Source of the DNA: Gammaproteobacteria bacterium
GTDB lineage: Bacteria > Pseudomonadota > Gammaproteobacteria > Steroidobacterales > XN24
Assembly (NCBI GenBank): GCA_029287575.1
Contig: JARFQW010000066.1
Coordinates: 1-64,000, forward strand
Length of the DNA stretch: 64,000 bases
Direction of reading: 5' to 3'
Below are positions 1 through 64,000 of this stretch, one piece after another (within the stretch, counting starts at the first letter, position 1; each line of letters starts with the position of its first letter). Both the position numbers and the translations under genes were made by a program. The notes beneath the pieces were generated by a model. That model saw only the letters and a list, made by a program, of their open reading frames with translations, did not search any database and was not told the DNA's origin.

Positions 1-96
1 GGTCAGACGGTCGTGGGCGGGGGCTTACTCTGCGGCTCCCCCACCGTGGTTGTGCGTTATCTGCTCTATTTGTTCAACTTGGGGGGGGGGGGGTGG
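1..96. other. Probable contig-edge artefact with poly-G run
   Basis: The first ~96 bases contain an almost unbroken G tract around 80-101. They translate, in frame with the acyl-CoA dehydrogenase that follows, into residues unlike that family. Recognisable dehydrogenase sequence starts only at about base 97 (GAGATTLGY). Poly-G runs at a contig end are typical of two-colour sequencing artefacts, so I would not trust this stretch as genomic. Confidence 0.6.
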
Positions 97-993
97 GGGG
101 CGGGCGCCACCACCCTCGGCTATGCCGCCTACCTGCATGCCCTGGAGTATGCGCGCGAGCGCCCGCAAGGCCGGTTGCCAGGCAACAAGGATCCCCAGTC
201 CCCGCCGGTCATGCTCATCGAGCATGCGGACATCCGTCGACTGCTTCTCACCCAGAAGTGTTTCGTGGAGGGCGCCATGGCGCTCGTGCTGTATTGCGCC
301 CGGCTCGTTGACGAACGCAAGATCGCGGCGAGCGAGGCGCAGCGGAACGAGCTCACTTTGCTTCTGGAGATCCTCACGCCGATCGCCAAGTCCTGGCCGT
401 CGGAGTTCTGCCTGGAAGCCAACAAGCATGCCATCCAGGTGCTCGGCGGCTACGGGTACACACGTGACTACCCGGTGGAGCGCCTGTACCGGGACAACCG
501 GCTCAATGCGATCCACGAGGGGACCCACGGCATCCAGGCCCTGGATCTGTTGGGGCGAAAAGTGTTCATGGACAACGGCGCCGCCCTGCACGTGCTGATG
601 GGCCGGGTCGCCGCGACGCTGGCCCATGCCGGGCGGCATGCCGAACTCGCCGATGAGGTTGCCGGCCTTCGTACGGCTCTCGACGCAGCGGGCCGCGCGA
701 CCCGCGCTGTCGGCGGCGCGCTTGGCGATGGCGAGCTGCAGCGCGGCCTGGCCAACGCGTCGGTATACCTGGACATGCTGGGCCACGTCGTGATCGGCTG
801 GCTCTGGCTTGAACAGGCTCGCGTTGCCCTCGAGGCGGGCAACCGGGCCGGACCGGATGAGGACTTCTACGCTGGCAAACTCGCTGCCTGCCGTTTCTTC
901 TACCGCTATGAACTGCCGAAGGTGGAGGCCCAGTCGGCGCTGGTCGCAAGCCTCGACGACACCGTGCTGAAGGTTCGCGAGGCCGGTTTCTAA
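97..993 (+). CDS. Acyl-CoA dehydrogenase, C-terminal part (5' truncated)
   Basis: This is the C-terminal half of an FAD-dependent acyl-CoA dehydrogenase, which makes the alpha,beta double bond in acyl-CoA thioesters. Visible family signatures are YARERPQGR, the helical run ending HADIRRLLLTQK, the segment LGGYGYTRDYPVERLYRDNR and the IHEGTHGIQALDLLGRK block. The tail beyond that block (about residues 190-300) resembles the extra C-terminal domain of the DmdC/AcdA-type dehydrogenases, which are longer than short-chain enzymes. The N-terminal half, with most of the FAD site, lies off the contig; an open frame continues upstream but reads as artefact. The substrate cannot be inferred from this fragment. 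Confidence 0.88.
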   Translation, partial: GAGATTLGYAAYLHALEYARERPQGRLPGNKDPQSPPVMLIEHADIRRLLLTQKCFVEGAMALVLYCARLVDERKIAASEAQRNELTLLLEILTPIAKSWPSEFCLEANKHAIQVLGGYGYTRDYPVERLYRDNRLNAIHEGTHGIQALDLLGRKVFMDNGAALHVLMGRVAATLAHAGRHAELADEVAGLRTALDAAGRATRAVGGALGDGELQRGLANASVYLDMLGHVVIGWLWLEQARVALEAGNRAGPDEDFYAGKLAACRFFYRYELPKVEAQSALVASLDDTVLKVREAGF

Positions 994-1058
994 AACCCCC
1001 GGACGAGGGTGCCGCGATCGCATGCTAGACTCGCGGCGTTTGCATCCTGGGGAGTGGA

Positions 1059-3299
1059 TTGAAGAACCTGTTCGCCGAGCTGCGCCGCCGGAACGTGGTC
1101 CGCGTGGCGGCATTCTATGTCGTTGCGTCGTGGCTGATCCTGCAGGTGGCCGACGTCCTGTTCGGCCTGCTCAGCGTGCCGGACTGGAGTCTGCGTTTCG
1201 TCCTCGGGCTGCTCTTGCTCGGATTTCCCGTCGCGCTGATTTTTTCCTGGGTTTACGAGATCACCCCGGACGGGCTCAAGCGGGAGCGTGACCTGGATCG
1301 CAGCGACACCGCCAGCCGGGCGTCAGGGAAGAAACTCGACGCCGTCACGATCGCCCTGCTTGTGGTGACAATAGGACTTCTCGGCTGGGATCGTCTCACC
1401 CGGGAAACGGTGAGCCGCGACGTGACCCACGCAGACCAGCGAGGGCCGGCGGACGCGACGGAAAGCGCGCCCGCGCCGTCGAAGACACAGCCGGATCTTT
1501 CCATCGCGGTGTTGCCGTTCGCCAACATGTCGGACGATGCGTCCAACGAGTATTTTTCCGACGGGCTTTCCGAGGAGCTGCTGAACCTGTTGGCGCAGGT
1601 GCCGGACTTCCGCGTCGCCGGCCGAACCTCCTCGTTCGCGTTCAAGGGCAAGAACGAGGATCTCCGGTCCATCGGCGAGAAACTCAGCGTCGCGCATATT
1701 CTCGAGGGCAGCGTGCGCCGCCAGGGGGATCGAATTCGGGTCACGGCTCAGCTGATCAGCGCCGAGGACGGGTACCATCTGTGGTCCGAGACCTACGACG
1801 ACGAACTCGAAGACGTCTTTGCCATTCAGGACGCGATTGCCCGATCCGTGGTCGAAGAACTCAAGACGACCCTGCTGCCGGCGGAGCGGGAGGCGATCGC
1901 ATCGTCGGCGACCCAGGACGTGGAGGCGTATCGTCACTACTTGAAAGGGCGTGCTCATGCGCGCACGCGAACGCCGGAATCCCTGGAACAGGCGCTGGCG
2001 GAGTTTCAGCAGGCCACCTTGATCGATCCGGACTTTGCGCCGCCTTATGCCGGCATGGCGGCCGCCTACGCCCTCATGGACAATTACGGATACCGCAGCC
2101 TCGTCGACACCGGTCCGGTGGCTGAACGGGCTATCGAGCGGGCGCTGGCGCTGGACCCGACCGCCAGCGACGCCTGGGCGGCGAAGGGCCTGTACCTGTC
2201 GCAGCGGGATGACCTCCAGCCCGACAAAGCGAACAGGGCGGCCGCGCAGGAGGCATTCCGGAAAGCGCTGGAGTTCAATCCCAGCAACGCGCATGCCTAT
2301 TTGTGGCTATCGACGCTGTTGCTACCCGACGACGAGGCCAGCCGGGAAGCGGAGAACAAGGCCTACGAACTGGACCCCCTCTCACCGATCATCGTGCATC
2401 GGCAGGCGGTGACCGCACTGGGTCGCGGCCTGAAGGACGAGGCCCGTGCCCGGGTGGAAGAACTCAAGACGGAAGCGCCGGAGTGGTTTCTGACCTACAT
2501 GCGGGAGGCGGATCTTGCCGCCCTGGATGGCCGGGGCGACCGTCGTGCGCTGGCGCTGGAGACGGCCCGATCGCTGAATCCCGACTACTGGGGATCGACC
2601 CTGAACCTCGCCAACCTGTATTTCGACTGGGGCATGAACGAGCGGGCGCTCGCCCTGCTGGACGAGGCGCCGAGTCCGCCGTTTCAGGCAGAGATGGTGC
2701 GAAACGTGGCCTGGCTGCGCGCGGAGATGGCGGTCGCGGGCGGCGAGCCGGCGGCGGCCCTCGCGGCGTATCTGAAAACCACCGAAGACTTGCCGCCGGA
2801 TCTGAATCGGGTCGCCGAGGCCGCGATGCTGGAAATTGCCGCCGGCGATCCGGCCGCCGCCGAACGGCGCATCCGGGGGGTCCCGGAGCTGGAGAATCCG
2901 ACAACCGCTGATCTGAATGGCCAAACCGGCTTTCCCGTTTATGCCCTGTCCGTTGCCATGCACCTTCAGGGCCGTGGCCAGGAAGCCGCTCCGCTGGTTA
3001 CGGGCCTGGAGCAACTGGTGGCGGAGCAGGTCGACGGCAACGGCGGCGGTGCCCAGATGATCATGATCCGCTCCTGGCTGCTCGCGCTGGAAGGCAGGCA
3101 AGCCGAGGCGGCCGAGTATTTTCGGCGCGCGCTGGACAAGGGGTATCGCGAGAACCGGAGCAGTCTGAATCTCGTGGCACCGCAGCTTCGGGACCTGGAT
3201 GAGGCTGACGCTCTGTTCGATGCCATGGACGCCCGAATCAGGGAGTCCGTCAGCCGCTATGAGGCACAGGCCGGGCGCGAGGCGCGGGCGGCGGTGTGA
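1059..3299 (+). CDS. Membrane-anchored FlgO/TPR repeat protein
   Basis: The protein has 746 residues. The N-terminus starts MKNLFAELRRRNVVRVAAFY and is followed by two closely spaced membrane helices (about 20-70) and a third near 95-112. Residues ~145-270 (SIAVLPFANMSDD, EELLNLLAQ, HILEGSVRRQGDRIRVTAQL) match the FlgO-like domain usually annotated in 'adenylate cyclase-like TPR' proteins, but no cyclase domain is present. The rest is tetratricopeptide repeats. The start is TTG at 1059, chosen because GGAG lies five bases upstream and the family begins at this point. The probable role is an envelope-associated scaffold or sensor; the true function is unknown. It stands alone and ends 17 bases from the convergent glycosyltransferase. 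Confidence 0.82.
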   Translation: MKNLFAELRRRNVVRVAAFYVVASWLILQVADVLFGLLSVPDWSLRFVLGLLLLGFPVALIFSWVYEITPDGLKRERDLDRSDTASRASGKKLDAVTIALLVVTIGLLGWDRLTRETVSRDVTHADQRGPADATESAPAPSKTQPDLSIAVLPFANMSDDASNEYFSDGLSEELLNLLAQVPDFRVAGRTSSFAFKGKNEDLRSIGEKLSVAHILEGSVRRQGDRIRVTAQLISAEDGYHLWSETYDDELEDVFAIQDAIARSVVEELKTTLLPAEREAIASSATQDVEAYRHYLKGRAHARTRTPESLEQALAEFQQATLIDPDFAPPYAGMAAAYALMDNYGYRSLVDTGPVAERAIERALALDPTASDAWAAKGLYLSQRDDLQPDKANRAAAQEAFRKALEFNPSNAHAYLWLSTLLLPDDEASREAENKAYELDPLSPIIVHRQAVTALGRGLKDEARARVEELKTEAPEWFLTYMREADLAALDGRGDRRALALETARSLNPDYWGSTLNLANLYFDWGMNERALALLDEAPSPPFQAEMVRNVAWLRAEMAVAGGEPAAALAAYLKTTEDLPPDLNRVAEAAMLEIAAGDPAAAERRIRGVPELENPTTADLNGQTGFPVYALSVAMHLQGRGQEAAPLVTGLEQLVAEQVDGNGGGAQMIMIRSWLLALEGRQAEAAEYFRRALDKGYRENRSSLNLVAPQLRDLDEADALFDAMDARIRESVSRYEAQAGREARAAV

Positions 3300-3316
3300 C
3301 CCGGCGGCGTTCGGGA

Positions 3317-4384
3317 TCAAGTGTCGGCGGCGGCGCGCGGCACGTCCGGGGCGCTGTCTGAGGACCGTCCTGCCTCCCGGTCCCGCCTGACTGCCGCCAG
3401 CGAGCCATGGCCGTCGTATCTCGCGGCGCGGCCGGGGTCGAAACGATCGACGAAATACAGCGGCCTGCGCTTGACTTCATTGAAGGTCCGGCCCAGGTAT
3501 TCGCCAATGACGCCCAGGGCAATGAGCTGTATCCCGCCCAGAAACAGGATGACGACCATCAGGCTGGCGTAGCCCGGCACATCCCTGCCCAGTATCAGCG
3601 TCCGGGCAATGATCACCAGGCCGTACATGAACGAGCCGGCGGCCGTGGCAAGGCCGACATAGCTGGCCAGTTTCAGCGGGGCTGCGGTGAACGACGTGAT
3701 GCCCTCCACCGCGAAGTTCCACAAGCGCCAGTACGTCCACTTGCTTTCGCCCCCGGCGCGCGGTTCCCGGGTGTAGGGCACGGCCGTCTGCGGATAGCCT
3801 ACCCAGGTGTAAAGGCCCTTCATGAAGCGATGCTGCTCCCGCAGGGACACCAGCGCATCCACTGCACGGCGACTGAGCAGGCGGTAGTCGCCGGCCTGCG
3901 GCGGTATGCGGACCCGGCCCGTGCGCTGCATCAACCGGTAGAACCATCGCGCCGTGGTGCGTTTCGCCCAGCTGTCTGCCTGCCGGTCCGTTCGCTGGGC
4001 ATAGACGACATCGAATCCGTCCCGCCAGCGCTGCACGAGTTCGGGAATCAGCTCGGGCGGATCCTGCAGGTCCGCGTCCATGATGACCACCGCGTCTGCC
4101 TTGACGTGGTCCAGGCCGGCCGTGATGGCCGCCTCCTTGCCGAAGTTTCGGCTCAGTTCCAGGGTCCCTGCGCGCGGGTCCGTATCGCGGATCTCGGTCA
4201 GCACCGCCTGGCTGCCGTCCGTTGAGCCGTCGTCCACGAAGAGGATGGATGCGTTCAATTCCAGGCCATCCAGCACCGCGGCGAGGCGGCGGTGGAACGC
4301 CTCGAGCACGGCAGACTCGTCGTGTACCGGCACGACGACCGCAATCGACTCGGCTCCGATCTTATCCACGGCTCGGGTCCCCAA
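3317..4384 (-). CDS. GT2 glycosyltransferase, GtrB/DPM1 type
   Basis: A 355-residue family 2 glycosyltransferase that probably moves a sugar from a nucleotide donor to undecaprenyl phosphate at the cytoplasmic face. The GT-A fold motifs are clear: VVVPVHDES (17-25), VDDGSTDGS (50-58), the metal-binding DADLQDP (103-109) and QAGDYRLLSR (163-172). Two C-terminal membrane helices (about 240-262 and 272-296) fit the GtrB/ArnC/DPM1 topology. Its start lies inside the end of the upstream gtrA-like gene (23-base overlap), which argues for translational coupling and a shared job: making a lipid-linked sugar for O-antigen, glycan or protein modification. The sugar is not predictable. Confidence 0.9.
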   Translation of the reverse strand: MGTRAVDKIGAESIAVVVPVHDESAVLEAFHRRLAAVLDGLELNASILFVDDGSTDGSQAVLTEIRDTDPRAGTLELSRNFGKEAAITAGLDHVKADAVVIMDADLQDPPELIPELVQRWRDGFDVVYAQRTDRQADSWAKRTTARWFYRLMQRTGRVRIPPQAGDYRLLSRRAVDALVSLREQHRFMKGLYTWVGYPQTAVPYTREPRAGGESKWTYWRLWNFAVEGITSFTAAPLKLASYVGLATAAGSFMYGLVIIARTLILGRDVPGYASLMVVILFLGGIQLIALGVIGEYLGRTFNEVKRRPLYFVDRFDPGRAARYDGHGSLAAVRRDREAGRSSDSAPDVPRAAADT

Positions 4385-4853
4385 AAGTCCAGTGACGGTT
4401 GGCGGCGAAGTTCCAGACGAGAACGATACCGGTGGCCACGACCTGGGCCAGAAGGTAATGGATTCCGAGCGGCCCGGACAGCAGGGCCATGATGCCAGCG
4501 TTCAGAACGAGCCCCGCGAGGGCGACGAGCAGAAAGCGGGGGAGTCCGCGCATATGGGGCACGCCGCTTTTGAACGTGAACTGGCGGTTGCCCGCATATC
4601 CGACGAGCGCGCCGGCGATCGAGCCCAGCACGGTCGCGGGCACGGGTCGGGCACCGGCAGCCTCGACCAGGCCGATCAGCAACGCATAGTGAACGGCTGT
4701 CGCCGCGGCGCCGACCAGAACAAAGCGGGCGAACTGGCCGCCCGCGGCACCCCCGCCCCTGTGGGCTGAAGAAAAATCTCCGCCACGCCAGGAACCGGTT
4801 CCCGCCGGGGCCGGGTCCGGACCGGTTTTCCGCTGATCATCGATACGTCCCAT
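4362..4853 (-). CDS. GtrA-like membrane protein
   Basis: A 163-residue protein with a poorly conserved N-terminus of about 40 residues followed by four hydrophobic helices. Between helices 2 and 3 it carries the loop YAGNRQFTFKS, and it ends WNFAANRHWTF; both are typical GtrA signatures. GtrA family members are thought to help flip or handle undecaprenyl-phosphate-linked sugars. It overlaps the downstream GtrB-type transferase, its usual partner. The family is generally 120-140 residues, so a start some 35 codons further in is possible. Confidence 0.88.
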   Translation of the reverse strand: MGRIDDQRKTGPDPAPAGTGSWRGGDFSSAHRGGGAAGGQFARFVLVGAAATAVHYALLIGLVEAAGARPVPATVLGSIAGALVGYAGNRQFTFKSGVPHMRGLPRFLLVALAGLVLNAGIMALLSGPLGIHYLLAQVVATGIVLVWNFAANRHWTFGDPSRG

Positions 4854-4951
4854 AGGTCGCTATACTGCCCGCTTTGTGTCCCCGGCGCTCCTCCCGACTG
4901 ATGCACGGCGTTCCGTTCTCCTCCGGCTGCTCCCCATCCGGCAGTACCCGC

Positions 4952-7060
4952 ATGCGAGGCACCCCCCCCGGGCGCGCCCGCCGCGTATTCGCGTGCGCCC
5001 GGACTTGCCTGGGCACGCTCCTGTGCGCCGGTCTGGCGCTCGCCGACAATGCGCCCGATGCGGGCGGCGGCTATGCGCTGGACACGGTGCAGGTCACCGG
5101 CTCCCGGCGGCTGGAGACCGTATTCGACGCGTCGTCCGCCGTGACCGTCCTGACCGGGGACCAGGTCAGGCAGGCAATGCCGCAGACGCTCCCGGAGGCC
5201 CTGCGCGCGCGAACCGGGACGTATTTCCAGCAGACCACGCCAGGCCAGGGCACGGTTATTCTGCGGGGTCTGAAGGGGTCACAGGTCCTTCATCTGGTCG
5301 ATGGCATGCGATTGAACAACGCCTTCTTCCGCAGCGCGCCCAATCAGTATCTCGCCCTTGTCGACCCCTACAATGTCGCTGCCCTCGAGGTGATTCGCGG
5401 ACCGTCGTCGACCCTGTACGGCGGTGACGCCATGGGAGGCGTGGTCCAGGTCCTCACCCCCGAACCGGTTCCCGGGGAAGCATCGGGGGTGACCGCGGTC
5501 GAGAGTCTGGCGCTGGCCGGCACCGCCGACCAGGCTCGTGTCGGCCGATTTTCCGTGACCGGCGGCGGGCCACGGATCGCGGCGTCCACCGGGTTCACCT
5601 ACCAGGAGTACGGGCACAGAAAAACCGGCGACGGCGACCGTGTCGTGCCCAGCGATTACCGCTCCCGTGCGTACGACGCGAAAGGCGTCGCCGACCTGGG
5701 CCAGGGCGCTGACCTGATGTTGTCGGCCCAGTACTCGGAGCAGCCGAACACCCCACGGGTGGACGAACTGGTGCCCGGTTTCGGCCAAACCGAACCGGCC
5801 TCCGAGGAGTTTGCCTTTCACCCGAACAGCCGGCGCTTCTACCATGCCCGGCTGAGAATGCCCGGGCCGGTGCGGGGTATAGACCGGCTGACCGTGCATG
5901 CAGCCCGGCAGGTCATCGTGGATGACCGTCGAACCCGGGATACCGGCAGCACGGACCGGAATCTCGAGGACAACGAGAGCGATCTGCGGGGCATTACGCT
6001 GCAGGCGGACTCGTCGGTCGCCGACACCGTCCAGATTTCCTGGGGGCTGGAGTACTACACCGACGAGATCACCAGCCGGCGCCGCGTCGAGGACACCCGG
6101 ACCGGTGAAGTTCGGCGCGTTGCCAGCCGCTTTCCCGACGGCTCCAGCCTCGACAGCACCGCGCTCTTTGTCGCCGGCGATGCATGGATCGGCGATGTCC
6201 TGCGGGTATCTGGCGGGCTGCGCTACAGCCGCTTCGATATCGATATCGAGGCGACGGACAGTGCGCCCGGAACGGCGCTGGAACCCGACGACGTCACCGG
6301 CAACATCGGCTTGTGGATCGGCCTTGGCCCCGGCCTCGCTCTGGTGACCAATGCCGGACGGGGATTTCGGCCGCCGAATATCTTCGACCTCGGCACCCTG
6401 GGGCCCCGCCCGGGCAACCGCTTCAACGTGGCCAATGACGACCTGGATCCGGAGAGCGTTTACAGCGTGGATGCCGGACTCAAGCTGGACCATGGGCCAT
6501 GGCAGGCGGAAGCGTTCGCCTACTACAGCCGCTATGAAGATCGCATTGAATCGGTCCCGACCGGCGAGGTTACCGCGGACGGTCGCATCGTCGTGCGCTC
6601 GGAAAACATCGGCGAGGTGACGCTCTACGGCCTCGAGACGGGCGCCCGCTACGTGCCGAACGAGCGCTGGGAGGCTTACGGCGTGCTGAACTGGACACGG
6701 GGGGAGGACGATCTCCCGGGCGGTGGTGACCAGCCGGCGGACCGGATACCGCCGCTGAACGGCCGCGCAGGGCTTCTGGTCCGGCCGTGGCCGGATGTGG
6801 AGGTGGATGGATTCGCCCTGTTCGCCGCCGAGCAGGATCGCCTGAGCGACCGGGATGCCGGCGACCCCCGGATCGATCCCGACGGCACGCCGGGATGGGC
6901 CACGTGGAACCTGCGCACCGCCTGGCGCGCCCGCGCCGGGCTCGAACTGGAGCTGTTGCTTGAGAACCTGCTGGACAAGCGCTATCGGGAGCACGGATCC
7001 GGAATCGATGCGCGCGGCTTCAACGGTGTTCTGAGCGTTCGCTGGAACCTGCAGCCCTAG
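4952..7060 (+). CDS. TonB-dependent outer-membrane receptor
   Basis: An outer-membrane gated barrel for uptake of a scarce ligand, energised by TonB/ExbBD. I start at 4952 because that gives a clean signal peptide (MRGTPPGRARR... LCAGLALA) and a 702-residue protein; upstream in-frame starts add implausible sequence. After the signal come a TonB-box-like DTVQVTGSR (44-52), a plug domain with LVDGMRLNN and VIRGPSSTLYGGDAMGG, and a long beta-barrel. The barrel contains FRPPN, similar to the FRAP motif of haem/haemoglobin receptors, and ends YREHGSGI...LSVRWNLQP. Haem or a ferric chelate is therefore a plausible ligand, but I see no Fur box upstream. TATACT at 4861 could be a -10 element. Confidence 0.87.
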   Translation: MRGTPPGRARRVFACARTCLGTLLCAGLALADNAPDAGGGYALDTVQVTGSRRLETVFDASSAVTVLTGDQVRQAMPQTLPEALRARTGTYFQQTTPGQGTVILRGLKGSQVLHLVDGMRLNNAFFRSAPNQYLALVDPYNVAALEVIRGPSSTLYGGDAMGGVVQVLTPEPVPGEASGVTAVESLALAGTADQARVGRFSVTGGGPRIAASTGFTYQEYGHRKTGDGDRVVPSDYRSRAYDAKGVADLGQGADLMLSAQYSEQPNTPRVDELVPGFGQTEPASEEFAFHPNSRRFYHARLRMPGPVRGIDRLTVHAARQVIVDDRRTRDTGSTDRNLEDNESDLRGITLQADSSVADTVQISWGLEYYTDEITSRRRVEDTRTGEVRRVASRFPDGSSLDSTALFVAGDAWIGDVLRVSGGLRYSRFDIDIEATDSAPGTALEPDDVTGNIGLWIGLGPGLALVTNAGRGFRPPNIFDLGTLGPRPGNRFNVANDDLDPESVYSVDAGLKLDHGPWQAEAFAYYSRYEDRIESVPTGEVTADGRIVVRSENIGEVTLYGLETGARYVPNERWEAYGVLNWTRGEDDLPGGGDQPADRIPPLNGRAGLLVRPWPDVEVDGFALFAAEQDRLSDRDAGDPRIDPDGTPGWATWNLRTAWRARAGLELELLLENLLDKRYREHGSGIDARGFNGVLSVRWNLQP

Positions 7061-7159
7061 CAAGGCCCCGGGCGTCATGGCGATTTCGTCCGCGGCTGCT
7101 ACTTTTGTTTCGAGGCGTGTTCCTGCGCCGATTTACGATGCCAACAACGAGGGCTCTCC

Positions 7160-7543
7160 ATGACGACACCCAAAGACAAAAGCCTGCTCGATAAAGCTAA
7201 AGATCTTGCCGAAGACCTTGCCGAGACGGCGAGCGACCTGGGCGAGACGGCCTGGGAAAAAACCAAGGACGCGAGTCGCCTGGCCGGTGACGCGACGACC
7301 GGCGCGGCGGATGCGACTTGGGAAGCCAGCAAGGATGCCGCGGAAAAAACCGCGGAACTGGCGAAGGAAGCGACCGAAGCCAGCATCCAGGCGGGGGACA
7401 AGGGCTGGGATGCTGCCAAGGACGTAGCCCGCAAGGCCGCCGAAATGAGCAAGGACGCCGGCGAGGCAACGGTCGCGGCTTCGGACGAGGCCTGGGAGAA
7501 GACCAAGAAAATGGCCAAGGACGCGGCCGACAAGCTCAGCTGA
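7160..7543 (+). CDS. LEA-like amphipathic repeat protein
   Basis: A 127-residue, highly charged protein rich in Ala, Lys, Asp and Glu, with no cysteine, no signal peptide and no membrane segment. It is built from degenerate 11-residue helical repeats like group 3 late embryogenesis abundant proteins. Four copies of W-[ED]-x-x-K-[DK] fall at W32, W54, W83 and W112, spaced 22, 29 and 29 residues. Such proteins are usually disordered in solution and fold on drying or on membranes, protecting cells from desiccation, salt or freezing. That role is inferred from composition only. It is monocistronic, 99 bases after the TonB receptor. Confidence 0.75.
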   Translation: MTTPKDKSLLDKAKDLAEDLAETASDLGETAWEKTKDASRLAGDATTGAADATWEASKDAAEKTAELAKEATEASIQAGDKGWDAAKDVARKAAEMSKDAGEATVAASDEAWEKTKKMAKDAADKLS

Positions 7544-7605
7544 GCCGATCGGACGGGGTGTCGGAACCGGATTTACCGGTGAGCCGACGCCTCAGGGCGG
7601 ACATT

Positions 7606-7638
7606 CCGGGGCAGGGCGCGTCTGCGTCCCTGCCCCGG
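7606..7638. terminator. GC-rich hairpin between convergent genes
   Basis: An 11-bp perfect stem, CCGGGGCAGGG (7606-7616) with CCCTGCCCCGG (7628-7638), and an 11-base loop. It sits between the convergent LEA-like and TIR genes, where a shared terminator is expected. It lacks a T-tract on either side, so intrinsic termination is uncertain. Confidence 0.35.
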
Positions 7639-7694
7639 CTTCGTCTGGGCCGGCCATGCGGTCCATTGTCGCAAGGGGCGCCGGTCGGTCGCGA

Positions 7695-9821
7695 TCAGCA
7701 GGATTCGCAGGAGGCCAGCAGTACCGGGTGCCCGTATCCCGCGTCGATAAGCTGGCGGGCGAGCGTCTCTGCGCGCGCCGTCTTGCCCAGGCCGCTGAGG
7801 GCGCGGACTGCCTGCAGACCAAGATCCGGGTCGGTCTCGCGGCCGGCGACGGTGTCCACGACACGCGCGAACGCTTCATTGGCAAGCACAGGTTCGCCCT
7901 GGGCGCGCAGCCCGTAAGCAAGGGCCAGCCAGGCCCGGGCCGCGGTTCGCCGTAGTTTCGGGTCCGCCGGCGATCCGGTCAGCAGCCGCTCGGCAAGGGC
8001 CACGTTGTTATCGAGAGCCAGCGCTTCAGGGCCCGGCGCCTTTGCCCCCGGGTTCCGGGTAAAGGAATCGATGACCGCCAGCGCGTAGGTCGCCTCGGCG
8101 TCGGACAGGGTCATCAGCCAGTCGTTGTTGACGGGATCCGAAGACACGATGGCCTCGGCGATCTCTACCGCCAGCGCAGCGTGTTCGAGGGCCTGGGGCG
8201 TGCGCCCGCCGGCCAGGTGAACCTCCGCGAGGCCGCGGTGGCAGGCGACCAGATCCCGCCGCCACTCGAGGTTGCCAGGATCATGACGGGTGGTCTGCCG
8301 CAAGCCGTCGAGGGCGCGCTGGTACGCGTCTCCCGCGGCGGACAGATCACCAAGCTGCAGTGCGACCCGCCCCAGGTGCTGATGGGCGTTGGCCGCGGGT
8401 TGCCGCCAGGCCATGTTGCGGGGCTCTTCGTCGATCAACTGCTGCAGACGTTCGGCGTGCTCCCGATAGAGATGAAGGGCCTTCGCCGGCTCGCCATCCT
8501 GCTCGGCCACCAGGGCCTGCCAGGCGATCTCGTCGGCCAGCGCGAACGTGAGTTCAGGGTCGGGGCCTTGCCGGGCCAGCAGGGACTCCAGGCGATTTCT
8601 GGCAGTCTCGAACGCGGCGGCAGCCTCGGCCGGCCGAGCCGCCCTGAGGCGCACGACACCGACATTGTGGAGTGCATAGGCCAGCTCCTGCTGCCAGTCG
8701 GCGTTGTCGGGTTCCCGGGAGACCAGCTTCGCTGACGTATCCTGATAACGGGTCAGCCACGCCTCGGCCTCGCCGAGTTCGTTACGTTCCAGGTGGACGA
8801 AGCCGATCCAGAATTCGACCTGGCCGCGATCGAAGAGCCGTTGGTTGCTTGCCGGATTGCGAAGTGAGAGTTCGCGGGTCCGGGTGTAGGCCTCGCGAAA
8901 AGCCGCGAGGGCTTCCTCCGAGCGTCCTTGCTGCAGGCGGATTTCGCCGATCTGGGTAAGCGCGCGGGCCCGGTTGGACAGCGTGCCGTCATTGACCTCG
9001 CCGGATTTCAGACCGGCGAAATAGGCCATGGCCTTGTCACCCACCGCATCCAGCACATCCAGCCGGCCCACGGGCTCGAGCCGCTCGCGCAGGTCTCCCA
9101 CCATGAAGCTCACCAGGTCCTCGGCCTGCTCCCGGCTTCGCTGAGCATCCTGGCGGGCCAGATAGGCGGCTACTGCCAGTACGAGCGTGACCGCCATCCC
9201 GGCGAGGGCACCCGCGGCCAGCAGCGCCATTCGCCGATGCCTTCGGTGCAGCTCCCGGCGCACCAGTTCGCCGTAGCTCACGCCGGTAAGGCCGGCGGCC
9301 AGCCGCATGACCGTCCGGCGCTTGCCGTCGCCGCCGGGACGCAGATCGGCCGCCGCGGGTTCGGCGAACCGGTTCGGGTCGTGGCGTCCCTGGCTCTCGG
9401 CGAGAGCCGGAGGCAGGCATTCCTTGGCCGGATCGCCGGGTTCCCCGTCGACGATCACCGCCAGGATTCGCTCACCACGGCCGGAGTCCTTGAATTCCCG
9501 AATCTCCTCGTTGACCCATCGTGACTTTGCCGCCGCCGGCGAACAGATCACGATGAGAAACGCCGAATCGCCGAGGGCCCGGCGAATGCTGGCGGACAGA
9601 TCGGCCGCAGTGGCCAGTTCATCCCGGTCGAAAAACAAGGGTCCCAGCGACTTCGGTATGGGTCCGGTCGGTGTTTCCCGCCCCACGAGGTGCCGGGGTA
9701 CGCGGAATGACTCCAGCGCCTCCACCAGCCACTCGGCCCACTGCTGGTCCGCGTGCGCATAACTCACGAAAGCCCGGTAGGGATACGCGTTGGCCTGGGG
9801 AATGAGGGTAACGAGGGCCAT
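7695..9821 (-). CDS. TIR-domain, membrane-anchored TPR protein
   Basis: A 708-residue protein. Residues ~14-125 form a TIR-like domain: RAFVSYAHAD (16-25), FFDRDELATAADLSASI (63-79) and SPAAAKSRWVNEEI (94-107). The W102-x2-E105/E106 arrangement is where NAD-cleaving TIR domains carry their catalytic glutamate. A charged linker leads to one strong membrane helix (199-221). The remainder (about 250-700) is tetratricopeptide repeats, probably on the outer side of the inner membrane. Such an architecture suggests sensing by the TPRs and signalling or NAD consumption by the cytoplasmic TIR domain, but neither activity is proven. It is transcribed away from the WYL regulator at 9942, separated by 120 bases. 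Confidence 0.82.
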   Translation of the reverse strand: MALVTLIPQANAYPYRAFVSYAHADQQWAEWLVEALESFRVPRHLVGRETPTGPIPKSLGPLFFDRDELATAADLSASIRRALGDSAFLIVICSPAAAKSRWVNEEIREFKDSGRGERILAVIVDGEPGDPAKECLPPALAESQGRHDPNRFAEPAAADLRPGGDGKRRTVMRLAAGLTGVSYGELVRRELHRRHRRMALLAAGALAGMAVTLVLAVAAYLARQDAQRSREQAEDLVSFMVGDLRERLEPVGRLDVLDAVGDKAMAYFAGLKSGEVNDGTLSNRARALTQIGEIRLQQGRSEEALAAFREAYTRTRELSLRNPASNQRLFDRGQVEFWIGFVHLERNELGEAEAWLTRYQDTSAKLVSREPDNADWQQELAYALHNVGVVRLRAARPAEAAAAFETARNRLESLLARQGPDPELTFALADEIAWQALVAEQDGEPAKALHLYREHAERLQQLIDEEPRNMAWRQPAANAHQHLGRVALQLGDLSAAGDAYQRALDGLRQTTRHDPGNLEWRRDLVACHRGLAEVHLAGGRTPQALEHAALAVEIAEAIVSSDPVNNDWLMTLSDAEATYALAVIDSFTRNPGAKAPGPEALALDNNVALAERLLTGSPADPKLRRTAARAWLALAYGLRAQGEPVLANEAFARVVDTVAGRETDPDLGLQAVRALSGLGKTARAETLARQLIDAGYGHPVLLASCESC

Positions 9822-9929
9822 GCAAGGAGCCTAGTCGCGGCAACCGCCCGGCTCCAGTTCCCCGCCTGCCGGCGATCCCGCGGGCGCCAGCCGAACCCCA
9901 CGGCCGGGTGCGGCCTTCCGGGGCTGGGC

Positions 9930-9935
9930 TATCAT
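9930..9935 (+). promoter_or_regulatory. -10 element placed for a leaderless WYL transcript
   Basis: TATCAT at 9930-9935 is a one-mismatch -10 hexamer. Its predicted start point seven bases downstream is exactly the A of the ATG at 9942, and no ribosome-binding site precedes that ATG. A convincing -35 element was not seen. Confidence 0.4.
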
Positions 9936-9941
9936 CCTCCT

Positions 9942-10919
9942 ATGGACCGGACCGAACGCTTCTACAAGATCCAGCGTCTCCTGAATCAGCGACGGGTCGT
10001 TCCCATCCAGGCCTTTCTCGAGACGCTGGAGATTTCCCGGGCCACGTTCAAGCGCGATCTCGAATACCTGCGCGACCGGTTCGGCATGCCCATTGTCTGG
10101 GACCGTGGCCGCGGCGGTTACTACCTCGACGGCTCGCTGCACGAGGCAGACGCCTGGCAGCTTCCGGGGCTGTGGTTCAGCGCCGCGGAAATTCACGCGC
10201 TGCTGACCATGGAGCGTCTGATGGAAACCCTCCAGCCGGGTCTTCTCGGCAGCCAGATCCGGCCGCTGAAGGAACGGATCCGGCACCTGCTGGAGGCCGG
10301 TGACCATTCCCCGGACGAACTGAACCGGCGTATCCGCGTCCTGCAGATGGGTCATCGCCTGGTCGAACCCGATCACTTCCAGGTTCTGGCTTCGGCCTTG
10401 CTGTCGAGGCGGAGGCTGCGGATTACCCACTACCGCCGCCAGGCGGGCGAGGCCCTGGAACGCACCGTTTCCCCTCAGCGGCTGGTGCACTATCGGGACA
10501 ACTGGTACCTGGATGCCTGGTGCCATACAAGGCACGCCTTGCGGACCTTCTCCGTGGATGCGATCGATGCCGCCGCCATCGACCCGCACCCCGCCAGGGA
10601 TGTGCCCGACGAAGAACTCGACGCGGTGCTGGCTGCAGGTTTCGGGATTTTTTCCGGGCAACGGACCGAGACCGCCGTTCTGCGGTTCAACCCGAAGCGC
10701 GCCCGCTGGGTGGCCCGGGAGATCTGGCATCCGGCTCAGGAAGGAGACTATGAGCTGGACGGATATTTCGTTCTGAAAGTGCCCTACAGCGACCCGAGGG
10801 AACTGGTCATGGACGTTCTGAAGTACGGCCCGGACGTGGAGGTACTCGGTCCTCCCGCCCTGAGAGACGAGGTCAAGACGACACTGGCCGCAATGGGCGC
10901 CGTTTACCAAGACGACTGA
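9942..10919 (+). CDS. HTH/WYL-domain transcriptional regulator
   Basis: A 325-residue regulator with an N-terminal DeoR-like winged helix-turn-helix (about 1-60, including ISRATFKRDLEYLRDRFG) and a WYL domain around 145-220, with the motif itself in RDNWYLDAWC. WYL domains bind ligands, in some cases nucleic acids or nucleotides, and tune DNA binding. I start at 9942 because homologous sequence begins with MDRTERFYKIQ; the longer reading frame upstream is non-homologous. No Shine-Dalgarno is present and the message may be leaderless. It is divergent from the TIR-TPR gene, and WYL regulators often control neighbouring defence or stress genes, so that gene is its most likely target. This is inference. 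Confidence 0.85.
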   Translation: MDRTERFYKIQRLLNQRRVVPIQAFLETLEISRATFKRDLEYLRDRFGMPIVWDRGRGGYYLDGSLHEADAWQLPGLWFSAAEIHALLTMERLMETLQPGLLGSQIRPLKERIRHLLEAGDHSPDELNRRIRVLQMGHRLVEPDHFQVLASALLSRRRLRITHYRRQAGEALERTVSPQRLVHYRDNWYLDAWCHTRHALRTFSVDAIDAAAIDPHPARDVPDEELDAVLAAGFGIFSGQRTETAVLRFNPKRARWVAREIWHPAQEGDYELDGYFVLKVPYSDPRELVMDVLKYGPDVEVLGPPALRDEVKTTLAAMGAVYQDD

Positions 10920-11061
10920 CCCGGGATCCGCCATGACCGCCTTGAACAGGTGGCCCTGGGTGCGTCGGGAGCCCTGCACGAACTGATTCGGGGACAGGCT
11001 CATCGCCTGAGCCCATCACCCGGGCATGCTGTGGCGGCGCTATCGCGAAGAGGCTCCGGCG

Positions 11062-11862
11062 ATGAACGACTTCGGCAACCATCTCTTTTCCCTGTCCATC
11101 GGTCGGCCCAGGTGCCACAAAAATCTTGCTGTGTGGCCGCTCATGCATCGTCGTCGAACGCCGGCGAATGCCGGAAACCTCGCCGGTGCTCTCACTGACG
11201 GGACCTGCACCGCATCCCTGCTCCGCGCCCCGGGTCACTTCCCGGCGTGGCTGATTCGCAACCGGTCCTCGCGGGCGCTGTTCGCCGGTTCCGGCGAAGT
11301 TCTCTCCACCCCGGCACAGTCCGTCACTCTGATCCACAGCGTCGTCGTGGGTGCGGGCGCCTGCCTCGAGCTGCCGGCCACCTGGCTGCGCCCCGTGGCT
11401 GGTTCGTCGGCGGACGCCGGGCATGAGTTGCCGGCCTGGACTTCCGGCCAGGTCGGCGCGGTGTTCTGCGTCGACGGTATCGTCCGGGCGATCGAATGTT
11501 TCGGCGATCCGGATCTCGCGCGCCGCGCGGGTGTCGCCAGTCTGAACCGCTTCGCCGCCGAGGCGGCCAATTCCAGAAACCTGTCAACGCAGGTACCAGC
11601 CGACCGCGTCCTTGCGCGCTGGCTGCGGCAGGTCGTGGGCGTTCCGCTCGAGTCCGTTCCGACCCTTGGCGAGGGCCGTTCGTTTCGTCCGGTTTCCGGC
11701 AATCACGTCGGTCAACTCCTGACCTACAACGGATCCCTGCTGCACGCGCGGTTCAGCGAGGCTTTGCGGGTCCGCTCAACCGTCGTGCGCGGGTTTCTCC
11801 CGCCGAGGGCAAACCCGCGGAGTGTGGAGCAGGTCACGCTCGCCGACCCGTGGGCGGGCTAG
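11062..11862 (+). CDS. ARPP-1-like domain protein
   Basis: A 266-residue protein of unknown biochemical function. It follows the layout of the ARPP-1 family: an N-terminal KNLAVWPL strand, a central segment with a Glu near LFAGSGEVL and a Gln soon after, then QVGAVFCVDGIVRAIECFGDP (about residues 130-150), which is the best-conserved block of that family. The middle portion is divergent. The start at 11062 is supported by AAGAGG about nine bases upstream. It lies downstream of the WYL regulator (142-base gap) and 60 bases before a small membrane protein. Confidence 0.6.
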   Translation: MNDFGNHLFSLSIGRPRCHKNLAVWPLMHRRRTPANAGNLAGALTDGTCTASLLRAPGHFPAWLIRNRSSRALFAGSGEVLSTPAQSVTLIHSVVVGAGACLELPATWLRPVAGSSADAGHELPAWTSGQVGAVFCVDGIVRAIECFGDPDLARRAGVASLNRFAAEAANSRNLSTQVPADRVLARWLRQVVGVPLESVPTLGEGRSFRPVSGNHVGQLLTYNGSLLHARFSEALRVRSTVVRGFLPPRANPRSVEQVTLADPWAG

Positions 11863-11922
11863 GGTCAGAAACCCGGGGTGCCACGATCTGCTGATCCGCC
11901 GCCCCGATCTTGGGGGAGGAGA

Positions 11923-12264
11923 ATGGCCTTGATGATCACAATCGCTGTTGGTGTGGCCGCGGGCGCGCTGCTGCTGGCCCACGTTTCCAGGGAAGGCCGG
12001 GACCAGGCCGCCATGGAAGATGCATCCCGCAGTCTTGCGGGCCTGTCCGACGATCGGCTGGCTCAGGCCCGCCAGCGCTGCATCAATGCTATCGGTGTCG
12101 AGCGCCGCGGTACGCCGGACCCGGGTGCGGCCAGCGCCGTGTTGCTTATGGGTATTGCCGCGCACCGCGAACTCGAGCGCCGCCGGGGCCGCTATATGAG
12201 CGCTCGCGTGGCGCGCGCCGAGCTCAAGGGCATGGCGACCAGCGGCGACAGCGTCACCGCCTGA
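11923..12264 (+). CDS. Small single-pass membrane protein, unknown
   Basis: A 113-residue protein with one N-terminal hydrophobic helix (MALMITIAVGVAAGALLLAHV) and a hydrophilic, Arg- and Ala-rich helical remainder. The start at 11923 follows a strong GGAGGAG, which makes it preferable to an earlier in-frame codon at 11878. I do not recognise a family. It faces the convergent GTPase gene across a 70-base gap. Confidence 0.55.
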   Translation: MALMITIAVGVAAGALLLAHVSREGRDQAAMEDASRSLAGLSDDRLAQARQRCINAIGVERRGTPDPGAASAVLLMGIAAHRELERRRGRYMSARVARAELKGMATSGDSVTA

Positions 12265-12334
12265 GGTCCTCGCGAAGCCGCCTCCCGTCGAAAATGGGAG
12301 TGCGTTGGGCGATTCCGGACGTTCGGTCGGGCGC

Positions 12335-13360
12335 TCAGCCCATGTGGAGTTCGACGATGTCGCCGTCCTCGACGGCGTGCTCCGGGCCGACCTGCTGGCC
12401 GTCGAATACGGAGTTGCCCCAGATGCGAGCAAACCGGAGCTTGCCGGCAATGTCCTTGTGGACGAGCGTTGCCACGTCGAGCACCGTATCCCCATTTCTG
12501 AGGGTGAAGGGTTTGTTGGTTTCCGCTGGCTTGCCGGGCGTTTTCGTGTAGACCCTGACGATGCCCAGGTTGTCGAAGAGGAACGGACCGATCCCGTTCA
12601 GCCCGGCGCCGGTCTCCGCGGATACCGTCACCGCGGGAAAGTGCACGCCGGTCAGTTCCTCGAGAACGGCCACCTCATCCGGGTCGGGGTCGAGGTCACT
12701 CTTGTTGGCCACGAGGAGCGTCGGCAAATCCTGACGAAACGGATCAGCGTCTTCCTCCCGCTCATCCTGAGCGGGCCCGGCGGCCTTCGGCCAGTCGGGA
12801 ACGAGCCGGATCCGGTGCTCTGAAAGCCAGGTCGTCACCTCGATAAGCTGGTCCACGCAGTCCGGATCACTTACGTCGACAACCAGCAGAGCGGCGTCCG
12901 CCGGCTGCAACGCCGCCGGAAGCCAGCCAGGCGAATGGTCCGCGGACACGGGCGGCAGGTCGATCAGCTGCAGATTCGCGTCGTCTACGGGCAGCATGCC
13001 GGGCTCGGGGAACCGGGTGGCGTAGGGATAAGGCCCCACCTCGGTCCGCGAGCCGGTGAGCTTGCTGTGCAGAAGCGACTTGCCGGCATTCGGCGGACCG
13101 ACCAGGGCGATCTGGGCGGCGCCTTCCGCGCGGATGACGGTGGCCGGACCGGTACGGCGGCCGCCCTTTTTCGGACCGCTGAGCGCTTCGGTGAGCTGCT
13201 TGATGCGGCTCTTGATGTCGGCCTGGAGGTGTTCGGTGCCCTTGTGTTTGGGAATCGTCCGGAGCATCTCTTTCAGACAGTCCAGCCGTTCACCGGGATC
13301 GCGCGCGGCCCGATAGGCCTCTTCGGCCTTCTTGTACTCGGGTGTGACGTTGGTGGGCAT
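12335..13360 (-). CDS. DRG/Obg-like GTPase with TGS domain
   Basis: A 341-residue GTPase. A charged N-terminal helical region (1-65) resembles the start of DRG-type proteins. The G domain has the P-loop GPPNAGKS (88-95) and base-recognition NKSD (219-222), with SAETG as the likely G5. The C-terminal TGS domain (~265-341, ending DGDIVELHMG) usually contacts RNA or the ribosome. Where DRG proteins have DLPG at G3, this protein has DLPP (134-137), losing the glycine that contacts gamma-phosphate. It is probably a ribosome-associated factor, but the precise role is unknown. It lies 27 bases downstream of the radical SAM gene on the same strand. Confidence 0.83.
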   Translation of the reverse strand: MPTNVTPEYKKAEEAYRAARDPGERLDCLKEMLRTIPKHKGTEHLQADIKSRIKQLTEALSGPKKGGRRTGPATVIRAEGAAQIALVGPPNAGKSLLHSKLTGSRTEVGPYPYATRFPEPGMLPVDDANLQLIDLPPVSADHSPGWLPAALQPADAALLVVDVSDPDCVDQLIEVTTWLSEHRIRLVPDWPKAAGPAQDEREEDADPFRQDLPTLLVANKSDLDPDPDEVAVLEELTGVHFPAVTVSAETGAGLNGIGPFLFDNLGIVRVYTKTPGKPAETNKPFTLRNGDTVLDVATLVHKDIAGKLRFARIWGNSVFDGQQVGPEHAVEDGDIVELHMG

Positions 13361-13387
13361 CCCGCTGTAATGAATCGCCGCGGCGTC

Positions 13388-14683
13388 TCAGGCCGCGGTG
13401 GGCTGATCGCGGTCCTCCGGGTCCAGCTCGCTGCGTATCCCCAGGCGCATGAGGTCGCGAAAGTCCGACACCGCGATAAAGAACTCTCGCATCATGAGGA
13501 CCCAAAGGTACATGCCACGCTCCGTGAGGCGCCAGGCATCTCCGTCGTCCCGGATGGCGCCCACCGCGCGAAAGGCCGCAAATTCTCGCCACAGGCCGCG
13601 GGCAAAACGTCCGTTCCAGCGCTTTTCAGCGTCACTCTTCGACACGCGCAAGCCGAAGAACGTCATCAGGAAGTAGTAGCGCATCTGGTCGCGCTCGTTG
13701 AATCGGGCCCGCCGGGTGATGCCACAGTGCCCGGACTCCACAAGGCGGATGTAGCGGTTGATGGAGAATGAGCTGGCATAGAGCTGGCCGTCGATGTAGC
13801 TCATGGCGCCGCTGCCGAGGCCCAGGTACTGGTCCTGCTCGATGATGTACTCGTCGATGGCGCCTTCAGACTTTGAGAAGCACCAGGCCGAGGACGGCAC
13901 GTAGCCCGGGCCGATATTTTCGAGAATCGCCTGGTAGAAACGCCGCTCGCGGCCATAGGTCACCAGGCCCATGCCTTTCTTCATGGCCCGGGTTGTCGTC
14001 TTCGAACCCATCAGCGGATAGCAGGACACCTGGTCGACCCGGATCTGCTCGGTAAGGATCTCCAGGTCCCTGAGCATGGAGTCCATCTGCTGGTGCGGCA
14101 GGTTGAAGATCATGTCGACGTTGAGGGTGTCGAACATCCCGTTGACCTCGTTCAGTCGCTCCTGGACCAGCTCGCTGCTTCCGTACTTGTCGTAGCGCTG
14201 CATCTCCTTGAGCAGCTGGTTCTCCAGGCTCTGTACCCCGACCGAAAGCCGGTTCACGCCGGCGGCCAGCAGGGGCTGCAGGCGGGGGGGGAGCAGGTCA
14301 TCGGGATTGGTCTCCACGGAGATCTGCCGAATCGGGTTGAGGCGGGTGGCCGTATCCAGGGTTCTCGCCAGCTCGTCCACGATGACCGTCGGCGTCCCGC
14401 CGCCGACGTAAATCTCTCCGAAGCGATAGCCGGCCTGATGGCACAGCTCGATCTCACGGCGCAGGGCCTTGAAATACCGGGTCGCCTTATCTTCCCGGAA
14501 CTCAACCCGGTGGAAGGAGCAGAACGGGCACAGTACCTGGCAGAACGGCACGTGGAGATACAGCATGTACGTGCAGTCCGGGTCGGGCGCCGGCGGCGCC
14601 ACGGCATGGTCGAGATGCTCGAAGCGGGTATAGCGCTTGCCCATGCGCCGCAGAATCGCGGTCATTGCCTCTTCGACGATCAC
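13388..14683 (-). CDS. HemN/HutW-like radical SAM enzyme
   Basis: A 431-residue radical SAM protein related to the coproporphyrinogen III oxidase-like family. The [4Fe-4S]-binding motif is C48-x3-C52-x2-C55 (FCQVLCPFC), followed by GGGTPT (94-99) and NLPHQQ in the TIM barrel. It has the C-terminal HemN-like domain. HemN-like proteins include true oxygen-independent haem enzymes, HemW haem chaperones and haem-degrading HutW/ChuW; this sequence seems nearest the last broad group, but I cannot separate them by eye. The start is GTG at 14683; an ATG at 14665 preceded by GAAGAGG is an alternative. Confidence 0.78.
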   Translation of the reverse strand: MIVEEAMTAILRRMGKRYTRFEHLDHAVAPPAPDPDCTYMLYLHVPFCQVLCPFCSFHRVEFREDKATRYFKALRREIELCHQAGYRFGEIYVGGGTPTVIVDELARTLDTATRLNPIRQISVETNPDDLLPPRLQPLLAAGVNRLSVGVQSLENQLLKEMQRYDKYGSSELVQERLNEVNGMFDTLNVDMIFNLPHQQMDSMLRDLEILTEQIRVDQVSCYPLMGSKTTTRAMKKGMGLVTYGRERRFYQAILENIGPGYVPSSAWCFSKSEGAIDEYIIEQDQYLGLGSGAMSYIDGQLYASSFSINRYIRLVESGHCGITRRARFNERDQMRYYFLMTFFGLRVSKSDAEKRWNGRFARGLWREFAAFRAVGAIRDDGDAWRLTERGMYLWVLMMREFFIAVSDFRDLMRLGIRSELDPEDRDQPTAA

Positions 14684-14791
14684 AGGCAGGAGCCAGAGCT
14701 TGCGGAAAGGATCATTCGGGGGCGCTTCCTCGCGGTCGTGGGGTTCACGCTGGCGTCAGAGTATAGCCAGTCGCATTCGATTTTCTTCCGC

Positions 14792-16645
14792 TCAGGTTTC
14801 CGCGTCCCGCGGCGGTGTCTCCCATGCGCCGTCCTCGACCCCGGCGAAATCCGCCCGGTCACCGCTCAGGACTTCGAACAGATCCTCCGTACCCCGTCTG
14901 GCCCGGACACGATAGCGCTGCTGATCGCCCCACAGCTTGTAGAGCTCGCTCATTTCGCGTTCGTCGTGGGCGGCGAAACGCATTGCCGCCCGGCGTGCCT
15001 GGTAGGCCCGGAACCCCAGGAGCTTCAGCGCCTCGCGCCCGGTGTCGAGAGCGGATCCAAAGGTCTCGCGGGACAGATACTCCACGCCGCGGCGCATCAG
15101 CTCGTAGGCATGCCGGCGGTCGCGTGCCCGCGCGATCACCGCCATGTGCGGAAAGTGCTTCTGGGCTGTTTCGGCCAGCTCGAGGATCTTCTCCCGGTTG
15201 TCGAGAGCGATGATGAGCAGTTCCGCCCGGTCGGCGCCGGCGGCGCGCAACAGATCCAGGCGCGTGGCATCACCGTAGAACACCCTGAAACCGAAACCGC
15301 GCAGCAGTTCCACGTGGGCCGGGTCATCGTCGAGCAGAACCGGCCGGAAACCGTTGGCCATGAGCAGGCGGCCGGCGATCTGACCGAACCGCCCGAAGCC
15401 GGCGATGATTGCCGTGGCACCGGTATCCTCCACGTCGCTGGCCCGTTCCGCCTTGCGGGTGTCACCGGCGCCGAAGGCTGGCTGAAGCAGGCGCTGATCA
15501 AGGATCAAAAGCAGCGGCGTCACGGCCATGCTCAAGGCGGTTACCGCCACGAGCAGATCGGCCAACTGGGGCGGCAGGACCTGCTCATCCACGGCATGGG
15601 CCAGCAGCACGAAGGCGAATTCGCCACCCTGGGCCAGGATGATCGCCAGGCTGAGGCTGCGGCGTTTCCGGTGCCCCCAGGCCCTCGCGAGCGCGAAGAC
15701 AATGCCGCCCTTGACCAGGACCAGAAGGGCGACCAACGCGATGATGAGGCCGGGTCGATCGAGCACCAGGCCGAAGTCGATGGTCGCGCCGATGGAAATG
15801 AAGAACAGTCCCAGAAGCAGGCCCTTGAAGGGTTCGATATCGGATTCGAGTTCATGCCGGTATTCGCTGCTGGCAAGCACGACCCCGGCCAGGAAGGCTC
15901 CGAGGGCGGGAGAGAGTCCCGCCGCCTCCATGGCGAGAGTGACACCCACCACGATGAGCAGGGCGGCGGCCGTAAATATCTCCGGGATACGCGCCGCCGC
16001 GATCGCCCTGAACACCGGTGTGATGACAAACCGGCCGCCGGCAACGACCGCCACGGCTGCAACGACGACGAGTATCGAGCCCACGCCACCGGGGGCGGTG
16101 CCATCGGCTGTGCCGAGGGTCGACTCCATCGCCATTAGCGGCAGCGCCGCGAGAATCGGAATCACCGTGATGTCCTGGAACAGCAGCATCGCGAAGCCGC
16201 TGCGTCCGGCGGGCGTTGACATCAGGCCGGTCTCCTGCAGGGACTGCACGGCAATGGCCGTTGACGAGCCAGCGAAGATCAGGCCGATAGCCAGCGCCTG
16301 GGGCCAGGCCAGGCCGAACACGAGGCCGATGCCGGTGATTGCGGCCGCGGTCAGGATAATCTGTAGCCCGCCGAGGCCGAGAATGGAGCCGCGGAGCTGC
16401 CACAGCAGTTCTGGCCGAAGCTCCAGACCGATGATGAACAGCATCATGACGATGCCGAACTCGGCCAGCGCCATGACCCCTTCCGGATGGTCGCCGATCA
16501 GGCCGAGAGCGGACGGACCGATCACGATGCCGGCAATCAGGTAACCCAGAATCGGCCCGAGGCCCAGGCGGCGGGCCAGCGGAACGGCCACGACGCCGGC
16601 CAGGAGGTAGACGAAGGCTTGCTCGAGCAATCCCGGTTCATGCAT
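14792..16645 (-). CDS. kefB: KefB/KefC-type CPA2 cation:proton antiporter
   Basis: A 617-residue glutathione-gated type potassium efflux protein of the CPA2 family. About twelve membrane helices occupy residues 1-385, including GLELRPELL and the exchange-site region FQDITVIPI. A cytoplasmic RCK/TrkA-N domain with a Rossmann motif (GFGRFGQIAGRLL) and DDDPAHVE binds nucleotide or glutathione. In known systems it expels K+ and acidifies the cytoplasm during electrophile stress. The start at 16645 is decided by AGGAGG nine bases upstream and by homology (MHEPGLLEQAF). The gene begins inside the end of the kefF-like gene (8-base overlap), its known activator. Confidence 0.9.
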   Translation of the reverse strand: MHEPGLLEQAFVYLLAGVVAVPLARRLGLGPILGYLIAGIVIGPSALGLIGDHPEGVMALAEFGIVMMLFIIGLELRPELLWQLRGSILGLGGLQIILTAAAITGIGLVFGLAWPQALAIGLIFAGSSTAIAVQSLQETGLMSTPAGRSGFAMLLFQDITVIPILAALPLMAMESTLGTADGTAPGGVGSILVVVAAVAVVAGGRFVITPVFRAIAAARIPEIFTAAALLIVVGVTLAMEAAGLSPALGAFLAGVVLASSEYRHELESDIEPFKGLLLGLFFISIGATIDFGLVLDRPGLIIALVALLVLVKGGIVFALARAWGHRKRRSLSLAIILAQGGEFAFVLLAHAVDEQVLPPQLADLLVAVTALSMAVTPLLLILDQRLLQPAFGAGDTRKAERASDVEDTGATAIIAGFGRFGQIAGRLLMANGFRPVLLDDDPAHVELLRGFGFRVFYGDATRLDLLRAAGADRAELLIIALDNREKILELAETAQKHFPHMAVIARARDRRHAYELMRRGVEYLSRETFGSALDTGREALKLLGFRAYQARRAAMRFAAHDEREMSELYKLWGDQQRYRVRARRGTEDLFEVLSGDRADFAGVEDGAWETPPRDAET

Positions 16646-17264
16646 GAGGTGATGCCTCCTTGATAAGGGGCAGGTCGACATCCAGGCGATCCAGCCCGGA
16701 CAGGGCCGCAATGTCCACGCGATCCTCGGCAAAGGCCTCGATCACGCGGGCATAGGCCTGGGCCCGCGGCAGAATGTCGGCTTCGCGCTTGAGCCGGTGG
16801 GTTGCGTAGGTTGCGAACGGGGGCAGGTAGTGGATGCCGCAGAGACGGCAGGTCTGTTCGAACGGTGTAAGCAGCTCGCCCAGCGCGAAGTAGTTCAGCC
16901 CCTCCCGTCGATACGCGTCCTTGCCGCCGCCGGCGGAGATGGCGCTGAACGCGAGCTTGCCGGCCAGTGCGGTGCCGCCCGTCCCGTAGGCAAAGCCGTA
17001 TTCCAGGACGAGGTCCTGCCACTCCTTGAGTAGCGCCGGGCTGGAATACCAGTACAACGGGTGCTGAAAGACGATGACATCGTGTTCCTGAAGCAGGTCC
17101 TGTTCCCGCGGTACGTCGATCAGGAAATCCGGATACCGCTCGTAGAGATCGTTGACGGTTACGCCCGGCAGATCCTGCACCGCCCGAATCAGGCGCGCGT
17201 TCACCCGCGAGCGCTGCAGGGCGGGATGAGCAAAGACGATCAGCACCTTGCGGAAAGCAGTCAT
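16638..17264 (-). CDS. kefF: KefF-type ancillary flavoprotein (quinone reductase fold)
   Basis: A 208-residue flavodoxin-fold NAD(P)H dehydrogenase (quinone) family protein. Signatures include VLIVFAHPALQRSRVN, FQHPLYWYSSPALLKEWQD and YGTGGTALAGK. In E. coli, KefF and KefG bind KefC and KefB and are needed for full efflux activity; KefF is also a quinone reductase. The stop codon overlaps the start of the kefB-like gene by eight bases, so the two are almost certainly translated together. Confidence 0.88.
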   Translation of the reverse strand: MTAFRKVLIVFAHPALQRSRVNARLIRAVQDLPGVTVNDLYERYPDFLIDVPREQDLLQEHDVIVFQHPLYWYSSPALLKEWQDLVLEYGFAYGTGGTALAGKLAFSAISAGGGKDAYRREGLNYFALGELLTPFEQTCRLCGIHYLPPFATYATHRLKREADILPRAQAYARVIEAFAEDRVDIAALSGLDRLDVDLPLIKEASPHA

Positions 17265-17355
17265 GGGCGGACCCTGTCACGCGTGGAGAGCCGGCATGAT
17301 CGTATGGCCGGGGCCCTGCCGCCAAGCCCGGAGGCCGCGCTGCGGGGCGCCGGCG

Positions 17356-18681
17356 TCAGAGGAACTCGCCGATCAGCTCGCGAACATTGACCCGGGCGCC
17401 GATCCGGGCGCACAGCAGGAACGATCCCACCAGCTTGCGATGCAGAAATGCGGTTGAAGGAGGTGGAGACTGAAAATGCTCGCTCTGGAACACCAGATCC
17501 ATGCCGGCCTGCGCGGCCCGCTGCAGTAGATTCGAGGCCTGAAAGTCGTAGACGCCGTCATGGGCCAGCGGCTCGCAGACGAGAAGGATCAGGTCCACGA
17601 CTTCCTTCGCATGCGCGGGCGGATCGTCCGGGCGGAGATACCCCAGCTCGGTCGCGGCTTCGGCTACGCGGGCCCGGTCACCGGCAATGATGGCCCGGCA
17701 GACATCCGCATAGCCACGAACGAATTCGGCGCTGAACTCGACCGTGGAACCGAAATCCAGAAGGGTGACCGTCCCGCTGGCCGGGCTGTACCGGTAGTTG
17801 CCGAAATTGGGGTCGGACTGCATCAACCGGAACTCGAACAGCTCGCGGAACAGCAAATGCTCCAGGACTCCGCCGATGCGATCCCGTTCCGCCTGGTCCG
17901 TGTCCGCGTGGGCCAGGTGTTCCAGCGGCGAACCCGGCGCGTAATCCATGGCAAGGATCCGGCGGGTCGTGAAGTCCCGATGAAGTGCCGGCACCCGGAA
18001 TCCGGGCTCATCGGCCAGCTGCTGGCCGTAGCGCTCCAGGTATTCGCCTTCAAGAAGGTAGTCGGCTTCCTGGCGAAGCTGGCGCTTGGCCTCGCGCATC
18101 AGCGGCGCCATGTCCACGCCGGCCGGGATCAGGCGACTCGCCCTGAGGAGCATTCCGAGATTGTCCACATCACTGGAAATGCTCCGGGCGACTCCCGGGT
18201 ACTGAATTTTCAGCGCGAGCTCCCGGCCGTCTGCGGTGATGGCGTGATGGACCTGGCCGATGGAGGCCGCTGCATCCGGTTCGAAATCAAAACTGTCGAA
18301 CCTGGCTTCCCAGCCGTGGCCGTACTCCCGGCCGAGAATTCTGCGCAGCTGGCTGGGCGGCATGCTGTCCGCCGAGTCCCGCAGCAACGTGAGTGCGGCA
18401 GAGAACTCCGCGGGCAGCAGGTGTTCGCCCTCCATGGAGAGAAGCTGGCCGAGTTTCATGGCGGCGCCGCGCATTTCCGACAGCCGCCGTGCCAGCCGGC
18501 GCGCGTTGGCCGGAGTCAGCAGAACCGAATGGGCGTCGTCCGGGGCGCCCCGCCCGAGGCGGCGGAATCCCTCGGCCACGCCACCGGCGGCCATCCCGCC
18601 GGCCGTAAGGCCAAGCTTTATGAGGCGAGCGGCCGGGCTGGCCGGGACGCGGGACTGGCGTTTGGTGCCGGGACGGCTCAT
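17356..18681 (-). CDS. ABC1/UbiB-family atypical kinase (first of two)
   Basis: A 441-residue UbiB-like protein kinase. It has the family-specific KLGQ (76-79), an Ala-rich loop AAASIGQVH (137-145) in place of a Gly-rich loop, a likely ATP-anchoring lysine in ALKIQYPG, and C-terminal catalytic segments SDPNFGNY and LLDFGSTVEF. ABC1 kinases support ubiquinone synthesis or lipid handling; the E. coli UbiB C-terminal membrane helices are not evident here. The start at 18681 forms an ATGA overlap with the stop of the SRPBCC gene upstream, so I prefer it to the codon at 18702. Substrate and partner are unknown, though the coupling points to a lipid or quinone ligand. Confidence 0.85.
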   Translation of the reverse strand: MSRPGTKRQSRVPASPAARLIKLGLTAGGMAAGGVAEGFRRLGRGAPDDAHSVLLTPANARRLARRLSEMRGAAMKLGQLLSMEGEHLLPAEFSAALTLLRDSADSMPPSQLRRILGREYGHGWEARFDSFDFEPDAAASIGQVHHAITADGRELALKIQYPGVARSISSDVDNLGMLLRASRLIPAGVDMAPLMREAKRQLRQEADYLLEGEYLERYGQQLADEPGFRVPALHRDFTTRRILAMDYAPGSPLEHLAHADTDQAERDRIGGVLEHLLFRELFEFRLMQSDPNFGNYRYSPASGTVTLLDFGSTVEFSAEFVRGYADVCRAIIAGDRARVAEAATELGYLRPDDPPAHAKEVVDLILLVCEPLAHDGVYDFQASNLLQRAAQAGMDLVFQSEHFQSPPPSTAFLHRKLVGSFLLCARIGARVNVRELIGEFL

Positions 18682-19085
18682 GGGCTGGAACCTGGAAACC
18701 ATGGTTGCCCAGAGCCTTCGGCGAGCCGGGCAATACGGATGGCGGCGATACGGCAGACGGGCCAGTACGCGACAGCCCAGAAAGGGAGCTCAAAGACGAT
18801 GCGGGTGCCGCCCGCACATTCAATCAGGCGATGCCCGGTGGCCTCGACCCCGGCGACCCGCCAGGTCCAGAAACGGCCCGCTTCATAACCGGAAATCTCA
18901 AAATCCAGCCACAGGCCGCCGGTTGTCAGCACCCGTCCCGAGCTACCGGCAGTGATGGTTGCGTCCGCGGGATCCACCGCGCGCACCGACGGGCCCCAGA
19001 CCGGCCAATAGCGGGTTTCGGTGAGCAGCGGCCAGATGCGCTCCCGCGGAGCGACACACGCGGCGCTGGCGGTCAGTGGCTTCAT
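18678..19085 (-). CDS. SRPBCC-fold (START-like) ligand-binding protein
   Basis: A 135-residue protein with the polyketide-cyclase/SRPBCC pattern: an N-terminal strand, then ERIWPLLTETRYWPVWGPSV, a GSSGRVLTTGG turn and a strand with FEISGYEAGRFWTWRVAG. This fold makes a deep hydrophobic pocket for lipids, polyketides or quinones. I start at 19085 (MKPLTASAAC), where the domain begins; an in-frame extension to 19190 is not homologous. Its TGA overlaps the ATG of the ABC1 kinase, suggesting that it presents a hydrophobic ligand to the same process. COQ10 has this fold and works with UbiB/Coq8-type kinases in ubiquinone biology, which makes the pairing suggestive. Confidence 0.7.
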   Translation of the reverse strand: MKPLTASAACVAPRERIWPLLTETRYWPVWGPSVRAVDPADATITAGSSGRVLTTGGLWLDFEISGYEAGRFWTWRVAGVEATGHRLIECAGGTRIVFELPFWAVAYWPVCRIAAIRIARLAEGSGQPWFPGSSP

Positions 19086-19722
19086 CCCGGAGTCGGACCC
19101 AAATCCATGGAAACGAAGGCTGGCCCACAAGCCGGCGGACAAAGACCGCGGAGACGGTGCACGGATACGTGCCTTGGTGCGCGCGAACACATTGGACAGT
19201 CCTCGCGTTCCGCCAGGCGGCCATTGCGCGGACCCTGGGTTTGCATGCTGGACGCACTATGCCGGGTCTGGACCCGCAACGCGACCCACACTTCCGCCAC
19301 GCGCGGGAGTCCGCTCGCCGGTCCGCCCCCGGTCACCCGGGTGCGTCTTCGGGTCCGCCGTTCCGGGAAACGGGCCGCCGAAACGGTGTCAGCGCAAAGC
19401 GCGAGGCCGCTGGGGTCCGCGATTTCGGCGCCGCTGCTGCAGGCGGCCGCGCAGCGCCCAGGGCAGAGGCTTCGTGTCCCTGTCGTCGCCCGAGGGGGGC
19501 GGAGGGGCGTCGGAAAAGTCGTGTTGGATTTTCATAACATCCAGATGATGGAGCGTCGGTATTATGGAAATGAGACACCCGCATGTCCGATTAGTGCCAC
19601 AGCAGCGTTCCGGATCAGGTGCGCAGGGAGTCGCTGCATCCGGGCGTCTGCGCCGGGCGAATTTTGTCAACAATCCGGCCCATCCGGCCCATCCGGCCAC
19701 TTGGGCGATTGTGGAGAGCGGC
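19086..19722. other. 637-base gene-free stretch
   Basis: No reading frame here has recognisable homology or a good ribosome-binding site. It should hold the promoters for the divergent SRPBCC and msrA genes. The only structure I see is three tandem 9-mers ATCCGGCC[CA] at 19673-19699. It is long for this compact region and may hold an unrecognised RNA. Confidence 0.5.
19673..19699. repeat. Tandem 9-bp repeat, three copies
   Basis: ATCCGGCCC, ATCCGGCCC and ATCCGGCCA in tandem, just upstream of msrA. Such a microrepeat could vary in copy number, but its function is unknown. Confidence 0.7.
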
Positions 19723-20376
19723 ATGAACATTCGGATGATCAATCGCAAGGGCAGTCTGCCCTCCCGTCAGGACGCGCTTCCGGGTCGGGCACAGCCCGTG
19801 GCGGTGCCCGACGTTCATTTCGTGACCGGCAATTCGCTGGTCCCGCCATGGCCCGAGGGCCTGCAGGAAGGGCTGTTTGCGCTGGGTTGTTTCTGGGGGG
19901 CGGAGCGGGTCTTCTGGGAGCTACCCGGTGTGTGGACAACGGCAGTCGGCTACGCCGGCGGTTTCACCGAAAATCCCACCTACGAGGAGGTCTGCTCCGG
20001 CCTGACCGGGCACACGGAGGCGGTGCGCGTGGTATTTGATCCCGAAGTCGTGGATTTCGGGTCCCTGCTCCGGCGTTTCTGGGAATCCCATGATCCCACC
20101 CAGGGGATGCGGCAGGGCAACGATGTCGGGACCCAGTACCGCTCGGCGGTGTTCACCACGACCGCAGACCAGGAAGTCGCCGCGGCGTCGTCCCGGGACG
20201 CATTCGGCGCGAAACTGGCTCGCTCCGGATTCGGGCCCATCACGACCGAGATCCGGCCGGCGGGTCCGTTCTTCTACGCCGAGGCCTATCACCAGCAGTA
20301 TCTCGCAAAGAATCCGGGCGGCTATTGTGGCCTGGGGGGTACCGGAATCAGCTGTCCGGCTCCACCGGCGACCTGA
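19723..20376 (+). CDS. msrA: Peptide methionine sulfoxide reductase A
   Basis: A 217-residue enzyme that reduces methionine-S-sulfoxide in proteins and free methionine. The catalytic GCFWGAER (C56) is intact, as are [16 protein letters not shown] and the H-x-Q-Y-L segment ([16 protein letters not shown]). Cysteines in [12 protein letters not shown] near the C-terminus are the likely recycling residues. The ~50-residue N-terminal extension before the domain matches the long E. coli-type MsrA. GGAGAG five bases upstream supports the start at 19723 rather than an earlier in-frame codon. Confidence 0.93.
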
Positions 20377-20468
20377 ACGGGCCGGGTCAGGGGCCGGCGT
20401 GAATCCGGCTCTCGAAAGGCACGGCTGCCCGTGGCAGGCTGGAGGCTTTGGCGAAGGTCTGGGCCGCG

Positions 20469-21419
20469 ATGAGTTCGAGAAACCCCTCCGGACAAGCATT
20501 CGATCGCCTTGACGCGGACTTTGCCAGCGGCAGCGAACGTTGTGCCGCGTGGCTCTATCTGCCCGTCGGTGTCGACAGTCCCGCGGTCGTGGTCATGGGC
20601 CACGGATTCGCGGCCCAGAGGGATTTTCGGCTGCCGGCGTTTGCCGAGGCGTTTGCGTCACGCGGCTACGCCGTTCTCCTTTTCGACTACCGGGGGTTTG
20701 GCGAGAGTGCCGGCATGCCCCGCCAGCTGGTGAGCCCGCGCCGTCACCTTCAGGACTGGTCAGCGGCGGTGGACCATGCCGCGAACCTCCCGCAGATCGA
20801 TCGGCAGCGTATCGCGCTGTGGGGTTCGTCCTTCGGTGGCGGCCACGCCCTGGTGACGGCCGCCCGGCGCCCGGAGGTGCGGGCCGTGATCGCCCAGGTG
20901 CCCTATGTGGACTCCCTGTCCACCCTGAAACGTCTGAAACCGGGAGAACTCCTGCAGGCCGCGGGATCCGGAATTCGCGACCTGTGGCGTGCCGTAACCG
21001 GGCGCGACCCCTACACCGTGCCGGTCTACGGAAGGCCCGGCGAATTTGCCTGCATGAATACACCGGAGAGCGCCTCGGGTTACGCCGCGCTGGTGCCTCC
21101 GGACTCTGCCTGGACAAACGCCTGTCCGGCGCGGATTTTCCTGACCCTGCCGATGTACCGGCCCATCGCATCGGCGGCGCGTATCGAAGTGCCGGCCCTG
21201 CTGCTGGGTGCCGAGGACGATGAACTGACTCCGCTGGCGGACGTGGAGGCTTGTGCCGCGCGTATCAAAAACGCGCGTATTGCCCGCGTTCCCGGCGGTC
21301 ATTTCAGCGTCTACCAGGGAGCCGGCTTCGATCGCGCGATGCGCATCTACCTGCAGTTCCTTGACCGCGGCCTCGGTACGGCCCGGCACGGCAGGGAAGC
21401 AGCCGGGAGCGCGGTCTAG
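20469..21419 (+). CDS. Alpha/beta hydrolase
   Basis: A 316-residue serine hydrolase of the X-Pro dipeptidyl-peptidase/dienelactone-hydrolase-like type. Landmarks are the oxyanion region VVVMGHGFAAQ, a DYRGFGES strand-turn, the nucleophile elbow GSSFGGGH, an acid in GAEDDELTP and the histidine in PGGHFSVY. There is no signal peptide, so it should be cytoplasmic. The substrate is unknown. The start at 20469 is chosen over a TTG at 20448. The 3' end overlaps the convergent transporter gene by four bases. Confidence 0.83.
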   Translation: MSSRNPSGQAFDRLDADFASGSERCAAWLYLPVGVDSPAVVVMGHGFAAQRDFRLPAFAEAFASRGYAVLLFDYRGFGESAGMPRQLVSPRRHLQDWSAAVDHAANLPQIDRQRIALWGSSFGGGHALVTAARRPEVRAVIAQVPYVDSLSTLKRLKPGELLQAAGSGIRDLWRAVTGRDPYTVPVYGRPGEFACMNTPESASGYAALVPPDSAWTNACPARIFLTLPMYRPIASAARIEVPALLLGAEDDELTPLADVEACAARIKNARIARVPGGHFSVYQGAGFDRAMRIYLQFLDRGLGTARHGREAAGSAV

Positions 21420-22792
21420 GCCAGATTGGCGAGCAGTACCAGGCCGACGGCGACCGGTGCGACATACCGAAGCGAAAACCGCCAGCACCGGTACACCCAG
21501 CCGTCCGGCACGTCCAGCTCCTCCCGCGTGGACTCGCGGGTCATCACCCAGCCCGTGAACACGGCGATGAGAATGCCGCCGGCCGGCAGCATGATGTTGC
21601 TGGTGGCATAGTCGATGAGGTCGAACACGGTTTTGCCCGCAAACGGCTCCAGCGCGTCCAGCGGGTGTACGTCTTTCCAGATGTTGAAGGAAAACACCGT
21701 CGCCAGCCCGGTGACCCAGGCCAGAAAGCCGCCGATGGCCGCCGACGGGCCCCGCCGCCAGCCGCGGTGTTCTTCGGCCCATGCGACGATGGGCTCGAGC
21801 ACCGCGATCGTCGAGGTGAGAGCGGAGACGATCAGCAGCAGGAAGAAGATGGCGCCGAAGAGCGACCCGCCGGGCATCTGACCAAAGGCAATGGGAAGGG
21901 TCACGAACAACAGGCCGGGGCCCTCCGCCGGGTCGAGTCCGTTGGCAAATACGAGCGGGAAAATGGCCATGCCCGCAAGCAGTGCAACCAGCGTATCCGC
22001 ACCGGCGATCAGGACCGCGGAGCGGGTCAGCGAAGCCCCGGGATCCAGGTAGGATCCGTAAGCGATCAAAAGGCCCATGGCCACGCTGACCGAGAAAAAC
22101 GCCTGGCCCACCGCACCCAGAGCCACCGATGGCGTGATCTTCGAAAAATCCGCCTTGAACAGAAACGCCACCGCGGCGCCGAAGTCGCCGGCTACGGCCG
22201 CGTAGATCACCAGCAACAACAGCATGACCAGCAGTGCGGGCATCAGAAAGCGAACCGCCCGTTCAATACCCCTCTGCAAACCCCGGCTGACGATGAGGAC
22301 CGTCATGATCATGAACACGGCGTGCCAGAATGTGAGCAGGCCAGGCGAGGCGAGCAGGTCGGCAAATACCGAGCTGACCCGGTCCGCATCCGCGCCCGAG
22401 AACCCGCCCGAGGCCAGTTTGGGCAGGTAGGCGAGCGCCCAGCCGGCGATCACGCTGTAGAAGCTCAGAATCAGAAAAACCGCCAGCACATTGAGCATGC
22501 CCACGAGGCGCCAGGCCGGAGAGGCCCCGGCCTCACGGGCGAGGTTGGCGAAACTGTTGACGGGACTCATGCGCCCGCGGCGTCCGATCAGGAGCTCCGC
22601 CGCAACGATGGGGACGGCGACAACGACAATGGCACCGATGTAGACGATGACGAACGCGGCGCCTCCGCTGACTCCGGCCGTGTACGGGAACTTCCAGAGG
22701 TTGCCCAGGCCGACGGCGGCGCCGACCGCCGCCATGAGGAAAACAAAACGAGATGACCAGTGCTCGTGTATGCCGTTGTTGCTGTTCTGCAT
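21416..22792 (-). CDS. Sodium-dependent transporter, NSS/SNF family
   Basis: A 458-residue LeuT-fold symporter with 11 probable membrane helices. The first helix carries the diagnostic AVGAAVGLGNLWKFPY motif, which forms part of the Na+ and substrate sites, and the conserved GGAAFVIVY follows. It imports an amino acid or similar solute with Na+. Bacterial members often have 11 rather than 12 helices, as here. TATGAT on the minus strand near 22838 could be its -10 element. It is monocistronic and divergent from the lipoprotein gene. Confidence 0.9.
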   Translation of the reverse strand: MQNSNNGIHEHWSSRFVFLMAAVGAAVGLGNLWKFPYTAGVSGGAAFVIVYIGAIVVVAVPIVAAELLIGRRGRMSPVNSFANLAREAGASPAWRLVGMLNVLAVFLILSFYSVIAGWALAYLPKLASGGFSGADADRVSSVFADLLASPGLLTFWHAVFMIMTVLIVSRGLQRGIERAVRFLMPALLVMLLLLVIYAAVAGDFGAAVAFLFKADFSKITPSVALGAVGQAFFSVSVAMGLLIAYGSYLDPGASLTRSAVLIAGADTLVALLAGMAIFPLVFANGLDPAEGPGLLFVTLPIAFGQMPGGSLFGAIFFLLLIVSALTSTIAVLEPIVAWAEEHRGWRRGPSAAIGGFLAWVTGLATVFSFNIWKDVHPLDALEPFAGKTVFDLIDYATSNIMLPAGGILIAVFTGWVMTRESTREELDVPDGWVYRCWRFSLRYVAPVAVGLVLLANLA

Positions 22793-22938
22793 CGTGGTCG
22801 TTGCGGCGCCGTAAGCCGAATTCGATGGCCCAGCTCCGGATCATAGCGGATGCCGCCCCCTCCCGGGCGCCGCGCGGCCCGGGCGTGCCGGCGTTATCAT
22901 GACCCCAATGACCGGGGTTTTCCGGGGGAGAGCCGAGC

Positions 22939-23409
22939 ATGAATCGTTTCGCGGTGGCCCTGGGCGCGATCATTCTGGGGACAGCATCGGGCTGCGCCAC
23001 CCGCAGCCTGTCGGGGGACGTTTACAACCGCAGCGATGCCCAGAAAGCGTGGCGGGCTCACTGGGGTGAGGTGGTCGGTGTCCGCTCGGTGACGATCGAG
23101 GGCGAACCCTCCGCCCTCGGAACGTCCGGTGGCGGTCTCGTGGGATACAGTCTCGGCCGGGTGGTCGGGTCCGGCTCGGGGTCTCGGGTGGCCGGGGCGG
23201 TGGGTGGCGTCGCGGGTGCCGTCGCCGGCCAGCAGGTGGAGAAGGCCGCCACGACCGAGGGGGGCATTGAGCTCACCGTCGACATGGACCGTGGCGATGT
23301 CCTGGTAATCGTGCAGTCCGACGACGTGGACTTTGCCGCCGGTGAGCGGGTGCGGGTGCTGCTGGGCCGCGGAGACCAGGCCCGGGTCATGAAGCCGCCG
23401 GGTGGCTGA
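22939..23409 (+). CDS. Glycine-zipper outer-membrane lipoprotein
   Basis: A 156-residue lipoprotein with a signal peptide ending in a lipobox (TASGC, Cys at ~19). A glycine-zipper stretch (GGGLVGYSLGRVVGSGSGS...VGGVAGAVAG) follows and the C-terminal domain is small and beta-rich. This layout matches the SlyB/Pcp family of outer-membrane lipoproteins linked to envelope integrity. GGGGGAGAG precedes the ATG. It is monocistronic. Confidence 0.8.
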   Translation: MNRFAVALGAIILGTASGCATRSLSGDVYNRSDAQKAWRAHWGEVVGVRSVTIEGEPSALGTSGGGLVGYSLGRVVGSGSGSRVAGAVGGVAGAVAGQQVEKAATTEGGIELTVDMDRGDVLVIVQSDDVDFAAGERVRVLLGRGDQARVMKPPGG

Positions 23410-23564
23410 AGTCACGATGCCGGGATCAGTCGCTGGTCAAGCGATGCAACCGTCTGTGACGGCCCGGCGAAAACACGCTGCGTGGACAGCAAGATGAAGA
23501 CGCCGCAACCCGGCATCGGGCTGGTCCGTCGGCTGAATTCTCGTATGGCCCTGAGGAACGCTTC

Positions 23565-24203
23565 TTGACCACGCTCCTGCACATCGATTCCAGTCCGCTG
23601 GGCGAGGCATCCGTTACCCGCCGGCTGACCGGTGAGTTCGTGCACAGGTGGTGCGAGGCGCAGCCGGCCACCCGGGTGATCAGACGGGACCTGCAGGATC
23701 CGCCTCCGCCCCACCTGGACGAGGCCGCGCTGGCCGCGTTTTGGAATCCCGATGCACCCGCCGGGCCGGATTCCCGTGTTGTGCTGGCGCTTTCCGACAC
23801 AATGATTCAGGAACTCGAAGGCGCCGATCTCGTCGTGCTCGGATCGCCCATGTACAACTTCACGGTGACCTCCACGCTGAAAGCCTGGATGGACATGGTC
23901 GGCCGGGCCGGCCGGACCTTCCGTTACACCGAAGAAGGCGTGCAGGGTCTTCTCGGCGGTCGCCGGGCCGTGGTCATCACGGCGCGAGGCGGCTTCTATC
24001 GGGGCGGCGGTCCGACCTCCGGTGCCGATCACCAGACCGCCCTGCTGGATACGTATTTCCGGTTTCTCGGCATGGACGAGGTGATGTTCGTTCACGCGGA
24101 AGGGCAGGGCATGGAGCGGGAACGGGCCCGGACCGAGGAAGACCGGGCCCGCTCGGAGATCCGCCGGCTTGTCAGCGCAGGCGCCGCGGGCGCCTGCCTC
24201 TGA
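23565..24203 (+). CDS. azoR: FMN-dependent NADH:quinone reductase / azoreductase
   Basis: A 212-residue flavodoxin-fold enzyme that reduces quinones and azo compounds with NADH. Family signatures are LLHIDSSPLGEASVTR at the N-terminus (FMN phosphate site), GSPMYNFTVTSTLKAWMD and the TARGG segment. The start is TTG at 23565 with AGGAA upstream; no ATG sits in a plausible place. A 24-codon frame ends in the same TTGA. The gene is convergent with the small secreted-protein gene at 24215. Confidence 0.88.
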   Translation: MTTLLHIDSSPLGEASVTRRLTGEFVHRWCEAQPATRVIRRDLQDPPPPHLDEAALAAFWNPDAPAGPDSRVVLALSDTMIQELEGADLVVLGSPMYNFTVTSTLKAWMDMVGRAGRTFRYTEEGVQGLLGGRRAVVITARGGFYRGGGPTSGADHQTALLDTYFRFLGMDEVMFVHAEGQGMERERARTEEDRARSEIRRLVSAGAAGACL

Positions 24204-24214
24204 GCGAGCTGACG

Positions 24215-24646
24215 CTACCGGGGAACCGGGCGGCAGGCGCCCATGATCACAAAGGCCGCGCCGTCCGTGGAGGCAGTCAGGGACATGATGCCCTCGTCCA
24301 GGGTGATGGCGGCCGTCCAGCCCAGCCCGTCGCGCACTCCCTCGACGCCGTCCTCGGCGCCCTGCAGGATGATCTTATTGTCGATCACCACGCGTTGCTT
24401 TACTTCCGTGGAACGGGAATCGTCAGGTCCGGACCGTGAGTCGATCCGGCCATCAGCCAGGTCAATGGTAAACAGGGTCGGCGCGGAGATATCAGCGGGC
24501 GCGACCTGGCTGCAGCCCTTGTGCAGGAGACACTCGTAATACTGCATCCCCGTGCACAGGATCGTTTCGTCGCCCTTGAGCGGATAGTCCGCGTAGGCGG
24601 CGGATGAAAGCGTAAGGGCGGCCAGGCCCAGTGCCAGATTTCTCAT
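24215..24646 (-). CDS. Small secreted protein, unknown
   Basis: A 143-residue protein with a signal peptide (MRNLALGLAALTLSSAAYA). The mature part has cysteines at ILCTGMQYYECLLHKGC and near the C-terminus (GACRPVPR), which may form disulfides in the periplasm. Later strands (TLFTIDLADGRI, KQRVVIDNKIIL, WTAAITLD, GMSLTAS-like) suggest a small beta-barrel. I do not recognise a named family. AGGAGA precedes the ATG. It lies 11 bases after the glycine-zipper gene upstream on the same strand and is probably co-transcribed with it. Confidence 0.68.
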   Translation of the reverse strand: MRNLALGLAALTLSSAAYADYPLKGDETILCTGMQYYECLLHKGCSQVAPADISAPTLFTIDLADGRIDSRSGPDDSRSTEVKQRVVIDNKIILQGAEDGVEGVRDGLGWTAAITLDEGIMSLTASTDGAAFVIMGACRPVPR

Positions 24647-24657
24647 GTCGCCGTCTC

Positions 24658-25137
24658 CTATCGGACCGTGTAGCCGCGGCCTTCGAGGCAGGCAGCATAG
24701 GCGCGGTTGTAGTTGTTGCGGGCCTGCGTGTACTGGGCAACCTGCTCCTGTTCCCACTGCTGCTGGGCGGTCTGTTCGCGACGTTTCTGGTCGCTGCGCC
24801 GCATGCCGCCCATCAGGGCCCCGGAGGCCGCACCGATCGCGGCGCCCTTTTTCGTGTCGCCGGCTATCGCGCCGACCACGGCACCGCCCACGGTTCCCCT
24901 TACCGCGCCCCGGCCGACGCCGCCCTGCTGGGCTTCCTGCTGAGGCGGTGCTTCCGTAGCCGTCGGCGGCGCCATGGGATCGAAGCCGGTCTGGCCCTTG
25001 GCCCAGGAATAGCACTGGAACTTGTCCTGTTCCTGCTGATCGGGGCTCTGATTGTCGTTGGGATAGACAATCATCTCCTGGGCCATTGCGGTCCCGGCCA
25101 GCGCAAACGTCGAGACAATCGTTAGCAATCGTTTCAT
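24658..25137 (-). CDS. Secreted glycine-zipper protein
   Basis: A 159-residue protein with a signal peptide (MKRLLTIVSTFALAGTAMA). After a Gln- and Pro-rich segment (FQCYSWAKGQTGFDP) comes a glycine zipper (GRGAVRGTVGGAVVGAIAG, then GAAIGAASGALMGG). The tail is helical and Gln-rich with CLEGRGY at the end, a pattern seen in YMGG/OmpA-like glycine-zipper envelope proteins. It probably associates with a membrane, but its role is unknown. It forms a two-gene unit with the small secreted protein downstream. Confidence 0.72.
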   Translation of the reverse strand: MKRLLTIVSTFALAGTAMAQEMIVYPNDNQSPDQQEQDKFQCYSWAKGQTGFDPMAPPTATEAPPQQEAQQGGVGRGAVRGTVGGAVVGAIAGDTKKGAAIGAASGALMGGMRRSDQKRREQTAQQQWEQEQVAQYTQARNNYNRAYAACLEGRGYTVR

Positions 25138-25212
25138 GGGGGCGGTTTTCCTCGTGATTCCGGGCCAGTTTTCTCTGCGCCACCGCGCGCAGGGGCGCGT
25201 GAAACTTCCAGC

Positions 25213-26028
25213 CTAGTATTTCTGCGGCACATAGTTGTAGACGCGATCCGGCGCTTCGTAGCCGTCCGGCTTCTGGCGCTTGGGCAGCTTCACCTTCGGG
25301 TGCTTGATCTCCTCGTACGGTATCTGGGACAGGAGGTGGCTGATGCAGTTCAGCCGAGCCTTCTTCTTGTTGTCCGCCGGTACCACGTACCACGGCGCCC
25401 AGCTCGTATCCGTCGTGGCGAACATCATGTCCTTTGCCCTGGAATAATCGTACCAGCGGCTCATCGACTCCAGATCCATGGGCGAGAGTTTCCACTGCTT
25501 GGTGGGATCTTCGATGCGGGCCTCGAACCGTGTCTCCTGTACTTCCTGCGAAACCTCGAACCAGTACTTGATGAGGATCATGCCGGCTTCCACCAGGGCC
25601 CGTTCGAAGCCAGGACAGGTTCGCAGGAACTCCTGGTACTCCACCTCGGTGCAAAAACCCATGACCCGCTCGACGCCGGCCCGGTTATACCAGCTGCGGT
25701 CGAACAGGGCGATCTCGCCGCCGGCAGGCAGGCGATTCATGTAGCGCTGGTAGTAGAACTGGGACTTCTCGCGTTCAGTCGGCGCCGGAAGGGCCTCCAC
25801 CTTGAACACCCGGGGGCTCACACGTTCCGTGATCCGCTTGATCACGCCACCCTTGCCGGCCGCGTCCCGGCCCTCGAATACGACACAGATTTTCGTGTTG
25901 GTCGCCTTGATCCATTCCTGCAGCTTGCAGAGCTCGATCTGCAGGTCATAGAGGGCTTTTTCGTATTCCTTCGAGCTGAGCTTTTTGCTCTTCTCGGACG
26001 ATTTCTGTTCTGACTTCTTCTTGCTCAC
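25213..26028 (-). CDS. ppk2: Polyphosphate kinase 2
   Basis: A 271-residue PPK2 enzyme that transfers phosphate between polyphosphate and nucleotides. It has Walker A GRDAAGKGG (53-61), Walker B DRSWYNRAGVE with its aspartate and arginine, and the lid region near GRDA-distal RRWR-like sequence replaced by TRFEARIEDP. The single domain and N-terminal Lys/Ser-rich tail fit class I PPK2, which favours polyphosphate-driven NDP phosphorylation. I start at GTG 26028, preceded by GGGAGA seven bases away; a reading frame to 26094 would run into the Trm112-like gene. Confidence 0.9.
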   Translation of the reverse strand: MSKKKSEQKSSEKSKKLSSKEYEKALYDLQIELCKLQEWIKATNTKICVVFEGRDAAGKGGVIKRITERVSPRVFKVEALPAPTEREKSQFYYQRYMNRLPAGGEIALFDRSWYNRAGVERVMGFCTEVEYQEFLRTCPGFERALVEAGMILIKYWFEVSQEVQETRFEARIEDPTKQWKLSPMDLESMSRWYDYSRAKDMMFATTDTSWAPWYVVPADNKKKARLNCISHLLSQIPYEEIKHPKVKLPKRQKPDGYEAPDRVYNYVPQKY

Positions 26029-26080
26029 GGTCGTTCTCCCAAAGAGGATGAGGTGAGGTTTCTGGCTCGGCCCGGCGGGA

Positions 26081-26380
26081 TTATCCCTTCTCACCCGGGG
26101 CCGCGACGTCGGGGACCGGCGTGTCGCCGAACTGGTCGGCGGGTATCGCCTCGTCGAGCAGGAGAATCGGTATGCCGTCGCGGACCGGGTACACGGTGGT
26201 CCCGTCGCTGGTCACCAGCGCCGCCTCCATGGGCCGGTCGACCACACGTCCGTCCACGTGCCGAAGTTCGCCGCTTTCGACCCGGCGATTGGCGAGCCTG
26301 AGACGATGCTTTTCGAGCAGCGCCAGCGTCGATCCGCTCGCCGGGCAACGCAGCATGGCTATGAAATTCCGATCCAGCAT
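26081..26380 (-). CDS. Trm112-like small protein
   Basis: A 99-residue Trm112/UPF0434 family protein: MLDRNFIAMLRCPASG at the N-terminus and the conserved YPVRDGIPILLLDEA at the end of the domain. Trm112 proteins are small activators or stabilisers of methyltransferases, and in bacteria they often lie near lipid A or cell-envelope genes. The usual second cysteine pair is not present, so zinc binding is doubtful. AGGGAG six bases before the ATG supports the start. Confidence 0.8.
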   Translation of the reverse strand: MLDRNFIAMLRCPASGSTLALLEKHRLRLANRRVESGELRHVDGRVVDRPMEAALVTSDGTTVYPVRDGIPILLLDEAIPADQFGDTPVPDVAAPGEKG

Positions 26381-26435
26381 GAGAACTCCCTGAAAGCCTA
26401 GTCGTTCCGGACCGCTCGTGCCCGGACAGTCGCGT

Positions 26436-27263
26436 TCATCGGCCGGTCTGGCGGCCGAAGCCCCTGACCGCCGCGGTCAGCAGGTAGGTGCTACCGGCCA
26501 GGAGAATGATAACCGGCCCGGTGGCGAGATCCGGTCCGTAGGAGAGCGCCAGTCCTGCCGTCGTGAACAGCCCGCCCAGCAATACGGCCGCGACCATGAT
26601 TGCGAAGAGAGACGACAGGAAGCGGCTGGCAATAGCCGCGGGCAGCGTCATCAGCGCGATGACCAGAATCAGGCCGACGACCTGGATGAGCATCACCACC
26701 GTGAGCGCCACGAGGACCAGCAGCAAAAGGTAGTAGCGGTCCACGCGCACGCCCCGGACCCGGGCGAACTCGGCATCGAAGCAGACCGCGAGAAACTGCC
26801 GGTAAAACAAGCCCACCAGCAGAAGTATGGCGAGGTCCAGAGCCGCTATCAGCCACAGGTCCCGGGTACCGATCATCAGAATGTTGCCGAACAGATAGCC
26901 CATCAGATCGGCGTTGTAGCCCGGCGTTTTGGTGATGAAGACGATACCCACGGCCATGCCCACGGCCCAGATGGCCGCAATCACGGTATCTTCCCGTTCC
27001 CGGAGCTTCAGTTTGACGAAGCCTATGATCAGCGCGGCCACCACGGCGGCGACGAGAGCACCGTTGAGCGGGGCATGGCCGAAGAAATAGGCGACCCCCA
27101 TGCCGCCGAGAACGGCATGCGCGATGCCGCCGGCCAGCAGGCTGATCCGCTGCACGACCACGTAGGTGCCCATCACGCCGCAGCCGATGCTCGCGAGAAG
27201 CCCGCCCGCCAGGGCTCGCTGCAGGAACGCGTGTTCGGAGAGGGCGGCCAGGAACTCTGTCAC
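26436..27263 (-). CDS. znuB: ABC-3 metal transporter permease (ZnuB type)
   Basis: A 275-residue inner-membrane permease of a Zn/Mn ABC importer, with about eight to nine helices. The family features are GGLLASIGCGVMGTYVVVQR at the start, GGIAHAVLGG after it, and a cytoplasmic EDTVIAAIWAVG coupling region. The GTG start at 27263 overlaps the ATPase stop codon (GTGA), so I prefer it to an upstream in-frame codon. It is the last gene of the znuACB-like operon. Confidence 0.9.
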   Translation of the reverse strand: MTEFLAALSEHAFLQRALAGGLLASIGCGVMGTYVVVQRISLLAGGIAHAVLGGMGVAYFFGHAPLNGALVAAVVAALIIGFVKLKLREREDTVIAAIWAVGMAVGIVFITKTPGYNADLMGYLFGNILMIGTRDLWLIAALDLAILLLVGLFYRQFLAVCFDAEFARVRGVRVDRYYLLLLVLVALTVVMLIQVVGLILVIALMTLPAAIASRFLSSLFAIMVAAVLLGGLFTTAGLALSYGPDLATGPVIILLAGSTYLLTAAVRGFGRQTGR

Positions 27264-27994
27264 GGGTGCTCCCCGTGATCGTGGTGGACCAGCCGCACCG
27301 AGTGGCCGTAGAGGGCCTCTATGGCGTCCCCGGTCAGGCCCTGGGTGTCGTGGCACATCAGGGTCTGATTCACACAGGCCACGCGCTGCACGCCGCCGGC
27401 TACGAACCCCACGTCGTGGGTCACCAGAATCACCGCCATGCGCTCACTCAGGCGTGCCAGCAGCTGCAGAATGTCCTCTTCGGCTCGCTGATCCAGGTTG
27501 GACGTGGGCTCGTCAAGAAGCAGGAGCCTGGGTTCTCCGGCGAGGGCCCTGGCGATCAGCACCCGCTGCAGCTCACCGCCGGACAGGTCGCTGATCGGCC
27601 GATTCTGCAGGGGCTCCAGCCGCGTTTCCGCGATGGCGCGGTCGGCGGCCTCCCGGTCCTTCTTCCGCCAGCGCAACCGTCCCGAGCCCAGGCGGCCCAG
27701 CTGGACCGCCTGCGCGACGGTGATCGGAAAGTCCCGCTCGAACCCGGCGAACTGGGGCACATAGCCGATTTCCTGGCGTGCGGCGCTGGGCGACCGTCCA
27801 CAGACCCGCACGGTGCCCGAGTCCGGTTTGAGCAATCCGGCCGCCAGCTTGATCAGCGTGCTCTTGCCGCCACCGTTGGGGCCGATGAGTCCGAGCAACT
27901 CATTCTCGGCCACGACCAGGTCCACGTCGGTCAGAACCGGCTGGTGGTCGTAGGCAAACGAGACCCGCTCCAGAACCAGAGCCGGCATGTTCAT
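27260..27994 (-). CDS. znuC: ABC metal transporter ATPase (ZnuC type)
   Basis: A 244-residue ATP-binding subunit with Walker A GPNGGGKST, signature LSGGELQRV, Walker B LLLLDEPTSNLD and the switch histidine in LVTHDVG. The short C-terminal tail is His-rich (VHHDHGEH), a common trait of zinc-handling proteins that may bind metal. It overlaps the binding-protein gene by four bases (ATGA) and the permease gene by four (GTGA), giving a tightly coupled operon. Confidence 0.92.
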   Translation of the reverse strand: MNMPALVLERVSFAYDHQPVLTDVDLVVAENELLGLIGPNGGGKSTLIKLAAGLLKPDSGTVRVCGRSPSAARQEIGYVPQFAGFERDFPITVAQAVQLGRLGSGRLRWRKKDREAADRAIAETRLEPLQNRPISDLSGGELQRVLIARALAGEPRLLLLDEPTSNLDQRAEEDILQLLARLSERMAVILVTHDVGFVAGGVQRVACVNQTLMCHDTQGLTGDAIEALYGHSVRLVHHDHGEHP

Positions 27995-28845
27995 TCGAAG
28001 GACTCCGCCAGGGTTTTGGCGACCCGCCGCAGGCTTGCCCCGTAGTCGGCCGCCAGCGGATCGGCCGCGACGAGCCGGGCGTCGAGCTCTGCGGCGACCG
28101 CCTCGGCCGTGCGCCGGCTGAACTGCCGCTGGACCAGCAGGACGCGAACATTCTCTTCCCTGGCCCGGTCGATCACTTCGGCCAGGCTTTTCGGACCCGG
28201 ATCATGGCCGTCCTGTTCAATCGCAATCTGACGCAGGTCATACGCGTCCGCGAAATAGCCCCACGACGGATGCACCGCCATGAAGCTGCGTCCGGCATGG
28301 GGGGCGAGGGTGCGGGCCAGCTCCTGGTCCAGGTCAGCGAGCGCCGACACCACTGCCGCATGCCGGCGCCGGAATTCGTCGGCGTGCTCGGGAGCCAGCT
28401 CAGCCAGGGTTTGCAGCACCGGATCGGCCATGCGGGCGAACAGTGCCGGGTCCGTCCAGCGATGCGGATCGGCCGCGCCGTGGCCGGCATTCCCGCCGTC
28501 CGTTGGCCGGGACGGCAGACCCGCGGTCAGGTCTATCAGCATCAGGTCGGGGCGGTCCGCCTGAATCCTCGCGGCCCATGCGCTCTCGAACGGCACTCCG
28601 GCCAGCAGCCACGCCCGGGCATCGCCCAGCGCGATGAGATCCCTCGGCCCGGGCGCGTACGTGGCCGGGCTGTCGTTGGGACCCAGCAGGGTGACCACGG
28701 TCACGTCGGCGCCGCCTATCTCGCCCGCCAGCCACGCAACGGGAGCGATGCTTACGGCGACCGTCACGGGCGCGCCGGCCCGGGCTGCCGAGACAAAGAG
28801 CATCAGGAGCAGGGCTGCGGTCAGTCGCGCCATGAATCGCGCCAT
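27991..28845 (-). CDS. znuA: Periplasmic metal-binding protein (ZnuA type)
   Basis: A 284-residue cluster 9 (A-I) solute-binding protein that captures a divalent metal, most likely Zn2+ or Mn2+. It has a signal peptide (LLLMLFVSAARA), VAVSIAPVAWLAGEI, GPNDSPATYAPGPRDL, the ligand region GHGAADPHRWTDP and the later FMAVHPSWGYFADAY block. The His-rich loop often seen in ZnuA is short here. Two in-frame starts are created by a repeated ATGGCGCGA (28845 and 28833). A Zur-like half-site overlaps a -10 element just upstream. Confidence 0.88.
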   Translation of the reverse strand: MARFMARLTAALLLMLFVSAARAGAPVTVAVSIAPVAWLAGEIGGADVTVVTLLGPNDSPATYAPGPRDLIALGDARAWLLAGVPFESAWAARIQADRPDLMLIDLTAGLPSRPTDGGNAGHGAADPHRWTDPALFARMADPVLQTLAELAPEHADEFRRRHAAVVSALADLDQELARTLAPHAGRSFMAVHPSWGYFADAYDLRQIAIEQDGHDPGPKSLAEVIDRAREENVRVLLVQRQFSRRTAEAVAAELDARLVAADPLAADYGASLRRVAKTLAESFE

Positions 28846-28871
28846 AACAGGGGTAAGCCGGGAAAGGGCCC

Positions 28872-28884
28872 GTGTTATATCACA
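28872..28884 (-). promoter_or_regulatory. Putative metal-responsive operator over znuA -10
   Basis: On the minus strand this reads TGTGATATAACAC. It contains TATAACA, an exact half of the Zur consensus TGTTATAATATAACA, and a -10-like TATAAC whose start point (~28867) gives a 22-base leader. The second half-site is weak. Confidence 0.35.
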
Positions 28885-28940
28885 GTGCCCGGCGGTTCCC
28901 GGCTACCGGATGCGGTAAGGAGGCCTTCGCCAGCCCGCAC

Positions 28941-28967
28941 AAAACAACGGCGGACCGAGGCCCGCCG
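28941..28967 (-). terminator. Intrinsic terminator of the octahaem cytochrome operon
   Basis: Read on the minus strand, a six-pair G+C stem (CGGCGG/CCGCCG with an eight-base loop) is followed by TTGTTTT. It lies 70 bases beyond the stop of the octahaem cytochrome and before znuA. Confidence 0.55.
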
Positions 28968-29036
28968 CTGCTCCGGGGTCCTTCCCGTCAGGCTCCTCGC
29001 CCGCCGGGGCTCCTGTCCCGGCACCGGCCGGTGCGC

Positions 29037-30467
29037 CTACCGACCGGAATCCTTTGATGCTGCCGTCCGTCTCGTTGCCAGGGGATCTCCGTCATACCCC
29101 AGCGCCTGCCAGTCCATGCGGCCGTCCGGGCTGTGGCAATCCAGGCACTGAAGGGCGTCCTCTGCGGGCGGAATCTCGTGGAACAGCCCCATGTAGCGCA
29201 CGGTGTCCGTCCACTCGTAGTCCACCTGGTCCAGGCCGTAGAAGGACTTCGCGGCGTCGCGCACGGCCCGGTCCGGATCACCGTGGTGATACAGCTCCTC
29301 GGTGGCGACCGGCATGATCCAGTCCTTGCCCTTGAGTACCGGCAGAACGCCGCGGTGCAGCTTGAAGGCGTAGATTCGCGCCGCCGGGTCGGCACGATCG
29401 CCATCCGGGGTCACCATGGTCACGGCACCGTCGGTGTTGCGGCGCACTGGCTGACCGGGGATCTGGTTGTAGCTGGAACCGTTGTACCAGGCGTATACGG
29501 GCTCCACGTTTTGCTCGAGGGTGACGTCGTAGGTGTATTTGCCCTTTTCCTCGGACCAGGTAATGGTCGACCAGTCACGGCGCATGTCCGTGGGTTCGTC
29601 CTTGGCGAAAACGGGAATATGGCAGGTCGTGCAGTAAACCCGCTCGGTGTGATTATCGAGAGCGGGAACGTCGTGAGGCGTCTCGCCATGGCAGCTACCG
29701 CTGCAGGAGAGGTCGTGCCCGGGCGAGTCGGTTGCGGCCAGATCCACCCCGCGGCCCTTTACCCGGTGGGCGTCACCGGCATGACAGTCAACACACCACA
29801 TATCCTTGCCGTTAGCTGCCATGTGCACGTCGAAGCTGCGATCCGGCTCCTTGAGGGTGTACTCAATGTCTCCGCGTTTGTAGTTCGGACCACCACCGGA
29901 AGCCGAATGACAGCGCAGACACATCGTCCGGGTAGGCACCGTAATCCGCCGGGCCACGGAATTCATACCTTCCTGGTTCTTCCACAGGATGGGCCGCCAT
30001 TCCCACTCCCCGTCCTCGGTGGCGTAGAGGTCGCGCCGATAGCCATTGGCATGGCAGATCAGGCAGTCGATGTTCTCCAGTTGCACACGGCTTGGTGTTT
30101 CCGCCGGAAGCAGGCCCAGCCCCGCATGGCAGGTGGAGCAGCCCTTCGCGAGGACCTTGCCGTCGTCATTGGTGACCTTGCCAATCCACTGGGCCCCCCC
30201 GGGGTTTGTGCAGAAGTCATTGATCATGGTGAGCTTGCCGAGCTTCTGCCCGTCGGAGTTGACCATGGCTGGCGTCTCGCCGCGCCACTGATAGTGCTGG
30301 GAATGGAAGAACGCTTCCGCTTCCTCTTCGTGACACTTCAGGCAGGTCTCGGTGCCGGTGTACTCCTTTACCCAGCGTTTGTGCCGATTCTCCTGGCTGG
30401 CCCCGCTCGCGACCGCTGTCGCGAGAAGGGCTGCCAGTACCGGCGTGGCAACATACATCAGGCGCAT
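29037..30467 (-). CDS. Octahaem c-type cytochrome, Otr-like
   Basis: A 476-residue periplasmic multihaem cytochrome. After a signal peptide (residues ~1-23) it carries seven CXXCH sites (C42, C110, C135, C183, C225, C279 and one near 445) plus an eighth CX3CH (CSGSCH, 255-260). The N-terminal order FHSQHYQWRGE, GQKLGKLTMINDFC, CSTCHAG, IDCLICH closely follows the Shewanella octahaem tetrathionate reductase (Otr) family. Otr enzymes reduce tetrathionate, nitrite or hydroxylamine in vitro, with a lysine-ligated active haem. The start at 30467 follows GGAGA and gives the signal peptide. It ends a three-gene set with a barrel protein and a monohaem cytochrome under an FNR-type promoter. Confidence 0.88.
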   Translation of the reverse strand: MRLMYVATPVLAALLATAVASGASQENRHKRWVKEYTGTETCLKCHEEEAEAFFHSQHYQWRGETPAMVNSDGQKLGKLTMINDFCTNPGGAQWIGKVTNDDGKVLAKGCSTCHAGLGLLPAETPSRVQLENIDCLICHANGYRRDLYATEDGEWEWRPILWKNQEGMNSVARRITVPTRTMCLRCHSASGGGPNYKRGDIEYTLKEPDRSFDVHMAANGKDMWCVDCHAGDAHRVKGRGVDLAATDSPGHDLSCSGSCHGETPHDVPALDNHTERVYCTTCHIPVFAKDEPTDMRRDWSTITWSEEKGKYTYDVTLEQNVEPVYAWYNGSSYNQIPGQPVRRNTDGAVTMVTPDGDRADPAARIYAFKLHRGVLPVLKGKDWIMPVATEELYHHGDPDRAVRDAAKSFYGLDQVDYEWTDTVRYMGLFHEIPPAEDALQCLDCHSPDGRMDWQALGYDGDPLATRRTAASKDSGR

Positions 30468-30480
30468 GCCGGTATCTCCA

Positions 30481-32265
30481 TCAGAATCGCGCGGAGAAGG
30501 AGAGCATCCACTTGGACGCATCGTCATAGGTCGGGAAGCCGAGGACGGGCGGCGGATTGTCGCTCAGGTCCTTGGGCGAGCCCAGCAGCCAGCCCGAGCC
30601 GGAGTAGTCGTAGCTGTAGTCGATATAGTCGAGCTTCAGAACGAACGCGTCGCGAATCCTGTGGGTGACGTAGAGTTCCCAGACGTCGCCGCGCACCGAA
30701 GTCTTCGGAGCGAGGAAGTCGTCTTCGGCCAGGGCAAAGTTGAACCAGTATTTGGAACCGTGATTGAACTCCGCACCAATCTTCGTCCGGCCGCCATCGA
30801 AGTTATAGCGTGCACCGAGGTAGTACATGTGGCCGTCTTCGTCATCCGGGGTCTCGAACGGATCACTGAACAGACCGCCAAAGGGCGTGGTGACGTTTTC
30901 CGGGTCGGATGAGCTGTAGTTGATACTGGCGAAGTAGTCGAACGGCCCGTCGTGCCGGATCACGATCAGGCTGGCCAGGTCTATGTCGCCGATGTTCGAG
31001 CTGGGTGTGTACCGCAGCACGCCGGGGCCGGGTACATCCTGTCCGGTCAGCGGATCGACCGGGAGAACGACCAGACCGTTGAATCCGTCGGTGACGTCCT
31101 GCGCGGTGGCATAGGTTCCCTGTATGAACATCCGGTCCGTATCCCAGATGTCCCAGTTCACACCGAGGAACCAGGCATCGTCCAGCCGGTCGGAGGGGCG
31201 CTGCAATTCAGAGCCGTTGCCCCACTCGGACTCGTAGCCGAGGCCATAGCACAGCCGGATCGTGGACTCGTCCATGAGGTGATAGCCCAGGGTGATGCCG
31301 TCGAACTGATAGTTGATCAGTGAGCCGAGCGGCGTCCCGCCCCGGGGTTCGTCTTCGCGGAAGTTCAGCGGCGCTCCGCCCGTGGAAGGCCGGCGGCCAA
31401 TGGAGAGATAGGCCGGCAATCCGGCGATGTCGCTCCAGGTGAAGTAGGCGCGCTCGACGCGCAACACGTCGGAGTTCGGAACGCTGGAGGTCGTGCCGTC
31501 CCAGTTGATTGACGTGGGCTGCCCGTTGAAGACCTGAACTCCCGTGGAATCCCCCCACGTTTTGTACATGGAGAGGCGGCCGTCGAACTTGACGTCTTCG
31601 GCCACGTCGGCCTGTACGCGCAGGCGCAGGCGGTTCGTATAGACAATATCGTTGTCGTGGTTGTAACCGCGCACGAAATTGTTTTCAGCCAGCATCGGCA
31701 TTAGCTGATCCATGAGTTCCGGCGGTATCTGGCCGACGGCGCCTTTGAGATCGTCAAAGGTTAGATTGTCCGTGAAGTACAGATAGTCGGCGTAGTTGTC
31801 ACGGATGAAGTCGTTGACCTGGTCCAGGTCTGCCGGTGGCGCGCCGCTGGACTGGAAAAAGAACAGCGTGTTGACCAGGTCGCCCTGGATCCCGATGCCG
31901 TCGAAGTGATCCGGGATGTCGCCCTGGATGCTGTGCGCCTGGAAGCGGAAATCGCCGCTCATACGCACCTTGTCGAGAATGGCGTGTTTTTCGGCCACCA
32001 TGACCCGGTCATCCAGGATCTCGACTTCTTCCTCGAGGTAGGCGGTGTCGTCCTTCAGTTCGCTCGTTTCCGCCGTGAGCGTCTCATTCTCTGACTGTAT
32101 GTCGCGGACCTGCTCGAGCAGCGTGGCCATCTGTGCCTGCATCCACTCGATCTGGACCATCAGTTCGTCGACCGTCGGTTCACTTTCATCGGCGTGAAGC
32201 GCCGGTGAGCCGGCGAGTGACACAAGGAGAGCGGTGGCCGCTCCGGCTGTAATTCTGCTTAACAT
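30481..32265 (-). CDS. DUF3373-like outer-membrane beta-barrel protein
   Basis: A 594-residue outer-membrane protein. It has a signal peptide, then a coiled coil (about 28-85: LMVQIEWMQAQMATLLEQV... through VEILDDRVMV). The segment LDKVRMSGDFRFQ starts a large barrel that ends in phenylalanine (FSARF), the usual outer-membrane insertion signal. Order and motifs match DUF3373-type porins, often found beside multihaem cytochromes. It lies 13 bases before the octahaem gene and 22 bases after the monohaem gene, so all three are probably one transcript. It may serve as a substrate pore or house a cytochrome in a porin-cytochrome conduit. Confidence 0.8.
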   Translation of the reverse strand: MLSRITAGAATALLVSLAGSPALHADESEPTVDELMVQIEWMQAQMATLLEQVRDIQSENETLTAETSELKDDTAYLEEEVEILDDRVMVAEKHAILDKVRMSGDFRFQAHSIQGDIPDHFDGIGIQGDLVNTLFFFQSSGAPPADLDQVNDFIRDNYADYLYFTDNLTFDDLKGAVGQIPPELMDQLMPMLAENNFVRGYNHDNDIVYTNRLRLRVQADVAEDVKFDGRLSMYKTWGDSTGVQVFNGQPTSINWDGTTSSVPNSDVLRVERAYFTWSDIAGLPAYLSIGRRPSTGGAPLNFREDEPRGGTPLGSLINYQFDGITLGYHLMDESTIRLCYGLGYESEWGNGSELQRPSDRLDDAWFLGVNWDIWDTDRMFIQGTYATAQDVTDGFNGLVVLPVDPLTGQDVPGPGVLRYTPSSNIGDIDLASLIVIRHDGPFDYFASINYSSSDPENVTTPFGGLFSDPFETPDDEDGHMYYLGARYNFDGGRTKIGAEFNHGSKYWFNFALAEDDFLAPKTSVRGDVWELYVTHRIRDAFVLKLDYIDYSYDYSGSGWLLGSPKDLSDNPPPVLGFPTYDDASKWMLSFSARF

Positions 32266-32287
32266 GACTCGTGCTCCCGTTATTTTT

Positions 32288-32644
32288 CTAGCCGCAGGTC
32301 ATCGGGTTTTCGGAGTCGGAGGCATGCTCGACCGCGAAGTCCCTGATGGCCTGCAATTCCTCGGGACCGATGACCTCGATCACCGGCCGGTTGCCGTGGG
32401 AGGCGTCCAGGACGTCCTTGTGGGTGCGCTCGTACTTACGATCGAAGAAACGAGTCCACTGGTCCTGGATGAGATCCAGCGGGGTGTATTCCCCGTTGGG
32501 AGAGCCCGAGGCGTGACAGCCCTTGCAGTACTCCTTGTAAAGTTCCTGGCCGTCGAGTGCCGCGCTGGAGGGCGCGGGGACGGCGAGGCACAGGATCACA
32601 AAGCTCGCGAGGCACGCGAGCGCGATGGTTGTCGATGTTTTCAT
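32288..32644 (-). CDS. Small periplasmic monohaem cytochrome c
   Basis: A 118-residue cytochrome c with a signal peptide (residues ~1-28) and one CXXCH (C40-K-G-C43-H44). Candidate axial methionines are few; the late NPMTCG is one possibility. It would shuttle electrons in the periplasm to or from the octahaem partner. GGAGA eight bases upstream supports the start at 32644. It is the first gene of the cytochrome/barrel cluster. Confidence 0.85.
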   Translation of the reverse strand: MKTSTTIALACLASFVILCLAVPAPSSAALDGQELYKEYCKGCHASGSPNGEYTPLDLIQDQWTRFFDRKYERTHKDVLDASHGNRPVIEVIGPEELQAIRDFAVEHASDSENPMTCG

Positions 32645-32971
32645 GGCGCTATTCTCCGAAGAGCCGCTCTGACGGCGGCGTAGGGAGGGGTGAGGAACGA
32701 GGGGGAAGATCGCCCGGCACGCCGGGATCCGCTGGGGAGTGCGGGGCGGCATTGGGGCTTGCGGGGTCACCGGGCGTCTTCCAGATGGGACAAGGCAATC
32801 GAAATGACAACAAGCTAATGTAGCGATTTCTGTATGAGACAATACTGAAATACAAAGGATCGGCATTGACTTGGGTCAAATGCTCTCCGGCCAGAAATGA
32901 GCCAGATCAAGTTCCCGGCCCGGCGACGCTGGGCTAGACTCCCGGACCCGCAGCCTGTATCGGGTTTGTTC
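32645..32971. other. Divergent control region of the cytochrome cluster and ttcA
   Basis: The 327 bases contain no gene. They hold an FNR-type palindrome at 32866-32879 and a predicted ~187-base untranslated leader for the cytochrome transcript. The leader is G-rich (around 32690-32710), without an obvious hairpin. Confidence 0.6.
32839..32879 (-). promoter_or_regulatory. Class II FNR-type promoter of the cytochrome cluster
   Basis: TTGACTTGGGTCAA (32866-32879) is a perfect inverted repeat of the CRP/FNR type. On the minus strand TATTGT (complement of 32839-32844) sits 31 bases from its centre, exactly the -41.5 to -10 spacing of FNR class II activation. The predicted start is near 32831. 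The opposite direction has no -10 at the equivalent distance. Confidence 0.6.
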
Positions 32972-33823
32972 ATGGCCAGCCCAGCCCCGCGACAGTCCAA
33001 CACGTTCCGCCGCCTCGAAGGCCAGCTGCGGGCCAGCGTGGGCCGGGCAATCGAGGATTTCGGCATGATCCGGGAAGGCGACCGGGTGATGGTCTGCCTG
33101 TCGGGCGGCAAGGACAGCTATGCGATGCTGGACTTGCTCATGGCCTTGCAGCGCCGCGCACCGGTGAGCTTCGAGCTGCTGGCGGTGAATCTCGACCAGA
33201 AGCAGCCCGGTTTCCCTGAGCACGTCCTGCCGGAGTACCTGGAGAACCTGGGCGTCGCCTACCGGATCCTCCAGCAGGACACGTTCAGCGTGGTGCAGCG
33301 GGTCATCCCGGAGGGCAAGACCACCTGCGGGCTCTGTTCACGCCTGCGCCGCGGTGCCCTCTACCGGTTCGCCGCGGAGAACGGGTACAACCGGATCGCC
33401 CTGGGGCACCACCTCGACGACATCATCGAGACTCTGTTCCTGAACCTGTTCTACGGTGGCCGGCTGAAGGCCATGCCGCCAAAGCTGGTCAGCGACGACG
33501 GCCGCAACGTCGTGATCCGGCCCCTGGCCTACTGCCGCGAGCGGGATCTGTCCCGGTACGCCAATGCCCGGGGTTTCCCGATCATTCCCTGCAATCTGTG
33601 CGGCTCACAGGAGCAGCTGAAGCGAAAGGAAGTCAAGGCCATGATCGCCGGGTGGGAACGCACCGATCCCCGCCGGGTGGAATCCGTCATCGCGGCCCTG
33701 AAGCATGTAACGCCGTCCCACCTGATGGACATCAGCGCCCACGACTTTGACGCCGGTGATCCTGCCGAGGGTCAGCCCCGGGATCCGGGACGGGCGGTGG
33801 ACTCGTCCGACCCGGACGCCTAG
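32972..33823 (+). CDS. ttcA: tRNA 2-thiocytidine(32) synthetase TtcA
   Basis: A 283-residue enzyme that thiolates cytidine 32 of certain tRNAs, using ATP and a [4Fe-4S] cluster. It has the PP-loop [27 protein letters not shown], the cluster-binding CGLCSR, and the later IPCNLCGSQ, all as in E. coli TtcA. I start at 32972 ([12 protein letters not shown]), just before the conserved domain; the earlier in-frame ATG at 32897 adds unrelated sequence. The gene is divergent from the cytochrome cluster and could share its oxygen-responsive site. Its last four bases overlap the convergent channel gene. Confidence 0.94.
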
Positions 33824-36384
33824 GTGGCGTCACCCTCATCGGGAACCCGCGGCAAATCGAGATCCGGATCCGGGGCAGGCGGGGCTGCCTCGGGCTCCGT
33901 CTTTCGCCGGGCGCCGGAGATCGAGGCGGTGATGGCTGAATCGACGCTGCGCACGTGGAGATCCCGCTGCGGGAAGGGAATCTCGATGCCGGCTTCGGCG
34001 AGGGCGTCATTGATGGCGACATTCAGCCGGCTGACCGTTCCCAGGCCCACGTCGAAGGGGCACCAGCAGCGCAGCTGGAAGTTGAGAGAACTGTCCCCGA
34101 ACTGCTGGAAGAGCGCGTAGGGTTCGGGAAAGGACAGCACCTCAGGATCCTCGCGGGCCACATCGACCAGCAGGTTGAGAACCGTCCGGGGGTCGGTGCC
34201 GTAGGCAACGCCCACCGGGACAATCAGGCGCTTGTAGCTGTCGGAGAGGGTCCAGTTGATCACTTCCTTGGAAATCAGGTCCGCATTGGGAACGATCACC
34301 TCGGCACCGTCATAGGTGCGCACGGTGCTGGACCGGATCCCGATGCGGGTGACCCGGCCCATCAGGGTGCCCAGCTCCACCGTATCGCCGGCCTCGATCG
34401 GACGCTCGAATATCAGGATCAGCCCGGAGACGAAATTGTTGACGATGTTCTGGAGGCCGAAGCCGATGCCCAGGCTCAGCGCACCGGCGAACAGGGCCAG
34501 CCGGCTCAGATCCAGGCCGCTGGCGCTGATGGCGGCAATCACCGCGAGGGCTATCAGACCGTAGGTCGTGAGCTTGGTAATGGCCTGGGGAACGCCACGG
34601 GCCATCTTCACCCGCGGAAAGACGTCTTCCTGGAGCACGAACCGGGTCGTGGCCGCGAGTTTGAAACCCAGCCAGACAATCAGCGGGAACAACAGAATGC
34701 CGGCAAGGGAGAAGTTCAGCGAGCCGACGGAGATCGTCGTTGTGAACAGTTCTCTGATCGCGTCCCAGATCGGCGCCTCGATATCGAACAGCGACAAGCT
34801 CACCAGCACCCAGGCAATCAGCGAAAGGACATGTATTGCCCGGCTGATCTTGTCCCGTATCCGGTCGCCGTGGTGGCGGACGATCAGGAGCTTCTTCAGG
34901 GCCGGCGTGCGAAGCGCCGCCCCGGCCATGCCTGAGAGAACCAGCGATGCAATGTTGAGGACCACGGCGATGGCGATGCTGGCCAGCACGCCGTTGATCA
35001 GGAGTCTGGCGAGCGTGACATGCCCCAGCACGTTGGCGATGACCGAGATCACACTCACAATCGCGTACAGTTTCAGCACCCAGTTGAACTGGACCCGATG
35101 GTGACTCGGCACCGCCTGCAGATCCCGGTACAGCAGGAGCATCATCGGCGCGGAGGCCGCCGCCACTGCCAGGAGCAGAAGGCGTTCCGCGAGCCCGTAG
35201 GGCAGGAAGATCTGACCGGCCCGGTGAAGAACGAACAAGCCGATGACGGCGAGCAGGGCGCGCATCGCCATCGCCTCGCCGCTGGCGCCCATGCGCGGGG
35301 TCAGGAAAAGCGCTGCGGGGATAATCAGGAGCAGATTGAGCTGGTGTACCACTCGCGGCGCATCCGGGTATAGCCAGGGCGTGCCGATCAGGGTCAGGAC
35401 GATGGCAACGGCCGCGGGATGATTGACGACGGTCTGGTAGGCCCGGAACGCTCGGTCGTCTTCCGGAAGCGGCTCGGTATTGCGCGCCACCCAGGTCATC
35501 GTCAGCCAGATCAGGACGAATAACAGCGCCTGGTAGATGGCATGAGAACGGTAACGTTCCCAGAACTGGCTCAGAGACTGGGCCTGGCGCTCGAGCTGGG
35601 CGGCCACCGGTTCATAGAGCGCCGGCTCCTCGCTGGCTCCCATCAGCTGCCACAAAGCCGGCTGATCCTTGGCCAGCAAGCTGCCCCGAAGGCTTTCGAT
35701 CTGCAGATTAACGACGTTGATCTGCTGGTCGAGGCCATCGCTCAGGGACTCGATCCGGTCCTCGACCACGAGCAGGGCGTCGAGCCGCTCCCGATAGGTC
35801 TTGCTGACTGCGTCGATTGTCTTGCGCAGCCGTTGCAGTCGCTCTTTAAGGGCCTCCGGGAGCTCCTGCCCGCGCAGGGACTCGGCGGTGAGGGTCCAGC
35901 GTTTCTCCAGGCCCTCCAGCGTGCCGAGGCCGGTTGCAATCTCGTTTGCGCGGGTGGAAATCTTGGCCTCGGCGCCTGCCAGCCGCCCGCTGACGCTCTG
36001 CATCCGACTGCGCAGGCTCTGCACCGCGTCCAGGGACATCTGATTCAGCCCGGCGAATTCGGGGCTGTTTGCCAGCGCGGTGACTTCCTGCTCGAGCGCT
36101 TCGGCCGACTCACGCCAGGTCGTGAGCTGATCCGCCGTCTTGAGGGGTTCGGCGAGGGCTGTCAGAGCCCGCCCGTCGGCATCCATTTCCCTCGGCAGAT
36201 CCGCAAGGCTGACCGCCACGGGTTCGGCAGGCGCCGTGCTGTCCTGGGTTTCCGGCTGTGGCGTCTCGGGGCTCTGGCTCCAGGTCGCCGAGCACGGCAC
36301 TGACAGGAGCAACAGGACAAGAGTCAGCCGGCGCAGGGCCCAGGTCCGTGTTTCGCCTCCGCCGGGCAGGGATTCAGGATGCAA
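33820..36384 (-). CDS. Large MscS/MscK-type mechanosensitive channel
   Basis: An 854-residue channel. After a signal peptide (about 1-36) comes a periplasmic, helix-rich domain (to ~270) like that of MscK/YbdG-type proteins. About eleven membrane helices follow. The pore-lining region [25 protein letters not shown] and the beta-domain [14 protein letters not shown] are classic MscS signatures. It should release solutes on hypoosmotic shock. The start is TTG at 36384 with GAGGA upstream. It is translated right after the lipocalin gene (four-base gap) and is probably in the same transcript. Confidence 0.88.
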
Positions 36385-36388
36385 GAAG

Positions 36389-36943
36389 TCAGTCCTCGCT
36401 CACGTGCTGTGTAAACAGCAGTAGATCAGGATCATACCCCCGGTCACTGACCAGGCGCAGGACATCCTCGAGCGTCTGTTCCGGCAACGTCGGGGTCCGG
36501 CTCAGGATCCACAGGTAATCCCTGCCCGGTTCCCCGACCACCGCCCAGCCATATTCCCGATCCAGGCCGATGACCCAGTAGTCCGCCCAGAACGGCCAGA
36601 AAAAGGTGACCTCGAGCTTCGCCCCGGTCGCCTCGTCGACCACCCTGGCCTTGCCCTCCGCCTCGCGCAGCGGGCCGTCCGGGCGGTCGACGTGGCAGCG
36701 GTTGTCGACACGAATGAGGCCGTCATCGCGCCGGGAATAGGTGGCCGTGGTGGCGGTGCAGCCCTTCTGGAACGGCGCGTCGTAGCGCGCGATCTCGTAC
36801 CAGGTGCCGAGATAACGCTCCAGATCCACCTCCGGCACGGTCGCCAGCGGCGGTCCGCTGGCGGAGCAGCCGGAGAGGATCAGCAGGATACCGAGGGACA
36901 GCATGGCCCCGCGTCCAGTGATACGCCAACCGCGAGATGCCAT
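36389..36943 (-). CDS. Blc-like outer-membrane lipocalin
   Basis: A 184-residue bacterial lipocalin. It has a lipoprotein signal with SGC (LILSGC), then the lipocalin motif LERYLGTWYEIARYDAPFQKGC. Further signatures are TATYSRRDDG, VDNRCH and the late VVGEPGRDYLWILSR. Blc-type lipocalins bind fatty acids or lysophospholipids in the outer membrane. The start may instead be 36904, 13 codons later, without changing the lipobox. It is upstream of the mechanosensitive channel and divergent from the TVP38 gene. Confidence 0.88.
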   Translation of the reverse strand: MASRGWRITGRGAMLSLGILLILSGCSASGPPLATVPEVDLERYLGTWYEIARYDAPFQKGCTATTATYSRRDDGLIRVDNRCHVDRPDGPLREAEGKARVVDEATGAKLEVTFFWPFWADYWVIGLDREYGWAVVGEPGRDYLWILSRTPTLPEQTLEDVLRLVSDRGYDPDLLLFTQHVSED

Positions 36944-36987
36944 GTCCACATCGGGTACCCTGTTTGTCGCGCCACTCTGGCGCCCGG

Positions 36988-37722
36988 ATGCCGAATCAGG
37001 ATAGACCACCCTTGGACGATATCCGACGAAGCGGCCGAATCCTCGTCGCGGCCTGCCTGTTGGTCGCGGTCGTGTTGCTGATCATGTTCTGGCCTGACGA
37101 TCCGCTGGATCGACTGGCGGAACTGGTGGCGTATGCGCGTTCCAGGCCGGGCATCGCGGTGGCCGGGCTTGCGGCCCTGCAGATCGTCTCCAGTGTCTTT
37201 CTCGCGCCGGTCTGGCCGGGCCTTGCCGCCGCCGGCTACCTGTTCGGTCCGCTGCTCGGGGGAGCCGTCGGCCTGCTGACCACCGCCGCCGGTGCCGGTA
37301 CCGCCTTTCTGGTCGGACGGTACCTGGCCCGCGAGAATATCCAGACCCACGTTGCCGAACGCCCGAAACTTGCCGCGCTCAACCGGGCCGTGGCGGAGCA
37401 CGGGTTTCGGGTCGCGTTCCTCGCCCGGGCTTCCCTGGTGGTTCCGGCCAATCTGTTGAACTACGCGCTGGCCGTGTCGACGATCTCCGGCCGTACATTC
37501 ATCCTGGCGACCGCCCTCGGACTGATTCCGGTAGCGGCGATTTATGCCTTTCTCGGTGCATCCCTGGCCAGGGCCGGGAAAGCGTTCCGGGCCGAGGGCA
37601 TAGAGATCCCGCCGGCCGCCTGGGCCGGACTGGTCTGCGCGCTTGTGCTGCTCGCGGGCTGCTGGTGGGTCTTGCGGCGCCGCCGGCATCGCCGTACTCC
37701 CGGCCGGCACGGGGACGCCTGA
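36988..37722 (+). CDS. TVP38/TMEM64 (DedA-like) membrane protein
   Basis: A 244-residue inner-membrane protein with five to six helices and the SNARE-associated/VTT core: APVWPGLAAAGYLFGPLLGG followed by GTAFLVGRYLAR and the later RASLVVPANLLNYALA. This group includes DedA and TMEM41B relatives, some of which are lipid scramblases or undecaprenyl-phosphate carriers; which one applies here is unknown. I start at 36988, just after the short intergenic region shared with the lipocalin gene. Confidence 0.83.
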   Translation: MPNQDRPPLDDIRRSGRILVAACLLVAVVLLIMFWPDDPLDRLAELVAYARSRPGIAVAGLAALQIVSSVFLAPVWPGLAAAGYLFGPLLGGAVGLLTTAAGAGTAFLVGRYLARENIQTHVAERPKLAALNRAVAEHGFRVAFLARASLVVPANLLNYALAVSTISGRTFILATALGLIPVAAIYAFLGASLARAGKAFRAEGIEIPPAAWAGLVCALVLLAGCWWVLRRRRHRRTPGRHGDA

Positions 37723-37891
37723 CGGCCTGGGTGGCCCGCTGTCGCAAGGGCCAGGCCGGATGCACGAATGACCGAAACCGACAAGCCCCCGCCGGCGCGG
37801 GTTGGAAACCGCGGTGGGCTGTCTCAAGGCTGTAACACGCTCACCGTAATATGAAGATCCCCCGGCGGAATCCCCGAACAGCCGTCGCGGG

Positions 37892-37908
37892 CGGATCAAT
37901 ATGATCCG
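37892..37908. repeat. Perfect 7+3+7 inverted repeat
   Basis: CGGATCA (37892-37898), ATA, TGATCCG (37902-37908). It could be an operator or an RNA hairpin; it has no neighbouring start codon that would decide between them. Confidence 0.6.
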
Positions 37909-37960
37909 ACAATTTGCGGGTGACTCCTCCTGCGCAATCGAGCACTCGTGCCGCTGTTTA

Positions 37961-37987
37961 TGCCCGGCCCCGGCCGGGCATTTTTTT
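37961..37987 (+). terminator. Intrinsic terminator
   Basis: A nine-pair G+C stem TGCCCGGCC/GGCCGGGCA (37961-37980) is followed by seven T residues. It is the clearest terminator in this part of the window, yet lies 240 bases beyond the nearest stop codon on its strand. Confidence 0.8.
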
Positions 37988-37997
37988 GCCGCGGGCC

Positions 37998-38420
37998 TCA
38001 GCCATACGCAGGCAGTCTCGCCACCCCCGTAATCAGCCAGATGCAGGCGCCGAGCATGGCGACGTTGAGCAGGACGGACAGGCCATGCAGCTGGCGGAAG
38101 CGCGCCGCCTGCGCGGCCCCGGCGTCCCTGGCGGCATTGATCATCGGAACCAGCAATAGTGACCCCGCGGCGGCCAGCAGCCAGCTTATGGAGGGCCAGA
38201 GAGCGGCCCGATGCCCCGCCAGGGCGAGACCTGCGGCGACGAGCGCCAGCGCGAGCAGCACCCGGTAATATCGAGGGAACAGCGCCCGCAGAAAGCGGCT
38301 CGCACCGGCGCCATCGATGGTCTTGAATACGAGCGGGGCCACGAGAAAGGACAGGCACACGATGACCCCGGCACCAAGGGCGGCGGTCACTACAAGGGCG
38401 AGACCAAAGGAATCTGGCAC
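37998..38420 (-). CDS. DUF4149-like four-helix membrane protein
   Basis: A 140-residue inner-membrane protein with four helices. It follows the DUF4149/TMEM205-like pattern: a first helix with GAGVIVCLSFLVAPLVFKTID, a GASRFLRALFPRYYRV loop, then INAARDAGAAQAARFRQLHG. The function of the family is unknown. The start is GTG at 38420, with GGGAG eight bases upstream. It is divergent from the SDR gene. Confidence 0.75.
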   Translation of the reverse strand: MPDSFGLALVVTAALGAGVIVCLSFLVAPLVFKTIDGAGASRFLRALFPRYYRVLLALALVAAGLALAGHRAALWPSISWLLAAAGSLLLVPMINAARDAGAAQAARFRQLHGLSVLLNVAMLGACIWLITGVARLPAYG

Positions 38421-38480
38421 GTTCAGGCTCCCGAAAGCGTGTCACTCAGATATTCGAAGCCACACCGCCGGGAGGATTCC

Positions 38481-39293
38481 ATGGAACGCGAATGGGCGCC
38501 CGACAGCGGGTCTCTGCATCGATTCGGCGACGAGATTTCGGCCGTCGTGACCGGTGCCAATCGCGGGCTGGGGCTGGCGTTTTGCCGCCAGCTCCTAAGG
38601 GTTCCACGGGTAAGCCGAATCCATGCGGCCTGCCGGAATCCGGAAGCGGCGAAGGACCTCGCGGCGTTGTCGGCTTCCGAATTGTCTCGGCTGCGCATCC
38701 TGCCCATGGATGTGACGAAAGAACCCAGCATTGCACAGATGGCGGCTCGGGTCGGGGAGGAAGGCCGGCCGGTCAACCTCGTGATCAACGTTGCCGGCCT
38801 GCTGCATCGCTATTCCGCCGATGGCGACGGCCCCGGGCCGGAGCGTCGGCTGGCCGATATCGATCCGCAATGGCTGGAGGAGTCCTTCCGGGTAAATGCT
38901 TCCGGTCCCCTGCTCGTGGCGAAACACCTTCAGCCGCTGCTTCCGAGACGCGCGCACGCGGTGTTTGCGTCGATTTCTGCCCGGGTAGGCAGCATCGGCG
39001 ATAATCGTCTTGGTGGCTGGTATGCCTACCGCGGGTCCAAGGCGGCGCAGAACATGTTTACGCGCAGCCTAGGGATCGAACTGCGGCGCCGCGCGGCCGG
39101 TATCGTCTGTGTCGGTCTGCATCCGGGAACCACGGACACCGGTCTGTCGCGGCCGTTCCAGAAGGGTGTCCCGCCCGGCAAGCTGTTCACGCCGGACCGG
39201 GCCGCCGGGTATCTGCTGACGGTGATCGATGGTCTGGATTCGGACGACAATGGATCGTTCTTCGCCTGGGATGGAGCGGAGATTCCCTGGTAG
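38481..39293 (+). CDS. Short-chain dehydrogenase/reductase (C-factor-like)
   Basis: A 270-residue SDR with NAD(P) motif TGANRGLGLAF near the N-terminus, NVAGLLH after strand 4, a catalytic serine in ASISARVGS and the active-site Y-x-x-x-K (YRGSK). GGAGGA before the ATG at 38481 fixes the start. Members of this subfamily include the CsgA/C-factor-like enzymes. The substrate is unknown. Confidence 0.85.
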   Translation: MEREWAPDSGSLHRFGDEISAVVTGANRGLGLAFCRQLLRVPRVSRIHAACRNPEAAKDLAALSASELSRLRILPMDVTKEPSIAQMAARVGEEGRPVNLVINVAGLLHRYSADGDGPGPERRLADIDPQWLEESFRVNASGPLLVAKHLQPLLPRRAHAVFASISARVGSIGDNRLGGWYAYRGSKAAQNMFTRSLGIELRRRAAGIVCVGLHPGTTDTGLSRPFQKGVPPGKLFTPDRAAGYLLTVIDGLDSDDNGSFFAWDGAEIPW

Positions 39294-39341
39294 CCTTTGC
39301 CCACCGGATCACCGGCAATCGAGCGGGCGCGGAGAATGCAC

Positions 39342-39764
39342 GTGGGGCTTTTGAGACAACTCGCGGAAACCCGAATTCGGCAGGCGATCGAAGCCGGCGA
39401 ACTCGACAACCTTCCCGGCTGCGGCCAGCCACTGCGTCTGGATGATGATCGCCTGGTTCCCGAGGCGCTCCGCGTGGCTTACCGGTTGCTGAAGAACGCC
39501 GGCTGCGTTCCACCGGAAATCCAGTTGCGCAAGGACGTGGCCGACGCCCGGAGATTGCTGGCGCTTGCCGTAGGGTCGGGCGAACGGCGTCGGGCCGCCG
39601 AACGGCTGGCGGCGCTCAGCATCCGGCTGGAGCATGCGCGTGGTACCGGGCTGGCCGCCGGGTGCTACCGGAATCGACTGCTGGATCGTCTGGATCAGGA
39701 GGAATCAGGCGTCGCTTCCTGCGGCGATTCTTCCAGGGACACGCCGAGTTCTTCGGCGACATAG
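39342..39764 (+). CDS. DUF1992 / DnaJ-C28-like small protein
   Basis: A 140-residue protein beginning GLLRQLAETRIRQAIEAGELDNLPG, the hallmark of the DUF1992 family (DnaJC28-related); LRKDVADARRLL is also conserved. Its function is unknown. I prefer GTG at 39342, six bases after GGAGA, over ATG at 39336, which abuts that site; homologues also begin at this point. The last 70 bases overlap the end of the convergent SulP gene. Confidence 0.78.
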   Translation: MGLLRQLAETRIRQAIEAGELDNLPGCGQPLRLDDDRLVPEALRVAYRLLKNAGCVPPEIQLRKDVADARRLLALAVGSGERRRAAERLAALSIRLEHARGTGLAAGCYRNRLLDRLDQEESGVASCGDSSRDTPSSSAT

Positions 39765-41353
39765 CGCAGGGCATCCAGCCTCGTGGCGTGCCGGTCGCAC
39801 TCCCGGATCAGGTCGAGAACGCCCAGTCGGGCGAAGACTCTCGCCACCTGCATGCTGACGCCCACCAGCTCAACCGTGTGATTGCGCCGGCGGGCGGTTT
39901 CGATAATGTTGCCCAGCGCAAGCGACGCACTGGAATCCACGTAGGGCACGCCCGACAGGTCAAGAATCAGCGCGTCGTATTCCTGGTAGCGGCCCAGCCG
40001 GCCATGCAGGCCGTTTGCAGCGACGAAACTGATCGGCCCGGATAGCTGCACCAGCAGCACCCGGCCCGCGAGACGTTCCATGATCAGACCTTCCTCGTCG
40101 CCCAGGGAATGCTCTCCGGCCGGGTTGTCCAGGGTGCGCACGGCGGCAAGCTGCAGGTCCGCCATGCGCTTTGCGAACAGAAGGCTGGCGAGAACCACGC
40201 CAACACCCACGGCCACGAGCAGGTTGGCGAACAACGTGAGGAGCAGCACCGCAAACATCAGGAACAAGCCGGTTGGCGGGGCGGTGCGTATGCGGCGCAG
40301 ATAGCGCCAGTCAATGGTGTTTACCGCAACCGCGATCAGGATGCCCGACAAGCCCGCGACGGGCAGCAGCGGGAGCGCCAGGGACAGCGGCGGCAGCAGC
40401 AGCAGCAGCGTGCCCGAATGAACGATCCCGGAAAACGGCGTTCGCCCGCCGTTGCCGATGTTGCTCATGGTCCGCTGGGCGGCGCCGGCGCCGGGAATGG
40501 CGCCAAGAAACCCGGCCGCGAGATTGCCCACGCCCTGGCCGACCAGCTCCTTGTCCGAGTTGTGCAGCGTGTTGGTGGCGGTATCCGCGGCGATCGATGC
40601 CAGCAGGCTGTCGATTCCGCCGAGCATGGCGATAATCAGGGCGGACAGAAGCATGTCGTAGATACGCTCCGAACCGGCCACCGGCAAATAGAGCTCCGGG
40701 AGCATGCGGGTGGTCTCCGGCAGCCTGGCTACGTCGGGGAAGACAAACGAGGCCAGCAGGATGGCCACGATCAACGCCGCGAGCGGTGAAGGAACCACCC
40801 TGGCGAGCCCTGCCGGCAGCAGGAGCGCAACGGCAAACGCGGCCACGCCGATGATCAGCGCTTCGACCTGCACATCCTGGATGTGGACGGCGACCGCGCC
40901 GATGGCCGAGAGCGGATCATGGGGGTTTCCGTGGCCCAGCAGCGGATCGAGCTGCATCAGAATAATGACCAGACCGATTCCCGTCATCCAACCGGAGATG
41001 ACGGGGTAGGGCATCAGGTTCACGTAGCGGCCGAGGTGGAGCACGCCGAATAGAATCTGAAACATCCCGGCGAGCATCACCACCATGAAGGCCTCGGGGA
41101 GGCTGAAGCCATACGAGAAGATGACTGCGGCCATGACCAGGGCCGTGGGCCCGGTCGGGCCGGAAATCTGCGCGGGCGTTCCGCCGAAGAGGGCCGCGAA
41201 AAAGCCCACGGCGATGGCGCTGTAGTAGCCCGCCATGGGACCCGCCCCGGAAATCACACCAAAGGCCAGGGCGATAGGCAGGCTGATAAAGGCCGTGCGG
41301 ACGCCACCCGAGATATCTCCGGCGAAGTGACTTGTGCCGATAGGGTTCAGCAT
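39695..41353 (-). CDS. SulP-family anion transporter with STAS domain
   Basis: A 552-residue SLC26/SulP permease. Residues ~1-400 form the transport domain with about 12-14 helices (SLPIALAFGVISGAGPMAGYYSA and GGTPAQISGPTGPTALV are family signatures). A C-terminal STAS domain (~425-535) follows, with LDLSGVPYVDSSASLALG. Substrates in the family include sulfate, bicarbonate, fumarate or chloride; nothing here decides which. It is the fourth gene of a close-packed run, 12 bases after the GT39-like gene. Confidence 0.9.
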   Translation of the reverse strand: MLNPIGTSHFAGDISGGVRTAFISLPIALAFGVISGAGPMAGYYSAIAVGFFAALFGGTPAQISGPTGPTALVMAAVIFSYGFSLPEAFMVVMLAGMFQILFGVLHLGRYVNLMPYPVISGWMTGIGLVIILMQLDPLLGHGNPHDPLSAIGAVAVHIQDVQVEALIIGVAAFAVALLLPAGLARVVPSPLAALIVAILLASFVFPDVARLPETTRMLPELYLPVAGSERIYDMLLSALIIAMLGGIDSLLASIAADTATNTLHNSDKELVGQGVGNLAAGFLGAIPGAGAAQRTMSNIGNGGRTPFSGIVHSGTLLLLLPPLSLALPLLPVAGLSGILIAVAVNTIDWRYLRRIRTAPPTGLFLMFAVLLLTLFANLLVAVGVGVVLASLLFAKRMADLQLAAVRTLDNPAGEHSLGDEEGLIMERLAGRVLLVQLSGPISFVAANGLHGRLGRYQEYDALILDLSGVPYVDSSASLALGNIIETARRRNHTVELVGVSMQVARVFARLGVLDLIRECDRHATRLDALRYVAEELGVSLEESPQEATPDSS

Positions 41354-41365
41354 GGCCGGCTGATT

Positions 41366-43057
41366 CTAGGGTATCCGGGCCGAACTCTCCGCCGCACGGC
41401 CCCCCGAGGTCGGGCTCCATTCGATGATTGACTCTCCGGTGCCCCGCCCGCGTCGGCATCCGGCGAGTACGTCGCCGCCCCGAAGCAGGTACCAGGCTTC
41501 CAGGCCAATGGAACCCAACAGCGTTGCGCCGTGGGTATCGAAGCATCCGGCGCTTGTCCCGGACGCCAGCAGGCGCCGGCCCTCGTGGTCGGCCAGCCAC
41601 GCGAACATGGCGCGGTGTTCCTCGCGGCGGTCTGCTTGCCGGGCGGCAAGGGCCAGCGGACGTGACGCGGTCAGAAGAAAACGCGGATCCGGATCGAGCA
41701 GACCAAGCGCCTGGCCAGCCGGCGCCGTGAGTTCCGCCAGGGCCATGACGTCGCGACCGGAGCGCGTGTCATCCAGCGTCGGCCGGCCAAGGGTGGAGAG
41801 GAGCACGCCGGTGCCGCAGATGACAAGGACCATGGCGGCCAGCGGGTGGCGCGGGCCCAGAAGGATGCCGATGCCCAGGGCGGGCAGGACCGCCCACTGG
41901 ACAAAGGGCCAGGGAAAGGCCTCGCCGCTGGTTTGTGCCGCCTGCACGAACGCTGGCGGCCACAGGGCGAAGGCGAGCACGCTCAGGGGCACGGCAAACG
42001 TCAGGGCCAGCGCCGCCTGCCGCACTGATCTGCACCGGCTCAGCATGGGCAGCCAGGGACTCGCCAGCAGGACTGCCGCCGGCAGCAGCGGCAGGAAATC
42101 CCGTGAGCGGCCGTCCGTTCCGAAAGCGAGTACCAGACCGGCCAGAATCAGCCAGCCGCCCAGGAGCAGAATCCGGACGTCTCCGTCCGTGAGCGCTTCG
42201 CGCCAGCGAGGCCACAGCCAGATTGCCAGTGCGGTCAGTGGCAGCCACCAGAAGAGCAGAAATCCCGGACCCTCGGGCCAGCCGCTGGTCCCGCGAATGC
42301 GTGCCACCAGTCCTTCGGGGGCCTGGTCGCCGGTGATGCCCGTGGTCAGCGCAAGCAACAGCGGCACCGCGGCAATGACCAGGAACATGGCGGCCGCGGC
42401 CGCCCACGGAGTCGGCTCCGGTCGGCAAGCTGGCCAGCCTCGCATCCTGCCAGCGGCCCAAGGCACGAGCGTGAGCAAACCCAGATATCCCATCGGGTGC
42501 GCGAGCATGCCGATGCCGGCGGCCGCGGACCCCGCCAGGAACCAGCCCCGGGCAGGGCCGAAGAGCAGGTGGCGCAGGAGGCCGTACAGCGTCAGCGTCG
42601 TGAACAAACACAACAGCATGTCGGGCGCGCCGTTTCGAGCGGCAGCACCGAACTGCAGGGTGATCAGCAGCAGCAAGCCGGCGGCGAGGGCGGCTTCCCG
42701 GCCGCTCAGCCGGCGGGCGAAGTCCCATACCAAAGCCATCGTTGCCAGTGCCGCGGCGAAGGTCGGGACGAGGAATCCGGCGCGCACGGATCCGAACATC
42801 TGCTGGGCGAATGCCGAAAGCCACACCGGCAGTATCGGCTGATCGGTCGGCTGGCCGCCCAACTGCGGAATGCGCCACTGCCCGATCCCGAGCATCTCGG
42901 AGCCGGCCAGCGCGACGCCGGATTCCGCCGGCCACCAGGGGGACCTGGAACCCAGGCCAAGACCCAGCGCGAGCCCGGTCAGCAGCAGCAAGGCAACGAG
43001 ATCTCGCCAGGCGCCCGTCCCGTCCGGGGCAGGCCGGCCATGACATGAGTCGGACAC
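41366..43057 (-). CDS. GT39/ArnT-like membrane glycosyltransferase
   Basis: A 563-residue polytopic membrane protein with about 12 helices, related to the ArnT/PMT (GT-C) superfamily. The first luminal loop carries an acidic site in PWWPAESGVALAGSEML, where such enzymes place catalytic acidic residues. GGQPTDQPILPVWLSAFAQ follows. It probably transfers a sugar from a polyprenyl-phosphate donor in the periplasm, to lipid A, protein or another glycan. The start is GTG at 43057, two bases after the stop of the alaX-like gene. A Pro- and Trp-rich periplasmic C-terminal part lacks recognisable motifs. Confidence 0.78.
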   Translation of the reverse strand: MSDSCHGRPAPDGTGAWRDLVALLLLTGLALGLGLGSRSPWWPAESGVALAGSEMLGIGQWRIPQLGGQPTDQPILPVWLSAFAQQMFGSVRAGFLVPTFAAALATMALVWDFARRLSGREAALAAGLLLLITLQFGAAARNGAPDMLLCLFTTLTLYGLLRHLLFGPARGWFLAGSAAAGIGMLAHPMGYLGLLTLVPWAAGRMRGWPACRPEPTPWAAAAAMFLVIAAVPLLLALTTGITGDQAPEGLVARIRGTSGWPEGPGFLLFWWLPLTALAIWLWPRWREALTDGDVRILLLGGWLILAGLVLAFGTDGRSRDFLPLLPAAVLLASPWLPMLSRCRSVRQAALALTFAVPLSVLAFALWPPAFVQAAQTSGEAFPWPFVQWAVLPALGIGILLGPRHPLAAMVLVICGTGVLLSTLGRPTLDDTRSGRDVMALAELTAPAGQALGLLDPDPRFLLTASRPLALAARQADRREEHRAMFAWLADHEGRRLLASGTSAGCFDTHGATLLGSIGLEAWYLLRGGDVLAGCRRGRGTGESIIEWSPTSGGRAAESSARIP

Positions 43058-43059
43058 TG

Positions 43060-43761
43060 CTAGGCGAAGACCACGTACACGCGGCGGTTCTGGCGGCCCT
43101 TTTTCTGAATCCGCGTGACCTGGATGGGGCCAATCTCTCCGGTACTGCGGACATGCGTGCCGCCGCAGGGCTGAAGGTCGACCCCGGGGATCTCCAGCAA
43201 GCGAACGTCTCCGGCGCCTCGCGGCGGGCTGACCGACAAGGTTCTGACCAGTTCCGGGCGGGCATCGAGTTCTGCCTCGTCCACCCAGTAGGCGCGCACG
43301 GGGCGGTCGGCGCTGATCAGTTGGTTCACGGCCGCGGTAATGGCGTCCTTGTCGGCGCCGGCCGGCATGTCCAGGTCCAGCCGGCTCCGCTCGGCGGAAA
43401 TATTTCCGCCGGTCACCGGGTGCGGAAGAACCGCCCCGATAAGGTGCAGGCAGGTGTGCATGCGCATGTGAGCGTAGCGGCGCTCCCAGTCGATTTCGGC
43501 GCGCACGGTCTCGCCGGCCGCTGGACACGGCACGCCTGGCTCGACCATGTGGACGATGCCGCCGGCATCGTCGTGGACCGTGTTCACGATCCGAACCGCC
43601 GAGTCCGTGCCCCATCGGATCCAGCCGGTGTCGCCAGGCTGACCGCCGCCGAGGGGGTAGAACACCGTTTGGTCCAGGACCAGACCGTCCGCGCCGGAGT
43701 CCTGAACCGTCGCCTCGCAGGCCCGGCGGTAGGCATCGTCGCGGAACAGTTCCCGTGTCAC
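43060..43761 (-). CDS. AlaX-like alanyl-tRNA editing protein
   Basis: A 233-residue trans-editing protein that hydrolyses mischarged Ser- or Gly-tRNA(Ala). It has TVFYPLGGGQPGDTG, the zinc-site pair HTCLH (102-106) and CGGTHV (about 200), as in the AlaRS editing domain. No catalytic synthetase core or C-Ala domain is present. The GTG start at 43761 overlaps the DUF2914 gene stop (GTGA). The gene is followed two bases later by the glycosyltransferase. Confidence 0.9.
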   Translation of the reverse strand: MTRELFRDDAYRRACEATVQDSGADGLVLDQTVFYPLGGGQPGDTGWIRWGTDSAVRIVNTVHDDAGGIVHMVEPGVPCPAAGETVRAEIDWERRYAHMRMHTCLHLIGAVLPHPVTGGNISAERSRLDLDMPAGADKDAITAAVNQLISADRPVRAYWVDEAELDARPELVRTLSVSPPRGAGDVRLLEIPGVDLQPCGGTHVRSTGEIGPIQVTRIQKKGRQNRRVYVVFA

Positions 43762-44723
43762 CGCGATGAACTCCCCGGGGATTCCACCGCGCCGTCGTTG
43801 ACTGTCAGCCGCGGCGTGTCCTCCGCATACTCAAACGATTGCTCGGCGAGGAGGCGATCGTCGCCGTCGCGAAGCTCTATCCGCCACATACCGAGCTGTC
43901 CGGGCTCCAGGTCCTTCGCCGAGAACACTCGCCAGCGGTAATTGCTTCCCACCGAGAATCGACGTTCCGCCATAAGCGCGCCGTCCAGCAGCCAGCGGTG
44001 AACAATTTCACTGCCGCCGGCGTTGCGGACGTCCGTATAGAAATAGACACGCTGAATGTCCGGGAAGGCGGAGAGCACATCGCTGACCGGGCCGACGGGT
44101 TCCCGGTCAACGACATCCAGGGCAAGCAGGGCCCGGCGGGCTTCGGGTGGCTCCAGGGGCGGGGCCTCTTCTGCCCTGTTGCCCGGTTCGCGGGTCGCTT
44201 CGGGCTGCCGGATCTCCCGGGATACGGCTTCAGAAACCCCGGCGGCGGACCGGCCGTCCGGGGACTGTTCCGGTTCCGGTTCACGCACGGACGAGGGGGC
44301 CGTTTCGCCGCCCGGGCGTGCCGTGGCGGAAGCCCCCGCCCGATTCTCCGGCGTCTGGGCGCCGTCCGTGGATGAGCCCGTGCTGATGATCCGGTAGGCG
44401 GCCAAGGAAATCAGCGCAATGCCGACCGCGACCCCGGCAGCAATGCCGGCACGACGGGTCAGCCGGCGGGCGGCGCGCGGTGGCGGCGGCCCGGACTCGG
44501 AGCCCGGATCCTTGTCGGCCTCCCGGAGTGCCTGCGCCAGCGTCATCTCCGGGAAGGCGCCGAGAGTCTGCCGGCGCACGATGCCGTCGAATCGATAGAC
44601 CAGGACCCAAATCTTCACGCCATTCGGGAACACCGCGAAAAACAGGTCGTCGGCCACCTGAATCTCGTAGCGGCGCTCCCGCGGAGGGAGGTCCCGAAAA
44701 TCGTCGTCGGTGAAGCTGTTCAT
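43758..44723 (-). CDS. Integrase-arm-like / TM / DUF2914 fusion protein
   Basis: A 321-residue protein with an unusual layout. Residues ~12-71 look like the arm-type DNA-binding domain of tyrosine integrases (DUF4102): NGVKIWVLVYRFDGIVRRQTLG and FPEMTLAQALREADK. A single membrane helix follows (92-112). A long Pro/Glu-rich linker (113-215) leads to a DUF2914 domain (about 235-310: VYFYTDVRNAGG, HRWLLDGALM, NYRWRVFSAKDL). No integrase catalytic domain is present. It may be a membrane-bound protein with a cytoplasmic nucleic-acid-binding head, but no function is known. The start at 44723 is the first Met before the arm-like domain. Confidence 0.75.
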   Translation of the reverse strand: MNSFTDDDFRDLPPRERRYEIQVADDLFFAVFPNGVKIWVLVYRFDGIVRRQTLGAFPEMTLAQALREADKDPGSESGPPPPRAARRLTRRAGIAAGVAVGIALISLAAYRIISTGSSTDGAQTPENRAGASATARPGGETAPSSVREPEPEQSPDGRSAAGVSEAVSREIRQPEATREPGNRAEEAPPLEPPEARRALLALDVVDREPVGPVSDVLSAFPDIQRVYFYTDVRNAGGSEIVHRWLLDGALMAERRFSVGSNYRWRVFSAKDLEPGQLGMWRIELRDGDDRLLAEQSFEYAEDTPRLTVNDGAVESPGSSSR

Positions 44724-44850
44724 CCTTGGTCCGGCGCTGTATTGCGGGGCTCCAAACTGGGGGGCAGGCCACCTGACGGCATCCATCCCGTGGGCCGTGG
44801 CTACTCATACTCGAAAAAGTCGCCGCGCATGTCCAGTGCACGGTCGGCGC

Positions 44851-45741
44851 TCAGGTGGTGCGGACGAACTCCGCCACAACCGCTCCGAGTTCCTCGCCCA
44901 CGTCTTCCTGCAGGAAATGCCCGGCTTTTTTCAGCGTCGTATGAGCCTGACCGCGGGCGCCCGGCACGTGGGCCTGTAGGACACGATCGGCGCCGCGAAA
45001 AATCGGATCCCGGTCCCCGAAGGCGGTCAGAAAGGGTTTCTCCCATCGGCCCAGCGCCTCCCAGGCCCGCCGGTTGTCCGGAACCGCCGGATTGTCCGGC
45101 TCGGCGGGAACGAGACGCGGAAATGCCCGGGCGCCGGCCTTGTAGCGTTCCGAGGGGAACGGGGCTTCGTAGGCGGCCCTGGCCGATGATGACAGGTCTC
45201 TGGCGCAGCCGGATGCGACTATCCTGCCCGCGGGAAAGACCGGCGTGTAGCGGGCAAACGCCCGCCAGATCCGAAACGCCCGGGGAGCGGGGCGGTCCGC
45301 GAGCGGCAGAAATCCGTTGGCGACCACCACCCGGTCGAAGCGATCGGGGATTTCGGCGACCAGGCGCAGCCCGATCAGGGATCCCCAGTCCTGGCAGACG
45401 AGGGTGAGGCCGCCGAGGTCCAGGGCCTCGATCCAGCCCCTGACCCACGCGACGTGGCGCGCATACGAATAGTCACCGACCGCCGGCAGCTTGTCGGAGC
45501 GGCCGAATCCGATCAGGTCCGGGGCCAGGGCGCGGCAGCCGGCCCGGGTCAGGACCGGAATCATCTTGCGATAGAGATAGGACCAGGTGGGCTCGCCATG
45601 AAGCATCAGGACCGGGACTCCGCCGCCGGGGCCGTCCTCCACATGGGCCATGCGCAGACCGTCCACGTCGGTGTACCGGGGCGACCAGGGGAAATCGTCG
45701 AGGCCGGCGAAGCGCGCCTCGGGTGTGCGCAGGGCGCTCAT
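44851..45741 (-). CDS. Haloalkane dehalogenase (HLD-I type)
   Basis: A 296-residue alpha/beta hydrolase that cleaves carbon-halogen bonds through an aspartyl ester. It has [13 protein letters not shown], the nucleophile D118 in [10 protein letters not shown] with the neighbouring halide-binding W119, an acid in GDRDPIF and the histidine in [14 protein letters not shown] and the position of the acid point to HLD subfamily I (DhlA/DhmA). True activity depends on cap-domain residues I cannot verify, and epoxide or ester hydrolysis remains possible. The ATG at 45741 overlaps the stop of the acyl-CoA synthetase (ATGA). Confidence 0.83.
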
Positions 45742-47378
45742 GACGGGTCGCTCCCGGGGAGTTTGTGGTCGGCATACGCCTCCCGCAGTGCGAGCTTGTT
45801 CAGTTTGCCGGTAGCGGTATGCGGCAGTTCGTCCACGACAAGGACATCGTCCGGAATCCACCAGTCGGCCACCTTGCCCCGGAACCAGCGGCGCAGCCCT
45901 TCGCCGTCCACCGTCTTGCCGGGCTTCGGGACGATGAGCAACAGCGGTCTTTCCGTCCAGCGCTCGTGGGCCACTCCGATCACGGCGGCTTCCGCCACGT
46001 CGGCATGGGCCACGGCGGTATTCTCCAGTTCGATGGAGCTGATCCACTCACCACCGGACTTGATGACGTCCTTGGTCCGGTCGGTGATCTGGATATACCC
46101 GTCGGGATCGATATTGGCCACGTCTCCCGTGTCGAACCACCCCTCGGTGTCGTGACTCGTGCCCGCATCCAAACGGAAGTAGCCGCTGCAGACCCAGGGG
46201 CCGCGCACCTTCAGCGTGCCGAAGGCTTTTCCGTCCCACGGCAGCTCGGCGCCGTCGTCGCCTACGATCTTCAGCTCGACGCCGAAAATGCCGCGTCCCT
46301 GCCGGGCCCGAATGTCGTCCTGGTCGGGTTCCGGCAGGGCGTCCATGCCCTGCTTGAGGGAATTGAACGTGCCCAGCGGGCTTGTCTCGGTCATGCCCCA
46401 GGCATGGTGGGTGGCCACCCCGTGGCGATCGCGAAAAGCCTGCATGATCGCCGGCGGGCACGCGGCTCCGCCGACGATGGTCCGCTGCAGGCTCGTGAGC
46501 GTCTTGCCGGCGGCTTCGAGATACTGCAGCAAGGCCATCCAGATCGTGGGGACGCCCAGCGAAAGCGTCACCTTCTCGGATTCCATCAGACGGTGCAGGA
46601 ATTCGCCGTCGGCCAGCTTCGGGCCCGGCATCACCAGCTTGGCACCCACCATCGGAGCCGCATAGGGCACACCCCATGCATTGGCGTGAAACATCGGCAC
46701 GACCGGCAGCACGGTGTCTCGCTGGGTCAGCCCCATGACATCGGCCATGCAGGCGGCCATTGCGTGCAGGACCGTGGATCGATGGCTGTAGACAACGCCC
46801 TTGGGATCCCCGGTGGTTCCCGAGGTGTAGCAAATCGAGCAGGCCGTGTCCTCATGGAGGTCCGGCCAGTCGTAGTCGGCCGCGCGGCCCTCGATGAACG
46901 CTTCGTAACTGACCGCGCCTGGCAGCGGGGTATCGGGCATGTTCGCGGTGTCGGTAAGAACAATCCAGTGGCGCACGCTCGGCAGCCTGGGAGCCAGCGC
47001 CTCGGCCAGGGGCAGTATGGCCGGGTCCACGAACAGGCAGCGGTCCTCGGCATGGTTGACGATCCAGGCGATCTGTTCGGGGAATAGCCGCGGGTTGAGG
47101 GTGTGGAGGACCATCCCTGCACAGGAACTGGCGTAGTAGATCTCCAGGTGGCGGTGGTCGTTCCAGGCCAGCGTTGCCACGCGCTCGCCGGCGGATACGC
47201 CGGCGTCGGCGAGGGCGTGGGCCAGCATCGACGCCCGCCGGAAAACGTCGCGGTAGGTCGTTCGGAACAGAGGGGCATCCGCCACGACCGACACGATCTC
47301 CCGATCGCCGTGGTGGCGCAGGGCGTGACGCATGATGGCGGTGATGGTCAGCTGCGTGGGCATCATCTGGCCGAGCAT
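45738..47378 (-). CDS. Medium/long-chain acyl-CoA synthetase
   Basis: A 546-residue AMP-binding enzyme that activates a carboxylic acid to acyl-CoA in two steps. The P-loop-like motif is [12 protein letters not shown], followed by WGMTETSP, the [20 protein letters not shown] hinge region and the C-terminal lysine in [13 protein letters not shown]. The residue after GW (WFDTGDVA) is standard. The substrate could be a fatty acid or an acid made from a halogenated compound, given the coupled dehalogenase. GGAGA precedes the ATG. Confidence 0.92.
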
Positions 47379-47580
47379 GGCGGATTCTCCGTCGGGTCAG
47401 GGTTTGTCGGTCCGGCGCGTTTCTCCCGTGTGCTTGCAGGCCACCGGAACGCGCCCGTACGAGTGTGTGCCGGTGCCCGCCGGGCTGTCCAGTCCGCTGC
47501 CCTCGAGCCGGGTTAAGGGCAACGATTTCGGATTCGGTTCCGGGCGAACGGACTATGCTTTGAGCAGAGAGGTGAATTCG

Positions 47581-47985
47581 ATGCGGCGTTTGGTTCTGAC
47601 TCTCGCGCCGTTCGTTCTGACTGCGGTGTGCCCGGCGATCGCGGACGACACTGGCGCTGATCTGTATGCCACCCACTGTGCGGCCTGTCACGGCGCCGAC
47701 GGCACGGGGGAACCGGCCACCGAGCGTGTTCTCGGGGTCGGCGTTGGCGATCTGTCCACGCTGGCCGAAAGCAACGGCGGAGAATACCCCGCCGGATTTG
47801 TTGCCCGGGTGGTCGACGGCCGTGGCGCGCCGGGACCCCACGCGATTCCCGGCAAGCGCATGCCCGCGTGGGGCCGGCTGCTTCAGGAGGGCGATACCGC
47901 CGAGGTGCGCGAGGAAGCGGCATCCCGCCGGATTCAGGCAATCACTGACTACGTCCGGTCCCTGCAGGTCGAAACGCCGCGCTAG
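47581..47985 (+). CDS. Periplasmic monohaem cytochrome c
   Basis: A 134-residue class I-type cytochrome c with a signal peptide (MRRLVLTLAPFVLTAVCPAIA), haem site C33-A-A-C36-H37 and a likely axial methionine in KRMPAWG. It would carry electrons in the periplasm. AGAGAGG precedes the ATG. It is divergent from the acyl-CoA synthetase, with no obvious redox partner next to it. Confidence 0.88.
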   Translation: MRRLVLTLAPFVLTAVCPAIADDTGADLYATHCAACHGADGTGEPATERVLGVGVGDLSTLAESNGGEYPAGFVARVVDGRGAPGPHAIPGKRMPAWGRLLQEGDTAEVREEAASRRIQAITDYVRSLQVETPR

Positions 47986-48000
47986 GTCGCCGGCGGTCCC

Positions 48001-48828
48001 TTAATTCCCCGGCTTGATGAACTTCAGCGTGAACCGGTCGGACTCGCCGATCGCCAGGTATTTCTTCCGGTCCTCCTCGCCCAGCGTCAGCGTCGGCGGC
48101 AGTGTCCAGACCCCCGACGGATGATCCGCGGTGTCCTTCGGGTTCGCGTTGATTTCCGAGCTTGCGACGAATTCGAAGCCGGCCGCCTGGATGAGGCGGA
48201 TCGCCCTGGCCTGGTCCACGTAGCCGTTTCGGGCCTCCGGGTCGATCTCCCGGCCTTCGGGGGACCGGTGATCGGTGACGCCGAGAATACCGCCGGGCTT
48301 CAACGCCTCGAAACAGGCCGCCAGCACGTCTTCGGTCTGTCCCCAGCGCATCCAGTTGTGCAGGTTGCGGAAGGTCAGGATCATGTCCTGGGAGCCCGGT
48401 GGCGCCAGGCCGGTCTGGGCGGGTGCCCAGAGGCTCGTGACCGCGACCGCTTCGTATACGGCGGGATTCGCGTCGAGCTTGGCCGCGAATTCTTCGTTCG
48501 CTTTCAGCATGAAGTCCCGGTACTGATCCGTCTGGTCGCCGAATACCGCGACCGTCAGCTGACCCTCATCAACCAGGTAAGGGGCCAGGATCTCCGTATA
48601 CCATCCGCTTTTACCCGGCCAGATTTCCACCACGTTCATTGTTGGCCGGATGCCGAAAAAGCGGAGTGTTTCGGCGGGGTGACGCCAGGCATCGCGGGCC
48701 CGATGTTCGGTGGATCGATGCGGCGCGTTGACCGCCTGGTCAAGGGCGTCGGCAGCGGCCGCCGGAGCGGACACGGCCAGAGCGAGCGTCAGGGCGGCGG
48801 CGCGCAGGAAGCGTTGGTCAGACGTCAT
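48001..48828 (-). CDS. Exported methyltransferase-like protein
   Basis: A 275-residue protein whose N-terminus is a signal peptide (FLRAAALTLALAVSAPAAAA). The mature part has the class I SAM methyltransferase fold: NVVEIWPGKSGWYTEILAPYL in the place of motif I and PPGSQDMILTFRNLHNW near motif IV. Similar exported methyltransferase-like proteins exist (COG4798 type), and their substrate and SAM source are unknown. GAGGA six bases before the ATG fixes the start at 48828. Confidence 0.78.
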   Translation of the reverse strand: MTSDQRFLRAAALTLALAVSAPAAAADALDQAVNAPHRSTEHRARDAWRHPAETLRFFGIRPTMNVVEIWPGKSGWYTEILAPYLVDEGQLTVAVFGDQTDQYRDFMLKANEEFAAKLDANPAVYEAVAVTSLWAPAQTGLAPPGSQDMILTFRNLHNWMRWGQTEDVLAACFEALKPGGILGVTDHRSPEGREIDPEARNGYVDQARAIRLIQAAGFEFVASSEINANPKDTADHPSGVWTLPPTLTLGEEDRKKYLAIGESDRFTLKFIKPGN

Positions 48829-48856
48829 TGGGGGTCCTCGACGGTTTGTTTGCTGA

Positions 48857-50488
48857 TCATTCCACCCTGTCCGGGCCGAAGGTTTCACCGAAAAAATTGC
48901 CCTTTCGCCAGCGGGGGCGCTCCGGTGCATCCGCGATTTCACGAATCAACGAGTAGTTGGTGGCGACAAACCGGCGCATCGAGTCGGCGTGAAATGTCCG
49001 GGTCAGGTCGTCGGAGGGCTTGTGGTAATGGGTAGTGAGAAACTCGCGGACCTGGGCCTCGCCATCGATTGTCGGGTCGCTGGAGCCCGTGCCGACGTCC
49101 ATATAGATGGCCGGTACCCCCTGCTTCACGAAGGAAAACTGGTCGCTGCGGATGAAGATGACTTCTTCGGGCATCGGGTCGGGAGCCATCCGGAAGCCGG
49201 CCGCCTCGGCGGCTTTAGCCGCGACGGGTCCAAGCGTCGTGTGTTCCGCGCCGAACGCCACGATTTCCGCCACCGGGAAGGTCATGATTGCCATGTCCAT
49301 GTTCGCGTTGGCGACGATGCGGTCGACCGGTACGGGCGGATGGTGGATGAAGTAGTCCGAGCCGAGCAGGCCGACCTCTTCCGCGCCGACGGCGAGAAAG
49401 AGCACCGAGCGCGCGGGCGCTTGTTCGTCCTGGGCGATCATCCGCGCGGCCTCCAGAATAAATGCCACGCCGCTGGCATTGTCGTACGCCCCGTTGTAGA
49501 TGCCGTCGCCGTCGATCTCGGGGCCGATGCCCTTGTGGTCCAGGTGCGCCGTCACCACCATCCATTCGTCGCGCAGCTCGGGGTCGCTGCCGGGGAGCAG
49601 GCCACCCACATTGGCGGAGCGTGCACCCGACAGGGCCGACAGCGTGCGAATCTGAGCTTCTATCTTCAGGTCCAGCCGAGGCGCGGTGCCGGCCGCGGCG
49701 GCATCCAGGGCCTGCGCTTCGGTAAGCGGCACGTTGGCGAACAGTCCGGCCCTGGCCGAATCGCTGAGATAGACGCTGCCTTTCAGGCCGGCAAAGGCGT
49801 CCCGGGGTCTGCCATCGCCATCCAGCCAGCGCATGCCGGGAAACGCGGATCCCGTCTGCATGCGCTCCCAGGCCACGCGCTCCTGGTCTACCCGCGTGCG
49901 GATGTTGATAACGCCCACCGCGCCCAGTTCCGAAGCGATCCGGGATTTCCGGGTTCTGGAAGAGTGAAAGGCCCGCTGGTCGTTGGGAAAGGTGGACGGC
50001 GCGCCGGAAAAGATCGCCACAATCCGGCCCCTGACATCGAGGTCGGCGTAGTCGTCATGGCCCAGTTCCGGTGCCTGCACGCCAAAGCCTGCCAGTACGA
50101 CAGGGGCGCTGACCTGGCTGTCTTCGGCGAAGAAATTTTTGCCCGTGAGGAAATCCTCCCCGGGCTCCAGCGCCGTTCCGTCAAGAACCAGACGGGAGGA
50201 TTCCTGGTCCACCCGGCTTTGCAGCAGCGGGAACTGCTGGAACCAGCCCCCGTCAAAGCCGGGCGTCAGGCCAATCTGCGCCATCTGGGAGGCGACATAG
50301 CGGGCCGCCAGATCGTAGCCGCGTGTTCCGGCCGCCCGGCCCTCCAGTAGGTCGTCCGCCAGGAAGGTGATATCGGCCATTATTCGCCCGGCGGAAACCC
50401 GGTCGCCGGGCCCGGCGCCGGCTGGCATGGCGAGCGTTCCCAGCGCCATTGCCATGACAATCCACATGACCCGCAGGTTTTGAGTCAC
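48857..50488 (-). CDS. Secreted M28-family metallopeptidase with PA domain
   Basis: A 543-residue zinc aminopeptidase or carboxypeptidase-like enzyme. It has a signal peptide (about 1-25) and a protease-associated domain (about 130-300). Catalytic motifs are AHLDH (zinc His), YDNASG (bridging Asp), GAEEVGLLGS (Glu base and ligand), NANMDM and THYHKPSDD. It probably trims peptides outside the inner membrane. It is upstream of the exported methyltransferase-like gene (28-base gap) and divergent from the hydrolase at 50514. Confidence 0.9.
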   Translation of the reverse strand: MTQNLRVMWIVMAMALGTLAMPAGAGPGDRVSAGRIMADITFLADDLLEGRAAGTRGYDLAARYVASQMAQIGLTPGFDGGWFQQFPLLQSRVDQESSRLVLDGTALEPGEDFLTGKNFFAEDSQVSAPVVLAGFGVQAPELGHDDYADLDVRGRIVAIFSGAPSTFPNDQRAFHSSRTRKSRIASELGAVGVINIRTRVDQERVAWERMQTGSAFPGMRWLDGDGRPRDAFAGLKGSVYLSDSARAGLFANVPLTEAQALDAAAAGTAPRLDLKIEAQIRTLSALSGARSANVGGLLPGSDPELRDEWMVVTAHLDHKGIGPEIDGDGIYNGAYDNASGVAFILEAARMIAQDEQAPARSVLFLAVGAEEVGLLGSDYFIHHPPVPVDRIVANANMDMAIMTFPVAEIVAFGAEHTTLGPVAAKAAEAAGFRMAPDPMPEEVIFIRSDQFSFVKQGVPAIYMDVGTGSSDPTIDGEAQVREFLTTHYHKPSDDLTRTFHADSMRRFVATNYSLIREIADAPERPRWRKGNFFGETFGPDRVE

Positions 50489-50513
50489 TATCCTTTACTC
50501 CCCGGCACGAAAA

Positions 50514-51974
50514 ATGGCCGGCAAGCATAGCAATTATCTCCAACAGGGTTCGGGTGCGCGCGTGGACTACGGATTGAGCAAACGATGGGAGCTGTGGGTA
50601 CAGCTCCTGACGGGTATGGGCTGGATCGCCACCGGCGGCGACGAGGGGCTGTTGGCATTCCTGCTCGCCGCGATCCCCGGTGGTCTGCTGGTCACCGGCG
50701 GCGGCGCAAGTCTGTTGTTTCCGGGCGAACCCGGGTCGACCCGGGTAGCGGCCCTTGGGGCGGGGATCGGCGTGGTTTACGCAGTCGCCATGCTGCTTTT
50801 CGAACCGGCCAGTGCCTTGTTGCTGGGCGGCGGATCCGTGCTGTCGTTCATTGCCGCGGGACGCCTGGCCGCGGAGGACGCCGAGGTGCCGCCGCCGCTG
50901 GAGCGCCCGGAGCTGACCGCCGCGACCGCCGCGGAGGTGGCGGTGGACGAAACCGTGCTCGGACTGGTCGGCATGGTGATGGGCGTTTTCAATCAGGGTG
51001 ACCAGGAACGGGTTGGCCGGGAAGTGGCCGTTGCCCTGGACTGGCTGGAGGACTTCGATCCGGACGGGTCGCCGGAACGCTGGCACCTGGCACCGGATGT
51101 ACCCGCTGAGCCTTCGATCGGGCGGCGAAACAGCCGGGGCCTGGACTGGGAAGAGTTTTCCTTCGACTCCGCCTTCGAACCGGTGGCGGGCGTCCCTGGC
51201 CGCGATCGCTACCTGGAGTATCACGCCAATCGCCGGGCCTATGCCTGGGTGCTGAGACGCCCGGGTAATCACCGCTGGCTCGTTTGCATCCACGGCCTGG
51301 GGATGGGCCATCCGGCCCTGGACATGCGCCTGCTGGATGCGCGTCACTACTTCGAAGACCTCGGACTGAATGTGCTGATGCCGCTGTTGCCGTTTCACGG
51401 TCCGCGACGCCTGGGCAAGATCAGCGGTCACGGCTATGTCATCGGTGACGTGCTGAATACCCTTCATGCCCAGACTCAGGCGATGTGGGATATCCGCCGG
51501 CTCCTGAACTGGATCCGGGCCGATGGCGCGGAGTCCCTCGGCGTTCTCGGTATGTCACTGGGTGGCTACACGAGCGCATTGCTTGCCGGCCTGGAGGAAC
51601 AGCTGGACTGCGTGGTTGCCGCGATTCCCGCCGTGGCCCTGAACGAGCTGGGTGACTATCATGCCAGTCCCCGTGCGACCCGCCGGGCCAATGCCGCGGG
51701 TCTGACCGTGGATCGGCTGGAGCGGGTCTTAAGGCCGGTTTCGCCCCTGGCCGTGGCGCCGAAGGTCCCCAAGGAGCGGCGTTTTATTTATGGCGGGCTT
51801 CTCGACCGCTTCGTGCCGCCGGAGCAGGTGCTCAAGCTGTGGCACCACTGGGACCAGCCGGCGATCGCCTGGTATCCGGGTGCCCACCTGACCTTCTCCC
51901 GTCATCCTGAAATCCGCCGCTTCGTCGATCGCGGTCTGGCGGACAGCGGCGTGCTGGCCGGCCCGCCCGGATGA
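50514..51974 (+). CDS. Alpha/beta hydrolase with N-terminal membrane region
   Basis: A 486-residue protein. About three hydrophobic helices (residues ~25-115) precede a hydrolase domain. The domain has VCIHGLGMGHP as the oxyanion region, the nucleophile elbow GMSLGGYTS and a late acid in LLDRFVPPEQ, with H in GAHLTFSRH. The enzyme may act on lipids at the inner membrane, but the substrate is unknown. No good ribosome-binding site precedes ATG 50514; a GTG at 50562 is an alternative. Its TGA overlaps the ATG of the second ABC1 kinase. Confidence 0.75.
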   Translation: MAGKHSNYLQQGSGARVDYGLSKRWELWVQLLTGMGWIATGGDEGLLAFLLAAIPGGLLVTGGGASLLFPGEPGSTRVAALGAGIGVVYAVAMLLFEPASALLLGGGSVLSFIAAGRLAAEDAEVPPPLERPELTAATAAEVAVDETVLGLVGMVMGVFNQGDQERVGREVAVALDWLEDFDPDGSPERWHLAPDVPAEPSIGRRNSRGLDWEEFSFDSAFEPVAGVPGRDRYLEYHANRRAYAWVLRRPGNHRWLVCIHGLGMGHPALDMRLLDARHYFEDLGLNVLMPLLPFHGPRRLGKISGHGYVIGDVLNTLHAQTQAMWDIRRLLNWIRADGAESLGVLGMSLGGYTSALLAGLEEQLDCVVAAIPAVALNELGDYHASPRATRRANAAGLTVDRLERVLRPVSPLAVAPKVPKERRFIYGGLLDRFVPPEQVLKLWHHWDQPAIAWYPGAHLTFSRHPEIRRFVDRGLADSGVLAGPPG

Positions 51975-53263
51975 GTGCTTCGTCGCTGGCCGGCCGGCTC
52001 GGCCTTTCCTTGAAGAGCGCCGCCAGGATCGGCGAAGCCACGGGAGTCGTGGCCGGGACCGGTGTGGGCTGGCTGCTGGGACGCCGGCCGCCGGCACCGG
52101 CGCTGCTGCGCCAGACCTTCGAGCGCCTCGGCGCCACGTATATCAAGCTGGGCCAGTTCATCGCGAGTTCGCCGTCGATTTTCCCCCGCGACTACGTGGA
52201 GGAATTCCAGTTGTGCCTGGACCGCACGCCGCCCGTGCCCTGGCGAATCATGCGCAAGCGCCTGCGCGAGGACCTGGGCGAGGATCCTTCGCGGCTGTTC
52301 GCCTGGGTTGACTCGGAGCCACTGGCGTCGGCCTCCATCGCGCAGGTGCACGCGGCCCGGCTCCCCAATGGCGACGAGGTCGTGCTGAAAATCCAGAAAC
52401 CCGGTGTCGAACGTATCGTCGCAACGGATCTCGGGATGCTGGCGCTCGCGGCCCGGCTTACCGAACTGGTCAATCCGGCCGCCAGCCACGCCTCGGTGGC
52501 GGCCATCGTGGACGAGATCCGCACGTCCATGCTCGAGGAATGCGATTTTCGGAAAGAGGCGGAAAACCTCCGCGACTTCCGGGACTTTCTTGTTCGAACG
52601 GGCAATGACGAGGCGGTGGCGCCCAGGGTCTATCCCGAGCACTCCACCCGCCGGGTCCTGACGATGGAGCGGCTTTACGGGGCTCCGCTGACCGACCTCG
52701 AGGCCCTGCGTCAATTGACTCCCGACCCCGAGGGCGCGCTGCTCACGGCGCTGAATACCTGGTTTGCGAGCCTGATGGACTGTCGGCAGTTCCATGCCGA
52801 CCTGCATGCGGGCAATCTTCTGGTTCTGGAGGACGGCCGGGTGGGATTTATCGATTTCGGTATCGTCGGACGGATCAGGGAAAGCACCTGGAAGGCGCTC
52901 TTCAGCCTCGCCGATTCGGTGCCCCGGGCGGACTGGGTCGCCACCGCCGAGGCGCTGGCCACGATGGGCGCCACCCGTGATGCGGTGGATACCAGGGCCC
53001 TTGCGGACGATCTTGCTGTGCTGGCCGGAAGGCTGGACAGCATGGACGCCGCACCGCCGGCCGATGGCGGAGAGGACCGCGAGCTCAACAGGCTGCTGAT
53101 GGATCTGGTCGCCGCGGGCCGCCGGCACGGCATTCGCTTCCCGCGCGAGTTCACCCTGCTCGTCAAGCAGTTCCTGTATTTCGATCGCTATGTCCGCCTG
53201 CTGTCACCGGATCTCGACCTCATGGGCGATCCGCGTCTGAGCGCTCTGCCGTCGCACGGCTGA
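51971..53263 (+). CDS. ABC1/UbiB-family atypical kinase (second of two)
   Basis: A 430-residue UbiB-like kinase with KLGQ (59-62), an Ala-rich loop LASASIAQVHAAR (118-130), the lysine in VVLKIQKPG and the catalytic FHADLHAGN and FIDFGIVG blocks. These are more canonical than in the kinase at 17356-18681. The four-base ATGA overlap with the hydrolase gene implies coupled translation. A role in ubiquinone synthesis or lipid homeostasis is likely, but the target is unknown. Confidence 0.9.
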   Translation: MSASSLAGRLGLSLKSAARIGEATGVVAGTGVGWLLGRRPPAPALLRQTFERLGATYIKLGQFIASSPSIFPRDYVEEFQLCLDRTPPVPWRIMRKRLREDLGEDPSRLFAWVDSEPLASASIAQVHAARLPNGDEVVLKIQKPGVERIVATDLGMLALAARLTELVNPAASHASVAAIVDEIRTSMLEECDFRKEAENLRDFRDFLVRTGNDEAVAPRVYPEHSTRRVLTMERLYGAPLTDLEALRQLTPDPEGALLTALNTWFASLMDCRQFHADLHAGNLLVLEDGRVGFIDFGIVGRIRESTWKALFSLADSVPRADWVATAEALATMGATRDAVDTRALADDLAVLAGRLDSMDAAPPADGGEDRELNRLLMDLVAAGRRHGIRFPREFTLLVKQFLYFDRYVRLLSPDLDLMGDPRLSALPSHG

Positions 53264-53288
53264 CATCTCGCCCGGGCATGCTTGGGGC

Positions 53289-54692
53289 ATGGCCGCTGTA
53301 TCGACGCTTTCCCTGCTGCTTGCCGCGGGACCGGTTATCGTCACCGGTGACATCACGACAACCCGAGCGGTGCTCTGGGCAGAAGCCCCGGGCGCGAACC
53401 GCCTGGAAGTGTGGATCGACGGACCGGACGGCCCGCAAGCCCCGCGCGACCTGGGCCCCGGCGGGCCTGTTTTCAAGGCCGTGCTCGCCGACCTCCGCCC
53501 GGGGTCCGAGTACCGGCTAAAGGTCTGTGCCGGCTCCCTGTGCTCGGCGGGGCGCTTGCGTACCGCACCGGATTCCCGCGCCAACAAATCGGTCCGCATT
53601 GCGTTCTCCGGCGACCTGGCGGGCCAGAACGCCTGCCGTGACCGGGAATCGGGGTTCCCGGTTTTCGCCGCGATGAAAGAGCGCCAGCCGGATCTGTTCG
53701 TCGCTCTCGGCGACATGGTCTATGCGGATGCGCAATGCAAAGCCACCGGGCGTTTCGGTAATGCCCAGATTCCCGGGCCCGGGCCGGCATATACCTATGA
53801 GGAGTTCGCTGCCCACTGGCGCTATACGCGAGCCGACCCGGCGTATCGGTCCCTGCTCGCTTCCACGCCCTTGTTCGCCGTCTGGGACGACCACGAAGTC
53901 ATTAATGATTTTTCCCCGCGCGTGGCGGAACGCAGTGGCCGGCCCCTGTTCGAGCCGGGACGGCGCGCGATGCGCGACTACAACCCCATCGACCGCGGCG
54001 GGAACCGTCTCTACGGCCGCTTTCGCTGGGGCCGGCATGCGGAGCTGTTTCTGCTGGATACCCGCAGCTATCGTGATCACAAGGATGTGCGCGACGACGG
54101 CGCCAAGACCATGCTGGGCGAGGAGCAGCGAGACTGGTTCGTGGCCGCGGTGACCGGTTCTGACGCCACCTGGAAAATTGTCGCCACGAGTGTGCCGCTG
54201 GCCGTTCCCACCGGGTGGCCCGCGGGGGAGGGCCGGGACAGCTGGGCCGATGCCGGCGAGCCCACCGGCTACGAGGAAGAGCTGTCCGGGCTGGTTGACG
54301 CATTCGCCGGGGCGGGCGTGCGCAACCTGGTCTGGATTGCCGCCGATGTCCACTTTGCCACCGCGTTTCGGCACACCCCAATTCCCGATCGCCCGGAATT
54401 CTTTATGCTGGAGGCCGTGGCCGGGCCACTCGCCGCCGGCCTGTTTCCCCACCGTGACCTCGACCGGAGTCTGCGGCCGCGGCGATTGTTTTTTCATGGC
54501 CCGGAGCCGGCCGACACGGATATGGATTTTCGCGCGTCGCTGCATTGGATGAACTTCGGTCTCCTGGATATCGAAGCCGACGGCCGCCTCACCCTGCGCT
54601 ATGTCAACGCCCTGGGCGAGGAGCTCACGGCGATGGATTTCGCACCGGTTTCGCACCCCTCGTCGCGGCCTGCCAACACCTCGTCGCCCTGA
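53289..54692 (+). CDS. PhoD-family alkaline phosphatase/phosphodiesterase
   Basis: A 467-residue metallophosphatase. The first ~100 residues form the beta-rich PhoD N-domain ([16 protein letters not shown]). The catalytic domain has GDLAGQN-like and [10 protein letters not shown] metal motifs, then [11 protein letters not shown] and later IAADVHFA with the metal-binding histidine. PhoD enzymes are secreted Tat substrates using Fe3+ and Ca2+; no twin-arginine signal is visible here, only a short hydrophobic start, so the N-terminus may be misplaced. Confidence 0.87.
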
Positions 54693-54796
54693 GCCCCGCC
54701 ACCGGGCCGCAAGGGCCTATGCTGGAGATCCGTTGCCACGGATGCAGCCGCCCCGCGGAGTTGCGGGGCGCGTCGATCCGGCGGGGAGGAGGTCCA

Positions 54797-55255
54797 ATGA
54801 AGATCACGGTGAACGGTCAGGGCTATCAGTACGTGGACGATCCGGAGCAGCCGCTGCTGTGGTATCTCCGCGACGCGCTGGGGCTTACGGGCACGAAGTT
54901 CGGCTGTGGCATCGGTCAGTGCGGCAGCTGCACGGTCCACGTCGATGGCCGGGCGCGAAAAGCCTGCATCACGCCCATGTCCCGTCTGGACGGGCGCTCC
55001 GTTGTGACCATAGAGGGCCTGTCTGCCGACGGCAGTCACCCGGTCCAGCGGGCCTGGCGCGAACTCGACGTTCCCCAGTGCGGCTACTGCCAGGCCGGTC
55101 AGATCATGGCCGCCGCGAGCTGGCTGGACGAGATGCGCGAGCCGTCTGATGACGATATCGATCGATGGCAGACGAATCTGTGCCGCTGCGGCACCTACTA
55201 CCGGATTCGCCTCGCGATCGCGCGGGCGGCCGGATATCTCAGGGAGGATGGCTGA
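54797..55255 (+). CDS. [2Fe-2S] subunit of a molybdenum hydroxylase (IorA-like)
   Basis: A 152-residue electron-transfer subunit with two [2Fe-2S] sites: the plant-ferredoxin type C37, C42, C45, C57 and the helical-domain set C95, C98, C129, C131. It is the small subunit of isoquinoline 1-oxidoreductase or aldehyde oxidoreductase-like enzymes. GGGGAGGAGG precedes the ATG. The gene ends inside the start of the large-subunit gene (eight-base overlap), and it has no signal peptide, so it should be exported by hitchhiking with the Tat-tagged partner. Confidence 0.9.
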
Positions 55256-57482
55256 AGTGGCCGCGGCATTGCTGACACGCAGGCAGTTTCTCCAGGTGTC
55301 GGCGAGTGCTGCCGGCGGCCTTTGTCTTGGCCTGCGTTGGTCCGGCGGCGCCGCAGCCGACGCCGCGGGGCGGCTCAATGCGTTCGTGCGCATCGAGCCT
55401 GACGACAGCGTGGTCATCGGTGTTTCCCAGCCGGATATGGGGCAGGGCATGTACACGACGATGAGCCTGCTGGTTGCCGAGGAACTGGACGCGGACTGGT
55501 CCCGTGTCCGGGTTGAACAACTGCCGCTCATGATCAAAAAGGGTGACGACGGCAACATGGCCTGGAAGTGGGTCCCCCAGGGGGCGGGCGGAAGCAACAG
55601 CGTGATCGGTCTCTACCGGCCGTTGCGGGAATTCGGCGCCATGGCGCGGGCGCAGCTCCTTGCCGCCGCCGCCGTCGAGTGGCAGGTCCCCGTCGAGGCG
55701 CTTTCCACCGAGCCGGGCCGCGTGGTCCACGGGGCATCCGGGCGCACGGCGACGTTTGGCCAACTCGCCCATCGGGCCGCGGCCCTGCCGGCCCCCGAAG
55801 AAGCACCGGAACTCAAGAATGCGGAAGACTTCCGGCTCATCGGCAGGGAGATATCCCCGAAAAAGGTTCTGGAAGTGGTCACCGGCGCAACCCGGTACGG
55901 GATCGATGTGCGCTACCCCGGCATGCGCTTTGCGGTCATCCAGCGCTGTCCCTACTTCGGTGGCGCTATTCGGTCCTGGGACGCCGAGGCGGCGCGAGCC
56001 GTACCGGGGGTGGTCGACGTCGTCGAATTGCCCGGACCCCGGCCGGACGAGTACTACTCGACGATGGCGCCCGGAGTCGCCGTGATCGCGACGTCGACGT
56101 GGGCCGCCATGAAGGGCCGGGAGGCGCTGGTCATCGAGTGGGACAGGGGCCCCCACAGCGGCGAATCCACCGCCGCGCTGGATGCCGCCTGCGAAGCGGC
56201 GACGGCTACTCCCGGGCAGGTGGTGCGCGACGACGGCAACGTGGATACCGCGCTTGTTGCGGCGGCCCGCAACTTCAGTCGCAGCTACCGGCTGCCCTAC
56301 GTGCACCACGCCACGCTGGAGCCGCAGAACTGTTTCGCTCACTTCGACGGTGATCGTTGTCTCATCGAAGGCCCCATGCAGATGCCCTCGGCGGCTTCCC
56401 GGCTCGTGGCCCGGCTGACCGGCCTTGACAGGGAAAACATAGAGGTTCGCATGAGCCGGGTCGGCGGCGGATTCGGGCGCCGGCTGACCGTGGATTATGC
56501 TGCCGAGGCCGTGCTCGTTTCCCGGGCTGCAGGTGTGCCGGTGCAGGTGGTCTGGAGCCGCGAAGACGACATGGCCCACGATTTCCTGCGCCCCGGCGGC
56601 TGGCACAGGCTCGACGCCGGCGTGGACGATGCGGGACGGATCACGGCCTGGCTGCACCGGGCGGCGACACCGTCGAAGTATTACCGGCGTCCCAACCAGA
56701 GCACCGACGAACTCTGGAAGTCGGAGATCTACCCGGACGATCCGCCGGCAGGACTGGTGCCAAACGTGCGCTACGAGTACCACCCCATATCCTCGGGGGC
56801 CTGGCGCGGTTCCTGGCGGGCGCCGGCCCATGTGGCCAACGCCTTCGCCGTGCAGAGCTTTCTCGACGAAATGGCCCACGAGCTGGGCCAGGACCCTCTC
56901 GCGTTCAGGCTGGCCTGGCTGGGTGAGTCACGCCGTTTGCCCTATGCGAATCACGGCGGGCCCCACTGGAACCCGGGTCGCCTCGCGGAGGTTCTGCGCA
57001 CGGCGGCCGCGAACGGCGGCTGGGGCCGGTCTCTGCCGAAAGGTGAGGGACTGGGCATCGCCGGACACTTTACCTTCGGCGGGTATGCTGCCTGGGTCGC
57101 CCACGTCCGCGTGGCCCGTGACGGCTCGCTTCGGGTTCTGCGTCTGACCGGCGCCATCGACTGCGGATTTGCGGTCAACCCCAACGGGGTACGCGCCCAG
57201 ATGGAAGGCGGGGCCTGCGACGGTCTGTCCACGGCGCTGGGAGAGGAGGTCACGATTGCCGGGGGCCGACACGTGGAAACCAATTTTCACGAATATCACC
57301 TGATGCCAATGGCGCAATCCCCACCGGCCATTGACGTGTACATCGTGCCGGGAGCCGATGAGCCGGCCGGGGTCGGCGAACCGCCCATCTCACCCGTGGC
57401 GCCGGCCGTGACAAATGCCATTTTTGCCGCTACCGGGAAACGGATCCGCCGTCTGCCCATCGGCGATCAGCTCAGCGGCTGA
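55248..57482 (+). CDS. Tat-exported molybdopterin subunit (IorB-like)
   Basis: A 744-residue large subunit binding the molybdopterin cytosine dinucleotide cofactor. It starts with a twin-arginine signal (TRRQFLQV, about 10-17). Motifs include [12 protein letters not shown], the cofactor-binding [20 protein letters not shown] and the late catalytic glutamate in [13 protein letters not shown]. Together with the 2Fe-2S subunit it would hydroxylate an aldehyde or N-heterocycle in the periplasm. No FAD subunit is encoded nearby, so electrons may go to a cytochrome or other acceptor. The start at 55248 is chosen by AGGGAGG and the Tat signal. Confidence 0.88.
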
Positions 57483-57491
57483 ATCGCGATC

Positions 57492-57986
57492 CTACCAGCG
57501 GAACTTGTCGAAGTTCTGCGGGTTGGCCCAGCTTTCGGGCGTGTTCCAGTCGCGGCCCCGATTGTACAGATCGATGTCGTAGAGAAAGACCTCCGTGCCG
57601 CCGGTTTTCGCCGCCGCGGCCAGCGGCAGGAACTCGAGGGCGAGCAGCGCTTCGCGCGTCCATCCGGCGAGCAGCGCGTCCTGCTCGAGGGTCAGCGCAA
57701 CGCGCGTACAGTGGAGGTTGCGAAGCAGGCCCAGGAACTCGACGCCGGGTTTCGGATCCAGCTCCCGGAGGATGCCCGTGACCAGACCGGCGTCGAAGCG
57801 CCCCAGCCCGGACAGGTGCTCGGGGGCGATTGGCGGCGAGAGCACCGTCTGATCCACGCCGCCCAGGATTTCGTTTACCTCCGTCCCCCAGCCCTCGCCG
57901 GCGACGATGAGCACGGACCCGGGGCGGGACTCGGCGAGCGTTCCCAGTGCCAGGCGCTGTGGCGAGAACATGCTGTCTTCAGTCAT
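57492..57986 (-). CDS. DUF6231-like small protein
   Basis: A 164-residue cytoplasmic protein with no known domain that I can assign with confidence. It appears to have an alternating alpha/beta pattern (SVLIVAGEGWG, VALTLEQDALLAG, TEVFLYDIDLY), and its C-terminus RDWNTPESWANPQNFDKFRW resembles the end of the DUF6231 family. Its role is unknown. It is convergent with the molybdenum hydroxylase gene, ten bases apart. Confidence 0.6.
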   Translation of the reverse strand: MTEDSMFSPQRLALGTLAESRPGSVLIVAGEGWGTEVNEILGGVDQTVLSPPIAPEHLSGLGRFDAGLVTGILRELDPKPGVEFLGLLRNLHCTRVALTLEQDALLAGWTREALLALEFLPLAAAAKTGGTEVFLYDIDLYNRGRDWNTPESWANPQNFDKFRW

Positions 57987-58195
57987 TCCGCTGCTCGTTC
58001 CCCCATACGCCTCGACCGGCGGCCGTCAGCCTAACCCACAGGCCCCTTCACGGGACAGGCAAGCCGCCCGCCTTCCGAGTGTGTCCAGAACCATGGTGCA
58101 CTGCAGCTTTATCCGTGGAGCAAAGCGGCTACTCTGCACAGGTCCCACGGGGGGGCGATAACAACGATTGATATATACAGCCTGAGGAATTCTGA

Positions 58196-58630
58196 ATGAA
58201 ACGACTGCTTATTCTTGCCGCTTTGCTTCTGCCATTTGGCGCAATTGCCGACAATCATCGTTCCTGGGAGCCGGGCACCTACTGGACGGTGACCAGCGTG
58301 GACACGAAGCCCGGCAAGTTCGACGCTTACATCAGTGACCTGAAGAACAACTGGCGCCGGGCCATGGAAGCCCACAAGGCGAACGGCAAGGTGAAGAGCT
58401 ACATGATGTTTTCGAACGTCAACGCCCGTGCCGACGAGGGTGATCTCTACCTTCTGGTGGAATGGAACTCGGCGGCCGACATGCTGGACACCCCGCCGGA
58501 TTACTTCGAGGGTGTCGTCGCGGACGTATTCGGCTCCCTGGACGACGCCGACAAGGCGAACATCGACCGGGGCGAACTGCGCACGATCATGAGCACGAGC
58601 CTGCTGCGCTCGCTGTCGTTCGCTGACTGA
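58196..58630 (+). CDS. Small periplasmic protein, unknown
   Basis: A 144-residue protein with a signal peptide (MKRLLILAALLLPFGAIA). The mature part, beginning DNHRSWEPGTYWTVTSV, has the beta-alpha-beta layout of dimeric ferredoxin-like (EthD or antibiotic-biosynthesis-monooxygenase-like) proteins: YWTVTSVDTKPGKFDAYI, a helix with NWRRAMEAHKANG, then YLLVEWNS. That is a fold guess. GAGGA precedes the ATG, and a strong terminator follows, so it is monocistronic. Confidence 0.68.
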   Translation: MKRLLILAALLLPFGAIADNHRSWEPGTYWTVTSVDTKPGKFDAYISDLKNNWRRAMEAHKANGKVKSYMMFSNVNARADEGDLYLLVEWNSAADMLDTPPDYFEGVVADVFGSLDDADKANIDRGELRTIMSTSLLRSLSFAD

Positions 58631-58666
58631 TCCCGTTGTCTGCGGCCGGCTGCGGCCGGCAATGCC

Positions 58667-58700
58667 CAACACGCCCGCTTCGAGCGGGCGTGTTGTTTTT
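58667..58700 (+). terminator. Intrinsic terminator
   Basis: A 13-pair perfect stem (CAACACGCCCGCT/AGCGGGCGTGTTG) with a three-base loop is followed by TTTTT. It ends the small periplasmic gene and separates it from the convergent DUF819 gene. Confidence 0.88.
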
Positions 58701-58721
58701 AAGGGGTAGCTCACCCGATTC

Positions 58722-59978
58722 TTAGCCTGCTGCCGCCACGGCCTGCATCATCAGCCCGCAAAGCCAGGCAGCATAGGTGCCCACGGCATATCCGAGGACA
58801 GCGAGCAGCACGCCCACCGGCGCCAGTGTTGGCGAGAAAGCCGATGCGACGACCGGCGCCGAGGCCGCGCCGCCCACGTTTGCCTGGCTGCCCACTGCCA
58901 GGTAAAACAGCGGGGCCTTGATGAGCCGCGCCATGACGATCAGCAGCGTGGCGTGGATGCTGATCCACACGGCGCCCACTCCGAAGAGGCCCGGGTTGTC
59001 CAGAACCGCGCCGATATCCATGCCCATGCCGATAGACGCGATAAGCACATAAAGCATCACCGAACCCACCTTGGAGGCGCCCGCGCCCTCAAGACGGCTG
59101 ACACGCGTAAACGACAGAAGAACCCCGATGGTGGTTGACACCACGATGATCCAGAAGAACTCGCTGGTCAGCGACAATCGCGCCAGTCCCGGCGCATGGG
59201 CCTCGATCCAGGGGCCGAGCCAGCCCGCCACCGCGTGCGCAAAGCCGGTCACCCCGAAGGCAATCGCGAGCATGAAGACCAGATCCGGCAGGGTGACGTT
59301 GCGGGCATGCCGGGACTGGAAACGGGTGACACGGTCCTTGAGGTCCTCGATGGCGCGGGTGTCCGCGCCGTTCCATGCATCAATACGCGCCGCCCGGCCG
59401 GAAAGAAACAGCAGCACAGCCATCCAGATGTTGGCCATGATGACGTCCACCGCCACCATCTGGGAGAAGGTCTCGTTGCTGACCTCGAATACTTCCTTCA
59501 TGGCGGTCTGGTTGGCACCGCCGCCGATCCAGCTGCCCGCGACGGTCGTCAGGCCACGCCAGACGGCATCGGGACCTGTGCCGCCGACGGTTTCCGGGCT
59601 GATCAGACCGACGAACAGCATGGCCAGCGGCCCCCCGAAAAGGATTCCGGCGGTGCCCGTGAAAAACATGATGATCGCCTTGGGCCCCAGGCGTCCGATG
59701 GCCGGCAGGTCGATGGACAGGGTCAGCAGGACCAGGCAGGCAGGCAGCAGAAACCGGGAGGATACGTAGTAGAGGTTCGACTGTTCGGCGTCGACGATGC
59801 CGAAGGTGTTGAGCAGCGACGGAAGGAAATAGCACAGCAGCAGGGCCGGCACGACGGCGTAGAAACGTTGCCAGAACGGGTGCCTGCTCTGCTGTGTCCA
59901 GAACACCAGGCCGAGGAGCACGGCGAGCATGCCCAGGACCACGGCGTCATTGGTGACCAGTGCTTCGGAATGCTGCAC
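58722..59978 (-). CDS. DUF819-family membrane protein
   Basis: A 418-residue inner-membrane protein with about eleven helices. Family features include GTGPDAVWRGLTTVAGSWIGGGANQTAM and the late NVGGAASAPVVASAF, the paired re-entrant-like segments of DUF819 (YjcL-like). The family is thought to transport small solutes, but no substrate is known. The GTG start at 59978 follows GGAGAT. Confidence 0.85.
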   Translation of the reverse strand: MQHSEALVTNDAVVLGMLAVLLGLVFWTQQSRHPFWQRFYAVVPALLLCYFLPSLLNTFGIVDAEQSNLYYVSSRFLLPACLVLLTLSIDLPAIGRLGPKAIIMFFTGTAGILFGGPLAMLFVGLISPETVGGTGPDAVWRGLTTVAGSWIGGGANQTAMKEVFEVSNETFSQMVAVDVIMANIWMAVLLFLSGRAARIDAWNGADTRAIEDLKDRVTRFQSRHARNVTLPDLVFMLAIAFGVTGFAHAVAGWLGPWIEAHAPGLARLSLTSEFFWIIVVSTTIGVLLSFTRVSRLEGAGASKVGSVMLYVLIASIGMGMDIGAVLDNPGLFGVGAVWISIHATLLIVMARLIKAPLFYLAVGSQANVGGAASAPVVASAFSPTLAPVGVLLAVLGYAVGTYAAWLCGLMMQAVAAAG

Positions 59979-60115
59979 TCACTATCTCCGAATGTGGATT
60001 ACGAAGGGGACAATTCACTAATCTCTGCTAAGTGTACTGTCCTCCAGTCTCGGGTTTTGTCCGTGTATTCGGGGGGCTGTTATCCTCCGCCGCCTTCCTG
60101 CAAGGAATCCATACC

Positions 60116-61405
60116 ATGGCCGCGATCACCGATCCCCTGACCCTGCGCTGCGGCGCCACGCTGCCCAACCGCCTCGCCAAGGCAGCCATGACCGAAGGCC
60201 TGGCAGACGCCGAGGACCGGGCGACCGGGCGGCACGAGACCCTCTATCGGCGCTGGTCGGAGGGCGGGGCGGGACTCCTGATCACGGGCAACGTCATGGT
60301 GGACCGGCGCTATCTCGAACGCCCGGGTAACGTGGTCATTGACGGCAACGGCGGGGAGAATGCGCTGCGCGCATGGGCAAAGGCCGGCACGGCCGGGGGC
60401 AATCATCTGTGGATGCAGATCAGCCACCCGGGCCGGCAGTGCTCCCGCACAGTGACCCGCCAGCCGCTGGCCCCCTCGCCGGTGCAGCTGGATCTCATCG
60501 GTCTGTTCGGCCGGCCGCGGGCGATGACCGCCGAGGAGATCGAGGATGTGATTCGGCGCTTTGCCCACGTGGCGGCCGTGGCCCGGGAGACCGGCTTCAC
60601 CGGCGTTCAGGTTCACGGCGCCCATGGTTATCTGCTCAGCCAGTTCCTGTCGCCGGTGACAAATCAGCGGGACGACGAGTGGGGCGGTCCTCTGGAGAAC
60701 CGGGCCCGCCTCCTGCTGGCCTGCGTGCGTGCCGTGCGCAAGGCGGTGGGCGACGATTTCCCCGTGGCGGTCAAGCTCAACTCCACGGATTTCCAGAAAG
60801 GCGGGTTCAGCCTGGAAGACTGTGTCCAGGTGGCCGGCTGGCTGAAGGAGGCCGGCATCGACCTGCTGGAAATCTCCGGTGGCACCTACGAGCAGCCCAA
60901 GCTGCTCGGCCATTCGGGTGATGCCGGCACGTTTGCCGAACCCGGCCGCGAGAGCACGCGCCGCCGGGAGGCCTATTTCGCCGATTACGCGCGCACCATC
61001 CAGGCCGGCTACGGAGGCCGGCTCATGGTCACGGGGGGCTTCCGCAGCCGCGCGGCTATGGACGAAGCGCTGGCCTCCGGCGCGATTGACGTGATCGGCC
61101 TGGGCCGGCCCCTGTGCGTGGAGGCCGACGCGCCGGATGCGTTGTTGTCCGCCCGGGCGGACCGGCTTCCCTCCTGGGAGGATGGGCTTCGCTTGGCCGG
61201 ACCGGGCTGGCTGGGCCCGGCCAGCCCGGTCAAGATGCTCAAGGCCCTCAATGTGTTCGGCCAGATGGGCTGGTTCTACCAGCAGCTGATTGCGCTTTCC
61301 GAGGGCCGCGACGCCGATCGCGAGCTGTCGACGGGGCAGGCGCTGATCCGCCACTTCCGCACTGAGCTGGGGGTGGCCAGACGGCGGACCTTCAAGGACG
61401 TTTAA
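60116..61405 (+). CDS. Old Yellow Enzyme-type FMN oxidoreductase
   Basis: A 429-residue NADH:flavin oxidoreductase. Motifs are an N-terminal ANRLAKAAM-type FMN strand (NRLAKAAMTEGL), WMQISHPGRQ, VQVHGAHGYLLSQFLSP, the TGGFRSR phosphate site and GLGRPLCVE. Such enzymes reduce activated C=C bonds of enones or nitro compounds. AAGGA before the ATG at 60116 makes it preferable to the in-frame codon at 60032. The C-terminal ~80 residues go beyond the barrel without a recognisable domain; there is no 4Fe-4S/FAD extension of the 2,4-dienoyl-CoA type. Confidence 0.88.
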   Translation: MAAITDPLTLRCGATLPNRLAKAAMTEGLADAEDRATGRHETLYRRWSEGGAGLLITGNVMVDRRYLERPGNVVIDGNGGENALRAWAKAGTAGGNHLWMQISHPGRQCSRTVTRQPLAPSPVQLDLIGLFGRPRAMTAEEIEDVIRRFAHVAAVARETGFTGVQVHGAHGYLLSQFLSPVTNQRDDEWGGPLENRARLLLACVRAVRKAVGDDFPVAVKLNSTDFQKGGFSLEDCVQVAGWLKEAGIDLLEISGGTYEQPKLLGHSGDAGTFAEPGRESTRRREAYFADYARTIQAGYGGRLMVTGGFRSRAAMDEALASGAIDVIGLGRPLCVEADAPDALLSARADRLPSWEDGLRLAGPGWLGPASPVKMLKALNVFGQMGWFYQQLIALSEGRDADRELSTGQALIRHFRTELGVARRRTFKDV

Positions 61406-61445
61406 ACCCGGCCGGCGGCCCGTGCGTCCAATCTGAAGCAACCCA

Positions 61446-62264
61446 ATGATCATGGTGACAACGATGCCTCATAGCCCCAACGTGCTGGTCCCGCTGGCCC
61501 TTGCCGCCCTTGTGCTGCCGGGCGTCGGCCACGCGGCATGGAACAACTGCAAGCACCAGACCGGACACGTCAGCCGGGCCGCCACCGACGGGGTCAGCAC
61601 CGTGGAGGTCTATGCCCGCGCCGGGTCCCTGGAGATCAGCGGCCAGGGGGGTGCGACCGAACTGGTTGCGTCAGGCGAAGCCTGTGTGTCCGAAGAAGAG
61701 ATGCTCGAGGAGACGGGCATCACCCTGCGCCGGGAAGGGGATCGTCTTCAGGTGCTCGTGGAACTGCCGGACACGACGGACGAAACGGGCGAGCGCTGGC
61801 GTGGCGAGTACGCGACCCTGGATCTGGAGGTCGAACTGCCCCACGGCGTGGCGCTGGTTGTTGTCGACTCCAGTGGTGATCTGCGTATCCGCAACGTCGC
61901 CAGCCTCCAGCTCACCGACAGTTCGGGGGACATAGACGTGCGGGGCGTGGACGGACCGGTGCTGGTCCCCAACGACAGCTCGGGGGATATCTACTTCGCC
62001 GACGTCGGTGACGTCGTCATTCAGATCGACAGTTCCGGCGATATCGAGATCCAGCGGTCGGGCTCGGTCACCATTGCCAACGACACTTCCGGCGAAATCG
62101 AGATCGTCAATGCGGACGGCGATGTGACCGTCGGCAATGACTCGTCCGGGCGGATCAGCGTGGAAAACGTGCGGGGCAGCTTCTCGGTCCAGAACGACAC
62201 CTCCGGGGGGATACGCCACCGGGACGTGGCGGGCGCGGTCAGTCTGCCGCCGGGCGACGACTGA
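61446..62264 (+). CDS. Secreted SSGD-repeat beta-solenoid protein (DUF4097-like)
   Basis: A 272-residue exported protein with a signal peptide (to about ALVLPGVGHA). After ~110 residues of beta-rich sequence come seven tandem repeats of 17-19 residues headed by D-[ST]-S-G-[DEGR]-[IL], at about residues 140-265. Such repeats stack as a right-handed parallel beta-solenoid, as in DUF4097/adhesin-like proteins. The function is unknown. The gene ends 39 bases before the helicase start, so its 3' end carries part of that gene's control region. Confidence 0.75.
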   Translation: MIMVTTMPHSPNVLVPLALAALVLPGVGHAAWNNCKHQTGHVSRAATDGVSTVEVYARAGSLEISGQGGATELVASGEACVSEEEMLEETGITLRREGDRLQVLVELPDTTDETGERWRGEYATLDLEVELPHGVALVVVDSSGDLRIRNVASLQLTDSSGDIDVRGVDGPVLVPNDSSGDIYFADVGDVVIQIDSSGDIEIQRSGSVTIANDTSGEIEIVNADGDVTVGNDSSGRISVENVRGSFSVQNDTSGGIRHRDVAGAVSLPPGDD

Positions 62265-62267
62265 ACA

Positions 62268-62297
62268 CTGTATGGGCATACAGGGCTTTGCTATGAT
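62268..62297 (+). promoter_or_regulatory. LexA box and extended -10 of the helicase
   Basis: CTGTATGGGCATACAG (62268-62283) is a perfect inverted repeat and fits the E. coli SOS box CTGT-N8-ACAG. TGCTATGAT (62289-62297) is an extended -10 whose start point is the A of the helicase ATG. LexA bound here would cover the -35 region. Confidence 0.75.
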
Positions 62298-62303
62298 CGG
62301 CCC

Positions 62304-64000
62304 ATGCCCGCCGACCCCGTTGCGACCTCGCCTGAGGATGGACTGAACCCCGAGCAGAGGACGGCCGCCTGCTACGGCGACGCTGCCCCGGAGGGCGGCG
62401 TGTCCGCGGGACCGCTCCTCGTGATTGCCGGCGCCGGGACCGGCAAAACCATGACCCTGGCCCATCGCGTGGCCCACCTGATCACGGCCGGCGTGGCAGC
62501 CGAGCGCATTCTTCTGATGACCTTCAGCCGGCGGGCGGCGAGGGAGATGACCGAACGGGCCCGGCGGATTGTCGAGCAGCGCCGCAGAGGTGAGGGCGGC
62601 GCGATCCGTCTCCCCTGGTCGGGGACCTTCCATTCGGTCGCCAGCCGGATCCTGCGGGAATATGCGCCCAATCTGGCCCTCGACCCGGGATTCTCCGTGC
62701 TGGACCGGGGCGATGCCGCGGACCTCATGGACGTATGCCGCCAGGAACGCGGCGTCGAGCGCCTCGAGCGGCGTTTCCCCAGAAAGGACACGTGCCTGTC
62801 GATCTACTCCCGCTGTGTTAATGCCCGGGCCGACCTGGCCGAGTGCCTGGCCGATTATTTCCCCTGGTGCGCCGACTGGGAGCCGGAACTCAGAGCGCTG
62901 TTTCGCGCTTACGCGGACGCGAAACGCGCCGCCGCGCTTCTCGATTACGACGATCTGCTCCTGTACTGGCATGAAATGATCCAGGTGGAGCCGCTGGCCC
63001 AGGCCGTGGGTGAGCGTTTCGACCACATCCTGGTGGACGAGTACCAGGACACCAACCGGCTACAGGCCGGCATCCTCAGGGGACTTCGGCCGGATGGCCG
63101 TGGCGTTACCGTCGTGGGCGACGACGCCCAGTCCATTTACGCGTTTCGCGCTGCCACCGTGGACAATATCCTCGACTTTCCCGGCCAGTACGCGCCGCCG
63201 GCGAGCGTGGTCACCCTGCAGCGGAACTACCGCTCCACCCAGGCGGTCCTCGATGCCGCCAACGACCTGATCGCGGAAGGCCGCCGCCAGTACAGCAAAC
63301 GACTGAGCGCGACCCGCGGCCGCGGCGAAAAGCCGGCCTATGTCACCGTCGAAGACGATGCCGCCCAGGTGGATTACGTTGTCCGGTCGGTTCTGTCGGC
63401 GCGGGAAACCGGCGTCAGGCTGATGGACCAGGCGGTGCTGTTCCGCAACTCGCACCACAGCGACCGGCTGGAGCTCGAGCTGACCCGGCGCAACATACCG
63501 TTCGTGAAATACGGCGGACTGAAGTTTCTCGAGTCGGCCCACGTAAAGGACTTTCTCTGCGTCCTGCGCTGGGGCGACAACCCGAGAAACCGGATCGCGG
63601 CATTTCGCTGTCTTCAGATGCTTCCCGGCATCGGGCCCGGAACCGCCGCGCGGGCGTTCGGGTTCGTGGAGGCGGCCGGCGGCTCGCTGGCGGCTCTTGG
63701 AGGGTTCTCACCGCCCCCGGCCGCCCGGGATGACTGGCCGGGCCTGGTTGACTTGCTCGCCGGGCTGGCAGCGGATGAGCCGGACTGGCGACCCCAGGCC
63801 GGACGGGTGCGGGCCTGGTATCAGCCTCACCTGGAAAGGCTCTATGACACCTGGGCCGTGCGCGCCGGTGACCTGGACGCCCTGGAAGCCATTGCCGGTC
63901 AGTACCCAACCCGACAAGGGTTTCTGACGGAGTTGTCCCTGGACCCGCCGCAGGCCACCGGCGATCTTTCCGGTCCGCCGTTGATCGACGAGGATTACCT
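62304..64000 (+). CDS. UvrD/Rep-type ATP-dependent DNA helicase (3' truncated)
   Basis: The first 565 residues of a superfamily 1A 3'-5' helicase; the gene runs off the window. Motifs seen are Q-motif LNPEQRTA (14-21), Walker A AGAGTGKT (42-49), motif Ia TFSRRAAREM, Walker B VDEYQDTN, motif III GDDAQSIYAFRAA and motif IV-region QRNYRSTQ. TFSRRAA in place of TFTNKAA shows that it is a UvrD relative rather than UvrD itself. The ATG at 62304 has no ribosome-binding site and coincides with the predicted transcript start. A LexA box upstream suggests induction by DNA damage. Confidence 0.9.
   Translation, partial: MPADPVATSPEDGLNPEQRTAACYGDAAPEGGVSAGPLLVIAGAGTGKTMTLAHRVAHLITAGVAAERILLMTFSRRAAREMTERARRIVEQRRRGEGGAIRLPWSGTFHSVASRILREYAPNLALDPGFSVLDRGDAADLMDVCRQERGVERLERRFPRKDTCLSIYSRCVNARADLAECLADYFPWCADWEPELRALFRAYADAKRAAALLDYDDLLLYWHEMIQVEPLAQAVGERFDHILVDEYQDTNRLQAGILRGLRPDGRGVTVVGDDAQSIYAFRAATVDNILDFPGQYAPPASVVTLQRNYRSTQAVLDAANDLIAEGRRQYSKRLSATRGRGEKPAYVTVEDDAAQVDYVVRSVLSARETGVRLMDQAVLFRNSHHSDRLELELTRRNIPFVKYGGLKFLESAHVKDFLCVLRWGDNPRNRIAAFRCLQMLPGIGPGTAARAFGFVEAAGGSLAALGGFSPPPAARDDWPGLVDLLAGLAADEPDWRPQAGRVRAWYQPHLERLYDTWAVRAGDLDALEAIAGQYPTRQGFLTELSLDPPQATGDLSGPPLIDEDY

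Follow-up and report, generated by a model that had tools for sequence, protein, structure and literature searches.

Within the window (the whole 64,000-nucleotide stretch of gammaproteobacterial DNA that was analysed), a single operon encodes a monohaem cytochrome (M), a barrel of the outer membrane that belongs to DUF3373 (D) and an octahaem cytochrome that resembles OTR (O). M and D are the constant part of a module that recurs in distant genomes, while the enzyme partner varies. The reading that we favour, with moderate confidence, is that O is a periplasmic reductase served by a dedicated entry unit in the outer membrane, in which M would be docked on D, and that a sulfur compound is the most likely acceptor.

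The operon and its three products

The three genes lie on the minus strand in the order M, D, O, with gaps of 22 bases (M-D) and 13 bases (D-O), in agreement with the earlier note, which had described tightly spaced genes for a small cytochrome, a 594-residue barrel and an octahaem protein. The features are the following:

32288..32644, minus strand: M, monohaem c-type cytochrome; 118 aa with a signal peptide, the haem motif CKGCH and a conserved tail that ends in PMTCG
32294..32296, minus strand: codon for Cys117 at the C-terminus of M, conserved among partner monohaems
30481..32265, minus strand: D, DUF3373 outer-membrane porin; 594 aa, signal peptide, coiled coil at about 32-99, 16 predicted beta strands, helical insert at about 123-195, C-terminal Phe
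31249..31251, minus strand: codon of D Cys339, the sole barrel Cys, beside invariant Arg337 and with a predicted orientation towards the pore
29037..30467, minus strand: O, OTR-like octahaem cytochrome c; 476 aa, 7 CXXCH and 1 CX3CH
30210..30212, minus strand: codon of O Cys86, aligned with Cys64 of OTR (1sp3)
29877..29879, minus strand: codon of O Lys197, aligned with Lys153 of OTR (1sp3)

The reading frame of O is open to 30527; conservation points to the ATG at 30467 as the start, and the gene is accordingly taken as 29037-30467. With its eight haem motifs (the CX3CH being CSGSCH) and a match to the solved Shewanella OTR (1sp3) at E = 2.9e-57, the protein is indeed Otr-like. Against TIGR04315 it scores 302.5 bits (E 5.4e-90), below the family cut-off of 375; consequently, its filing as a TIGR04315 member was rejected, and we consider it a divergent OTR relative. 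Lys197 and Cys86 are kept in 48/48 members of its clade, and the equivalent of the former, OTR Lys153, is what we take from the OTR structure to be the active-site haem ligand. OTR reduces tetrathionate, nitrite and hydroxylamine. The hosts of the divergent clade are mainly uncultured Acidobacteriota, Krumholzibacteriota, Kiritimatiellota and Gammaproteobacteria.

D belongs to DUF3373 (PF11853; E = 9e-106, 354.8 bits, gathering cut-off 26.1). It ends in ...SFSARF, and two helices, modelled for residues 32-59 and 64-99, precede the barrel, which bears out the C-terminal Phe and the N-terminal coiled coil noted earlier. Structure prediction gives a 16-strand barrel (pLDDT 75.6) whose closest folds are OmpM1 (Z 22.4) and OprO/OprP (Z 21.2), and D is probably a trimeric 16-strand porin. 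The modelled pore is about balanced in charge, with 14 positive and 13 negative inward positions, and strand parity predicts that the side chain of Cys339 points into it. The equivalent cysteine is invariant in 130/130 distinct DUF3373 proteins, and the idea of a triad-specific residue was therefore rejected; in Nitrospirota it is kept even where D occurs without M, so it did not arise for M. In the literature searched, DUF3373 is mentioned by only two papers, one of which, PMC4827864, has it as a porin-family label.

M has one CXXCH motif and scores just under the PF13442 gathering cut-off (1.2e-5; 26.0 bits against 27), and two of its relatives (L169, 31.2 bits; L157, 28.7 bits) pass the PF13442/PF00034 cut-offs. 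A fold search with the haem-free (apo) model returned nothing usable. The tail cysteine is invariant in 95/95 distinct partner monohaems, 94 of them with P-x-T-C, and the model places this tail, with low confidence, outside the folded helices. Methionine ligation of the haem was rejected, as some members, such as L070 and L087, lack both the TPM and the PMT methionine. His75, a candidate distal ligand, is present in 30/30 close relatives and lost in some distant ones. Within the literature searched, the pore-facing cysteine of D and the C-terminal cysteine of M look undescribed.

Conservation of the pair and exchange of its enzyme

The octahaem search gave 59 loci in at least six bacterial phyla. 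D lies directly upstream of the octahaem gene in 55 of them, and the order M-D-O is found in all 48 of these 55 for which upstream DNA is present. The four loci without D comprise one in which a transposase interrupts the barrel (L083), one whose octahaem is a second copy in its genome (L105) and two from Nitrospirota (L108 and L110, the latter at a contig edge). Neighbours were clustered from sequence, with a codon-usage filter against antisense reading frames in high-GC DNA. The distances of D, O and M are correlated (r 0.57-0.69; shuffles at most 0.19), and the octahaem-D pairing switches at least five times along the octahaem tree. As the same gene order is conserved in dozens of distant genomes, chance association is excluded. 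The earlier note had called for such a survey and had named lack of co-occurrence as a refuting outcome; the strong conservation is clearly the opposite, and the proposal of a distinct module stands. Nearly all hosts of the module are uncultured. In a plasmid search, no D was found, and the octahaem matches were distant OTRs of Paracoccus and Photobacterium.

The 297 Acidobacteriota genomes contain 54 D genes, followed by an octahaem gene in 22 cases and by a PsrABC/PhsA-like molybdoenzyme in 31, the remaining one being at a contig end. D thus adjoins one of the two enzymes in 53/54 cases, as expected of the dedicated barrel proposed earlier, and M adjoins D in 51/54. As M and D are also found together with a second type of enzyme, they are considered the constant pair; M as a plain electron donor to O was rejected, since this would not explain its retention with the PsrABC type. 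The D-linked molybdoenzyme matches Thermus 2vpw (7e-129 and 4e-147), and FeS and NrfD subunits are also present in most such clusters. Against PhsA, the catalytic subunits reach 504-620 bits (289 bits for a fragmentary one, L168), below the cut-off of 694.

These figures bear on the reading, which we consider very unlikely, that D is an ordinary general porin co-expressed by happenstance, whose cysteine, like that of M, would matter for nothing but folding or the stability of the trimer. The general porin Omp50 of Campylobacter is a relative of DUF3373 (PMC4827864; PMC6604965), and in Nitrospirota D is also found away from octahaem and molybdenum enzymes. However, linkage to two reductase classes and to M at such frequencies is unlike a housekeeping porin, and a lone pore-facing cysteine cannot form an internal disulfide. 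Outside the module, the neighbours of D are TlpA-like thioredoxins, as in Nitrospirota, or a small secreted protein with a C-terminal cysteine.

The earlier note had also suggested a porin-cytochrome conduit in which the octahaem lies in or against the barrel and electrons cross the outer membrane. Barrel and multihaem cytochrome do share one conserved operon, but the 26 strands of MtrB-type sheaths (PMC8406198) contrast with the 16 modelled here, so D appears too small to sheathe an octahaem, and the barrel is equally used with a non-haem molybdenum enzyme; on these two grounds an Mtr-like arrangement was rejected. Moreover, O is enzyme-like, with the OTR active-site residues kept. Seven Thermoanaerobaculia-type loci have a separate MtrA-like decahaem after the triad, and six of them also have their own MtrB-like barrel alongside. 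In two gammaproteobacterial loci (L059 and L062), a NapC/NirT quinol dehydrogenase gene directly follows the triad, an arrangement as for a periplasmic reductase; the genome of the window has one NapC/NirT gene, located elsewhere. The conduit is consequently extremely improbable, and of the earlier interpretation we retain the Otr-like enzyme, the dedicated barrel and the conserved module.

A candidate entry pore for a periplasmic reductase

Since related M-D pairs occur beside polysulfide/thiosulfate-type reductases, the pore looks more like a dedicated doorway to the enzyme than like a wire for electrons. In the model that we favour, D would admit a small soluble electron acceptor to the periplasm, where O would reduce it at an OTR-type haem site lined by Lys and Cys, a NapC-type tetrahaem passing on the electrons from the quinol pool. 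M would functionally be part of the pore and not of the enzyme, because it stays with D where O is replaced by a molybdoenzyme with its own quinol-oxidising subunit. Its cysteine tail may dock within the pore, in the half nearer the periplasm, and there meet the inward-facing cysteine of D, the link being either a disulfide or a shared thiol/sulfane-sulfur chemistry; together, M and D could be a two-piece analogue of Cyc2. Tetrathionate, thiosulfate or polysulfide would be the most likely acceptors, as sulfur chemistry is common to OTR and Psr/Phs enzymes, although OTR also acts on nitrite and hydroxylamine and sulfur is thus not the sole shared theme.

A different role for the two cysteines, which we judge quite unlikely, is that they serve as carriers of sulfane sulfur or of a thiosulfonate adduct, which they would pass to the reductase. 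Both residues are invariant, the partners are Psr/Phs-like or OTR-like, TlpA-like thioredoxins adjoin D in Nitrospirota, and the C-terminal cysteine arms of SoxY and DsrC offer a parallel. By contrast, a fixed pore strand is an odd site for a carrier cysteine, and no rhodanese or Sox gene linked to the module was found.

An unlikely alternative to the entry pore is a split Cyc2, in which M plugs the periplasmic mouth of D and exchanges electrons with a dissolved donor or acceptor entering the pore, O or the Psr-like enzyme being its periplasmic redox partner; the pore would then carry redox equivalents, not the substrate of the enzyme. The barrel of Cyc2 has 16 strands, is phosphate-porin-like and is plugged by a single monohaem domain on the periplasmic side (PMC8406198), and M plus D (the latter by prediction) equal it in barrel size, fold and haem count. 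M also tracks D and not the enzyme, and the MtrA-like decahaems described above adjoin seven triads. Nevertheless, the Cyc2 motif AXPXFAR[QK][TY], five residues before CXXCH, is absent in M, which has ...LDGQELYKEYCKGCH and is separately encoded; the Psr-type partner, with its quinol subunit, needs no outside electrons, and the OTR and Psr/Phs relatives are reductases.

It may be, as we suggest tentatively and with some doubt, that a new type of cytochrome-porin pair exists, in which the cysteine arm of M enters the porin and pairs with the pore cysteine as a thiol-linked, redox-gated door that is combinable with octahaem or molybdenum reductases and spreads between phyla as a unit. Such a link would be a new way to join a cytochrome to a porin and to gate a pore by redox state, and the prediction rests on two named cysteines, M Cys117 and D Cys339. 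In any case, a context is gained for the divergent OTR clade and for DUF3373, a large and functionally uncharacterised porin family. This context suggests that the periplasmic reductases of some anions have an outer-membrane entry unit of their own.

Comparison with known systems

O is homologous to Shewanella oneidensis OTR (1sp3, SO_4144) over nearly its whole length, with eight haems in both, and differs in having one CX3CH motif. In strain MR-1, a gene for a periplasmic monohaem cytochrome, SO_4142, is two locus tags away from the OTR gene and may be compared with M. Whereas O is linked to M-D, the class survey found classical OTR genes in genomes without DUF3373. The polysulfide and thiosulfate reductases PsrABC and PhsABC are relatives of the alternative partner, which scores below the PhsA cut-off.

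Barrel and cytochrome genes also lie together in MtrAB/MtoAB/PioAB, OmbB-OmaB-OmcB and PCC3/PCC4; those complexes, however, use an MtrB-type sheath, unlike the predicted porin and enzyme-like octahaem found here. OprP/OprO, OmpM1 and Omp50 share their predicted fold with D, and OmpM1 has a similar N-terminal coiled coil, but these porins have no known link to a cytochrome. Among sequence relatives, the '50 kDa outer membrane protein' 10aw (1.6e-17) has Ala at the position of the cysteine in a pairwise alignment. By gene context, D may be likened to ExtI of Geobacter sulfurreducens, a porin of a cytochrome cluster required for complete reduction of the oxyanions selenite and tellurite, although that cluster differs from M-D-O.

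Cyc2 resembles M-D in its single haem, its phosphate-porin-like barrel and the expected periplasmic position of its cytochrome, all predicted in the case of M-D. In Cyc2 the cytochrome is fused to the porin, whereas M and D come from two genes 22 bases apart, and M-D has a different cytochrome, an invariant cysteine in each part and a link to a periplasmic reductase.

The three-gene operon and its distribution

The earlier note proposed a possible porin-cytochrome electron route from three closely packed genes, encoding a monohaem cytochrome c (M), a DUF3373 barrel (D) and an octahaem cytochrome c (O). These genes are real and consecutive on one strand, with gaps of 22 bases between M and D and 13 bases between D and O, and a profile search confirmed the family of the barrel:

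32288-32644, minus strand: M, monohaem cytochrome c of 118 residues
30481-32265, minus strand: D, DUF3373 barrel of 594 residues (PF11853 match, 9e-106)
29037-30467, minus strand: O, octahaem cytochrome c of 476 residues, start ATG at 30467

Directly 3′ of O lies a Zn/Mn-type ABC transporter set (26436-28845, minus strand; substrate-binding protein, ATPase and permease) that scores below the AztABC cut-offs.

The finding is larger than first reported. A GTDB genome scan with an octahaem alignment yielded 59 octahaem loci, by title from Gammaproteobacteria, Acidobacteriota, Krumholzibacteriota, Kiritimatiellota, Gemmatimonadota, Fibrobacterota and Nitrospirota. The proposed co-occurrence is borne out, as O has D immediately upstream, on its own strand, in 55 of them and M precedes D in all 48 D-O loci with enough DNA, the remaining seven being contig edges. 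Where D is missing, an IS3-like transposase cuts the barrel gene, leaving its last ~42 residues in place (L083), the octahaem is a second copy (L105), the contig ends (L110) or, at one locus (L108), D is truly absent. The transposase fragment, at 7492-8003 of L083 (also L043), belongs to a gammaproteobacterial MAG in which the octahaem gene behind it is intact. In addition, one DUF3373 gene (L197; contig C10 of genome G879) has a single in-frame TGA, possibly marking a pseudogene or an assembly error, and a second copy lies on C5.

Pairwise distances of M, D and O are correlated over 47 loci (r = 0.57-0.69; permutations ≤0.19). In the window's order, DUF3373 occurs in 4 of 59 genomes; the M-D-O triad is complete in the window and two further genomes, while the fourth (L041) is cut off within D by the end of its contig. 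On the octahaem tree, the six gammaproteobacterial octahaems, including the window's, group together with support, next to a thermoanaerobaculial sister (SH-aLRT 100 and 95); taken with the rarity within the order, this suggests that the operon was transferred between phyla.

The octahaem cytochrome and alternative enzymes

O is Otr-like, but divergent: its match to 1sp3, the solved octahaem tetrathionate reductase (OTR) of Shewanella, is at 2.9e-57, yet it scores 302 bits against TIGR04315, under the family cut-off of 375. Of the eight haem motifs in O, one has the form CX3CH, which is CX4CH in one relative. In the 1sp3 alignment, OTR Lys153, which in that structure binds the active-site haem as its distal ligand, corresponds to K197 of O, and Cys64 to C86; both positions are invariant across 48 relatives. 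In a class-wide survey (369 genomes), OTR exceeded its cut-off in 29 genomes and DUF3373 was found in just four, the window's and three from one other family. Classical OTR differs from O, being mostly found in genomes without DUF3373, and several of its genes instead have a probable cytochrome b gene behind them (the sole Pfam-confirmed case is Ni_hydr_CYTB, adjoining the L163 octahaem). The window's genome has a second octahaem, an OTR above cut-off with a lipoprotein-like N-terminus, on another contig (G000:C90:20080-21384; L005, L042), with no D nearby.

M-D is the constant unit. Among 297 acidobacterial genomes, 55 had a DUF3373 match, and in the 54 examined D was followed by an octahaem (22), a molybdopterin enzyme (31) or, in the remaining one, a contig end 284 bases past D. 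M adjoins D in 51 of the 54; two exceptions are contig edges and one, genome G665, is a true absence. The D-linked molybdenum enzymes match Thermus 2vpw, a PDB entry labelled thiosulfate reductase, at 7e-129 and 4e-147, and the best NCBIfam model for those subunits scanned is PhsA, at 504-620 bits against a cut-off of 694 (289 bits for a fragmentary subunit at L168). Most of these clusters have a four-cluster ferredoxin subunit and then an NrfD-type membrane subunit behind the catalytic gene. The D-linked octahaems are scattered over the octahaem tree, and their seven label changes, at least five forced by starred branches, point to an M-D pair that has repeatedly met different enzymes. As a Psr-type (polysulfide reductase) complex oxidises quinol by itself, M is unlikely to do no more than donate electrons to the enzyme; its association is with the porin.

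Other neighbours vary. For instance, two gammaproteobacterial triads (L059, L062) are directly followed by a tetrahaem quinol dehydrogenase of NapC/NirT type (PF03264, 3e-60 and 2e-63), the kind of protein that periplasmic reductases usually pair with; a single NapC/NirT gene occurs in the window's genome, away from the triad. A cytochrome P460-like gene lies beside DUF3373 at three loci of one gammaproteobacterial family (L046, L048, L194; PF16694 confirmed in L048). In seven Thermoanaerobaculia-type loci, a decahaem cytochrome lies behind the triad, and six of these also have a barrel in two pieces, of which the C-terminal one matches MtrB/PioB; the conduit, where present, therefore has its own barrel. 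In the six, this barrel is consistently found as a pair of neighbouring ORFs of ~575 and 133 aa after the MtrA-like decahaem, and such sets lie 0.4-4 kb past the octahaem (L091, L099, L100, L103, L104 and others).

The barrel and its conserved cysteine

An AlphaFold2 model of D built with 46 sequences (mean pLDDT 75.6) predicts 16 strands behind an N-terminal helical stalk (32-99), with a helical insert (123-195) between strands 1 and 2. Its nearest solved folds are the stalked porin OmpM1 (Z 22.4, 3.7 Å over 294 residues) and OprO/OprP (Z 21.2). By sequence, only one solved structure is related, 10aw (1.6e-17), entered as a '50 kDa outer membrane protein' and by its name the Campylobacter porin Omp50, which has been described as pore-forming (PMC6604965; PMC4827864). 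Conserved arginines include 107, 212, 214, 230, 291, 292, 308 and 337. They are almost matched in number by conserved acids, so anion selectivity is only a guess. In the full-text literature searched, two papers mention DUF3373, one of them simply to name a porin family. Sheaths of the MtrB type have 26 strands (PMC8406198), against the 16 predicted in D and, as conduits beside triads bring their own barrel, the octahaem-in-barrel conduit is left unsupported.

Cys339, the single cysteine of D, is conserved in 46 of 46 triad barrels and in all 130 distinct DUF3373 proteins, down to 29% identity. Family-wide, positions 336, 338 and 342 of its strand are hydrophobic and 335, 337, 341 and 343 are not (337 is an invariant Arg; 341 and 343 are invariant Gly); given this alternation, the side chain of Cys339 is expected to point into the pore. 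A short turn is five residues away, which would put the cysteine on the periplasmic side of the barrel's midline, provided that D has the orientation of other porins. M ends in P-x-T-C-G or similar, with a cysteine among the last five residues in 95 of 95 distinct sequences, and its model predicts, with low confidence, that this tail extends beyond the last helix.

In Nitrospirota and one gammaproteobacterial family, D retains its cysteine, often beside a TlpA-like thioredoxin (PF00578) or a secreted protein of ~105 residues with a terminal cysteine. A TlpA/ResA-like thioredoxin gene directly follows DUF3373 at several Nitrospirota loci (L199, L201, L203, L205, L206, L210, L219, L223), a hint that the barrel cysteine may be under thiol redox control. 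The secreted protein ends in R/KPGC (or KAGC), has no Pfam match and lies beside or near DUF3373 at L046, L047, L048, L200, L202, L204 and L211; at L211 a classical OTR-like octahaem also adjoins it. Put simply, a small partner protein in the periplasm may engage the pore cysteine of D through a terminal cysteine of its own.

The best reading, to which we give about an even chance, is that D would be a dedicated pore with M docked on it, together serving a periplasmic reductase; the docking, the thiol link and the substrate are putative. A sulfur relay, one of the main rivals, seems quite improbable.

Comparison with known systems

No M-D-O or M-D-Psr arrangement was found in the freely accessible journal literature searched. 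In architecture, M-D comes closest to Cyc2, where a monohaem cytochrome and a 16-strand phosphate-porin-like barrel are fused and the cytochrome is expected to form a periplasmic plug (PMC8406198). This likeness favours the other main rival, in which M-D would act as a split Cyc2, but M is a protein of its own, without the Cyc2 motif, and we consider that role unlikely. M-D is, for these reasons, not Cyc2, although by analogy it may work like it. A precedent for a porin within a cytochrome cluster is ExtI of Geobacter, which is required for oxyanion reduction (PMC5877670), and in Desulfurivibrio porins have been suggested as polysulfide importers for Psr (PMC12142623).

Follow-up and report, generated by a model that had tools for sequence, protein, structure and literature searches.

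An integrase arm-type domain joined to a membrane helix and DUF2914: a putative cytoplasmic protein-interaction head in one gammaproteobacterial order

Membrane one-component regulators of the CadC/ToxR type are composed of an N-in head, one membrane helix and a periplasmic domain, the head being a winged helix. RodZ, as portrayed in PMC6946637, consists of a cytoplasmic head of a DNA-binding type, a basic juxtamembrane stretch, one helix, a disordered periplasmic stretch and a beta domain. The same paper describes a head that does not bind DNA and a periplasmic part that is largely dispensable (PMC6946637). Arm domains are discussed in a survey of tyrosine recombinases, which takes the presence of such a domain in such an enzyme to predict mobility function strongly (PMC8138268).

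The window, meaning the whole stretch of DNA that was analysed, comprises 64,000 nt of Gammaproteobacteria bacterium (GCA_029287575.1, contig JARFQW010000066.1, positions 1-64,000, forward strand). It encodes a member of a protein family in which the arm domain occurs outside any recombinase, amid ordinary chromosomal genes, and in which it is now neutral or acidic rather than basic; a change of use of a DNA-binding module thereby becomes directly testable. The family also warns that a match to the arm domain does not always mean an integrase, and it offers a starting point for DUF2914, on whose function a literature search returned nothing. We regard the product, with a probability of about 0.55, as a bitopic inner-membrane protein whose exapted tyrosine-integrase arm acts as a cytoplasmic protein-interaction head. 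The features concerned are as follows.

43758..44723, minus strand: fusion gene, 321 aa, arm domain - membrane helix - linker - DUF2914, stop codon counted in (open frame, Pfam, homologues)
44508..44723, minus strand: integrase arm-type domain, residues 1-72, predicted cytoplasmic, PF13356 at residues 14-71 (Pfam, PDB, model)
44382..44474, minus strand: basic juxtamembrane stretch and single membrane helix, residues 84-114, hydrophobic core 92-110 (model, hydropathy)
44154..44381, minus strand: linker, residues 115-190, low-confidence, predicted disordered and periplasmic (low pLDDT)
43821..44153, minus strand: beta-sandwich with DUF2914, residues 191-301, predicted periplasmic, PF11141 at 43830-44009 (Pfam, model)
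43060..43761, minus strand: AlaX-like alanyl-tRNA editing gene, downstream of the fusion gene (tRNA_SAD, tRNA-synt_2c)

The fusion protein has head, membrane helix and periplasmic domain in the same order as CadC/ToxR, but the winged-helix head of those regulators has no Pfam counterpart in it at E <= 10. Its likeness to RodZ lies in the N-in bitopic layout and the periplasmic beta domain, which in the fusion protein are predictions only. The head of RodZ is a helix-turn-helix, whereas here it is an arm domain, and HTH_25 is not among the matches at E <= 10; separate HTH_25 genes are present in 7/7 genomes of the host's taxonomic family. Homology to RodZ was considered and rejected, as the profile alignment covers mostly the helix and a low-complexity linker at 7% identity. 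Judged by its sequence, the fusion protein is not a RodZ.

Domains and topology of the fusion protein

The fusion gene is present as a single copy in its own genome. A start at 44723 agrees better with the N-termini of homologues than the start of the longer open reading frame at 44786, and the GTG start of the AlaX-like gene overlaps the end of the fusion gene by 4 bases. The initial annotation had proposed an N-terminal arm-type domain (DUF4102) without a recombinase domain, followed by a membrane helix, a linker and DUF2914, and each of these elements was recovered. In the Pfam search at E <= 10 the protein matched two families in all, PF13356 and PF11141, and both scored over their cut-offs. 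PF13356 (Arm-DNA-bind_3) reached 34.7 bits against a cut-off of 27 (E 1.9e-8), and it was matched at E <= 0.1 in 16 of the 17 family members; PF11141 (DUF2914), at residues 239-298, reached 53.7 bits against 23.6 (E 1.7e-14).

The identity of the arm is further supported by structure. A phmmer search against PDB sequences returned only 3jtz_A (E 8e-7) and 3ju0_A (E 2.4e-6), both of which are integrase arm domains. In an AlphaFold2 model built from 17 homologues, the arm is confident (pLDDT 88-97 as block means, residues 1-70) and superposes on 3jtz with Z 12.4 and an rmsd of 2.3 over 75 residues, so that the predicted fold is indeed that of an integrase arm; 3rmp and 3ju0 gave Z 11.8 and 11.7, with rmsd 1.9-2.3 for the three structures. 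Chance similarity is ruled out by the Pfam score, the PDB sequence matches and the fold match. The arms of P4-like and IntSXT tyrosine integrases (PF13356, DUF4102; 3jtz, 3ju0, 3rmp) share the profile, the fold and an adjoining place in the tree. Unlike those enzymes, the fusion protein lacks a core-binding or catalytic domain, continues with a membrane helix and has lost the basic charge of the arm. In addition, a phage protein family, PHROG 3423 (profile of 157 positions), matches residues 5-70 (window:44514-44711).

Behind the arm, the model contains a helix at residues 84-114, a linker of low confidence and a confident sandwich at 194-301. The hydrophobic stretch at 92-110 has a KD value of 2.04 and is flanked by five K/R residues on the N side versus one on the C side, and such an excess on the N side of the membrane segment is present in 17/17 aligned members. 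This constant basic flank predicts that the arm lies in the cytoplasm and DUF2914 in the periplasm. Three features are established by computation: the arm domain, a single membrane segment whose N-side flank is basic, and a DUF2914 sandwich. The C-terminal sandwich resembles Ig-like folds, for instance PA1606 (3n6y, Z 10.3), as well as RhoGDI; the fold is a common one, and therefore no function is inferred from these matches. A search for a solved structure of any DUF2914 sequence found none.

Distribution, variants and origin of the arm

A relative of the fusion gene was found in 7/7 sampled genomes of the host's taxonomic family. Across the order, a search with the profile of the protein family identified carriers in 17 of 97 genomes, distributed over five taxonomic families: f1 7/7, f4 1/4, f5 3/3 (including one gene cut by a contig end), f9 2/2 and f16 4/5, compared with 0/76 in all others. 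Family genes scored 130-393 bits (pieces counted apart) versus at most 67 for arm-only matches; arm-only matches were also numerous in an order-wide search of 296 genomes, where they were classed as integrases by frame length and score. When 94 genomes of the order were scanned for DUF2914, 14 of them held 18 places that exceeded the cut-off; a further place scored below it. A full arm precedes 14 of the 18, two have only part of an arm (G021:C25 and, at a contig end, G046:C9) and two are unreadable (G037:C282, at a contig end, and G002, with a run of N), so none of the 18 is known to be without an arm.

In 369 genomes of the class, a profile search found DUF2914 proteins to be widespread. Among the matches listed there, the DUF2914 ones besides that of the window begin at profile position 101 at least, behind the arm; unlike the fusion protein, none of those listed has an arm domain, although the C-terminal domain is the same and the proteins are secreted or tethered. 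Those read outside the order have a short N-terminus followed by a signal- or anchor-like segment. At 20 DUF2914 loci outside the order, one glnE-type gene lies nearby and GGDEF matches are scattered, with otherwise no common context. Four tethered DUF2914 proteins outside the order (L064, L066, L067 and L068) share a short TLKIKIxL-type sequence at their cytoplasmic start, and tandem pairs of tethered DUF2914 genes occur in three genomes of the class (L065, L069 and L077).

In the samples taken, the fusion is confined to some taxonomic families of one order. Plasmid records compared with the full protein gave 17 matches, all with 16-21% query cover over the arm. The family alignment, compared with IMG/VR by search patterns derived from the arm, gave 27 loci, all inside query residues 2-82. 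On these plasmid and IMG/VR results, the idea that mobile elements carry the fusion was rejected. A phage search returned 100 records, integrases where annotated; its query was the arm alone, so it is no test of the fusion. A defence role was likewise rejected: PADLOC did not match the window protein and gave a single weak match (95-267), in one of three proteins. The literature search on arm-domain fusions found nothing relevant.

Two variants of the family were observed. Genus g4 of f1 has, in 3/3 genomes, a short form of 128-129 aa that consists of the arm and the membrane helix:

L037:9643-10026, L038:9795-10181, L039:9907-10290: short forms

The DUF2914 scan found no DUF2914 gene in these three genomes, which suggests that DUF2914 is dispensable there. 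Four f16 genomes (G021, G034, G046 and G056) carry two paralogues each. Separately, the family member at L044:9716-10774 is missing the first part of the arm, through either a truncated arm or a shifted frame.

Regarding the origin of the arm, 398 genomes from the phylum were searched with the arm alone, and the closest sequences outside the family proved to be full integrases. Of 74 arms, 72 entered a tree and two (<60 residues) did not; the 17 arms of the family fall together with one partial arm in a single clade (support 100/98) that adjoins real tyrosine integrases. The tree was computed from 71 columns, and its integrases are a partial sample. The partial arm, L016, belongs to a DUF2914 fusion but is labelled INT by score in the tree, and the charge counts do not include it. 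Grouped with the family clade are 11 integrases (a 29-row group), nine of them from other classes. That the arm was captured once from an integrase lineage is well supported in this sample; with only 71 columns and many open forks, the donor is not fixed.

Charge, selection and the possible role of the head

The most pronounced change in the captured arm concerns its charge. The 17 aligned family arms have a mean net charge of -1.8 (range -5 to +4), as opposed to +6.7 (3 to 10) in 13 related integrase arms and +6.7 (2 to 10) in 41 others (Mann-Whitney p 5e-6 and 2e-9, respectively). The 13 were chosen by hand, 11 of them falling in the 29-row group and L133 and L139 outside it. The integrases were picked because they resemble the family, a choice that works against the contrast. 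Conserved neighbour frames have a median charge of -1.7 per 100 residues (192 frames), hence host acidity hardly explains the shift, and the arm has about the charge of an ordinary protein.

Single positions changed as well. Position 23 is D/E in 53/54 integrase arms and in 0/17 family arms, and the family has largely lost the basic R30, R/K48, R/K3, R7 and K13 found in the related integrases. The family arms retain W39, G35, P33, G55, P58 and A65, still conserve R50, R51 and K37, and have gained an invariant N34 as well as hydrophobic residues at 23 and 32. At positions 40 and 42 the family and the related integrases alike are hydrophobic, so these two argue neither way. We infer the DNA-contacting positions of the arm, and DNA binding by the family arms appears unlikely from their charge and residues. 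For comparison, the net charge is -3 for the E. coli RodZ head and +1 for the E. coli CadC DNA-binding domain, which means that charge alone cannot decide DNA binding. The loss of most of the positive charge suggests that the arm now does a different job.

The arm is under strong purifying selection. In 4/4 pairs of full fusions, dN is lowest in the arm among the three parts of the protein; values for the arm are, for instance, dN 0.007 and dS 0.279 in L042/L046, and dN 0.116 and dS 1.381 in L047/L053, with dS saturated in some pairs. Between short forms, the dN of the arm was below that of the rest in one of two pairs, the exception being L037/L039 (arm 0.143 versus rest 0.123).

These observations can be combined into a possible sequence of events. 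An integrase arm would have been captured once and placed before a membrane helix and DUF2914, after which the head would have ceased to bind arm-site DNA. It may now bind a protein, or itself, and a cytoplasmic partner could in this manner be linked through the membrane and the flexible linker to the periplasmic DUF2914. The working principle would be comparable to that of RodZ, in which an XRE-type head binds MreB instead of DNA. The broader proposal, in which an arm was domesticated once outside recombinases, turned from a DNA- to a protein-binding head and kept vertically as an independently evolved counterpart of RodZ, is put forward more tentatively, at slightly under even odds. The initial annotation had suggested that a DNA-binding module was captured for a membrane-tethered role. 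Its first half, the capture, is supported by the single clade, the confinement of the fusion to one order in the samples and the strong conservation; its second, an arm that still binds DNA, is not supported, given the disappearance of the positive charge, of several basic positions and of a nearly universal acidic one.

The protein-binding head is favoured over a membrane one-component regulator of the CadC/ToxR type, in which a periplasmic DUF2914 would sense an envelope signal and the arm would bind promoter DNA. Such a regulator is rather unlikely, even though the layout derived from the model and the membrane segment is compatible with it, the arm is a bona fide PF13356 in both sequence and fold, R50, R51 and K37 persist, the value for CadC itself makes a low charge compatible, and the gene of one subgroup diverges from a glnE-type gene across a short gap. 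Opposed to it are the charge shift relative to all integrase arms compared, together with the lost basic positions, the retention of the head without any DUF2914 in three genomes and, as a weak negative, the lack of an operator-like repeat common to the 8 upstream regions scanned. Non-specific anchoring of the nucleoid or of DNA to the membrane would suit the membrane placement and the arm fold; however, non-specific DNA contact usually requires positive charge, and with neutral to acidic arms this explanation is very improbable.

A partnerless arm, acting as a mere folded cytoplasmic plug for the topology or stability of DUF2914, is improbable too. Tethered DUF2914 proteins outside the order, which manage with a short N-terminus, speak for it, but the arm has a lower dN than DUF2914 in all four pairs of full fusions and persists without DUF2914 in three genomes. 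Finally, the arm derives from integrases, as would be expected of a decaying remnant; yet a remnant, a chance fusion in one lineage or a misassembly is scarcely credible when the same gene occurs in five taxonomic families, on contigs of many genomes, and is under purifying selection. A decaying integrase or prophage edge is ruled out by this conservation and by the chromosomal neighbours.

Gene neighbourhoods

The conserved neighbours of the family are ordinary chromosomal genes, namely groES-groEL, glnE, heptose genes, a KefB-type antiporter and AlaX, with names mostly assigned by reading sequences and only AlaX and the antiporter scanned. Among the paralogues, one type is divergent from a glnE-type gene in L041, L044, L045, L048, L050 and L052, and in L041, L044, L045 and L052 it is also convergent with groEL. 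The other type precedes a HAD-hydrolase-type gene (L043, L047, L051 and L053). An AlaX relative is located downstream of the family gene in L035 and L036 as well, which represent another genus of the same taxonomic family. Conserved neighbours differ between subgroups, and thus the context indicates no partner.

Two further observations concern the surroundings of the gene. In three genera of the taxonomic family, though not in the window, the family gene has a KefB/CPA2-type antiporter gene immediately upstream (L034:7633-9504, L035:10693-12522 and L038:10181-11998). Moreover, a PMT_2-type (ArnT-like) glycosyltransferase gene is situated near AlaX at window:41369-43015, and L010 (the L034 contig) has a similar sequence close to its family gene.
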